38,935 nt of DNA from an uncultured Pseudomonadota bacterium (lineage in GTDB: Bacteria > Pseudomonadota > Alphaproteobacteria > RF32 > CAG-239). Of this stretch, positions 1-38,935 are shown piece by piece. Under the pieces are notes generated by a model. The model saw nothing but the letters and a program-made list of their open reading frames with translations. It did not search any database and had not been told where the DNA came from. Within the stretch, counting starts at the first letter, position 1. Every line of letters begins with the position of its first letter. A program made the position numbers and the translations under genes. Location: the NCBI GenBank assembly GCA_902793695.1, contig CADBEI010000006.1, positions 1-38,935 of the forward strand, written 5' to 3'.

Positions 1-18
1 AAATTCGCCACGCGTCGT

Positions 19-405
19 TTACACTAGCTTGCTTATTAACAAAACTTCGCCGCTTGCGGTAAAAACAACCGGAGCAATGGTTGTTTTTATCCTCGCGCCC
101 TCCGGTGGCACATGCCAGTTAAAAATTTCACCTTCACGCTCGGCGTGTTTACCGCGCACTCTGTCATCTTTTTTCGTCCGCCAAATATAATAATCTTGCG
201 GATTTTTCTGCATATCATCTGCCAAAATATCATTTAACCGCGGATTTGGTGAATTTTCGTTTGCTACATCAATTTCCCCACGCTCGTCATCATCATATCG
301 CGGATCAACGTAATACCACTCGCTTTGTCCGGCTCTTTTATAACCGCGTTTAATAGCCTTAAAGCCGTGCATTCTTTGATATAAATTATCTCTCGTTTTA
401 CTCAT
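19..405 (-). CDS. Small protein with a phage minor-head (MuF / SPP1 gp7) C-terminal motif
   Basis: The product is 128 aa, starting at the ATG at 405, which has GGAG 8 nt upstream; another in-frame ATG at 411 sits too close to that site. Residues 73-103 contain YIWRTKKDDRVRGKH followed by GEIFNW and PPEG. This matches the W-x-T-x2-D-x-RVR-x2-H-x3-G pattern of phage Mu gpF / SPP1 gp7 minor head proteins. In those proteins the motif lies near the C-terminus of a much longer protein and is usually followed by CRC, which is missing here. No other phage structural gene is visible. It could be a prophage remnant or a small domesticated protein. The motif match is seen directly; the function is unknown. 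Confidence 0.6.
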   Translation of the reverse strand: MSKTRDNLYQRMHGFKAIKRGYKRAGQSEWYYVDPRYDDDERGEIDVANENSPNPRLNDILADDMQKNPQDYYIWRTKKDDRVRGKHAEREGEIFNWHVPPEGARIKTTIAPVVFTASGEVLLISKLV

Positions 406-517
406 TTTCATATCTCCATTATCATTATTGTTAAACCGTTGTTAAATAATATATTTCCTATCACATAACGACACATAATCAAATTGCAGAAGAAAATATA
501 CTATTTTGGTAGTGTAT

Positions 518-546
518 CTATTAACACAAAGCAGGATAGTTGTCAA
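518..546 (-). promoter_or_regulatory. Sigma-70-type promoter for the MuF-motif gene
   Basis: On the minus strand TTGACA (546-541) is followed after 17 nt by TAATAG (523-518). Transcription would start near 511, giving a leader of about 105 nt before the ATG at 405. The call rests on the consensus match and spacing only. Confidence 0.5.
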
Positions 547-634
547 GTCTAAAATAAGAAAAATATGAAATAAACCTGTGTATAGAATGAAAAATCTTAT
601 TTAAAAATGAGCTTGCGATAATTTCAGTCCGATA

Positions 635-663
635 TTGACAATTTGTGTTTTTGTTTTTACCAT
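635..663 (+). promoter_or_regulatory. Sigma-70-type promoter for the endonuclease I gene
   Basis: TTGACA (635-640), a 17-nt spacer and TACCAT (658-663). The predicted start is near 670, leaving a leader of about 28 nt before the ATG at 698. It argues against a longer protein starting at the in-frame TTG at 635, because that codon is part of the -35 element. Confidence 0.55.
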
Positions 664-697
664 AACGGCAGATGTAACACTATTTGAGAGTGCAAAG

Positions 698-1567
698 ATG
701 AAAAAGTTTTGGATATTTGCCGCTTTGTTGTTGCTGTTGCCTTTGTCGGCTCAGGCTATTTGGTTTTGGAGTTATGATGAAGATGCCGAGCAGCCGAAAG
801 ATAAGGTTTGGGGTAATCGGCACAGTCAGTCTTTTTATGCCGTTAAGCGCGAAATGCTGGATAAAATATATTATGACCAACGGATAACGCTTTATTGCGG
901 TGCCGATTTTACCAAACATAAAGAGATTATTCGTCCGCGCGGCTTTGTTTTGCCGGATTTGAAAACTGCCGAATTTGACGTTTACGATATTTCGGAAGAA
1001 GAATTGCAACGCAAAGCAACCCGTATGGAATGGGAGCACATTGTGCCGGCACAAAACTTCGGTAAAACTTTTCCGGAATGGTATGCCGGCAAAGAGGCTT
1101 GCGTTTCCCAAAAAGGCAAAAAGTTCAAAGGTCGCGCTTGTGCCGAGCAGGAAAGCGAGGAGTTCCGCTATATGTATACCGATATGTATAATCTGTATCC
1201 GGCTATTGGGGCGGTGAATTATTTGCGCGCCAATTATAACTTTACGCAGTTTACCAAGCCGGTTAAACCGACTTTCGGCGTTTGCGGCGGTATGGCAATT
1301 TATAAAAACAAAGTGGAGCCGCGTGATGCGGTTAAAGGCTTGATTGCCCGTACTTATCTTTATATGCAGAACACATATCCGCGTTATCATATCAGCGAAA
1401 ATATGGCAGCGATACTCAATGTGTGGAACAAACAATTTCCGGTGACGCCGTGGGAATGTGAACGCGCCTATCGCATTGAAAAAGTGCAGGGTAATGCCAA
1501 TGAAATCGTTAAACCGCTTTGCATACAGGCCGGAATGTATGGGGACAGGCCGCGCACAAAATGGTAA
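698..1567 (+). CDS. Secreted endonuclease I family nuclease (EndA/NucM-like)
   Basis: A 289-aa exported non-specific nuclease of the endonuclease I family (PF04231), which cleaves DNA and RNA in the periplasm or outside the cell using a metal-bound histidine. The start at 698 opens a clear signal peptide (MKKF, a leucine-rich core, then LSAQA) and has GAGAG upstream. The family hallmark RMEWEHIVPA lies at residues 109-118, with the catalytic His in WEH. A second conserved block, DMYNLYPAIGAVNYLRANY, follows at about 165-185. Several cysteines fit a disulfide-stabilised exported enzyme. Its stop codon overlaps the start of tcdA (ATGGTAA), so the two are probably co-transcribed. A role in nutrient scavenging or biofilm DNA is inference. 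Confidence 0.9.
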   Translation: MKKFWIFAALLLLLPLSAQAIWFWSYDEDAEQPKDKVWGNRHSQSFYAVKREMLDKIYYDQRITLYCGADFTKHKEIIRPRGFVLPDLKTAEFDVYDISEEELQRKATRMEWEHIVPAQNFGKTFPEWYAGKEACVSQKGKKFKGRACAEQESEEFRYMYTDMYNLYPAIGAVNYLRANYNFTQFTKPVKPTFGVCGGMAIYKNKVEPRDAVKGLIARTYLYMQNTYPRYHISENMAAILNVWNKQFPVTPWECERAYRIEKVQGNANEIVKPLCIQAGMYGDRPRTKW

Positions 1568-2277
1568 ATCAGTTTAGCAGAACGAAATTATTGCTCGGAG
1601 CTGACGCCGTTGAAAAATTGCGACAGTCGCGTATTGCCGTGTTTGGTGTGGGTGGTGTCGGCGGCTATGTGGTAGAGGCATTGGCGCGCGCCGGAGTAGG
1701 TGCACTTGATTTGATTGATAACGATATTGTCAGTTTGAGTAATATCAACCGCCAGATTATTGCGCTTCATTCCACCATCGGACAGCCTAAAGTCGAGGTG
1801 GCGGCACGGCGGGCCAAAGATATAAATCCCGAGATAAAAATTATATGTCATAAATGCTTTTATCTGCCGGAAACGCGAGAACAATTTGATTTTACTCAAT
1901 ACGATTATGTAGCCGATGCCATTGATACGGTTGCCGGAAAAATTGCTTTGGCTGAGCAGGCAAATGCCGCAGGCACGCCGATTATCAGCGCTATGGGGGC
2001 AGGCAATAAGCTCAATGCAACCGCTTTCAAGGTGGCGGATATAGCTAAAACTTCGGTTTGTCCGTTGGCAAAAGTTATGCGCAAAGAGTTGCGTCAACGT
2101 GGCATAAATCATCTCAAAGTAGTGTATTCCGAAGAACCGCCGCTGACACCTTTGCCGAGTGATGAAAATACCGGCAAAAGGCAGACACCGGGGAGTGTAT
2201 CGTTTGTGCCGTCGGTGGTCGGGCTGATTATGGCCGGCGAAATCATCAAAGATTTAATCAAAGGAAAAGGAGTTTGA
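1561..2277 (+). CDS. tcdA: tRNA threonylcarbamoyladenosine dehydratase (TcdA/CsdL, E1-like)
   Basis: A 238-aa ThiF/MoeB-type ATP-dependent enzyme that cyclises the t6A37 modification of ANN-decoding tRNAs to ct6A. The ATG at 1561 overlaps the stop of the upstream nuclease gene, suggesting translational coupling; an upstream in-frame start would run through that gene. Visible motifs are the nucleotide-binding loop GVGGVGGYVVEALARAG at about residues 22-38, then DLIDNDIVSLSNINRQI, and a lysine in KVEVAARRAKDINP. The segment SVCPLAKVMRKELR matches the TcdA subgroup rather than MoeB or ThiF. It ends 1 nt before rnhB starts, so the nuclease gene, tcdA and rnhB form a tight three-gene unit. Confidence 0.88.
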   Translation: MVNQFSRTKLLLGADAVEKLRQSRIAVFGVGGVGGYVVEALARAGVGALDLIDNDIVSLSNINRQIIALHSTIGQPKVEVAARRAKDINPEIKIICHKCFYLPETREQFDFTQYDYVADAIDTVAGKIALAEQANAAGTPIISAMGAGNKLNATAFKVADIAKTSVCPLAKVMRKELRQRGINHLKVVYSEEPPLTPLPSDENTGKRQTPGSVSFVPSVVGLIMAGEIIKDLIKGKGV

Positions 2278-2278
2278 A

Positions 2279-2908
2279 ATGCCGAGTTGGGATATAGAGA
2301 ATAAAATCGGCGGTGCGGTGTGCGGAGTTGACGAAGCGGGGCGCGGACCGTGGGTAGGACCGGTGGCAGCAGGCGCCGTAATGTTCTTAAGCCGCGAAAT
2401 TAATCCCGAAATTTTGGCACAGATTGATGATTCTAAAAAACTTACAGCCAAAAAACGAGAAAAAATTTATGATTTATTGTTGGAAGAAGCACGGGCAGGG
2501 CGTTTGACTTACGGTATCGGTTTGGCTTCTGCGGCGGAAATTGACGAACTTAACATTTTGCAAGCGACATTTTTGGCGATGAAACGCGCGGTTGAAAAAC
2601 TAAAACCGCAACCGCAACATGCCTTGATTGACGGCAATCGTTTGCCAATCGAATTTAGTTGCCCGACTTCGTGTTATATCGGCGGTGATGCCAAGTCTTA
2701 TTCAATTGCGGCCGCCAGTATTTTAGCTAAGGTTTATCGGGATGATCTGATGAAAGAATTGGCACAAAAATACCCCGGTTACGGCTTTGAAAAAAATGCC
2801 GGATACGGCACCAAAGACCATGTTGAAGGATTACAGAAATACGGAGTAACACCGGAACATCGCAAAAGTTATAAGCCGATAAAAGAATTTTTGGAAAAAG
2901 CCGGCTGA
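2279..2908 (+). CDS. rnhB: Ribonuclease HII
   Basis: A 209-aa cytoplasmic enzyme that nicks the RNA strand of RNA-DNA hybrids and removes single ribonucleotides misincorporated in DNA. The active-site block CGVDEAGRGPWVGPVAAGAV supplies D18 and E19. DDSKKLTAKKRE, LIDGNRLP (D118) and SIAAASILAKVYRDD complete the family signature and remaining acidic ligands. The length is normal for the family. The ATG lies just after tcdA's stop, with AAGGAG inside the tcdA 3' end. The gene converges with hydF, which ends 1 nt away, and there is no visible terminator hairpin in the 1-nt gap. Confidence 0.95.
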   Translation: MPSWDIENKIGGAVCGVDEAGRGPWVGPVAAGAVMFLSREINPEILAQIDDSKKLTAKKREKIYDLLLEEARAGRLTYGIGLASAAEIDELNILQATFLAMKRAVEKLKPQPQHALIDGNRLPIEFSCPTSCYIGGDAKSYSIAAASILAKVYRDDLMKELAQKYPGYGFEKNAGYGTKDHVEGLQKYGVTPEHRKSYKPIKEFLEKAG

Positions 2909-2909
2909 T

Positions 2910-4088
2910 TTATGCAAACGGCTCCAACACACGCGGTAAAACACCTTTTAATGCCGAAATACAAACGCCGTAGTTGGTAATGGCAACTCCGGCCTGTTCG
3001 CATTTATAAATCCGCGAGAGAATTTCGCGCCTGTTTATGGTACAACCGCCGCATTGAATAACTAACTTGTACTCACTTAAATTCTGTGGAAAATCACAGC
3101 CGCTGACGTGGTATATGATGAGATTTTTGCCGGTTTTCTTTTTGAGCCAATTCGGAATTTTAACCCGTCCGATATCGTCTTCCATCGCATGATGTGTACA
3201 GGATTCGGCAATCAGAACTTTATCGCCATCCTGCAGTTTATCAATCATCGCCGCACCAAACGCCATTTTATGTAAATCGCCCTTAAAACGTGCCATCAAA
3301 ATCGAAAAAGTGGTACATTTAATATCCGGCGGCGTTAATTTTACCATTGTATCAACAATTTGTGAATCGCAAATTACCAACGCCGGAGGAGTTTTTAAGT
3401 TTTGCAAAATCGTGGCATAATCATCTTCTTTGACGGCAATAATGTTTTGATTATGGTCAAGACAATCGCGAATGGCTTGCACTTGTGGCATAATCAGTCG
3501 TCCTTTCGGCGCTTCGTAATCAAGCGGAATCAGCATAATAACGGTAGAATGCTCGGGAGCCAAGTCACCGACGAGCGGCTGTGCATTAAGATAATCTTCC
3601 GGACAAACTTTAATCAGCTCTGCCTTGAGCTTGTTAAGCACACGGTCGCGCGAAGATAAGTCGATGGAATTTACCTTAATGCCGTCGGTTGCAATAATCG
3701 AAAAACGGTCAGATTGATTGAAGATTTTTATCAGCGGAATTTTGCGTTCTGCGGCCATTTCAATAATCTGTTGTTCCGGAGCCTCGATTTTATCCCCTTG
3801 ACAGATGAGTAAAACAATATCGGCGCGGTCAAAAACGGCAACGGTTTTCTCCATACGTTTGTCGCCGAGTGCGCTGTTGTCGGCAAAACCGGCGGTATCC
3901 AACCACAAAACAGGTCCGAGCGGTTGCAACTCCTGCGCTTTTTCCACCACATCGGTGGTAGTACCGGCAATATCCGAAACAATGGCGGCTTGCTGACCGG
4001 TAATCAGATTCAGAAAACTCGACTTTCCGGCATTTACCCGTCCGACAAGCGCTATTTGTAAACGTAATGATTTCGGTGCGCCTTGCAT
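2910..4088 (-). CDS. hydF: [FeFe]-hydrogenase H-cluster maturation GTPase HydF
   Basis: A 392-aa scaffold protein on which HydE and HydG assemble the 2Fe subcluster that is then delivered to the [FeFe] hydrogenase HydA. The N-terminal GTPase shows the P-loop GRVNAGKSS (residues 16-24), the switch region SDIAGTTTD (38-46) and DTAGF (64-68). The C-terminal cluster-binding domain has the diagnostic ligands C297-T-H299 and C346-GG-C349, spaced as in HydF, which separates it from Era, Der and TrmE GTPases. The ATG at 4088 overlaps the tatD stop (TAATG), so it is the second gene of a tatD-hydF pair. HydE, HydG and the hydrogenase are not in this window. Confidence 0.93.
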   Translation of the reverse strand: MQGAPKSLRLQIALVGRVNAGKSSFLNLITGQQAAIVSDIAGTTTDVVEKAQELQPLGPVLWLDTAGFADNSALGDKRMEKTVAVFDRADIVLLICQGDKIEAPEQQIIEMAAERKIPLIKIFNQSDRFSIIATDGIKVNSIDLSSRDRVLNKLKAELIKVCPEDYLNAQPLVGDLAPEHSTVIMLIPLDYEAPKGRLIMPQVQAIRDCLDHNQNIIAVKEDDYATILQNLKTPPALVICDSQIVDTMVKLTPPDIKCTTFSILMARFKGDLHKMAFGAAMIDKLQDGDKVLIAESCTHHAMEDDIGRVKIPNWLKKKTGKNLIIYHVSGCDFPQNLSEYKLVIQCGGCTINRREILSRIYKCEQAGVAITNYGVCISALKGVLPRVLEPFA

Positions 4089-4828
4089 TATTTTTCTCCT
4101 AAAAATTTATTTTGATTATGGCAGATTATTTGTTCGAATTCTTCATAAGGCATTTGCAACAGCTCGGCGATTTGTTGCCCCAGATGCGGTAAATTTTGCG
4201 GCAATGTTTCAATATTTCGTTCAATATTTTGATATGGACCGTCGGTTTCGAGCAGAATTTGCCGCAAATTAAGTGATTTTAGAATTTCGGCGGCGTTTTT
4301 CTTGCGTAAAATCGAGAAATTGAGACCGATAAAAAAGCCGTGCTTTTGAATTTCTTTTCCCCATTCGGCAGAACCGGTGAAAGAATGAAAAATCGTACGC
4401 AAAGGCAGAATAGGGAATAACTTGCATATTTCAGAGTCGGCCTTAACCGCGTGAATAATCAGAGGTCGAGAATATTTGTTTGCCAACCGAATATGGTATT
4501 TAAAAATATCGATTTGTGTTGCAGTATCCGGATTTTTCAGCCGGTCAATTCCGCATTCGCCCACAAAAGCCTTAGGATTATGTTGCAATATATTTTCGAG
4601 AGTATCTTTCCAGTTAGGTAACGCATCGTCTAAATACCACGGGTGAATCCCATACGCCGGCGTGACTTCCGGATATTGCGCAGCCAAAGCGGCAACCGCC
4701 TCCCAATCAGAGGGATGAGCCGAGGGATTGATAAAATGCACAACACCGTTTTTTATGGCGTTTGTTACCACATTTTTAATATTATGCGTTTTATAGTCCT
4801 GCAAATGGATGTGCGTATCTGTATACAT
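4088..4828 (-). CDS. tatD: TatD family metal-dependent DNase
   Basis: A 246-aa TIM-barrel hydrolase of the TatD family, whose members are metal-dependent 3'-5' exonucleases or deoxyribonucleases. The start at 4828 gives MYTDTHIHL, placing the metal-binding H-x-H at residues 6-8, and has AAAGG 7 nt upstream; a longer upstream frame lacks family similarity. Further metal ligands are visible in FVGECGIDR (Glu), PLIIHAVKAD (His), FHSFTG (His) and LLETDGPY (Asp). The gene overlaps hydF by one base and diverges from alr with about 33 bp between them. A link to hydrogenase maturation is not expected from the family and is probably only positional. Confidence 0.88.
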   Translation of the reverse strand: MYTDTHIHLQDYKTHNIKNVVTNAIKNGVVHFINPSAHPSDWEAVAALAAQYPEVTPAYGIHPWYLDDALPNWKDTLENILQHNPKAFVGECGIDRLKNPDTATQIDIFKYHIRLANKYSRPLIIHAVKADSEICKLFPILPLRTIFHSFTGSAEWGKEIQKHGFFIGLNFSILRKKNAAEILKSLNLRQILLETDGPYQNIERNIETLPQNLPHLGQQIAELLQMPYEEFEQIICHNQNKFLGEK

Positions 4829-4861
4829 ATTTAACCTTTCATAATGGAGATAATAACAGCT

Positions 4862-5977
4862 ATGAAGTTTTTTACAAGAGGCGAATCGCAAATTTTTACA
4901 CAACCGCGGTTGAAAATTGATTTAAACAATTTGATTGATAATTATAAAACCTTGTGCAAAATCATCGCACCGGCCACCCCATCGGCGGTTGTAAAAGATG
5001 ATTCTTACGGCTTAGGTGCGTTTGAAGTGGCTAAAGCGCTGTATGAACGTGCGGATTGTCGCAACTTTTGGGTGGCGCATGCTCTGGAGGGGGCACGAAT
5101 TGCCGAAGCCGTGCCGGAAGCCAATATTTATGTATTGCAGGGAATCGGCGCGGACAGTTATGATTTGTTTGAAGAATATCATCTGATTCCGGTCATCGGT
5201 TCGCCGGCAATGTTCGCTTTTTGGAAACAAAAGCCGATTGACGGTATAAAGCCGGTAATTCAAGTGGAAACCGGATTGAATCGTTTGGGTTTCAGAGCGG
5301 ATGAACTGAAAAAACTCGGCAAAAAAGATTTGCAGACTTTCGGTATGGTGTTGAGCCATTTGGCTTGTGCCGATGAAAAAGACCATTTTATGAACGCACA
5401 TCAGTTAGAAAATTTCAAGGCGATTCGCGCTAAGTATTTTCCGGATTTACCGGCAACCTTATCGGCTTCCGACGGCGCATTTTTGGGTGAGGATTTTTGT
5501 TGTGATATGGTGCGTTTGGGTGCGGCGATGTATGGTATCAACACGGCACCGTATCGTCTTAATCAGATGAAAAACGTGATTATGGTGGAAGCACCGGTGT
5601 TGCAAATTGCCGATTTGCCGAAGGGCGAATTCGTGGGGTATTCGGCAACTTATCGGGCGGCGCAGAATCGAAAAATTGCAATTGTTTCAATCGGTTACGG
5701 CGATGGTATGCCACGCTCGCTTTCCAATGTCGGTAAGGTGTTTTTTAAAAAGAAAGGCAAAATGTGTGAGGCTCGAATTATCGGTCGTGTATCAATGGAT
5801 AATATTATTTGCGATGTAACCGATGTGCCGGATTTGGAAATGGGGGATTTCGGCGCGTTGATTTTTGATGAATACACGCTTGACGATATTGCGCGCGATG
5901 CCGGAACCATCAGCTACGAAATTGTTTCGCGCTTGGGTAAAAACACGCGTTTTGATAGGAAATATTTGTTAAAATAA
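4862..5977 (+). CDS. alr: Alanine racemase
   Basis: A 371-aa PLP-dependent racemase that makes D-alanine for peptidoglycan. The PLP lysine is K45 in AVVKDDSYGLG, and the C-terminal half carries GYSATYRA, SIGYGDGMPR with the catalytic tyrosine region, and GRVSMDNIICDVT, all typical of Alr. The start at 4862 is preferred because GGAG lies upstream; an in-frame ATG at 4844 has no ribosome binding site. The divergent neighbour tatD leaves almost no room for a promoter, so the promoters probably overlap the opposing coding regions. The family's usual KANAYGHG appears here as KDDSYGLG, keeping the Lys and Tyr. Length is normal. Confidence 0.93.
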   Translation: MKFFTRGESQIFTQPRLKIDLNNLIDNYKTLCKIIAPATPSAVVKDDSYGLGAFEVAKALYERADCRNFWVAHALEGARIAEAVPEANIYVLQGIGADSYDLFEEYHLIPVIGSPAMFAFWKQKPIDGIKPVIQVETGLNRLGFRADELKKLGKKDLQTFGMVLSHLACADEKDHFMNAHQLENFKAIRAKYFPDLPATLSASDGAFLGEDFCCDMVRLGAAMYGINTAPYRLNQMKNVIMVEAPVLQIADLPKGEFVGYSATYRAAQNRKIAIVSIGYGDGMPRSLSNVGKVFFKKKGKMCEARIIGRVSMDNIICDVTDVPDLEMGDFGALIFDEYTLDDIARDAGTISYEIVSRLGKNTRFDRKYLLK

Positions 5978-6061
5978 ACTTTTTGACAATATTTTTTACA
6001 TTATAACTATTTGAAAATATGTATATTTTAAAAATAATTCATTTTTTTTTGAAAAAATATA

Positions 6062-6090
6062 TTGACAAATAGAGAAAATAATGTTAAATA
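6062..6090 (+). promoter_or_regulatory. Sigma-70-type promoter in the gene-free stretch after alr
   Basis: TTGACA (6062-6067), a 17-nt spacer and TAAATA (6085-6090). No protein gene follows on this strand before the terminator at 6443-6481, so the site would drive a non-coding transcript of about 390 nt starting near 6097. A second TTGACA at 6125-6130 has no convincing -10. Confidence 0.45.
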
Positions 6091-6096
6091 GTTAGG

Positions 6097-6490
6097 TATA
6101 CCATAAATAATTAGGAAAGAGTGTTTGACAATTATTATTCCCAAGCGAGGGATTTTGAAAGGCTGCTGCAGTGATGCATCTTCCGGTGTTAATTAACGTA
6201 ATGTTGAATTAATATAAACAGTATGAATAAATCTCCCCCTTAAAAACTTAAACAGGATCTTTTTTAGGTATAGCTTTTGGTGCCTGTTCCCCGATTACGG
6301 AAGTAAAGCAATACCGATTTTCGTTAACTCTGACAGCACGGTGTGCCGCAAGATGAAACGACAATGACTAGCAACCAAACGGATAAAATCCGTAGACATA
6401 TTGATCATGCGGGTGGTTGCCCCCTTTAAAGATGATCAAAAACCGGCTTACGTTCTCGCACGCAGAACAGATGTAAGCCGGCTTTATTTT
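6097..6490 (+). ncRNA. Candidate structured RNA with an H-type pseudoknot and terminator (unclassified)
   Basis: The 520 nt between alr and the next gene hold no credible reading frame but a good deal of pairing. CGGATAAAATCCG (6380-6392) is a perfect hairpin. GCAACCA (6371-6377) pairs with TGGTTGC (6414-6420), and TTGATCAT (6401-6408) pairs with ATGATCAA (6432-6439). The two interleave, forming either an H-type pseudoknot or two exclusive folds. Upstream, AACAGG (about 6252-6257) can pair with CCTGTT (about 6284-6289). The region ends in a terminator stem. I looked for RNase P RNA, tmRNA, 6S and SRP RNA landmarks and did not find them. Both the boundaries and its status as an RNA gene are inference. 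Confidence 0.4.
6443..6490 (+). terminator. Strong bidirectional terminator hairpin
   Basis: CCGGCTTAC (6443-6451) pairs perfectly with GTAAGCCGG (6473-6481), with an inner GTTCT/AGAAC stem in the loop. On + it is followed by CTTTATTTTTTT; on - it is followed by TTTTTG. It can therefore end both the candidate RNA and the minus-strand gene that stops at 6498. Confidence 0.8.
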
Positions 6491-6497
6491 TTTAAAC

Positions 6498-6833
6498 TTA
6501 TTCAATAAAAGAAATATATTTGGCGTAGCGTTTACCGTAATTTTCGCGATATTGCAAAACACCCTCATTCATCACTTTATGTTCATATCTTTTCAAACAT
6601 TTGGCACTAGGAACTGCCGTCAATATACCGTTTTCGTAATGTGTATCGATTCCGATAAGCGCGGTTTGCAACGGCTCTTGCATCAAACGCTCATAATCTT
6701 CAGCGCTTATTTTGAATTTTGCTCCGTCAATATTTCCTTCCGCACTGATATATGCAGCCACACTCATCAGGCGGATATATTCAAAAATCAACAGCGGCGA
6801 AAATATTTCCAGTTCGGTTTTAGGCGATTCCAT
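6498..6833 (-). CDS. Hypothetical small protein
   Basis: A 111-aa soluble protein that I do not recognise. It starts at an ATG with AAGGAAG about 7 nt upstream and ends against a strong terminator, so it looks like a genuine single-gene unit. It has no signal peptide or membrane segment. The sequence is mixed in charge: an N-terminal helix-like stretch FSPLLIFEYIRLMSVAAYI, then DYERLMQEPLQTALIG, and a C-terminus rich in Tyr, Lys and Arg (RYEHKVMNEG, RENYGKRYAKY). It diverges from the SIMPL gene. No enzyme motif is visible. Confidence 0.65.
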   Translation of the reverse strand: MESPKTELEIFSPLLIFEYIRLMSVAAYISAEGNIDGAKFKISAEDYERLMQEPLQTALIGIDTHYENGILTAVPSAKCLKRYEHKVMNEGVLQYRENYGKRYAKYISFIE

Positions 6834-6921
6834 TTTTCATCTTCCTTATTATATATTTGGTTTGACATTAGTCGATAACTTGCGTATTGTCAATGTATCA
6901 AATATTTTAATGGAGGGTAAA

Positions 6922-7638
6922 ATGGAAAAATCAAATAAAGTTTTGGCTGCATTGTTGATTGCCGGCGGTTTAGCCGTGGGCGGTTTCTTTCCGGGGTATT
7001 ACTACTATAAAACCCACGCTGATTTTCGCTCGGTCACGGTTAAAGGTCTGGCCGAAAAAGACGTGGTGGCCGATATGGGCTTGTGGAATATCCAGTTTAC
7101 GGTCAACGGTAACGATTTGAATGCGGTGCAAAAACAAATCGGTGCGCAAGCTCATGAAATTGTGCAATTTTTGCAAAAACAGGGCTTCGGCGATGAGGAG
7201 ATTCACATCGGTCGCATCGAAACCAATGACTTGTTTGCCAATCCGTATCGTGATAATGCCGCGGCCGAAACCTCACGTTTTATTTTGACACAGACGATTA
7301 CCGTGCGTTCGCCGAAAGTATATCAAATTGCGGGCGCTATGTCGCTCAGCAACGAATTAATTGCCAAAGGTATTGTTTTCAGTAATCAATCTGCCAACTA
7401 TTTCTTTACCAAACTCAATGATATTAAGCCGGAGATGTTGAAATCTGCAACCGAAAACGCCAAAGAGGCGGCTTTGGAATTTGCTCGCAACAGCGGCAGT
7501 AAAGTCGGTAAAATCAACAAAGCGAATCAAGGTGTATTCTCGATTCAATCTCGAGACGATGCCAACGCTTATGAAGCTATGCAAATAGAAAAACGCGTGC
7601 GGGTTGTTTCAACGGTGGAATATTTATTGGAAGATTAA
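6922..7638 (+). CDS. SIMPL domain (DUF541) membrane-anchored protein
   Basis: A 238-aa protein with an N-terminal membrane anchor (about residues 7-22) followed by a periplasmic SIMPL/DUF541 domain. The family-typical opening SVTVKGLAEKDVVADMGLW comes right after the anchor, and the terminal KRVRVVSTVEYLLED fits the closing strand of the domain. The start at 6922 is set by GGAGGG 5 nt upstream; longer upstream frames lack a ribosome binding site. Family members (YggE-like, BP26-like) form periplasmic oligomers and have been linked to oxidative stress, but the biochemical role is unclear. The next gene begins 22 nt downstream, so co-transcription is likely. Confidence 0.85.
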   Translation: MEKSNKVLAALLIAGGLAVGGFFPGYYYYKTHADFRSVTVKGLAEKDVVADMGLWNIQFTVNGNDLNAVQKQIGAQAHEIVQFLQKQGFGDEEIHIGRIETNDLFANPYRDNAAAETSRFILTQTITVRSPKVYQIAGAMSLSNELIAKGIVFSNQSANYFFTKLNDIKPEMLKSATENAKEAALEFARNSGSKVGKINKANQGVFSIQSRDDANAYEAMQIEKRVRVVSTVEYLLED

Positions 7639-7660
7639 ACCTGTTTTTAAGGAAAAACAT

Positions 7661-8269
7661 ATGAAAAGCGCAATTTCTTTTATTGTAATTTTTATGATTA
7701 CCGCATTTGTTGTCAATCCGGCATTATCCGATAATCTTTATAAAACCGAATATAAACCGCTGACACAATCCGAATGTATGGAACAAAAAGAGCAGTTGGG
7801 GCTGAAATTTTGCCCATATGACAATGACCATTTAGCCGGTGCAGTTGCCGCTTGCGGCGGTGTTGAAAATATGCTGACTATGAAAAATCTGTTGGCATTG
7901 GCTAAAGCACTTTATAAAAACATAATAGAGAAAAACGGTACTTCTTTGTATGGTCAGCGAGACGATAAACTGATGAAAGAACTCGGTATATGGGCAAACG
8001 ACAGTCATATTTTTTTCTGGAGCAACGAAGAAGCTGGAGATGGTGAGGGCGGTTATGTACGGATGTTTGCCTCCAGAGGTTCAATTCCGTATTATGCATC
8101 GCGTGACGGCAGCGGATATGTTTCTGATGCTTTAGGTAAAATAAATTATGGCAAAACAAAAAAAATTAAAACATTGAATCCCAAAGATGATTCCAATTTA
8201 GCAGGTTTGCCGAATAACGACGTTTTATTGACTATTTGTATAAAAAAGGAAGATGATGCACGAAATTAA
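7661..8269 (+). CDS. Hypothetical secreted protein, Cys-containing
   Basis: A 202-aa protein with a clear signal peptide ([18 protein letters not shown], cleavage probably after ALS) and AAGGAAA 7 nt before the start. I do not recognise the family. Four cysteines follow the signal, in SECMEQ, LKFCPYD, AACGG and LTICIK, which would suit two disulfides in the periplasm. The middle reads like a globular fold with aromatic-rich segments ([19 protein letters not shown]). A short Lys-rich stretch, [13 protein letters not shown], precedes the end. The last 14 nt overlap the start of the DUF2130 gene, so the two are probably translationally coupled. Confidence 0.7.
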
Positions 8270-9560
8270 ATGTCCGAAATGCGGCGAAGTTTTTCAGGTG
8301 GATGAGTCGGGTTATGCCGCGATTTTAACACAGGTTCGCGATACCGAGTTTCATAAGGAACTGCACGAGCGGGCGGCACAGCTGGCGCGTGAAAAAGACG
8401 ATGCGCTCAAAATGGCGGCAACCAAAGCCGAGATGGAAAAAGCCCAATCTTTAGCCGAATTGCAACAGGAAAATATCAGTCTTAAAAATCAGTTGCAATC
8501 TTTGGGTAAAGATAAAGACTTGGAAAAAGCCCAATCGGCGGCACAATATATTCAACAAATAGAACAGCTTAAAGCGCAAATTTCAGCCAGTGACAAAGAT
8601 AAACAAATTGCCGTGATTGCCGCAATTGATGCCCAAAAAGAAGCGTTGACGCAAAAAGAGCAGGCGATTATGCAGTTGCAAAATCAGCTCAAAGAAGCGG
8701 AAAAAGACAACTTAATTAAAGAACAAAACTTAAAAGAAAACTTTAATGCCCAACTCAAGGCTAAAGATGCGGCAATTGAGTTCTATAAGGATTTGAAAAC
8801 CAGAATGTCTACCAAAATGGTGGGCGAAACTTTGGAACAACATTGTGAAACAGAGTTTAATCGCTTGCGGATGACGGCTTTTCCAAACGCTTATTTCGAA
8901 AAAGACAATGATGCCAAAACCGGAAGTAAGGGCGATTATATCTTTCGCGATAAAACCGATGACGGAGTGGAGTTTCTATCCATAATGTTCGAAATGAAAA
9001 ACGAAATGGATACTACCGCCACCAAGCATAAAAACGAGGATTTTTTCAAAGAACTGGATAAAGATCGCACCGAAAAAGGGTGTGAATATGCGGTTTTGGT
9101 ATCGCTTTTGGAAAGTGACAGCGAGCTGTATAACGCCGGAATTGTCGATGTTTCATATCGCTATCCGAAGATGTATGTCATTCGTCCACAGTTCTTTATT
9201 CCGTTGATAACATTGTTGCGCAATGCATCTCTTAATTCGGCACAATATCGCCGTCAGGTGGCCGAATATCGCAATCAGAACATTGATATTACCAATTTTG
9301 AAGAAAAGCTCAACGATTTTCGCGACAAATTTGACCGCAATTATCAGTTGGCCAGTGAAAAGTTTAAAACGGCAATTAAGGAAATTGATAATACCATAGC
9401 TCACTTGCAAAAAACTCGTGATGCTCTGCTGTCATCTGATAATAACTTGCGTCTGGCCAATATAAAGGCTCAAGATTTAACCGTAAAACGCCTGACACGC
9501 AACAATCCGACTATGAAGCAGAAATTTGCAGATTTGGAAAAAGATAAAAACGAGTGGTAA
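8256..9560 (+). CDS. DUF2130 family protein (zinc finger, coiled coil, nuclease-like core)
   Basis: A 434-aa cytoplasmic protein of the DUF2130 family. It opens with CPKCGEVF (C6, C9), a single zinc-finger-like CxxC. A long Gln/Lys/Glu-rich coiled coil follows over about residues 35-185. The conserved C-terminal core has [29 protein letters not shown] and SIMFEMKNE. The spacing of Asp in GDYIF and of E-x-K in FEMKNE resembles a PD-(D/E)XK nuclease core; that reading is my inference. A second coiled coil is likely near the C-terminus. The ATG at 8256 is better spaced from AAGGA than the one at 8253. A terminator palindrome follows. Function is not established; a DNA-related role is plausible. 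Confidence 0.85.
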
Positions 9561-9604
9561 TCGAAAAAATATGAAAGAAAATATTGTTTAGCATTCCCCC
9601 CCAA

Positions 9605-9632
9605 AAAAAAAGAGGCTGCAGCCTCTTTTTTT
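9605..9632. terminator. Bidirectional terminator between convergent genes
   Basis: A perfect 28-bp palindrome made of A-tract, GAGGCTG, CAGCCTC and T-tract, centred at 9618/9619. It serves both the DUF2130 gene and the M20 peptidase gene, and touches the stop codon of the latter. Confidence 0.85.
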
Positions 9633-10734
9633 ATTTTTTTGCCAGATATTCTAAAAATTTAATCTGAATATCGGCAATTTGTTTTACGCTTTCTATCTCC
9701 ACATATTCGCCGGAAGCGTGCATGCCGTCGCCGGTTCCGGAGTGCATAATCACAGTCGAACCCTTAACCGCAAAAGCCCGTGAATCGGTGGCACCGCCGA
9801 TGTGTTCAAACTCAATCTGCCGCCCCATAATATTCTCGGCAAAGCGTTTATAATTCAAAATATCCTGATTATTTTCATCCATAACCACCGGCGTACTTGA
9901 AGAAACAATTTTATATTCTACACCTTTTACCATACATTTTTGCAAATTCCGCTCCAGATTTTCCACGCTTGAATTTTCGGTCAGGCGAAAATCAAGTAAC
10001 GCCTCGGCATAATTGGATATAATATTGGAAACTTGTCCGCCCTCAATTTTTGCAAAATGTACCGTATCAAACCACTTATCGACCGGTTGTGGCAAATCTG
10101 CGGCATAATAAGGATAAATTTTGCGAATATTTTGCCACGTTTGCAACAATAGCTCATTTGCATCAATACCGTCCCACGGGGTAGAACCGTGTGCTTCTTT
10201 ACCGTGGGCGATGATTTTTACAAACACCGGATTTTTGCACTTGCTGACGATTTTGGTTATGTCGCCCCCGACATCATTATCCAGCACGATTTTGGTATTG
10301 ATTTGAGGGTAGGCTTCCATAAAAGATTCGGTGGATTTACTGCCTTTTTCCTCATCGGTAGAAAGAATAACCCCGAACTTAATCGGCAAATTATGTTGCG
10401 CCACATATTCCATGGAGTTCATTGCCACTGCGGCAAACGACTTCATATCCAGAGTACCGCGACCGTACATCTTACCGTCTTTGATTATCGGCTCAAACAT
10501 ATCATCTGCCGCCGGCACTACATCAATATGCCCCAAAACAATAACATCAAAATCAAGTGTATCACAGTTGCGCAGAAAAATAACGGGCGAGGCGGTTGTT
10601 TGAAAAATTTCTACTCTCACATCCGTATGGTTAAACTTTTGTTTAATATATTCCGCCGCTTTGGTAATCTCTGTAGCATTACCGGTTTCGGTGCGGAAAC
10701 GAATTAAATCAACGGTTGTTTGTAATAAATCCAT
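9631..10734 (-). CDS. M20 family metallopeptidase (ArgE/DapE/carboxypeptidase-like)
   Basis: A 367-aa zinc-dependent amidohydrolase of the M20 family. Metal and catalytic residues are visible: H69 and D71 in LGHIDVVPA, bridging D96 in YGRGTLDMK, and E128/E129 in LSTDEEKGS. The last metal His lies in DGMHASGEYVEIES near residue 345. The dimerisation domain lies between about residues 175 and 285. Members include acetylornithine deacetylase, succinyl-diaminopimelate desuccinylase and Xaa-His or Gly-X carboxypeptidases; the sequence alone does not pick the substrate. There is no signal peptide. AAGGA lies 8 nt before the start. It diverges from the SH3 gene. Confidence 0.88.
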   Translation of the reverse strand: MDLLQTTVDLIRFRTETGNATEITKAAEYIKQKFNHTDVRVEIFQTTASPVIFLRNCDTLDFDVIVLGHIDVVPAADDMFEPIIKDGKMYGRGTLDMKSFAAVAMNSMEYVAQHNLPIKFGVILSTDEEKGSKSTESFMEAYPQINTKIVLDNDVGGDITKIVSKCKNPVFVKIIAHGKEAHGSTPWDGIDANELLLQTWQNIRKIYPYYAADLPQPVDKWFDTVHFAKIEGGQVSNIISNYAEALLDFRLTENSSVENLERNLQKCMVKGVEYKIVSSSTPVVMDENNQDILNYKRFAENIMGRQIEFEHIGGATDSRAFAVKGSTVIMHSGTGDGMHASGEYVEIESVKQIADIQIKFLEYLAKK

Positions 10735-10823
10735 TTTTTTCTATCCTTATTTAATAATTTTTACTATTTTTTTATATCTATACGGCATAATACTTTAAAA
10801 TAAGTAAAAAAGGATTTTTTATC

Positions 10824-11333
10824 ATGAAGTCATTATTTATCACATTAATAGCCTTAGGCTTAACTTGGAGTTCGGTCGCTCAAGCCGAAGTTGAAGTTGA
10901 AGAAAGCGAAACCGGCTTAACTATTCCGCGGATGGTTTCTTTGCGCTCCAGCCGTATTAACGCACGTTCCGGTCCGGGAAGTCGTTATCCGATAGAATGG
11001 GTGTATCAACAAAAAGGTGCGCCGGTGGAAATTATTGCCGAGTTTGAACTTTGGCGCCAAATTAAGGATTGGGAAGGTTCGGAAACTTGGGTGCATAAGG
11101 CCATGCTCTCCGGCAGACGCTTTGTAAAGGTTATTAATCCGGGAGAAAATAATATTTACGCCAAACCTGAAATTGATTCTCGAGTGGTGGCGCACGTTGA
11201 AGACGGTGTGGTCGGTGAAGTGGATAAATGTCCGGCCGAGAGTGATATGTGCCTGATTAAGTTTGACAGCGTGCAAGGTTGGATGCCGCGCGATGTATTG
11301 TTTGGTATTTATGACGACGAGGTAATTAAATAA
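10824..11333 (+). CDS. Exported SH3_4-type bacterial SH3 protein
   Basis: A 169-aa exported protein. The signal peptide is residues 1-21 (MKSLFITLIALGLTWSSVAQA). An alphaproteobacterial SH3 module (SH3_4) follows: SSRINARSGPGSRYPIEWVY, GAPVEIIAEFELWRQIKD and WVHKAMLSGRR are hallmark segments, and a second SH3-like repeat starts near NIYAKPEIDSRVVAHV. Such domains probably bind cell-wall or peptide ligands; the partner is unknown. AAAGGAT lies upstream of the ATG. xerC starts 3 nt after its stop, so the pair is likely one transcript, although the functions are not obviously linked. Confidence 0.85.
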   Translation: MKSLFITLIALGLTWSSVAQAEVEVEESETGLTIPRMVSLRSSRINARSGPGSRYPIEWVYQQKGAPVEIIAEFELWRQIKDWEGSETWVHKAMLSGRRFVKVINPGENNIYAKPEIDSRVVAHVEDGVVGEVDKCPAESDMCLIKFDSVQGWMPRDVLFGIYDDEVIK

Positions 11334-11336
11334 ACC

Positions 11337-12278
11337 TTGAAAGAAGAAATCAAATTCAATGCCGATGAACAGCTGCGCTCAATTATAGAACGTTGGCAAA
11401 GTTGGTTGTTGAATGAACGTCTTTTTTCCGAGCATACGCTTGACGGTTATTCACGTGATTTAGCAATTTTTATGCAAAAAATAAGTCCGGATAAACCTTT
11501 ATCTTTAGCTGATTTAGCTGAACTTGAGGTGAGGGACTTTCGGCGTTTTTTGAGCGAGCGTTCGGCGCAATACATCAATAAATCTTCAATCGGTCGCGAG
11601 TTATCCGCAATCAAAAATTTTTATAAATGGCTTAATGTTAATGAAATTGCCGAGAATCCGGCAATAAGTGTTATTTCTACCCCGCGTAAATCCAAAATTT
11701 TACCCAAAGCCATTGATGTCGATGATGCGTTTAATCTGCTGGATGAAGCTTTCGGGGTGGCGACAGACGCGTGGCAGGGACTTCGGGATAAGGCAATTTT
11801 TACTTTGCTTTACGGCTGCGGGTTGCGTATCTCCGAAGCCCTGTCGTTAAATGTCGGCGATATTTCGGCCGAGAGCGAGTTCCTTCGCATAAAAGGTAAG
11901 GGGAATAAAGAACGAATTGTGCCCCTTCTGCCGATAATCTGGCAAAATATCGAAGCTTACCTTGCTAAAAGCCCGTATGCGACCAACGCAGGAGAACCGT
12001 TGTTCTTGGGGGCTCGAGGTGAGCGATTAAGTCCGCGTATTATTCAGCGCCAAATGCAAAAGTTACGCGCCAGATTGGGACTTGCCGATACGGTAACGCC
12101 GCATGCGTTGCGCCATTCTTTTGCTACTCAGCTGCTACAACAGGGAGTTGACTTGCGCTCTATTCAAGAATTATTGGGCCATTCATCCCTAATCACAACC
12201 CAGCGCTATACCGATGTTCAAACTCAAACCCTGATGCGAGAATACCATAAAGCGCATCCGCTTGAAAAACAGAAATAA
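11337..12278 (+). CDS. xerC: Tyrosine recombinase XerC
   Basis: A 313-aa site-specific recombinase that, with XerD, resolves chromosome dimers at dif during division. The N-terminal SAM-like domain (LFSEHTLDGYSRDLAIFM) is followed by the catalytic domain. Catalytic residues are R164 in CGLRISEAL, Lys in KGKGNKERIVPL, H-x-x-R in PHALRHSFAT, His in LLGHSSLITTQ and nucleophile Y291 in QRYTDVQ. No ATG exists near the expected start; the TTG at 11337 gives 14 residues before the first conserved helix, and GAGG lies about 14 nt upstream, which is long. The XerC rather than XerD label is by overall resemblance. A terminator follows. Confidence 0.87.
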   Translation: MKEEIKFNADEQLRSIIERWQSWLLNERLFSEHTLDGYSRDLAIFMQKISPDKPLSLADLAELEVRDFRRFLSERSAQYINKSSIGRELSAIKNFYKWLNVNEIAENPAISVISTPRKSKILPKAIDVDDAFNLLDEAFGVATDAWQGLRDKAIFTLLYGCGLRISEALSLNVGDISAESEFLRIKGKGNKERIVPLLPIIWQNIEAYLAKSPYATNAGEPLFLGARGERLSPRIIQRQMQKLRARLGLADTVTPHALRHSFATQLLQQGVDLRSIQELLGHSSLITTQRYTDVQTQTLMREYHKAHPLEKQK

Positions 12279-12313
12279 AAAAAGAGGTCTGCTTTTGCCG
12301 CGACCTCTCTTTC
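12276..12313. terminator. Bidirectional terminator between xerC and rpmG
   Basis: AGAGGTC (12283-12289) pairs with GACCTCT (12302-12308). On the minus strand it is followed by a run of seven or more T, making a canonical terminator for rpmG; it also closes xerC on +. Confidence 0.75.
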
Positions 12314-12331
12314 AAAAAACTCAACAGAAAA

Positions 12332-12499
12332 TTACTTTAATTTCTTTTCAACGAATTCTTCGTGCTTACGAGATTTTTTATCAAACTTTTTAACCGTAAG
12401 CTTTTCCGGATGCGTTCTCGGATTTTTTTCTGCCAAATAGAAAGAGCCTGTACCGGCCGTGCTTTCCAACTTAATTTTAATTTTTACTGCTTTTGCCAT
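12332..12499 (-). CDS. rpmG: 50S ribosomal protein L33
   Basis: A 55-aa basic ribosomal protein located near the ribosomal E site. The sequence [20 protein letters not shown], followed by a Tyr/Lys-rich middle ([14 protein letters not shown]) and [19 protein letters not shown], is standard L33. It lacks the two CxxC pairs of the zinc-binding form. The start at 12499 gives the usual MAK opening; a longer upstream frame adds only six Lys/Arg-rich residues. It is a monocistronic gene with its own terminator at 12276-12313. Confidence 0.95.
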
Positions 12500-12603
12500 T
12501 TTCTTTACTCTTTTCAAAGGTTACAAATTAAAACATTTAGGCGCATTATACATATTTGACAGCGCTTGTCAATAGTTTTTTTGCAAGAATTGCAATATTA
12601 TAT

Positions 12604-12650
12604 ATAAAATGACGAGTAAGCCCTTAAAAGCATTAAACTCGTCATTTTAT
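12604..12650 (-). terminator. rpoD terminator
   Basis: A perfect 14-bp inverted repeat (12604-12617 with 12637-12650) of the form ATAAAATGACGAGT, with a 19-nt loop. It lies 14 nt past the rpoD stop on the minus strand, and the stem ends in a T-rich arm. Confidence 0.75.
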
Positions 12651-12663
12651 ACAAGAATTATTT

Positions 12664-14754
12664 TTACGAATGATCCAAGAACGAGCGCAGACGCTTCGAG
12701 CGGCTCGGATGTTTCAGTTTGCGCAACGCTTTTGCCTCAATCTGACGAATACGCTCACGCGTTACGTTAAACTGCTTACCTACTTCTTCCAAAGTATGGT
12801 CAGTGTTCATCCCGATACCGAAACGCATACGCAATACACGTTCTTCACGCGGTGTCAGCGAGGATAAAATCTTGGTGCAAGTTTCCTTTAAATTGCTGTG
12901 AATAGCCATATCCAAAGGCTGCATTGCGCTTTCGTCGGCAATAAAATCGCCCAACGACGAATCTTCTTCATCTCCGACCGGTGCCTCTAAACTCACCGGC
13001 TCTTTGGCAATTTTCATAACTTTGCGGATTTTATCAAGTGGCATGGACAGACGTTTTGCCAATTCCTCTGGCACAGGTTCTCTGCCCATTTCCGCCAACA
13101 TTTGACGCGAAGTACGTACCAATTTATTGATAGTTTCTATCATATGTACAGGAATACGAATGGTACGCGCCTGATCGGCAATCGAGCGTGTAATTGCCTG
13201 ACGTATCCACCACGTAGCATACGTCGAGAACTTATAACCGCGGCGATATTCAAATTTATCAACCGCTTTCATCAAACCGATATTACCTTCCTGAATCAAA
13301 TCCAAAAATTGCATACCGCGGTTGGTGTATTTCTTGGCAATTGAAATAACCAAACGCAGGTTGGCCTCAATCATTTCTTTTTTGGCGCGTTCTGCTTCGC
13401 GTTCGCCTTTCTTTATAGTTTCCACCATATGGCGATATTCACTGATAGGCAAATCACATTCTTTTGCCATTTGGGCAACATTTTGGCGGATTTCTACAAT
13501 CTCATCGCCATATCTTTCTAAAAACAATTTCCAATGCTTGTCTTTTTCTTGCGCAATTTTATTAATCCAATTCGGATCAAGCTCCGATTTTTGATAAGAT
13601 TTAAGAAAATCTTCGCGTTTAATCTTGCAGGCAGTGGCATAACGCAAAAGTTTACCCTCTTGTGTCAACAGGCGATTATTCAAATCATTAAGTTGCTCCA
13701 CCAGCTGTTCCACTCGTGAACTGTTAAGATGGATTGAACTCATCAATTCCACCAATTCTTTTTTCAGCTTAATATATTTTTTCTCGGTGGAGGCAATAAT
13801 CTTGCGTCCCGATAATATGGCGGCCATACGCTGATTTTGCACCTTGCGCAGGTTGTCATACTGACCGGCGATTTTACCTAAAGTTTCCAACACCGGCTGC
13901 AACAGCATATTTTCCATGGCAGAAACGGAAGTTGCACTGTGACCTATACCTTCCGCGTCGTCATCATCTTCACTTTCGACCGTATCTTCTTCCATTTGTT
14001 CAATGCCGTCATCATCGTTTTCTTCGATATCGTCGTTAACTTCGCCGTCAAGGTCGATATCTTCATCCAAATCGTCGTCGATTTCATCCAAATTTGTTTC
14101 ATCAAGTTCTTTGGTTACCTTTTCCAGATCGTCAACAACTTGAGTTTCGACGGTATCATCATACACCATGGCTTCGGAATCGTCGCCGTACATCATTTCC
14201 AAATCAACCACATCGCGCAGCTGTAATTCGCCGCTTTCCAGCTGATCACGCCATTCGGAAATCGCTTTCAAAGTCATCGGACTTTCGCATAAACCGCTTA
14301 TCATAACGGTTTTGCCGGCTTCGATTCGTTTTGATATCGCTATCTCGCCTTCACGCGACAACAGTTCTACTAAACCCATTTCTTTAAGATACATTCTTAC
14401 CGGATCGTCGGAATGACCGATATCCTTGATATCAATATTGCCGACGTTTTCAATATCTTCGCTTTCATCGTTACCGTACTGATATTCTTCCGAACTTTTT
14501 TCGTTTTCTTCCTCATCCAGTTCAGAATCCGAAGTAATAGTAATACCCATCTCGGATATATCAGACATTATATCTTCCAATTTTTCGGAAGACAATTTTT
14601 CCGGCGGAAGAGCCCGATTAAGTTCCTCCATAGTTATGTATCCGAGTTTTTTGCCTTTGGCAATTAAGTTTCTGACAGCGCTTTCCGACGCTGAAACAAC
14701 GGCCTCATCACCATTTTCCGCTTCATATAAATCCTGATTGTTTTTCTCAGCCAT
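12664..14754 (-). CDS. rpoD: Primary sigma factor RpoD (sigma-70)
   Basis: A 696-aa housekeeping sigma factor. Region 1.1 is at about residues 25-75. Region 1.2 includes [22 protein letters not shown] very acidic non-conserved segment runs from about 205 to 275, rich in Asp and Glu. Region 2 shows [40 protein letters not shown] and [20 protein letters not shown], the core-binding and -10-recognition parts. Region 4.2 is [20 protein letters not shown], which reads the -35 element. This fits the TTGACA/TATAAT-like promoters seen in the window. AAGGAA lies 7 nt before the ATG. dnaG is 108 nt upstream, the classical dnaG-rpoD arrangement. Confidence 0.97.
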
Positions 14755-14862
14755 GACGTTCCTTAAAAAATCGATTTTAATCTTTAAAAAGATTACATTT
14801 TGCTAGCACGGCATATATTTAGTGAATTTTTATTGAAATGTCAAGAACAGAACGCGAAAAAA

Positions 14863-16713
14863 TCAAATTAATTCGTCATCTGTTAAAAACTTGTTGCGTT
14901 CGATAATGAGTTGTTTGTATCTGTTATAAATTTCTTCGGCATTTTCCGGCTGACTTTTAAGTAATGCGGTACATTCTTTTAATTCTATATCAATTTGTTT
15001 TAATTGAATTTCTTTTAAACTGCTGTTAATCTCCGTTTTTAATTCGGGAAAAGTTATTTTTTGCATTTTATACATATCGAATTCCCAAAGGTCTTTAATC
15101 TTGTCGGCAAAATTTAACTGTAATTTTTCCGTGAGCAAATCCGAATCGATGTTTTTATCTTCCTGCACGATTTCGATAATCTCGTTCAGCATCTTGGTAA
15201 ACGGACTTTTACTCACATCAAATTCAGCTAAACGTTCGCCATAATCTTCCGCCAACTTCGGATATATCATCATCGCTGCCACAATTTTGCGTAAAAACAA
15301 ATCAGTCAGCGGTGTTTTTTTAACTAAATTATAACCTCGTTTATTTATTAATGTGTTTCTTGAGTTTGTTTTATGTAATTTATTGTTTTTAATGGTTTTA
15401 TCTATGTTTTTATTGTCGGTTGCGTTGTCGAATTCCGCACCGCGTCCGAAAGCATAATAAATTCGATTTTTCATCTCTCGTGTATAATAATTGCGGATTT
15501 GATTATCCTTTATTTTTGCTACTTCTTCAAAGATTTCTTTTTCTATCAGGGCTTTTTGTTCCGGCGTTTCGGTATCTTTGTTCATTTTGCACTTATGCCA
15601 GAGAATATCCACCAGCGGACGAGCTTTCACCAGATATTTTTCAAACGCTTCGGCTCCGAATTTATGTAACAACTCATCAGGATCTTTAGCTTCTTTCAGA
15701 AAAACATAATTCACCGAATATCCGGCCTTTAAATTAGGCAGTACCCGATCCACCGAACGAATCGCCGCACGTATTCCGGCGGCATCACCGTCAAAACACA
15801 GAGTAGGGATATTGCATACTTTCCATGCCTCAATAATTTGTTCTTCGGTCAGCGCCGTGCCGAGCGGAGCCACCGCATACCCGAAACCGTAGCTGTCAAG
15901 CGCAATAACATCCATATAGCCTTCGCAAATAATCAGACGTTTACTCGAATATGCCGATTCGCGCGCATTGTTCATATTATAAAGAATCCGCCGTTTGTTG
16001 AAAATCGGTGTTTCCGGCGAATTAAGATACTTCGGTTGACCGTCACCCAAAATTCTGCCACCGAAAGCAATAACGTTTTTCTGTTTATCCAGAATCGGAA
16101 TCATTACCCGATCAAAGAAAAAGTCATTCGGATGACGACTTTTATCCTCGGGAATACTGATTAAACCCAAATCGGCCATATCTTGTTCGGATATTCCCTT
16201 GGAGGCAAGATACGCTTTTAAGGCATTATTACTCGGAGCATATCCCAAACGAAACTTTTTAAGCGTTTCTTCGGATAAACCGCGCTTGTGTGTAAAATAA
16301 GTATATCCTTTGGAGCCAACCGGCATACGCAGATTCTTTTCAAAGAACTCCGCGGCCATATCCATAATTTCGTATAATGATTTGCGCCGCTGTGCTGCCT
16401 CTTGATTTTCACGCGAAAAGGCCGGAAGCTCCATACCGATACGGGCTGCCAGTTTTTTCACGGCATCAATAAAAGGCAAGCCTTCGTTATCCATTAAGAA
16501 CTTTACCGCATCACCGTGAGCTCCGCAACCGAAGCAATGATAGAAACCTTTACTTTCGTTAATGGTAAAAGAGGGCGTTTTTTCCTGATGAAAAGGACAT
16601 AATCCGGTATATTCCCGACCGCGCTTTTGCAATTTAACTTTTTCGCCGATAATTTCAGCAATGGAAATCCGGCTGCGCAGTTCATCCAGAAATTTTATAA
16701 AATCGTCATTCAT
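14863..16713 (-). CDS. dnaG: DNA primase
   Basis: A 616-aa primase that makes RNA primers for replication at the fork. The N-terminal CHC2 zinc finger has C39, H42, C60 and C63 (CPFHQEKTPSF, HCFGCGAHGD). The catalytic TOPRIM region shows RLIICEGYMDVIALDSYGFG and LCFDGDAAGIRAA. The C-terminal helicase-interacting part (about residues 445-616) is divergent, rich in Lys and Asn and Glu-rich near the end. The start at 16713 lies 17 nt after the YqeY stop with only a weak AGGAA about 15 nt upstream, so coupling to YqeY translation is possible. The run YqeY-dnaG-rpoD is the macromolecular synthesis operon without rpsU, common in alphaproteobacteria. Confidence 0.96.
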   Translation of the reverse strand: MNDDFIKFLDELRSRISIAEIIGEKVKLQKRGREYTGLCPFHQEKTPSFTINESKGFYHCFGCGAHGDAVKFLMDNEGLPFIDAVKKLAARIGMELPAFSRENQEAAQRRKSLYEIMDMAAEFFEKNLRMPVGSKGYTYFTHKRGLSEETLKKFRLGYAPSNNALKAYLASKGISEQDMADLGLISIPEDKSRHPNDFFFDRVMIPILDKQKNVIAFGGRILGDGQPKYLNSPETPIFNKRRILYNMNNARESAYSSKRLIICEGYMDVIALDSYGFGYAVAPLGTALTEEQIIEAWKVCNIPTLCFDGDAAGIRAAIRSVDRVLPNLKAGYSVNYVFLKEAKDPDELLHKFGAEAFEKYLVKARPLVDILWHKCKMNKDTETPEQKALIEKEIFEEVAKIKDNQIRNYYTREMKNRIYYAFGRGAEFDNATDNKNIDKTIKNNKLHKTNSRNTLINKRGYNLVKKTPLTDLFLRKIVAAMMIYPKLAEDYGERLAEFDVSKSPFTKMLNEIIEIVQEDKNIDSDLLTEKLQLNFADKIKDLWEFDMYKMQKITFPELKTEINSSLKEIQLKQIDIELKECTALLKSQPENAEEIYNRYKQLIIERNKFLTDDELI

Positions 16714-16730
16714 CAGATTAACGCCGGTTC

Positions 16731-17183
16731 CTACGACAGAAGCTGCTTTATAATACCGGAAACCGCTCCGAAATCCATTTGTCCGGCGAATTTATTTTTT
16801 AGTACGCCCATAACTTTACCCATATCCTTGATTGAAGAAGCACCGACTTCGGCAATAATTGCTTTGATTGCGGCTTCTGCTTCTTCTGCCGAGAGTTGTT
16901 TCGGTAAAAAGCGGGTAATCACATCAATTTCCGATTGCTCTTTTTCAGCCAAATCCGGACGATTGCCGTCCTGATAAATTTTAATTGATTCTTTGCGTTG
17001 TTTAATCATGGACTGCATCATGGCAAGCAACACGTCGTCCGAAGCTTTTTCCTGTCCTTTGCCGCGCGCTTCCACATCTTTTTCCTTTTGACCGGCAATA
17101 ATCAGCCTAACCGCGTTAACTGTCTGTGTATCACGATTTTTCATAGCTTCTTTTAAACTGTTTTGCAAATCTTCTCTTAACAT
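16731..17183 (-). CDS. GatB/YqeY domain-containing protein
   Basis: A 150-aa soluble helical protein of the YqeY family, resembling the C-terminal tRNA-binding domain of GatB. Landmarks are SLKEAMKNRDTQTVNAVRLI near the N-terminus, KQRKESIKIYQDGNRPDLAE in the middle, and VGASSIKDMGKVMGVLKNKF with QMDFGAVSGIIKQLL at the end. AAAGGA lies about 7 nt before the ATG. It sits just upstream of dnaG. A tRNA-related or editing role has been proposed for the family but is not firmly established. GatB itself is encoded elsewhere in this window at 24609-26069. Confidence 0.92.
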   Translation of the reverse strand: MLREDLQNSLKEAMKNRDTQTVNAVRLIIAGQKEKDVEARGKGQEKASDDVLLAMMQSMIKQRKESIKIYQDGNRPDLAEKEQSEIDVITRFLPKQLSAEEAEAAIKAIIAEVGASSIKDMGKVMGVLKNKFAGQMDFGAVSGIIKQLLS

Positions 17184-17200
17184 TTTTTATCCTTTCAATT

Positions 17201-17998
17201 TTATCTGTTTATATCATCTAACGTAATCCTGACCTTCCGAGCGTCAGAAGACGGCGGATTGAGTAAAATTCTGAATAAAGTGCTGAATTGCGGCTCTAAT
17301 TTATGTTCGGAAAGAATCTCCGTAACTTCATCTGCAATTTTGTTATCGGCGGTAATTACCGAAGCTTTTATCGGCACAACCGACACCGTGGTGTTACCGG
17401 CATTATAAAGTCTTCCGCTGACTTCCAGATAAGGCTTATCGTTTTCTTCGATATTTTTAATCAACACATCTTCAATTAGCAAATCTTTGCCGCGATAAAT
17501 ACTTTCCGTGCCCAAGCGGGCGTATAGTTGTTCCATCATCGGCACTTTGGCTACAATGTCATAGCGATAATCCCATAGCAGCCGTATTCCCAATACAACC
17601 GATGTCAGCAACAAAAAAGCCGTCAACATATAAAACGAGAAATTATTCTGCAGATAATGGCGAATTTTTTGCAACCGTCCCATATTTTCAACGGTATCTC
17701 CCGATGAAAACAAATTTTTGGTATTGTGCGATAAACGCTCGAACATCACGTCAATATCGTCATTAATGTTCGGAGTTGTGACCGCTTCAGTTTCCGTAAT
17801 ATTTGCCTCATTGACAGCGGTTGCAATTTCAGTATTCTCCGATATATTTTCGGTTTCCGGTTCAACCGATGTGTCATCGCTCGGATAAACCATCCAGATA
17901 TAACCGCATTCCGCACATTTGAATTTTTTACCGTTTTCCGGTATATAATCTGCCGAAATATTGTATACCGCTCGGCATTCGGGACAACTTATTAACAT
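17201..17998 (-). CDS. Zinc-ribbon / DUF3426 membrane protein
   Basis: A 265-aa protein. The N-terminal MJ0042-type zinc ribbon has C5, C8, C28 and C31 (SCPECRAVYN, KCAECGYIW). A Thr/Glu/Asn-rich linker leads to a single membrane segment at about residues 115-137 (MLTAFLLLTSVVLGIRLLW). The outer domain is DUF3426-like, with GRLYNAGNTTVSVVPIKASV and PQFSTLFRILLNPPSSDARK. GAGG lies 5 nt upstream of the start. In many alphaproteobacteria this gene sits divergent from ftsEX, as here. The role is unknown; a sensor or membrane adaptor linked to division or envelope is conjecture. Confidence 0.85.
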   Translation of the reverse strand: MLISCPECRAVYNISADYIPENGKKFKCAECGYIWMVYPSDDTSVEPETENISENTEIATAVNEANITETEAVTTPNINDDIDVMFERLSHNTKNLFSSGDTVENMGRLQKIRHYLQNNFSFYMLTAFLLLTSVVLGIRLLWDYRYDIVAKVPMMEQLYARLGTESIYRGKDLLIEDVLIKNIEENDKPYLEVSGRLYNAGNTTVSVVPIKASVITADNKIADEVTEILSEHKLEPQFSTLFRILLNPPSSDARKVRITLDDINR

Positions 17999-18115
17999 AT
18001 TAACCTCTTTTTTTTACACTATATTCCAAAAATATTGATAAGCAATTAAAAAAAATATTTTATTAAATAGATTATTGTTGTATTATCCGTCTAGTGTCTG
18101 TTGGGAGGTAAAATT

Positions 18116-18820
18116 ATGGCGGATAACACAACAAATATATTGCAACCGATTATAGATTTGCAAAATGTTTCGGTGGGATATGACGGCGAAGATGTTTTGA
18201 GCAATATTCATCTGTCGCTGATGCCGGGGTCTTTCAGTTTTGTTACGGGAAAGAGCGGTGCCGGCAAAACCACTCTTTTGAGTATGCTTTATTTAACCAA
18301 ACGGCCGAGTAAAGGCATTTTAAATGTGTTCGGCAACAATATTAATTTTTCCAATCGCCGCAGTTTAGCTTTAATGCGACAGAAAATCGGGGTGGTGTTT
18401 CAAGATTTCCGCCTTTTGGATCACTTGACGGTTTATGATAATATTGCGTTGCCGCTACGGGTACGCGGAATGAACGAAAAAGAAATAAACAAGCGCGTTA
18501 CCGAACTGCTGAAATGGATTGAACTGCATAAAAGCGTTTATAAACAATGCAGTACCTTGTCCGGCGGTGAAAAACAGCGTGTAGCCATTGCCCGTGCCGT
18601 GATTAATCGTCCGGAAATCTTATTTGCCGACGAACCTACCGGCAGTGTAGATTCTGAAATTGCCGAAAAACTGATGCGTTTGTTGGTAGAACTTAATAAA
18701 GTGGGAACAACTATTGTGTTGGCTACTCACAACGAACAACTGACATCTTCCTATAACTATCAGAGAATCGATTTATCCAACGGTACCGCCAAATTATATC
18801 CGGCGTTGCAGCGTGTATAA
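18116..18820 (+). CDS. ftsE: Cell division ATP-binding protein FtsE
   Basis: A 234-aa ABC-type ATPase that works with FtsX to control periplasmic peptidoglycan hydrolases at the division site. Walker A is GKSGAGKT at residues 45-52, the signature is [14 protein letters not shown], and Walker B is [12 protein letters not shown]; the Q-loop lies in VFQDFRLLD. The ATG at 18116 has GGGAGG 7 nt upstream, so I choose it over an in-frame TTG at 18101. ftsX follows after 11 nt. These begin a long co-directional block that runs to yejF. Confidence 0.95.
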
Positions 18821-18831
18821 CGGAGAAAGCC

Positions 18832-19740
18832 ATGTACAGAGAATTGATGCGTAAAAACGAAATCACGGTCGAAGACGAAGATACTTCATTGTTTATGTAC
18901 GTATTATCGTCGATTTATATGTATTTGTTTGTGGTTGTTCTGGCGATGGTTATGTCCATTCATTCCATGGTTACAAATTGGGAAAAAGACATTACCGGCT
19001 CAATCACAGTGCAGGTTTTGCCGGTTGAAGACGACAGTAAAAAAATCGATACGGAAAAAACACAGGCGGAAGTCAATAAAGTTTTGCAATATATGGAAAA
19101 TGTTTCCGGCGTCAAAAGTGTTAATGTTTTGGATGCACAAAGCATTGAAAAACTGATGACTCCGTGGCTCGGCAATAAAGTCGATATATCATCGTTGCCG
19201 ATTCCGCAGTTGATGGATATTCAGTTGAAAGAAGATGCGGAAATCAATTATGACGAAATCACCCGCAACCTTTATAAAATAACGCCGAATGCTTCAATAG
19301 ATAACCATCGTTTGTGGCTCAACCGGTTGTTGAAATTTGCCAATTCGCTCAATTCGCTGGCGTTGGCAGTGTTGACGATGGTGGTGGTAATTTGCGCATT
19401 TTCGATTTATTATTCCACTCGCGCCAGTTTGGGGATTAATATGAATTCCATTGAAATTCTGCATATCATCGGCGCGCAAGATGATTATGTGGCCAGACAA
19501 TATGCCCGCAGTTATGCCAAAATAGGTTTCTTTTCCGGAGTCATCGGTCTGATGATTGCCGTGCCGACGATTATTTTGATATCAAAATACGCTATTTCGG
19601 CCGGCAGTGGCTTATTAAACGGTGCCGGTTTAACGCAACTTAATTGGATAATTATGATGTTTACTCCGGTATTTTCGTTGTTTTTTGCCAAGATAACCGC
19701 TTATTACACGGTGCGTAAATCATTGGAGAAAATGTGTTGA
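18832..19740 (+). CDS. ftsX: Cell division protein FtsX
   Basis: A 302-aa inner-membrane partner of FtsE. The layout is typical: an N-terminal membrane segment (about residues 22-44), a periplasmic domain with VLPVEDDSKK and SGVKSVNVLDAQS, then three membrane segments in the C-terminal half (around LALAVLTMVVVICAF, GFFSGVIGLMIAVPTIIL and LNWIIMMFTPVFSLFF). SIEILHIIGAQDDYVARQYA is the conserved cytosolic FtsX loop. GGAGA precedes the ATG. The stop overlaps the next start (TGATG), so YdcF translation is probably coupled. Confidence 0.93.
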   Translation: MYRELMRKNEITVEDEDTSLFMYVLSSIYMYLFVVVLAMVMSIHSMVTNWEKDITGSITVQVLPVEDDSKKIDTEKTQAEVNKVLQYMENVSGVKSVNVLDAQSIEKLMTPWLGNKVDISSLPIPQLMDIQLKEDAEINYDEITRNLYKITPNASIDNHRLWLNRLLKFANSLNSLALAVLTMVVVICAFSIYYSTRASLGINMNSIEILHIIGAQDDYVARQYARSYAKIGFFSGVIGLMIAVPTIILISKYAISAGSGLLNGAGLTQLNWIIMMFTPVFSLFFAKITAYYTVRKSLEKMC

Positions 19741-20318
19741 TGAAAAACTCAAAAGGAATATATCTGTTTATCGCCATTATATTTGTTTTATTTATGGCGT
19801 GGTCGGCAGGTTTTATGCTTTTTGACAATATCATTAACAAATACGCGGCCGACGAACATTATAAAACCGACGCAATTGTGGTTTTGACCGGAGGTCGTAA
19901 TCGTATAGCCGAATCAATTCGACTGCTGAATAACAATATGGCGGAAAAGTTGTTTATATCCGGCGTATCGGAAAGAGTATCAATCAAAGACATCGAAAAC
20001 AAGGCTGGGGTACATATCGATAATCCGGATAAAGTGGAACTAGGATACAAGGCTCACGATACCATAGGTAATGCTCTGGAGATTAAGGAATGGATTGAAA
20101 ATAACAATATTACTTCCGTGCGTTTGGTCACCTCCAATTATCATTTGCCGCGCAGTATGGTGGAATTGAATGCCTTTCATCTGCCGCTTGTGGTTATTCC
20201 GCATCCGGTATATTCCGGCAGTATTGCGAAAAAATGGTATTTATCTTGGGGAACGTTTAAGTTTATGGCGGCGGAATACAATAAGTTTTTGATAGCTTGG
20301 CTGCGTAATTTGTTTTAG
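19740..20318 (+). CDS. YdcF family membrane protein (DUF218)
   Basis: A 192-aa protein with an N-terminal anchor (about residues 6-26) and a DUF218 domain. Landmarks are DAIVVLTGGRNRIAESIRLL, LFISGVSE, ELGYKAHDTIGNALEIKEWI, VRLVTSNYHLPRSMVEL and VVIPHPVYSG. In related proteins (YdcF, SanA, ElyC) the domain has been tied to envelope homeostasis and vancomycin or lipid-carrier phenotypes. The ATG at 19740 shares a base with the ftsX stop and lies 9 nt after GGAGAA; a GTG at 19734 is too close to it. The ftsEX-YdcF-plsC order recurs in alphaproteobacteria. Confidence 0.88.
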   Translation: MKNSKGIYLFIAIIFVLFMAWSAGFMLFDNIINKYAADEHYKTDAIVVLTGGRNRIAESIRLLNNNMAEKLFISGVSERVSIKDIENKAGVHIDNPDKVELGYKAHDTIGNALEIKEWIENNNITSVRLVTSNYHLPRSMVELNAFHLPLVVIPHPVYSGSIAKKWYLSWGTFKFMAAEYNKFLIAWLRNLF

Positions 20319-20328
20319 GAGAAATTTT

Positions 20329-21102
20329 ATGCTGTACATACGGTCTTTTTTAACCAATATTTTGTTTTTCGGTACTTTGATGGTGGGGTGCACTTTCCAG
20401 CTGATTATTGCGCTTTTCCCGCGTAAGGTGACCATTTATTATTGGGATAATATCATTATGCCGATTGCTCTGTTTTGGATACATTTTTTCGGCGGTATAA
20501 AGTTTGAGGTGCGCGGCAAAGAAAATATTATGAAACAAAACGCGATTTATGCCTGCAAACATGAATCGGCATTGGAAACATATTCTTTTACGCAATTCGT
20601 GCCGACTATTACCTATATTCTGAAAAAAGAACTGATTTATATGCCATTCTTCGGTTGGACACAGTATTTTTACGGTATGATACCGGTAGATCGCAAGGGC
20701 GGTGCTTCGGCTATGAAAAATATGGTAAGAGCCGTAAAAAAACAAACAGATACGGGGCGTCCGGTGGTTATTTTTCCGGAAGGAACCCGTTGCCTACCGG
20801 GAACTACCAAAGGCTATAAATCCGGAATTTATTTTTTGGCGGAAAATATCAATTTGCCCGTTGTTCCGGTTGCTTTGAATACCGGCTTGTTCTGGGCTAA
20901 AAATTCTTTTCTGCGCTATCCGGGAACGGCAGTGTTTGAATTTCTACCGGCAATCAGCGCAGAAGGTAAAACTAAAGAAGAATTTATGAGGGAATTACAA
21001 TCTGTTATTGAATCCAAATGTAAAGAATTAAATGAGGAGGCAGCAGCCAAATATCCGCATGCGGCCAAAATGTTGGAACAAATTAGGCAAGAGGCAAAAT
21101 AA
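20329..21102 (+). CDS. plsC: 1-acyl-sn-glycerol-3-phosphate acyltransferase (PlsC family)
   Basis: A 257-aa membrane-associated acyltransferase that converts lysophosphatidic acid to phosphatidic acid. An N-terminal hydrophobic region (about residues 8-50) anchors it. The catalytic motif reads KHESALE, where the acidic residue of the usual H-x4-D is Glu. VIFPEGTR supplies the glycerol-phosphate-binding motif, and IPVDRKGGASAMKNM and NLPVVPVALNTG are further family blocks. AGGAG lies 7-8 nt upstream. The stop overlaps the sppA start (TAATG) by one base. Whether the Glu variant is normal for this clade should be checked by alignment. Confidence 0.9.
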   Translation: MLYIRSFLTNILFFGTLMVGCTFQLIIALFPRKVTIYYWDNIIMPIALFWIHFFGGIKFEVRGKENIMKQNAIYACKHESALETYSFTQFVPTITYILKKELIYMPFFGWTQYFYGMIPVDRKGGASAMKNMVRAVKKQTDTGRPVVIFPEGTRCLPGTTKGYKSGIYFLAENINLPVVPVALNTGLFWAKNSFLRYPGTAVFEFLPAISAEGKTKEEFMRELQSVIESKCKELNEEAAAKYPHAAKMLEQIRQEAK

Positions 21103-22838
21103 TGAAAACAATCTGTAAATTAATCAAAGCAACTTGCACCGCCTTAGGCGCGATTTTATTGTTCTGTATTGTTATAGGTACGGTGTTCGGTATGTACGGC
21201 GGCGGTACCGCCATACAACCGCATTCGGTGATTACCGTTGACTTCAGCCACAATTTCGGCGAACAGGCCACAGATAACGTATGGGATGATATTATCGGGC
21301 GGAAGGGAATGCGTTTTGCCGATTTACTTAAATCAATAGAAATAGCAGCGACGGATAAACGCGTTGACGGGATCATAGCCAGACTTGACGTTTCTGACTT
21401 GGAATTGGCACAGATACAAGATGTGGCAAGAGCGATTACGACATTTCGCAAAAGCGGGAAAAAGGCTTACGTATTTTCGCAAGGATTCGGTCCGCTGGGG
21501 CAGGGTAATCGCGAATATTATCTTGCCACTTTTTTTGATAAAATATATATGCAACCGCATACCACCATCGGTTTGACCGGTATCGGTATCGAATTGCCGT
21601 TTGCCCGCTCAATTTTGGATAAGTTGGGAGTTTATCCGGAATTTTATACGCGTTATGAATATAAAACGGCAATGATGTCGTTTACCGACGAGCATATTTC
21701 GGAATCTTATATGGCGGAAATGTCGCGTTTGGGTAACAGTCTGATGAATGATTTGAAAAAAGATATTGTCAACAATCGTAAACTCACAGCCGACATAGAT
21801 ACCATTATTGATGAGGCCCCGCTCAACGCCGAAAAAGGTAAGGAATATAATCTGATTGACGACATTATATATTTGCCGGAATTGGAAGCTCTTATGAAAA
21901 AAGACAGTGCCGAAAAATTTATCGCAGTAGAAGATTATGCGACTCAAATACAGCCGAACGAAGGTGAATTACCGACAATCGCCGTATTGAATTTAATCGG
22001 TCTTATCAACAGCGGCGAAAGCAGTACCGATATAGACGGGCAGGCAGTTATCGGCAGCCAGAGTGTGGCAGCTGATTTGGCGGAAATCGAAGAACTTGAC
22101 AATCTGAAAGCTTTGATAGTACGCATCGACAGTCCCGGAGGCAGTTATAATGCGGCCGATGAAATTTATAATGCTTTGCAGTATTTAAAAAATAAAAAGA
22201 AAATTCCGGTAATTGTATCTCAATCCGGCTATGCGGCATCCGGCGGTTATTTTGTTTCTTTGGCCGGCGACGTAATTATGGCTGAACCTACCACCATAAC
22301 CGGCTCAATAGGTGTTTTGGGCGGAAAATTCGTGTTGCAGGATATGTGGAATAAAATCGGCTTGAATTGGACCGAAATCAAAATCGGTAAAAATGCCGGA
22401 ATTTTGAGTATAAACCGACCTTTCAGTGCCGATGAAAAGCGTATTTTTAATCAATCGCTGGATGAAGTTTATAAAGATTTTACGGCCAAAGTTGCGGCAA
22501 ATCGTCACCTGACCGCTGATATAAATAAAGTGGCACGCGGACGGGTTTGGACCGGTAGTGAAGCACTTGAATTGGGGTTGGTGGATAAACTCGGCGGTTA
22601 CAGCACGGCAATCGGCGAGGCCAAAAATAAGGCCGGTATAAAACCTAATGAACAAATAAAAATAATTACCTATCCGCGTGAAAAAAGTTTCAGCGAAAAA
22701 GTACGCGAAATGGTGATGCAAAGCAAGGTGGATACGGCAGATATTTTAACCCAAAGCGGTGTTGATATCCGTTATTTAAAACTTTTCAAACGTTTGCAAT
22801 ATGATACTGTACTGTTACCGTTTATGTTGAATATTTAA
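21102..22838 (+). CDS. sppA: Signal peptide peptidase SppA, 67K type
   Basis: A 578-aa membrane-bound serine protease that digests signal peptides left in the inner membrane after secretion. A single N-terminal membrane segment covers about residues 9-31. The protein is the long tandem type: an N-terminal domain contributes the catalytic lysine K188 in RYEYKTAMMSF, and the C-terminal domain has the nucleophile S380 in SGYAASGGYFVSLAGDVI, then PTTITGSIGVLGGK. The positions and order match E. coli SppA (K209, S409). It is translationally overlapped with plsC and followed 18 nt later by gatC, so it lies in the same transcription block. Confidence 0.93.
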   Translation: MKTICKLIKATCTALGAILLFCIVIGTVFGMYGGGTAIQPHSVITVDFSHNFGEQATDNVWDDIIGRKGMRFADLLKSIEIAATDKRVDGIIARLDVSDLELAQIQDVARAITTFRKSGKKAYVFSQGFGPLGQGNREYYLATFFDKIYMQPHTTIGLTGIGIELPFARSILDKLGVYPEFYTRYEYKTAMMSFTDEHISESYMAEMSRLGNSLMNDLKKDIVNNRKLTADIDTIIDEAPLNAEKGKEYNLIDDIIYLPELEALMKKDSAEKFIAVEDYATQIQPNEGELPTIAVLNLIGLINSGESSTDIDGQAVIGSQSVAADLAEIEELDNLKALIVRIDSPGGSYNAADEIYNALQYLKNKKKIPVIVSQSGYAASGGYFVSLAGDVIMAEPTTITGSIGVLGGKFVLQDMWNKIGLNWTEIKIGKNAGILSINRPFSADEKRIFNQSLDEVYKDFTAKVAANRHLTADINKVARGRVWTGSEALELGLVDKLGGYSTAIGEAKNKAGIKPNEQIKIITYPREKSFSEKVREMVMQSKVDTADILTQSGVDIRYLKLFKRLQYDTVLLPFMLNI

Positions 22839-22856
22839 TCAAAAAAGGTGTGAATT

Positions 22857-23144
22857 ATGGCAATAGATAATATGACGGTGAAACAAATTGCGTTTTTATC
22901 CCGTCTGAAAGTGGAAGATGAAAAAGTAGAGGCAACCAAGGAAGAATTTAATAAAATTCTGAATTGGATTGAGGAATTGAATGAAGTGAATACCGATGAG
23001 ATCGAACCGTTGATATCGGTTAACGATACCGTTTTAAAAATGCGCGAAGATACTGTTACTTCCGGCAATTGTAAAGATGAAGTGTTGAAAAATGCACCGG
23101 CCGCCGAATATGACTATTTTGCCGTGCCGAAAGTAGTGGAGTAA
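22857..23144 (+). CDS. gatC: Asp-tRNA(Asn)/Glu-tRNA(Gln) amidotransferase subunit C
   Basis: A 95-aa subunit that wraps and stabilises the GatA-GatB interface of the GatCAB amidotransferase. Family-typical segments are [57 protein letters not shown] and [24 protein letters not shown] lies upstream of the ATG. The order gatC, gatA, gatB with gaps of 2-4 nt is the classical operon. Its presence indicates that Gln-tRNA(Gln) and/or Asn-tRNA(Asn) are made by the indirect route in this organism. Confidence 0.96.
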
Positions 23145-23148
23145 AAAG

Positions 23149-24606
23149 ATGACCGATATTACAAAATTAACCGTAAGCGAAGCTCTGACCGCTCTCAAAA
23201 AACACGAATTTACCTCGGCTGAATTAACCGAGGCGTATCTGCGCCGAATGGAAGATAATCGGCAATATAATGCTTATATTACCCAAAGTGCTGATGTAGC
23301 CGTAGAACAAGCCAAAGAAGCCGATAAACGCTATGCAAACGGCACTAATCGCGCGCTTGAAGGTATACCTCTCGGCATTAAAGATTTATTCTGCACAAAA
23401 GATATTCGCACTACGGCGGCTTCGCATATTTTGGATAACTTTATTCCGCCTTATGAGTCGACCGTTACACAGAATTTGCTTGATGACGGTGCGGTCTTTT
23501 TGGGCAAGTTGAATTTGGATGAATTTGCCATGGGTGGCAGTAACGAAACCAGTTATTTCGGACCGGTTATCAACCCGTGGAGTAAAGATAAACCGTTGGT
23601 TCCGGGAGGTTCGTCCGGCGGTTCGGCCGCGGCTGTGGCAGCACACTTATGCGCAGCGGCAACCGGTACCGATACGGGCGGATCCATCAGAGAACCGGCT
23701 GCTTTTTGCGGCATTACCGGTATTAAGCCGACTTACGGCCGTTGTTCACGTTATGGCATTGTGGCATTTGCGTCATCTCTTGATCAAGCCGGACCGATTG
23801 CGCAAGATGTTCGCGATTGTGCGATTTTGCTTAAAAGTATGGCCGGATTTGATGATAAAGACTCAACTTCGTGCGATGTTCCGGTGCCGGATTATGAAAG
23901 TTTTATGAGCGGAGATATTGCCGGTCTGACCATCGGATTGCCGAAGGAATATCGTCCGGAAGGCTTAAATCCGGAAGTGGCGGCATATTGGGATAAGGCG
24001 GCAGAATACCTCAAGGCGCGCGGTGCCAAAATCAAAGAAATATCCTTACCGCACACCAAATATGCCTTGGCTACATATTACGTTCTGGCGCCGGCGGAAG
24101 CGTCGTCCAATCTGGCGCGCTATGATGGTATTCGTTACGGTTTTCGTGCCGCCGGACAGCAACATTTGGATGATTTATACATCAATACCCGCACACAGGG
24201 TTTCGGTGCCGAGGTCAGACGCCGCATTATGATTGGAACTTATGTTCTTTCCGCAGGCTATTATGACGCATATTTCTTAAAAGCACAAAAAATGCGCCGA
24301 TTGATACACGATGATTTTATGAACGCATTTAAAGAATGTGATGTTATTTTAACTCCGACATCACCGATTACGGCTTTCCCGATAGGCGATGAAAGTATGT
24401 TGCAAAATCCGATTAATATGTATTTGAACGATGTGTTTACGGTTTCGGTAAATTTGGCCGGATTACCGGCATTCAGCTTACCGATAGGACTTTCTGCCGA
24501 TGGTTTGCCATATGGTATGCAACTTATCGGTAAACCGTTTGATGAAGGAACGCTCTTTAATGTTGCGGCCAAACTCGAAGCAGATGCAAAGTTTGAAAGG
24601 AAGTAA
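23149..24606 (+). CDS. gatA: Asp-tRNA(Asn)/Glu-tRNA(Gln) amidotransferase subunit A
   Basis: A 485-aa amidase-signature enzyme that releases ammonia from glutamine for GatB. The Ser-cisSer-Lys triad is visible: K78 in IPLGIKDLF, serines in [10 protein letters not shown] (155-159), and the nucleophile Ser in [16 protein letters not shown]. The C-terminal part ([12 protein letters not shown] and [19 protein letters not shown]) matches GatA rather than other amidases. It begins 4 nt after gatC and ends 2 nt before gatB. Length is normal, and no catalytic residue is missing. Confidence 0.97.
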
Positions 24607-24608
24607 AC

Positions 24609-26069
24609 ATGTCGGAATATATAATCACAACCAACAAAGGAAAATGGGAAGTTATCGTCGGGTTGGAAATTCACTGTCAGATTATTTCCAAATCCAAAAT
24701 TTTCAGCAGTGCTTCAACCGAATTCGGAGACGACCCGAATGTTAACGTATCATTTGTTGATGCCGGTATGCCTGGGATGTTGCCGACATTAAACAAAGAA
24801 TGCGTGCGTCAGGCCGTCAAAACCGGATTGGGTTTAAACGCAAAAATCAATAAATATTCGGAATTTTCGCGCAAGAACTATTTTTATGCCGATATGCCTA
24901 CCGATTATCAAATTACGCAATTTCGTTATCCGATAGTCGGGGAGGGGGAGATTTCAGTTGATTTGAGCGACGGTACAACCAAAAAAATCGGAATTGAGCG
25001 GATGCATATAGAGCAAGATGCCGGTAAATCTATTCACGATTTAAACCCGACCAAAAGCTATATCGATCTCAATCGTGCCGGTGTCGGATTAATGGAAATC
25101 GTCACTAAACCTGATTTTCGTTCGCCGGAAGAAGCCGGAGCTTTCTTGCGTAAACTACGATCAATTGTGCGTTATCTCGGCACTTGCGACGGTAATATGG
25201 ATGAGGGTTCGATGCGTTGTGATGTCAATGTTTCGGTGCGCCCGTTCGGCTCAAACGAGTTGCGTCCGCGTAGTGAAATGAAAAACGTCAACAGCGTAAA
25301 ATTTGTGATGCAGGCTATAGAAAATGAAGCCAAGCGTCATGTGGAAATTTATGAAAACGGCGGGAAAATCGAGCAGGAAACCCGCCAGTTTGACCCGACT
25401 ACCGGCCAAAGCAAATTGATGCGTAAAAAAGAATTTGCTCACGATTATCGCTATTTTCCGGAGCCGGATTTGCCGCCGTTGGTTCTAAGCGACGAGTATA
25501 TAGACAGTATAAAAGCCGAGATGATTGAGCTTCCGGATGCCAAAAAACAACGTTTTATCAATACAATGGGCTTAACGCCTTATGATGCCGCCGTTTTATG
25601 CGAAAATAAGGAACATGCCGAATTTTTTGAAAAAGCCGCTGCCGGTCACGATGCCAAAAAAGTAGCCAACTGGATGATGAGCGATTTCTTTGCCATGCTT
25701 AACAAAAAGCGTTTGGATATCTCACAAAGTCCGGTAAGTGCCGAAAATTTGGGTAAATTGGTCGAGCTTATCAGTAAGGAAGTTATCTCGGGCAAAATAG
25801 CCAAAGATGTATTTGAAATTATGGCTCAAACCGGTGAAGATCCGGAAAAAATCGTAGAGGAAAAAGGCTTAAAACAGGTGACGGATACAGGCGCTATCGA
25901 AAAAATAATTGATGATGTCATCGCTTCCAATCCGGACAATGTTACCGCCTATAAAAACGGCAAAACAAATCTGGCCGGTTGGTTTGTCGGTCAGGTGATT
26001 AAAATGTCGCAAGGCAAAGCAAATCCGGCAATCGTTAATAAATTAGTCAGAGAAAAGTTGGATAAATAA
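24609..26069 (+). CDS. gatB: Asp-tRNA(Asn)/Glu-tRNA(Gln) amidotransferase subunit B
   Basis: A 486-aa subunit that activates the misacylated Glu or Asp on tRNA and accepts ammonia from GatA. Signatures include [70 protein letters not shown] and [12 protein letters not shown]. The C-terminal helical tail (YqeY-like) is present, with [25 protein letters not shown] lies before the ATG. It is the last gene of gatCAB and abuts the sulfatase-fold gene with a 1-nt gap. Confidence 0.97.
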
Positions 26070-26070
26070 T

Positions 26071-28140
26071 ATGTGGATGAACAGCACAAACAGAGTAGAT
26101 CAGTCCGATGCGGTATCTCCGCTCAATCACGATGTATCCGGAGCTTTCTCACGCAAAGGTAAAATTGTTAAAAAGATAAATCGAGACCCGCAATGGTTTG
26201 ATACTTTATTGGTGATGTTGTTTGTATTCTTTTTGCCGGCAATAGACTTTATTTTGTTTGCCGGTTCCGGAGATTTACAGATAGTGTCTTCACATTATAA
26301 ACCTATCACCGAAGTGGTAATTATTCTCGGCGGTATTTTAGCGGTTGCCGCGTTAGTGGTATTGCCTTTTCATAGCAGAAGAACAGGTAAATACGTGGTG
26401 GCGTCGATAGTTTCCGTACTGTTTGTATATATTATTTTCAGTCAATTTTTCCTGTATCGACAAGGGCTTTCAGTAGGCGGAGGTTTGGTTCCGATTTCCA
26501 TTATTATTGCCTTGCTTTTTGGTGGTCTGACATTTGTCGTATTTAAGCAAAAACGTGTATTTTTCAAAGTGTTATACGTTATTGCATTCGCGGTTATGTT
26601 TGCCAACGTATATGCGGCATATTCCGGCACGGCGGAAAATAAAGAATTTGAAGAAACTTATAATATTCAGCAACCGAGCGATGTTCCGGCAGAAAGATTT
26701 ATTTATTTGATGATGCCGAATTTTGAATCCTATGCTTATTTGAGTATGATGGATACCGATGCCGCGCGTCGTACACAAGATATAATGCAAGGGTTTTATC
26801 AAAAGAATAAGTTCACGGTGTTTTCTAAAGCCTATGTTCCTGAAAATAACTACTTTGCCAATATGATTCGCAGTTTTAACCCGACTTCCGACGAATACAG
26901 TTCCGTTCATCGGATGAATACCAAATTGCTTGACGGATATTGGAGTTTTCATAATCTGAAAAATGAATATATCTTTATTAAAAACAATGAGTTATATGAT
27001 ATATTCAAACAAAATAATTTTGGTATTTCCGCATATAAATCCCGTGATTTTGATATGTGCCATCGCGAACATAAAATAAATGTCGACCGTTGCGTGGAAA
27101 AAATCAACAAGCCGATAAACTTATATAATACACAGTTGCCGGTACTTTCTCGTGCCGGAATTATGGCTGTCGAATGGATAACCAGTATGGGGCTGTTTAC
27201 CGACGCTTCATTTATTTACAATATTTTGGGCGCGGTAATGAATATTGAAGATGTGCCGATGGTAGGTACTAACTTCAACAACTTGTATGTGGTCAATGCC
27301 GACAAAACCTTTGATATTCTGCTTGATAACATCAAACAAGATACCGGTAAACAAGCTTATTTCGTGTTTATTGACCTGCCGTCGGATATGTATATATATG
27401 ACGAATATTGCCGCATTAAACCGCAGGACGAGTGGATAACAATGGTTAATTTGCCGTGGATACGAAAGAATTATAAAGATGAACGACAAAATGCTTATTT
27501 AACACAAATGCGCTGTTTGTTCGGGAAAATGGGCAAATTTATGGAAGATATGCAAGAAAGAGGCTTATTGAATAACACCTCAATCATAATTCAAGGTACT
27601 TCCGGCGTTAATGATTTTTCCACGGGTAATAATGATGTGTCGGTGGAGCAAATCATCAACAACCGCATTGTTAATATGGCAATCTATAATGATAAGATGA
27701 AACAATATGCAACTGATGACCGTTTTTGCACTACCAATAAAATTCTTGCCGAATACCTGTATCCGGATAAAAAATGCGAAAACGATTTAACCGAATATCA
27801 TCAAAAGATGGTGGATACCGTAAATCAGCAACTTAATTTATATAATCGCAACATAAATGCAAATAAAACCGCAGTATTCGATACTTGGTTCAACGTTTGG
27901 AAAGAGTATAATATTAATAAAAAAGATGATATTATCATCACTGAAAATCCGGTTGAAAACAGTATGGAAATCCCAGAAGGAATAACCGAAAATTATGGGA
28001 TTACCGATATTGATGTCAACAATAATACGAATGTGAGCGAGAACAAAGACGAAAATAAGGCTGCTGACGATAATGATAAAAACACTGCCGATAATATCAA
28101 CGAAGAAGCTGATATTGATGAGTTGTTCGGGGAAAATTGA
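26071..28140 (+). CDS. Membrane-anchored sulfatase/alkaline-phosphatase-fold protein, active site apparently lost
   Basis: A 689-aa protein with five predicted membrane segments (about residues 45-65, 80-100, 107-128, 136-157 and 164-184), then a periplasmic domain built like LtaS/phosphoethanolamine-transferase sulfatase folds. FIYLMMPNFESYAYLS occupies the place of the first strand and nucleophile loop. YLTQMRCLFGKMGKFMEDMQ followed by NNTSIIIQGTSG (501-512) matches the usual helix then DNTIVIVTGDHG. The metal-binding D-H pair is T-S here, and no nucleophile Thr/Ser loop of the normal form is seen. The C-terminal ~40 residues are Asn/Asp/Glu/Lys-rich and probably disordered. It abuts gatB and overlaps yejE, suggesting a shared transcript. 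The fold call is by pattern; the function is unknown. Confidence 0.7.
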   Translation: MWMNSTNRVDQSDAVSPLNHDVSGAFSRKGKIVKKINRDPQWFDTLLVMLFVFFLPAIDFILFAGSGDLQIVSSHYKPITEVVIILGGILAVAALVVLPFHSRRTGKYVVASIVSVLFVYIIFSQFFLYRQGLSVGGGLVPISIIIALLFGGLTFVVFKQKRVFFKVLYVIAFAVMFANVYAAYSGTAENKEFEETYNIQQPSDVPAERFIYLMMPNFESYAYLSMMDTDAARRTQDIMQGFYQKNKFTVFSKAYVPENNYFANMIRSFNPTSDEYSSVHRMNTKLLDGYWSFHNLKNEYIFIKNNELYDIFKQNNFGISAYKSRDFDMCHREHKINVDRCVEKINKPINLYNTQLPVLSRAGIMAVEWITSMGLFTDASFIYNILGAVMNIEDVPMVGTNFNNLYVVNADKTFDILLDNIKQDTGKQAYFVFIDLPSDMYIYDEYCRIKPQDEWITMVNLPWIRKNYKDERQNAYLTQMRCLFGKMGKFMEDMQERGLLNNTSIIIQGTSGVNDFSTGNNDVSVEQIINNRIVNMAIYNDKMKQYATDDRFCTTNKILAEYLYPDKKCENDLTEYHQKMVDTVNQQLNLYNRNINANKTAVFDTWFNVWKEYNINKKDDIIITENPVENSMEIPEGITENYGITDIDVNNNTNVSENKDENKAADDNDKNTADNINEEADIDELFGEN

Positions 28141-29150
28141 TGATTTTCGCAGAGAAGGTGCATATATTTCGTAAAAATAAACGTGCCTTCTGGTCGTTGA
28201 TATGCTTTGGCATTATTTTTATAATGTCGCTGTTCTCGGAATTGATTGCAAATGATAAGCCTTTGATTGTAAAGTATAATAATCAAATTTTATTTCCGGC
28301 ATTGACTATTTATACCGATAAATTTTTCGGCGGAGATTTCCCAACACCGGCCGATTACAGTGATAAAATGATAAAAGAACAAATTAACGCTCACGGCTGG
28401 ATGATTATGCCACCGATACCGTATTCGTTCAACACGGTGGATTATTATTTGGAAACCGCTACACCATCGGCGCCGGATAAAAAGCATTGGCTGGGCACGG
28501 ACGAGGAGGGGCGTGATATTGTGGCACGCTTGCTGTACGGTATCCGACTATCGGTGATATTTGCTTTTTTATTGACCGTTATTTCGTCGGCACTCGGAAT
28601 ATTCATCGGTGCGGTTCAGGGATATTTTGGTGGTAAAATTGATCTCATTTTTCAAAGGGTTATTGAAATATGGGATTCTTTGCCGCAACTGTTTATCTTA
28701 ATTATAATCGCCAGCGTGTTTTTGCCTACGTTTTGGAGTTTACTCATTATTTTACTGTTGTTTTCGTGGACCGGATTGACCGGAATGGTGCGGGCAGAGT
28801 TTTTACGGCTGCGCAATTTTGAGTTTGTAAAAGCGGCTAAAGTGCTGGGTGTAAGCAATTTTCGCATTATGTTTCGTCATATTTTACCAAACGCGTTAGT
28901 GACTTCGGTAACGTTTATTCCGTTTATTATGGCAGAGGCTATTACCTCGTTAAGTGCGCTTGATTTTCTGGGATTGGGATTGCCGACTGATTATCCGTCG
29001 TTGGGTGATTTGGTACGCCAGGGCAAGGATAATCTGCAAGCGCCGTGGATTGGAATCAGTATATTTGTGGTGCTTTCCGGTCTGCTCTCAATGTTAATCT
29101 TTATCGGCGAGGGTATTCGCGATGCTTTGGATACAAGGAAAAACGGATGA
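28140..29150 (+). CDS. yejE: ABC transporter permease, YejE (OppC-like) family
   Basis: A 336-aa inner-membrane permease of the peptide/microcin C type. The long periplasmic loop after the first membrane segment is YejE-specific: FSELIANDKPLIVKYNNQ, FFGGDFPTPADYSD and GWMIMPPIPYS, then KKHWLGTDEEGRDIVARLLYG. BPD_transp_1 segments and the EAA-like loop with EFVKAAKVLGVSNFRIMFRH follow. The ATG at 28140 shares a base with the upstream stop; a TTG at 28137 only adds one residue. The 3' end overlaps yejF by 4 nt (ATGA). The partner permease yejB and substrate-binding yejA, usually adjacent, are not in this window. Confidence 0.88.
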   Translation: MIFAEKVHIFRKNKRAFWSLICFGIIFIMSLFSELIANDKPLIVKYNNQILFPALTIYTDKFFGGDFPTPADYSDKMIKEQINAHGWMIMPPIPYSFNTVDYYLETATPSAPDKKHWLGTDEEGRDIVARLLYGIRLSVIFAFLLTVISSALGIFIGAVQGYFGGKIDLIFQRVIEIWDSLPQLFILIIIASVFLPTFWSLLIILLLFSWTGLTGMVRAEFLRLRNFEFVKAAKVLGVSNFRIMFRHILPNALVTSVTFIPFIMAEAITSLSALDFLGLGLPTDYPSLGDLVRQGKDNLQAPWIGISIFVVLSGLLSMLIFIGEGIRDALDTRKNG

Positions 29151-30727
29151 GTTTGCTTGAAATTAAACATCTTTCTATTGCCTTTAATAACCGAGAAAAT
29201 ATTAAATTTCAAGCGGTTAATGATATAAACTTAAAGTTAGAGCAGGGCGAAATCTTGGGAATTGTCGGTGAATCCGGTTCCGGTAAGTCTGTAACTGCGT
29301 TATCAGTTTTGGGCTTGTTGCCGTATCCAAAGGCCGAGCATTCAACAGAATCATCAATTATATTTGATAATCAGGAACTTATTGGCTTAAATGAACGTGA
29401 ATTTCAAAAAATCCGCGGCAATAAAATAGCTTTTATCTTTCAAGAGCCGATGTCATCACTTAATCCGCTGCATAAAATCGGCAAACAAATCGCCGAAAGT
29501 CTGAAACTGCACCAAAACCTGAATAACAAGGAAATCAGAAAGCGAACACTGGATCTGTTGAAGGCCGTTAAAATTCCCAATCCGACTAAGAAAATCAACG
29601 CTTATCCGTTTGAACTTTCCGGCGGTCAACGTCAGCGAGTGATGATTGCGATGGCTATTGCCAACAATCCGCAGATTTTGATTGCCGATGAACCGACGAC
29701 TGCACTCGATGTTACTATTCAGGAGCAAATCATTGATTTATTGTTGGAATTAAAACAAAAACTCGGTATGGCAATTATTTTTATCAGTCACAATCTGCGT
29801 TTGGTACATAAGATTGCCGATAACATAGCCGTGATGTATCAGGGAAATATTGTGGAATATGGCAGTGCCGAACAGATTTTTAATCATCCGCAACACGATT
29901 ACACCAAAAAATTAATATCATCTAATTTATTATTGAATTTACAAAATAAAAATAAAAAGGATGTAATTTTAAAAGCCGAAAATATTGCAGTCAGCTTTCC
30001 GCTTAAAAAGAATTTATGGGGCAGGGTTATCGAAGAATTGAAAGCGGTAAATAATGTCAGTTTTGAGTTGAATAAAGGCGAAACTTTGGGAATTGTCGGA
30101 GAATCCGGCTCCGGTAAAACCACACTTGCCATGTCGGTGGTTAATTTAATTAAGCATAATGGAAAAATTTTCATCAAAAACAATAACATATTTAATGAAG
30201 TTAATCATTTTTCTAAAGATTTACAAGTGGTATTTCAAGACCCTTATAACTCGCTCAATCCGCGTATGAATATTGCACAAATCATCGGCGAAGGCCTGAC
30301 CGTGCATTATCCGGAGCTCAGCCGAGACGAGCATCTGGCAAAAATAAAGCAAATTGTGAACGAAGTTGAATTGGATGAAAGTATATTAAATAAGTATCCG
30401 CACGAATTTTCCGGCGGTCAGCGCCAGCGTATTGCCTTGGCACGAGCGCTGATACTTAATCCGCAAATAATTATTTTGGACGAGCCGACGTCGGCGCTAG
30501 ATGTTACGGTTCAGGCGCAAGTCATCCGGCTGTTGAAAGAATTGCAGCTCAAACATAATTTGTCATACATTTTTATTTCGCACGATATGAATGCGGTGCG
30601 AGCGATGTCACATCAGCTTATGGTTATGAAAGACGGTAAAGTTATTGAAAGCGGTTCGTCAGAAGATATTTTTAACAATCCGAAGCATGCATACACCAAG
30701 CAACTGATTCGAGCTTCAATCTTATAA
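29147..30727 (+). CDS. yejF: ABC transporter ATP-binding protein with two ATPase domains, YejF family
   Basis: A 526-aa protein of two fused ABC ATPases that energises peptide import. Domain 1 shows GIVGESGSGKS, FQEPMSSLNPL, LSGGQRQRVMIAMA and ILIADEPTTALD. Domain 2 shows GIVGESGSGKTT, FQDPYNSLNPRM, FSGGQRQRIALARA and IIILDEPTSALD. Both domains have intact Walker and signature motifs. The linker near residues 258-282 is Asn/Lys-rich. The start ATG overlaps the yejE stop (ATGA). It is the last gene of the long + block that begins at ftsE; a 408-nt gene-poor stretch follows with no obvious terminator hairpin. Confidence 0.9.
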   Translation: MSLLEIKHLSIAFNNRENIKFQAVNDINLKLEQGEILGIVGESGSGKSVTALSVLGLLPYPKAEHSTESSIIFDNQELIGLNEREFQKIRGNKIAFIFQEPMSSLNPLHKIGKQIAESLKLHQNLNNKEIRKRTLDLLKAVKIPNPTKKINAYPFELSGGQRQRVMIAMAIANNPQILIADEPTTALDVTIQEQIIDLLLELKQKLGMAIIFISHNLRLVHKIADNIAVMYQGNIVEYGSAEQIFNHPQHDYTKKLISSNLLLNLQNKNKKDVILKAENIAVSFPLKKNLWGRVIEELKAVNNVSFELNKGETLGIVGESGSGKTTLAMSVVNLIKHNGKIFIKNNNIFNEVNHFSKDLQVVFQDPYNSLNPRMNIAQIIGEGLTVHYPELSRDEHLAKIKQIVNEVELDESILNKYPHEFSGGQRQRIALARALILNPQIIILDEPTSALDVTVQAQVIRLLKELQLKHNLSYIFISHDMNAVRAMSHQLMVMKDGKVIESGSSEDIFNNPKHAYTKQLIRASIL

Positions 30728-30786
30728 AATCGCTAATATATTGATATTATGTGGTTTTGTAATTCTAAAACTATACATAATATACA

Positions 30787-30938
30787 TTATGCGACAAATT
30801 TAATTATATAAACGCTTAGATTACGCTCTTACCTATAAATGTGTGATTTTCCTCTTATGCGACAAATTTGATTATACAAACGCTTAGATTACACTCTTAC
30901 CTATAAATATGTAATTTTCCTCTTATGCGATAAATTTA
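30787..30938 (+). repeat. 68-bp tandem repeat, 2.25 copies
   Basis: Unit 1 is 30787-30854, unit 2 is 30855-30922 and a partial third is 30923-30938. Each unit begins TTATGCGACAAATTT and contains AACGCTTAGATTAC and CTCTTACCTATAAAT. The full units differ at only a few positions. The repeat is AT-rich and lies in a non-coding gap after yejF. Nothing shows whether it is functional, a phase-variable tract or a duplication scar. Confidence 0.9.
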
Positions 30939-30939
30939 G

Positions 30940-31098
30940 ATAATTGCCAATAGTCGTGTTATTAATTACGAGTCTGCTTATAAATCAATTCCTTCATCTG
31001 ATAACAAAAAGTTTATTAATGATATGGTTGATAAAAAGAAAACAGCATTGGAAAGACAGAGTTTGAATATATCAAAACAGAGAGTTTTTGATAAATAG
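30940..31098 (+). pseudogene. Possible decayed gene fragment
   Basis: An open frame of 52 codons starts right after a TAG and ends TAG at 31096-31098. It lacks a start codon at its beginning and has no ribosome binding site. The first in-frame ATG is at 31024. The product contains ESAYKSIPSSDNKKF and TALERQSLNISKQRVFDK, a composition more protein-like than the surrounding AT-rich DNA. It could be the 3' remnant of a lost gene disrupted by the repeat next to it. I do not recognise it. Confidence 0.3.
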
Positions 31099-31135
31099 TG
31101 TTTTTAATAAAAAGTTTATGAAAGTTTAAGTATCA

Positions 31136-32941
31136 TCAAAACGAATATTTGACGGCGGTCAGCCATTCCTGTTGATTATGACCGTGATGATTCTGCGAGG
31201 CGTTATATTCAAAATTGAGCGATAAATCTTTGGTAAGCCCAAACGCAACATCGGCCTTATATTGCAAACGATTGCCGAAACGCGATGTGGCAAAAGTTTT
31301 TTCTACCGCCAGATGAATCCGTACCGGCGAAAAATCGGCATAAGCACCTATTTCCGGTGCCGCACCTACCCAATAATTATCCGGAATCAGCCCGCCGTAT
31401 TGCCCATGAAAGTTCAGTAACCCATAAAGCCAAAAACGTTCAGTCAAAGCATAGCTTTTACCGATACCGAACTCGATATTGCCGACTGTACCCTCTTTTT
31501 CGTTTTGCGGATTATATTCACGCACCAAGCTGAAGTCAGTCTTATACGAATACGGGGAAAATACCCTGCCCGCCGGCACCAGCGAATAAATAGCAAGTCC
31601 GGTAAAGCGTTGCAACACCAGCCGATGGCGCTGATTATAATAACGCAACGTGGTTTCCAATACTCTGATACCGGCACCGCGAATAAGCCCATCATTATTA
31701 TCGGTCAAAATAGTATAGGCCGGACGAATATTAATTTGTTCAAAACTTTTATGATTATAAACACCGCCGCTGAAACTGATTTGATATGAGCCATGCGATA
31801 ATGCCGGATTGTATCCCTCCGGTTTCAATTCCTCCGCCGGCGGCAACTGACTGCGGCGCCGCAACACGGCAAAGCTGTTTTTTCGATATTCTTGCAGTTC
31901 CATATCGCCGGCGGTGTATTTATACTGATAATATTGATATTCCGTTTCCAAAACCTGTCGTTGTTCGCTCGGCGTCAACTCGTCCATTTCGTAATTATGC
32001 TCCTTAATTCCGCGAATAAAAGCAGCATATTGCGCAGCGCTCATTTGCTTAATTTGATGTTTGATTTTGGTATATCGCGCCGGTCGATAATTTATTTCTC
32101 CGACCAAATCAGGCTCTTCGAGCACAGTTTTGACGGTATCGAGCGGAATGGCGTAATAATTATAGTCACTGCTTAAATCTAAACTCGGACGAACTGCCTC
32201 GAGCAATTCCAAAATCATATACGAGCAATTTTTAGTTAAGAAAAAATACTGGATTTTGGCATCTTTCATTTCATAAAGATGGTTGACAAATTGAATTTGC
32301 TCATCTTCGCTTAAATTCAGCTTATATTCCCAAATATCTCTGTTTTCAATATTGTTATAAGTGTTAATAACCGTCCAATACGGACTGAGGCTGTAACTGC
32401 CGTTATATCCGCCGATTAAGCCCTTAATGGCAAAAACCGCACCATTATCCGTACCGGAGAGAACACCGAAATTTGAACCGTGCGCCAACATCTGCGTACC
32501 TTTGCGTGCCGTATCAATTCGTACCAGCGTATGGCCGAACATTGAGGCCGGATTACTCATATATGCATCGGTAAACAACAACGTAATGCCCGCCGGTTGA
32601 ACATCTTGCAAAAATTGCTGATATTCTTTACAAGCAGATAAGTCGCCGGAAACATATCCTTTTTCTTTTAAAAGAGTAAAACGAGCCGGAAAACGACATT
32701 TACTCTCCCCTGTTTGAAATTCTCTGATTTCGGTTTCCAGTTCGGCCTGCGGATTTTTTCGGCCGTCAGGATTGAGATAAAATTCTTCATCAATAATCAA
32801 CCCCTCATATCCGCCGTATTTTTTTTGATAATGCAACATCCTCAACCATCCCGTACTTTGCGCAAAATCGGAAACATCCGGCGCGGCAACGGCCGAAAGC
32901 GGAAAAAGCAAAACAATAAGACAGATAATAAATTGTCGCAT
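31136..32941 (-). CDS. DUF4105 protein with a C-terminal outer-membrane beta-barrel
   Basis: A 601-aa exported protein with a signal peptide (MRQFIICLIVLLFPLSAVAA). The DUF4105 domain covers about residues 95-300: NPASMFGHTLVRID, YSLSPYWTVINTYNNIENRD and KNCSYMILELLEAVRP, whose His and Cys suggest a papain-like or NlpC-type catalytic pair. From about residue 365 the sequence alternates polar and hydrophobic residues in repeated strands and ends in AVKYSF. A terminal Phe is typical of outer-membrane barrels. No strong ribosome binding site is seen before the ATG. The family is widespread in Gram-negatives without known function. The barrel reading is inference from the strand pattern and the final Phe. 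Confidence 0.82.
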   Translation of the reverse strand: MRQFIICLIVLLFPLSAVAAPDVSDFAQSTGWLRMLHYQKKYGGYEGLIIDEEFYLNPDGRKNPQAELETEIREFQTGESKCRFPARFTLLKEKGYVSGDLSACKEYQQFLQDVQPAGITLLFTDAYMSNPASMFGHTLVRIDTARKGTQMLAHGSNFGVLSGTDNGAVFAIKGLIGGYNGSYSLSPYWTVINTYNNIENRDIWEYKLNLSEDEQIQFVNHLYEMKDAKIQYFFLTKNCSYMILELLEAVRPSLDLSSDYNYYAIPLDTVKTVLEEPDLVGEINYRPARYTKIKHQIKQMSAAQYAAFIRGIKEHNYEMDELTPSEQRQVLETEYQYYQYKYTAGDMELQEYRKNSFAVLRRRSQLPPAEELKPEGYNPALSHGSYQISFSGGVYNHKSFEQINIRPAYTILTDNNDGLIRGAGIRVLETTLRYYNQRHRLVLQRFTGLAIYSLVPAGRVFSPYSYKTDFSLVREYNPQNEKEGTVGNIEFGIGKSYALTERFWLYGLLNFHGQYGGLIPDNYWVGAAPEIGAYADFSPVRIHLAVEKTFATSRFGNRLQYKADVAFGLTKDLSLNFEYNASQNHHGHNQQEWLTAVKYSF

Positions 32942-32959
32942 GATGTTTTTAAAAGAAAA

Positions 32960-33060
32960 AAGTCATCCCTCGATTCCGACAGGAATCGTCAAGGGATCTT
33001 CAAATTTTCTGCAAACAATCGGAAGACCCCTTGACCTCGCTATGCTTGGAGGGGTGACTT
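32960..33060. repeat. Three-stem palindromic element
   Basis: An outer stem, AAGTCATCCCTC (32960-32971) with GAGGGGTGACTT (33049-33060), pairs 11 of 12. Inside it, CGATTCC/GGAATCG (32971-32988, 4-nt loop) forms one hairpin. GTCAAGGGATCTTC/GAAGACCCCTTGAC (32988-33035) forms another, 13 of 14. The few mismatches in the outer and larger inner stems would be G-U pairs in RNA. The whole resembles a dispersed palindromic repeat. On the minus strand the outer arm ends in T-rich sequence, so it may also terminate the DUF3015 transcript before the DUF4105 gene. Confidence 0.8.
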
Positions 33061-33070
33061 GAAATTTTTA

Positions 33071-33529
33071 TTAAGCGTGAGCAATTTCCATTACGCGCAC
33101 GGTAACATCAAGTGCTTCAACATTATCATTTGGGAAGATATAAGCAAAGTTTTGTTGAACTTCTTTACCCAAAGTAGCGCTGTCAACATTCATAATGCCG
33201 GCAAGCGTCTCAATGGTTTCACCGTTTCCGGCAGCCGCATCCATAGCAAACTGTTCCATATTGTCTTCCAAGAAAGCTAATACCATACGACCTGTACCGC
33301 CGGTAATACGACCGTTCGGATCACATCCCGATGTACCGAAAGTAATACCGAAGGTATTGTTGGCAAATGTGTTATTGGTGGTAATAGCCAAAGATTGCGG
33401 AATAATACCGGATTGACCGCGCCAAGCCATAGAACCCAAGCCGCAACCGCCGGTTGAGTCAACTGCATGAGCCGGAGCCGTCAGAACAACGCTTGCGCAA
33501 ACAACGGCAACACCTAAAATCTTTTTCAT
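33071..33529 (-). CDS. DUF3015 exported protein
   Basis: A 152-aa exported protein with a signal peptide (MKKILGVAVVCASVVLTAPA, cut after AHA). The mature N-terminus TGGCGLGSMAWRGQSG and the block ITTNNTFANNTFGITFGTSG followed by CDP are the DUF3015 hallmark. Two cysteines, in GGCGLG and SGCDPNG, may form a disulfide. GGAG lies upstream of the start. The function of the family is unknown. It is separated from the DUF4105 gene by the palindromic element. Confidence 0.87.
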   Translation of the reverse strand: MKKILGVAVVCASVVLTAPAHAVDSTGGCGLGSMAWRGQSGIIPQSLAITTNNTFANNTFGITFGTSGCDPNGRITGGTGRMVLAFLEDNMEQFAMDAAAGNGETIETLAGIMNVDSATLGKEVQQNFAYIFPNDNVEALDVTVRVMEIAHA

Positions 33530-33646
33530 AATATAGTTCTCCTTATTAGTTTATCTAACGACTTAACTTTATCACTATCCGTAAACAAAAGTACAGTCTG
33601 TCACAAACTTTTGCACAATTATTTTGCCGAGCTCGTCCTTTTTTGT

Positions 33647-33676
33647 TTGACTTAAAGAAAGAATAAAGGTTATAAT
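33647..33676 (+). promoter_or_regulatory. Strong promoter with an orphan downstream ribosome binding site
   Basis: TTGACT (33647-33652), an 18-nt spacer and TATAAT (33671-33676). AAAAGGAG (33686-33693) and an ATG at 33701 follow at ideal spacing. No full-length gene follows on this strand: the convergent DUF177 gene ends at 33742. Confidence 0.6.
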
Positions 33677-33700
33677 AATCTCGTAAAAAGGAGAAATAAG

Positions 33701-33847
33701 ATGTCTACTACCGGAATTATCATCTGCGGCATTGGTAAACGTTATTTTTTGAGTTTTTTCAATACCGCAAACGGATTATCGTGTTCCATCGGCTCTACTT
33801 TTGCGTATTGTGCAAAATCAAATACTTCACCTTTAGCCCGCGGATAA
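33701..33847 (+). CDS. Short frame behind a good promoter and ribosome binding site, probably a gene stub
   Basis: Of 48 codons, only the first 13 or so (MSTTGIIICGIGK) lie outside the antisense DUF177 gene; the rest reads through its complement. The translation signals (AAAAGGAG, 7-nt spacing, ATG) are as good as any in the window. Either a very short peptide is made, or the original downstream gene was lost and the 5' end survived, or the signals belong to a leader RNA. The hydrophobic GIIICGIG opening gives no family. Confidence 0.3.
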   Translation: MSTTGIIICGIGKRYFLSFFNTANGLSCSIGSTFAYCAKSNTSPLARG

Positions 33848-34260
33848 TCATCCAATTGCAAAGCCACTTGTTCAATACAAATATCCGCCAGATTTATTTC
33901 ACCGTTTTCGATAATATCCGGTACTTCGTCATTAATGGTCGGCTCCATATCACGAATATCCTTGTAAGTTGCCACGGTGTCATACAAAAGTTCAAACGGT
34001 GCATTTATTTTTTGCTCAAAATTTTCCAGACTGATGACGCTTTTTATGGTCAGAGTTGCCGCCACACTCCCCCATACTCGTAAAATATTCTCTTTTTTAT
34101 TGAATTTCAAAAACACTTCTCCGCGAAAAAAACTTACGTTTTCCACCTGCAGAATATCCGTAATATCCTTGAGTTCATCTGCATCGGCTTCCAATATAAA
34201 TTTATAATTATTTTGATTTAATTCATCTGTTTTAACCGGATATGAAAATTTTTTTTGCAT
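33742..34260 (-). CDS. DUF177 / YceD family protein
   Basis: A 172-aa cytoplasmic protein. Family blocks are FSYPVKTDELNQNNYKFILE at the N-terminus, LRVWGSVAATLTIKSVISLE, then INLADICIEQVALQLDDYPR and a final NPFAVLKKLKK. The segment around SVISLENF replaces the Cys-containing CVVTLEP seen in many relatives. YceD proteins are linked to 23S rRNA maturation or ribosome assembly and often precede rpmF; here the neighbour is bamE, divergent, an arrangement common in alphaproteobacteria. It is convergent with the stub frame at 33701. Confidence 0.85.
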   Translation of the reverse strand: MQKKFSYPVKTDELNQNNYKFILEADADELKDITDILQVENVSFFRGEVFLKFNKKENILRVWGSVAATLTIKSVISLENFEQKINAPFELLYDTVATYKDIRDMEPTINDEVPDIIENGEINLADICIEQVALQLDDYPRAKGEVFDFAQYAKVEPMEHDNPFAVLKKLKK

Positions 34261-34319
34261 TCTGAAATCCTTGTGTTATATATATCGTATAATCAATATA
34301 AATATAAGGAATTAAACAG

Positions 34320-34775
34320 ATGTCAATACGCAATTTGCTTTTTCTTTCCGCACTGTTATTGAATACGGCGTGTTCGAGCGATTTGTTTATAGAACATAAC
34401 GGCAATATGCCGGAAGATCGCTATTTGCAACGCTTACACGTAGGACAGAGCAAAGAAGAAGTTTATGAGCTTTTGGGTGCGCCGAATCTGGTGGCCGGAT
34501 TGAGCGACAATCATTGGGTTTATATGTCGTCGACCATACGTCGGATTGCCTTTGAAAAGCCGACGGAACTGGATCGTGAAGTGGTTGCCGTTACTTTTAA
34601 GGACAATAAAGTCAGCCGGATTGATAAGCGCACATTGGCTGATGCCAACAAAATAAAAATAGATTCGGATGAAACCAAAGCCACCGAGCGTGAACAAGGA
34701 TTCTTCCGTAAATACTTCGGCGGAGTCGGACAATATCAAATGTTCGGCAACGGTAAAAACAACAGGGATATGTAA
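34320..34775 (+). CDS. bamE: Outer membrane assembly lipoprotein BamE (SmpA/OmlA)
   Basis: A 151-aa lipoprotein of the BAM complex that inserts outer-membrane beta-barrels. The signal peptide ends at LLLNTAC, with lipid-attached C18; Asn at -3 is unusual for a lipobox. The SmpA/OmlA domain shows RYLQRLHVGQSKEEVYELLG, PNLVAGLSDNHWVYMSSTIR and FKDNKVSRID. The C-terminal GFFRKYFGGVGQYQMFGNGK is typical of alphaproteobacterial members. AAGGA lies about 11 nt upstream of the ATG. The FtsK-like gene follows after 2 nt. Confidence 0.9.
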   Translation: MSIRNLLFLSALLLNTACSSDLFIEHNGNMPEDRYLQRLHVGQSKEEVYELLGAPNLVAGLSDNHWVYMSSTIRRIAFEKPTELDREVVAVTFKDNKVSRIDKRTLADANKIKIDSDETKATEREQGFFRKYFGGVGQYQMFGNGKNNRDM

Positions 34776-34777
34776 AA

Positions 34778-36172
34778 GTGACTGAGAACTTAATTGCACA
34801 GCTGACGGAAACCCTTTCCCATTTCGGGATTAGGGGTACTATCGGCGAAATATTTGAAGGTCCGCTCATTACGGATATTCAATTTCAACCGACTACCGGC
34901 ACCAAATTTTCCACCATCGCCGGTTCTATTAAGGATATTGCCCGTGAACTCGGTGTAAGCGGTATTCGTGTATCTCCGGTAGTTAATTCCACCTATATCA
35001 GCTTTGAAATTCCGAAGCCTAAAGCGCAAACTATTGATTTTGTGCCGCTGTTGCAATCGGAAGAATTTATCAATACCACCGGTGCCCTGCCGATTCTGGT
35101 GGGAGTTGATATGCACGGCAAACCGGTTATCAAAGACCTTGCCAAAATGCCGCACCTGTTGGTTGCCGGTACTACCGGTTCGGGTAAATCAGTGGGGTTA
35201 AACTCATTTATTCTGGCGATGATGGCTAAAAAACAACCGGAAGAATTGAAACTGATTTTGGTTGACCCGAAGCGTATTGAGTTCAGTATGTATAACAAAC
35301 AGCGCTATATGCTGTGTCCGCCGGTGACGGATATGAGTATGGCGGCGCGTTGGCTCGAAAAGTTGGTTGATGAGATGAATGCCCGCTATGCCGTGTTTGA
35401 GCAGAATATGGTGCGCAACATCGGCGAATATCACGCCAAAGGCAAGAAAATGCCGTATATCGTTTGTGTGATTGATGAGTTTGCCGACCTGATTTTATCG
35501 GATAAAAACGTAGAGAAACAGGTGCAACTTCTGGCGCAAAAATCGCGTGCTTCCGGTATTCATCTGATTATCGCCACACAACGTCCTTCGGTTGACGTAA
35601 TTACCGGTGTGATTAAGGCTAATTTACCGACGCGTCTGTCGTATAAAGTATCTTCTCCGACCGATTCCATGACTATTTTGAATATGGCCGGTGCCGAAGA
35701 CTTACTCGGGCGCGGCGACTCGTTGTTGCTCGAAGAAAACGGCACTCTGACCCGCACCCTCGGCGCTTATGCTCCGAATGAAGATATTGTTGCCCTGCTC
35801 GCTCCGCATCGTTGCGAATTGGAAGATATTGATTATTCCGGCATTATCACCGGTCAGCAAATTCAAACGCAAACGCAGGAATATATTGCTCAACAGGAAA
35901 AAGCCAAAGAAGACGCCTTAAATAACGGCAAATCCGGCGGCTTTGTCGCTAAAATCAAAAGTTATTGGGATAAACTCGGTAAACCGATGCAGCGGCGAAT
36001 TGTCAGTATCGGAATTGCCTTTGTGATGGCGCTTATCAATAATAAGTCGTCCAAAAAATCCGCATTGGAAAATGCCACCGATGCTGCGGTTAAATCTGCC
36101 AAACGCTCGGCAAAAGCGCAAGCCAAGCAAGCTATAACCAAAACCATTTTGGATTCGCTTAATAAAAAATAA
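34778..36172 (+). CDS. Compact FtsK/SpoIIIE-type DNA translocase
   Basis: A 464-aa FtsK-family motor without the usual N-terminal membrane domain. Residues 1-85 hold the alpha domain (GPLITDIQFQPTTGTKFSTI, ARELGVSGIRVSPV). The beta motor has Walker A GTTGSGKS (131-138), Walker B VCVIDEFADLIL (D233, E234), and IHLIIATQRPSVDVITGVIK. DNA-reading gamma winged-helix motifs are not seen. Instead the last ~110 residues are Gln/Lys/Ala-rich with a short hydrophobic stretch (RRIVSIGIAFVMALI) and a Lys/Ala tail. It starts at GTG 34778, 2 nt after bamE, so it is probably coupled. A second, full-length FtsK elsewhere would make this a paralogue. Confidence 0.85.
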   Translation: MTENLIAQLTETLSHFGIRGTIGEIFEGPLITDIQFQPTTGTKFSTIAGSIKDIARELGVSGIRVSPVVNSTYISFEIPKPKAQTIDFVPLLQSEEFINTTGALPILVGVDMHGKPVIKDLAKMPHLLVAGTTGSGKSVGLNSFILAMMAKKQPEELKLILVDPKRIEFSMYNKQRYMLCPPVTDMSMAARWLEKLVDEMNARYAVFEQNMVRNIGEYHAKGKKMPYIVCVIDEFADLILSDKNVEKQVQLLAQKSRASGIHLIIATQRPSVDVITGVIKANLPTRLSYKVSSPTDSMTILNMAGAEDLLGRGDSLLLEENGTLTRTLGAYAPNEDIVALLAPHRCELEDIDYSGIITGQQIQTQTQEYIAQQEKAKEDALNNGKSGGFVAKIKSYWDKLGKPMQRRIVSIGIAFVMALINNKSSKKSALENATDAAVKSAKRSAKAQAKQAITKTILDSLNKK

Positions 36173-36193
36173 AAATAAGCTTTTAAAAAAGCG

Positions 36194-36225
36194 CACCCCC
36201 GTTTCCGATTAAAGAAACGGGGGTG
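36194..36225. terminator. Terminator after the FtsK-like gene
   Basis: CACCCCCGTTTC (36194-36205) pairs perfectly with GAAACGGGGGTG (36214-36225), a 12-bp GC-rich stem with an 8-nt loop. The T-run on + is short, so efficiency is uncertain; on - an A/T-rich stretch follows. Confidence 0.7.
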
Positions 36226-36233
36226 TATTGCTA

Positions 36234-36350
36234 TCAGCGACGAGCCAGTTTATCCTGAGCCATTCCGATAAACAGAAAGACCAAGCAGCCAACGGCCGTA
36301 ATCGGCGCAAGCCAACCAAAGAAACCGCCGAAGAGTTCGGGAACTTCCAT
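36234..36350 (-). CDS. Possible small membrane protein or gene fragment
   Basis: From ATG 36350 the frame encodes 38 aa: MEVPELFGGFFGWLAPITAV, then a hydrophobic GCLVFLFIG and ending AQDKLARR. The frame stays open upstream to about 36416 with VVIGVVFDLFEHFSG, reachable from GTG at 36380 or 36383. No ribosome binding site is visible for any start. Hydrophobic core plus a positive tail is typical of a single-pass small membrane protein; the absence of a proper start favours a 5'-truncated remnant. The upstream terminator would also serve it. Confidence 0.35.
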   Translation of the reverse strand: MEVPELFGGFFGWLAPITAVGCLVFLFIGMAQDKLARR

Positions 36351-36482
36351 TCCGGAGAAGTGCTCGAACAAATCAAACACCACGCCGATTACAACAGCGG
36401 ATAATTTATATTATTTGCTTTTCAATCGGCGCAAAACGACTTAAACTACGAACGTAACGTTACTTTTATAAAGGGGAAAAAT

Positions 36483-36806
36483 ATGAAAAAATCATTAGTA
36501 TTGGGCTTTGCTCTGGTATTGGCTGCCTGTGCCAATTCCAATGCCGGTGACGGCGGATTCTTATCATCATTGACGGCTACCGATGCCAATTCTTCGGTAC
36601 GCCAAAAAATGCAGGCTTGTATGCTGACTGAAGCACAGAATAAGTTACAGGCCGGCACACTGTTTACCAAAGGTTTGAGCGACACAGCCGATGAACTGGT
36701 TGCAACTTGCGCCAAAAATCTGGCATTGCAGGCCGCCGGTATCAGCGAAGAAAATAAAACTGCCGCCGAAAATATTATTACAAGCCTGAAAAATATGGCA
36801 CAATAA
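36483..36806 (+). CDS. Hypothetical small lipoprotein
   Basis: A 107-aa exported lipoprotein. The signal peptide is MKKSLVLGFALVLAAC, with a good lipobox LAAC and lipidated C16. The mature part is helical and Ala/Asn-rich, with cysteines in QACMLTEAQNKL and ATCAKNLALQ that may form a disulfide between helices. GGGG-A lies about 6 nt upstream of the ATG. The family is not recognised. A terminator-like hairpin follows at 36838-36862, so it is probably monocistronic. Confidence 0.75.
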   Translation: MKKSLVLGFALVLAACANSNAGDGGFLSSLTATDANSSVRQKMQACMLTEAQNKLQAGTLFTKGLSDTADELVATCAKNLALQAAGISEENKTAAENIITSLKNMAQ

Positions 36807-36837
36807 TATTACAACTTCAAACAGTTTAATATCAATG

Positions 36838-36872
36838 CCCGCTTTGTATATCGCAAGGCGGGTTAATTTTAT
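36838..36872 (+). terminator. Terminator after the small lipoprotein gene
   Basis: CCCGCTTTG (36838-36846) pairs with CAAGGCGGG (36854-36862), one G-U, with a 7-nt loop and TTAATTTTAT after it. Confidence 0.7.
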
Positions 36873-36873
36873 G

Positions 36874-36902
36874 TTGACAAAACAAACATCAAGCGTTATA
36901 TC
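36874..36902 (+). promoter_or_regulatory. Promoter of the HD-domain gene
   Basis: TTGACA (36874-36879), a 17-nt spacer and TATATC (36897-36902). The predicted start is near 36909, giving a short leader of about 25-30 nt before the ATG. Confidence 0.6.
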
Positions 36903-36932
36903 AAACCTACAACAAACAATTATTCAAAAATT

Positions 36933-37478
36933 ATGATTATGAAAAAAGAACAGGTATTGAATTTAGCCGATGTCCTCGGCCGCATGAAAAGAGTTAAGCG
37001 CACAGGCTGGATGAAACGTATGGTTATGAATCCGGAAAGCGATGCCGAACATTCTTACAGTTTGGCTATGCTGGTAATGTTGCTTGCCCCTGCCCGTCTT
37101 GACAAGCTGAAGTGTCTGCAACTGGCATTGATTCACGATTTGCCGGAGATTATCTGCGGCGATATTGTCCCCGGAGAGATGAATATCAAGGAAAAGTCAG
37201 AGCTTGAACAATCGGCCATGAAGACTATTGTTAAAAGTCTGGAAGTACCGCAACTGCAGGAGCTGTTTGATGAGTACGAACAACATCAAACGCCGGAAGC
37301 TCAGTTAGTATGGGTTTTGGATCGGCTTGACAATGTATTCACGGCCAGATTCTATCAGAACACCATGCATATCGGTCTGGTCAGAGAGTTCTGCGAAAGC
37401 GCATTAGAGCGCCTCTACTACTTGAACGATACCGAGTTGCGCGATGAACTTGATAAAGTCCTGTCTGCGTTAAAGTAA
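36933..37478 (+). CDS. HD-domain 5'-deoxynucleotidase-like protein (YfbR/HDDC2 family)
   Basis: A 181-aa metal-dependent phosphohydrolase. Ligands of the HD fold are visible: H40 in DAEHSYSLAML, H68 and D69 in LIHDLPEIICGDIVPGE, and Asp in WVLDRLDN. The N-terminal LADVLGRMKRVKRTGWMKR is a family feature before the first His. Relatives dephosphorylate dNMPs, so a nucleotide-pool role is likely. Starts at 36933 or 36939 are possible (ATGATTATG), with no strong ribosome binding site for either. It has its own promoter at 36874 and a strong terminator after it. Confidence 0.85.
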   Translation: MIMKKEQVLNLADVLGRMKRVKRTGWMKRMVMNPESDAEHSYSLAMLVMLLAPARLDKLKCLQLALIHDLPEIICGDIVPGEMNIKEKSELEQSAMKTIVKSLEVPQLQELFDEYEQHQTPEAQLVWVLDRLDNVFTARFYQNTMHIGLVREFCESALERLYYLNDTELRDELDKVLSALK

Positions 37479-37480
37479 AA

Positions 37481-37516
37481 CAAAAGCCTCGCCGCGATAA
37501 ACGGTGAGGCTTTTTG
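37481..37516. terminator. Bidirectional terminator
   Basis: AAAAGCCTCGCCG (37482-37494) pairs with CGGTGAGGCTTTT (37502-37514), one G-U, with a 7-nt loop and flanking A/T runs. It lies between the convergent HD-domain gene and gapR. Confidence 0.85.
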
Positions 37517-37534
37517 TTTATCAAAGTTTCTATC

Positions 37535-37798
37535 TTAAAATTCCAGAGCTTTACGGAAAACAGCCACCCAATTTTCCTGCTGGTTGCGGTCATCGGCGTT
37601 CATTTTGCGTAATTTCAAAACCGTACGCAAGGCTTTAACATCAAAACCGGCACTTTTAGCTTCGGCAAAAATATCGCGGATATCACTCTGCAATTCTTTC
37701 TTTTCTTCTTCCAAACGTTCAATACGTTCAATCAAAGAACGCAATCTCGGAGCATCAATACCCCCTACTTCAACGTTTACGATTTTTTCATCAGCCAT
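37535..37798 (-). CDS. gapR: GapR family DNA-binding protein (DUF2312)
   Basis: An 87-aa alphaproteobacterial nucleoid-associated protein. GapR binds overtwisted DNA ahead of moving replication and transcription machinery and helps topoisomerases. The family core is plain: LRSLIERIERLEEEKKELQ, DIRDIFAEAKSAGFDVKALR and VLKLRKMNADDRNQQENWVA. It is a coiled-coil tetramer in known members. GGGAGA lies 7 nt before the ATG. It has its own promoter at 37832-37860 and the terminator at 37481-37516. Confidence 0.92.
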   Translation of the reverse strand: MADEKIVNVEVGGIDAPRLRSLIERIERLEEEKKELQSDIRDIFAEAKSAGFDVKALRTVLKLRKMNADDRNQQENWVAVFRKALEF

Positions 37799-37831
37799 AA
37801 TTTTTCTCCCATAAATAAAAAATCTTTAGTT

Positions 37832-37860
37832 CTTTTAGCAAAGAAATTGCCGTTTGACAA
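37832..37860 (-). promoter_or_regulatory. gapR promoter
   Basis: On the minus strand TTGTCA (37860-37855), 17 nt, then TAAAAG (37837-37832). The start would be near 37825, with a 27-nt leader before the ATG at 37798. Confidence 0.5.
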
Positions 37861-37899
37861 GTAATATTTTCGGCTTTTTTAAATATGTCCGCATAATAA

Positions 37900-37939
37900 A
37901 AAAAACAACCGCCGGAAATTAAACCGACGGTTGTTTTTT
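37900..37939 (-). terminator. Terminator of the TrpF-like gene
   Basis: AAAAAACAACCG (37900-37911) pairs with CGGTTGTTTTTT (37928-37939), with an inner CGG/CCG pair. On the minus strand it overlaps the gene's stop codon and ends in T-tract sequence. Confidence 0.8.
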
Positions 37940-38711
37940 AGTAACTCAAGCCTTGCCACTTGTAGAATTCGTACCACAATTTAGCCTTTTGCAGATAGCG
38001 ATGGCACTTATCCAACGATAAATTACCATCATATCCTCTCAGACCTTTGCCGGCTTCAATACAAATACAACCCTGATACTTAGCCCTGTCCACAACAAGC
38101 GAGATACTCCCCAATGCATCATAAACATTAATCGGAGTTATACCGCCGGCATACCCATGCAGAACATTTTCAAACACTGGAGTATGCCATTTTTCCGGCA
38201 ATCTGCCCGTACTGTGTTCGGCATGATAAAAACAATCAAAAACCACACCATTGGCAAGCATTTGTTGTAAAAATTGCTCGTTGTGTTCATTACAACAAAA
38301 GACAAACCTGCGGCGAATTTTTGCCTGCAAAGCCGACAGATTACCGATAATATCCTCATCGGTGCCGTGGCGAATGCTTTCGCAATCAAGGCGCACACGC
38401 TTGAAAAACGGAACATTATAGATGTCACGTAAATCAAGCAACTTCTTCAGTTCAGGCACTACTTTCCCCCGACACATATCTTCCGCCCATTGACGTTTGA
38501 TATGCAACGCGGCATTGATAAAGATTTCGCCACGCTTACAATAGTTAACCAGGTCTTGTATCCATTGTAAACGTGTCCCGTCAGCCGGAGATTCTTTTTC
38601 CGATACCCGTATGGATATTTCACCGAACTGGTATGTACTCATTAATCTGGCTAAACTCGAAAAGTCCGTACGTTCATTAGCGCCGGAACATGTTACATAT
38701 AACAAAATCAT
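37938..38711 (-). CDS. Hypothetical protein with TrpF-like beta/alpha-barrel motifs
   Basis: 257 aa if started at ATG 38711 (MILLYVTCSGANERTD). A longer frame begins at TTG 38807, but a TTGACA/TAACAT promoter at 38755-38782 lies downstream of that codon, so I prefer 38711, although no strong ribosome binding site precedes it. The C-terminal part has HGYAGGITPINVYDALGSIS and CICIEAGKGLRGYDGNLS. Both are placed and worded like the AGGLxxxNV and SSGVE-GxKD phosphate-binding loops of phosphoribosylanthranilate isomerase. Residues around FFKRVRLDCESIRHG and RFVFCCNEHNEQFLQQ would be central strands and helices. A TIM-barrel fold is inference, and no tryptophan genes are near. There are eight cysteines and no signal peptide. 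Confidence 0.6.
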   Translation of the reverse strand: MILLYVTCSGANERTDFSSLARLMSTYQFGEISIRVSEKESPADGTRLQWIQDLVNYCKRGEIFINAALHIKRQWAEDMCRGKVVPELKKLLDLRDIYNVPFFKRVRLDCESIRHGTDEDIIGNLSALQAKIRRRFVFCCNEHNEQFLQQMLANGVVFDCFYHAEHSTGRLPEKWHTPVFENVLHGYAGGITPINVYDALGSISLVVDRAKYQGCICIEAGKGLRGYDGNLSLDKCHRYLQKAKLWYEFYKWQGLSY

Positions 38712-38754
38712 AGGCAGAATAAGTTTTAATTTAATAATTTTTTTATAAGCTGTT

Positions 38755-38782
38755 ATGTTAAACTTTTGAGATGATTTGTCAA
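38755..38782 (-). promoter_or_regulatory. Promoter of the TrpF-like gene
   Basis: On the minus strand TTGACA (38782-38777), a 16-nt spacer and TAACAT (38760-38755). The start would be near 38748, about 37 nt before the ATG at 38711. Confidence 0.45.
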
Positions 38783-38877
38783 GAATATAATCATATCTCG
38801 GACGCAAAAAAGAGCCTGCAACACATTATGCAAGCACTCTGTTTCGAGTTCGCTTCTTCCGATACCTACACTTTAAA

Positions 38878-38912
38878 ATAAAATAAAGCACCATAACGGT
38901 GCTTTATTTTAT
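38878..38912 (-). terminator. Terminator downstream of the tRNA
   Basis: ATAAAATAAAGCACC (38878-38892) pairs perfectly with GGTGCTTTATTTTAT (38898-38912), a 15-bp stem with a 5-nt loop. On the minus strand it lies 4 nt after the tRNA CCA end and is followed by TTTAAAG. Confidence 0.8.
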
Positions 38913-38916
38913 TTGA

Positions 38917-38935
38917 TGGTAGGGCCGGAGAGAAT
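38917..38935 (-). tRNA. 3' end of a tRNA gene, cut by the window edge
   Basis: The minus strand reads ATTCTCTCCGGCCCTACCA to 38917. It parses as the end of a T-loop (ATT), the 3' T-stem CTCTC, the 3' acceptor strand CGGCCCT, discriminator A and an encoded CCA. A terminator follows at once. The anticodon lies outside the window, so the identity cannot be given. Confidence 0.75.

Follow-up and report, generated by a model that had tools for sequence, protein, structure and literature searches.

The candidate RNA gene lies in the genome of a gut-type alphaproteobacterium, within a stretch of 38,935 nucleotides analysed here as a whole (the window), where it adjoins alr, the gene for alanine racemase (Table 1). 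An initial reading made from the letters of the window (the sequence-only reading) had described about 380 nt free of protein genes at this place, and indeed no ORF of at least 80 aa is found between alr and the convergent ORF on the minus strand. The promoter-like site proposed in that reading recurs in its relatives: TTGACA, the 17-nt spacing and a -10-like hexamer are present in all six copies of the element that we identified, including a relocated one in genome G009. The -10 hexamer is a poor one in this genome, and the relatives show TATACA, TATCAA or TATATA with the spacing unchanged. At the other end the terminator, a hairpin at 6443-6451/6473-6481 followed by a T-rich tract, is likewise kept in 6/6 copies. 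The homologues share the order promoter, AU-rich 5' end, variable 5' half, pseudoknots and terminator, and their predicted transcripts measure 286-403 nt in the other alr-linked copies and 702 nt in G009. A short 5' hairpin with a CCC/GGG or UCC/GGA stem is found in all five alr-linked copies, and an unrelated hairpin takes its place in G009.

Table 1. Features of the RNA gene and its immediate neighbours (positions in the window).
Feature	Position	Strand	Remarks
alr	4844-5977	+	upstream neighbour of the RNA gene
Promoter (predicted)	6062..6090	+	TTGACA 6062-6067, 17-nt spacer, -10 TAAATA 6085-6090
Predicted transcript, ~392 nt	6098..6489	+	placed by promoter and terminator; start set by promoter spacing
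5' hairpin UCCC-AAGCGA-GGGA	6139..6152	+	loop nAGCGA conserved
Micro-ORF MNKSPP*	6223..6243	+	overlaps C-rich, anti-Shine-Dalgarno-like stretch (UCUCCCCCUU)
Pseudoknot 1, helix C: AACAGG/CCUGUU	6251-6256 / 6283-6288	+	kept in 5/6 copies
Pseudoknot 1, helix D: GGUAUaGCUUU/AAAGCaAUACC	6267-6277 / 6305-6315	+	interleaved with C; 43/43 cells paired
Pseudoknot 2, helix A	6371-6376(7) / 6415(4)-6420	+	31/36 cells in register
Pseudoknot 2, helix B	6401-6408 / 6432-6439	+	48/48 cells paired
Stem E, inside helix B	6411-6413 / 6421-6423	+	double change in two of the sequences, A-U replacing G-C
Intrinsic terminator CCGGCUUAC...GUAAGCCGG	6443..6493	+	inner hairpin GUUCU-CGCACGC-AGAAC, then U-rich tract
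ORF	6498-6833	-	convergent neighbour 3' of the RNA gene; no Pfam match

The sequence-only reading had drawn attention to two interleaved helices, GCAACCA (6371-6377) with TGGTTGC (6414-6420) and TTGATCAT with ATGATCAA in the positions of helix B, and both are exact. The small hairpin that it added at 6380-6392, CGGATAAAATCCG, is equally exact in the sequence but is not conserved among the relatives. Taken by itself the sequence constitutes weak evidence, because a comparable interleaved pair of perfect helices (at least 7 and at least 8 bp) arises at least once in 18 of 300 shuffles of the transcript that preserve dinucleotides, and the folding energy computed without pseudoknots is ordinary relative to shuffles (z -0.37). 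As the helix pattern alone is thus only mildly surprising, the decision rested on the relatives.

Helix B and the terminator guided the fitting of a model-based alignment of the six sequences, and helix A was left out of it. Helix B shows double changes at 5/8 of its pairs, and all cells of the terminator stem are paired, with two double changes, double changes being seen in G009. Helix A (6371-6376/6415-6420) is paired in 86% of the cells, with double changes at two pairs; in G020 and G009 a register-shifted pairing occurs instead (GGAGC/GCUCC and ACAGC/GCUGU, respectively). When the 3' partners of helices A, B and the terminator are slid by 1-3 columns, pairing drops to 20-45%, against 97% in the original register, and the covariation score is at most 0.11 instead of 0.28. 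An RNAalifold consensus computed from this alignment without any prescribed structure also contains helix B, the terminator and stem E. The pairing of the upstream strand with the loop beats 1998 of 2000 shuffles when the six sequences are considered jointly, whereas single sequences with short helices do not achieve this. Since the loop of the hairpin formed by B and E pairs with the upstream strand, the 3' domain corresponds to an H-type pseudoknot. The sequence-only reading had left open a pseudoknot or a two-state switch; as A and B are kept together and share no bases, a pseudoknot appears the more likely of the two. Thus, its central proposal, a structured RNA not yet described and containing an H-type pseudoknot, is borne out, with A and B persisting through compensatory changes over six species and Rfam remaining blank.

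A second pseudoknot, missed in the sequence-only reading, occupies 6251-6315 and is supported in five copies. Its helix C is nearly invariant and therefore offers little covariation, and helix D retains pairing through double changes, namely UGCGU/ACGCA in G025, GCAU/AUGC in G011 and CC/GG in G009. The evidence for this pseudoknot is good but weaker than that for the 3' one, because the cell count for helix D comes from a hand-made alignment and the best helix between the helix D segments is mostly not significant against shuffles in single sequences. G020 appears to lack this domain, and a further match to it elsewhere in the genome of the window (G000:C24) resembles coding sequence and was rejected.

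The terminator carries a loop, GUUCUCGCNNGCAGAACA, which is nearly invariant, occurs once per genome and is confined to the genomes that carry the RNA. A simple terminator scan did not report the hairpin at 6443-6481, because it limits the loop to 8 nt and the actual loop holds a second small hairpin. Viewed on the minus strand, the same segment is a hairpin followed by TTTTT that would serve the convergent ORF, and on this reading of the letters the terminator could work in both directions. The combination expected of an independently transcribed structured non-coding RNA, i.e. its own promoter, a terminator and compensatory base changes, is present, transcription being predicted. We therefore consider it highly probable that a conserved structured RNA gene exists here.

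Searches of 56 related genomes at the DNA level recovered clear homologues in four congeneric species, all situated directly 3' of alr. Scanning with a covariance model built on the 3' domain revealed one more copy, the sixth, in G009 and away from alr; hence the RNA is present in 6/26 genomes of the genus, lying immediately after alr in five and at another site in G009. The rebuilt model, run over 152 genomes of the family and 153 of the order, returned the same six and no other convincing member; weak matches in other genera (18-26 bits) resemble coding sequence or ordinary terminators. When the terminator-loop pattern was searched across approximately 85,000 GTDB genomes, true homologues appeared only in alphaproteobacterial assemblies, the labels of which indicate a rumen or reticulum origin, three by naming it and two as RUG isolates. 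The remaining GTDB pattern matches and one in IMG/VR resemble GC-rich coding sequence, and no homologue of the RNA was found in phages, plasmids or IMG/VR. Presence of the RNA is scattered over the alr tree, with five changes and clustering no stronger than that of shuffled labels; in G003, whose alr is 92% identical, an ihfA-like gene directly follows alr. The divergence of the RNA broadly tracks that of alr, and the closest pair over the whole RNA is also the closest alr pair. We prefer to explain this by vertical inheritance in which the RNA was lost repeatedly at a single site, although it may instead have been transferred together with alr.

In the window and G001 the gene 3' of the RNA runs convergent to it, and different genes stand there in G025, G011 and G009. 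In G009 a complete unit is flanked by genes which, from a reading of the sequence, encode an SDR-family oxidoreductase and a pilin-like protein. The differing 3' genes and this complete unit with other flanks indicate that the RNA unit is independent of alr and its neighbors. The 5' half of the G009 copy (L040 1500-2250, minus strand) contains near-identical tandem repeats of about 100 nt each, which account for the length of about 702 nt; within each repeat lies a short ORF, for instance MNRTRASP* or MIRDRASP*.

The window shows no match to Rfam 15 at the gathering threshold, its best permissive matches having E>1, and the RNA in the five homologous loci likewise matches nothing in Rfam at E<=0.1. 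A sub-threshold match to CsrC in locus L009 (2674-2734, minus strand; 25 bits against a gathering score of 61) lies on the other strand about 900 nt from the RNA and was set aside as probably due to chance. The sequence-only reading had found no landmarks of RNase P RNA, tmRNA, SRP RNA or 6S RNA. Consistent with this, ARAGORN reports neither tmRNA nor tRNA in the window, and three of these identities can be rejected because the genome encodes each RNA elsewhere: an alpha tmRNA (RF01849, RF00023) at G000:C7:60905-61241 with 217.5 bits, RNase P RNA (RF00010) at G000:C22 with 269 bits and 6S RNA (RF00013) at G000:C23 with 60.6 bits. SRP RNA was covered only through the Rfam scan of the window. 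The two-piece tmRNA of alphaproteobacteria also combines pseudoknots with a short reading frame but, unlike it, the RNA described here has no tRNA-like domain. The ornate ROOL and GOLLD RNAs are likewise non-coding and contain pseudoknots, and the ROOL env-120 example comes from the rumen, as do most carriers of the present RNA. However, those RNAs span from about 660 to over 800 nt and reside on phages or prophages, often near tRNA islands, whereas the present RNA is smaller and chromosomal, with no tRNA in the window and no Rfam match. Bacterial small RNAs seldom combine a double pseudoknot with a promoter of their own.

Just 5' of the first pseudoknot lies a C-rich stretch that occupies a constant place in the five alr-linked copies. 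The window has UCUCCCCC there, G025 has AUCACCUCC, and G011 and G020 both read CCUCCUCC; we take the stretch to resemble the tail of 16S rRNA. The trans-acting alpha-r14 (NfeR1) anti-Shine-Dalgarno sRNAs share with the present RNA, for which trans action is proposed, an intergenic location in Alphaproteobacteria and a C-rich stretch of this kind. They are 123 nt long with three hairpins bearing identical CCUCCUCCC loops (PMC10746234, PMC3927594), and their seed resembles our C-rich stretch (PMC10746234). The several identical CCUCCUCCC hairpin loops that define alpha-r14 are absent here, CCUCCUCC occurring once in G011 and G020 and the window having CUCCCCC. Unlike alpha-r14, moreover, the RNA is about 390 nt long, with two pseudoknots, a single imperfect C-rich stretch and no Rfam match.

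Comparison of the relatives establishes the homology, the conserved promoter and terminator and the covariation of the fold; transcription, trans action, a C-rich seed and a partner are what we infer beyond this. The reading that we favor, with a probability of roughly 0.45, is that of a self-contained structured RNA of about 390 nt acting in trans, most likely as a regulator. A sigma-70-type promoter would drive its synthesis and the intrinsic terminator would end the transcript, yielding an RNA with a variable 5' half, two successive H-type pseudoknots and a terminator hairpin with a fixed loop. The C-rich stretch before pseudoknot 1, our principal clue to the mode of action, might then pair with the Shine-Dalgarno regions of target mRNAs, and the pseudoknots and terminator loop would stabilize the RNA or bind a partner protein. 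The genome encodes Hfq. Several features speak against this reading: the C-rich segment is not strictly CCUCC (this motif is absent from it in the window and G001), its predicted accessibility is only average except in the window copy, and just six of the 26 genomes have the RNA.

The most conserved letters are those of the pseudoknot loops (GACA and CCC-UUUA) and the terminator loop, and not an exposed seed, which would argue for a role in binding a protein or ligand. A second possibility, less probable than the regulatory reading, is that the fold itself is what acts: the RNA would serve an RNA-binding protein or the ribosome as scaffold or decoy, make contact through these conserved loops and involve no antisense pairing. 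A 5' half that varies in length, reaching 702 nt with repeats in G009, fits such a role; however, neither a partner nor a co-occurring gene nor a repeated binding motif came to light.

The letters of the C-rich segment may instead be coding, since in 5/5 alr-linked copies they form a proline-containing micro-ORF. In the relatives it reads MNKGPP*, MNKSPPKQLF*, MERPPPKSF* and MERPPPKKIS* at the same place (L002, L003, L009 and L005), so that it comprises 6-10 codons with two or three prolines, whose codons differ mainly at third positions. We regard as rather speculative the notion that these RNAs form a novel bacterial class with direct action on the ribosome or on translation, a conserved Pro-Pro micro-ORF or anti-Shine-Dalgarno segment being linked to the two pseudoknots. 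The unit would then be optional and often lost, retained at a single site on the chromosome within one genus of gut Alphaproteobacteria. Slightly less probable still is a leader or small-protein mRNA, in which ribosomes would translate the micro-ORF and the downstream pseudoknots would sense stalling at Pro-Pro or Pro-stop. The constant place and third-position differences of the ORF, and comparable short ORFs within the G009 repeats, are consistent with this; yet no clear Shine-Dalgarno sequence precedes the micro-ORFs, they are too short for a coding test, and attenuation would need a consistently linked downstream gene, of which there is none.

A derivation from a known RNA (tmRNA, RNase P RNA, 6S, SRP or a phage ornate RNA) or from a mobile element, as a divergent copy or a relic, is very improbable: pseudoknots do occur in tmRNA, RNase P RNA, ROOL and GOLLD, and the five changes over the alr tree would suit mobility, but Rfam is blank, tmRNA, RNase P RNA and 6S lie elsewhere, and phage, plasmid and IMG/VR matches are wanting in an RNA that diverges broadly with alr. 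Least probable of all is a riboswitch or other cis-acting leader ending transcription before a downstream gene, for although promoter, pseudoknot and terminator follow the layout of a transcription-terminating riboswitch, synteny offers no consistent same-strand downstream gene, the 3' gene being convergent or different as described above.

The double-pseudoknot RNA, for which Rfam holds no counterpart, thus most probably represents a real new RNA. With a 3' pseudoknot that covaries clearly and a terminator loop that is nearly invariant, the family is a defined target for expression studies, probing and partner searches in a group of uncultured gut Alphaproteobacteria hardly studied for RNA, and its on-off distribution among close species permits comparison of carriers with non-carriers.

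With regard to the wider locus, hydF-tatD-alr is constant upstream among the compared loci, and the site after alr is variable, being occupied by an ihfA-like gene, the RNA or unrelated genes. The HydF protein of the window (2910-4088, minus strand), an [FeFe]-hydrogenase maturation GTPase with dimer and tetramer domains, is itself encoded here in an alphaproteobacterium.
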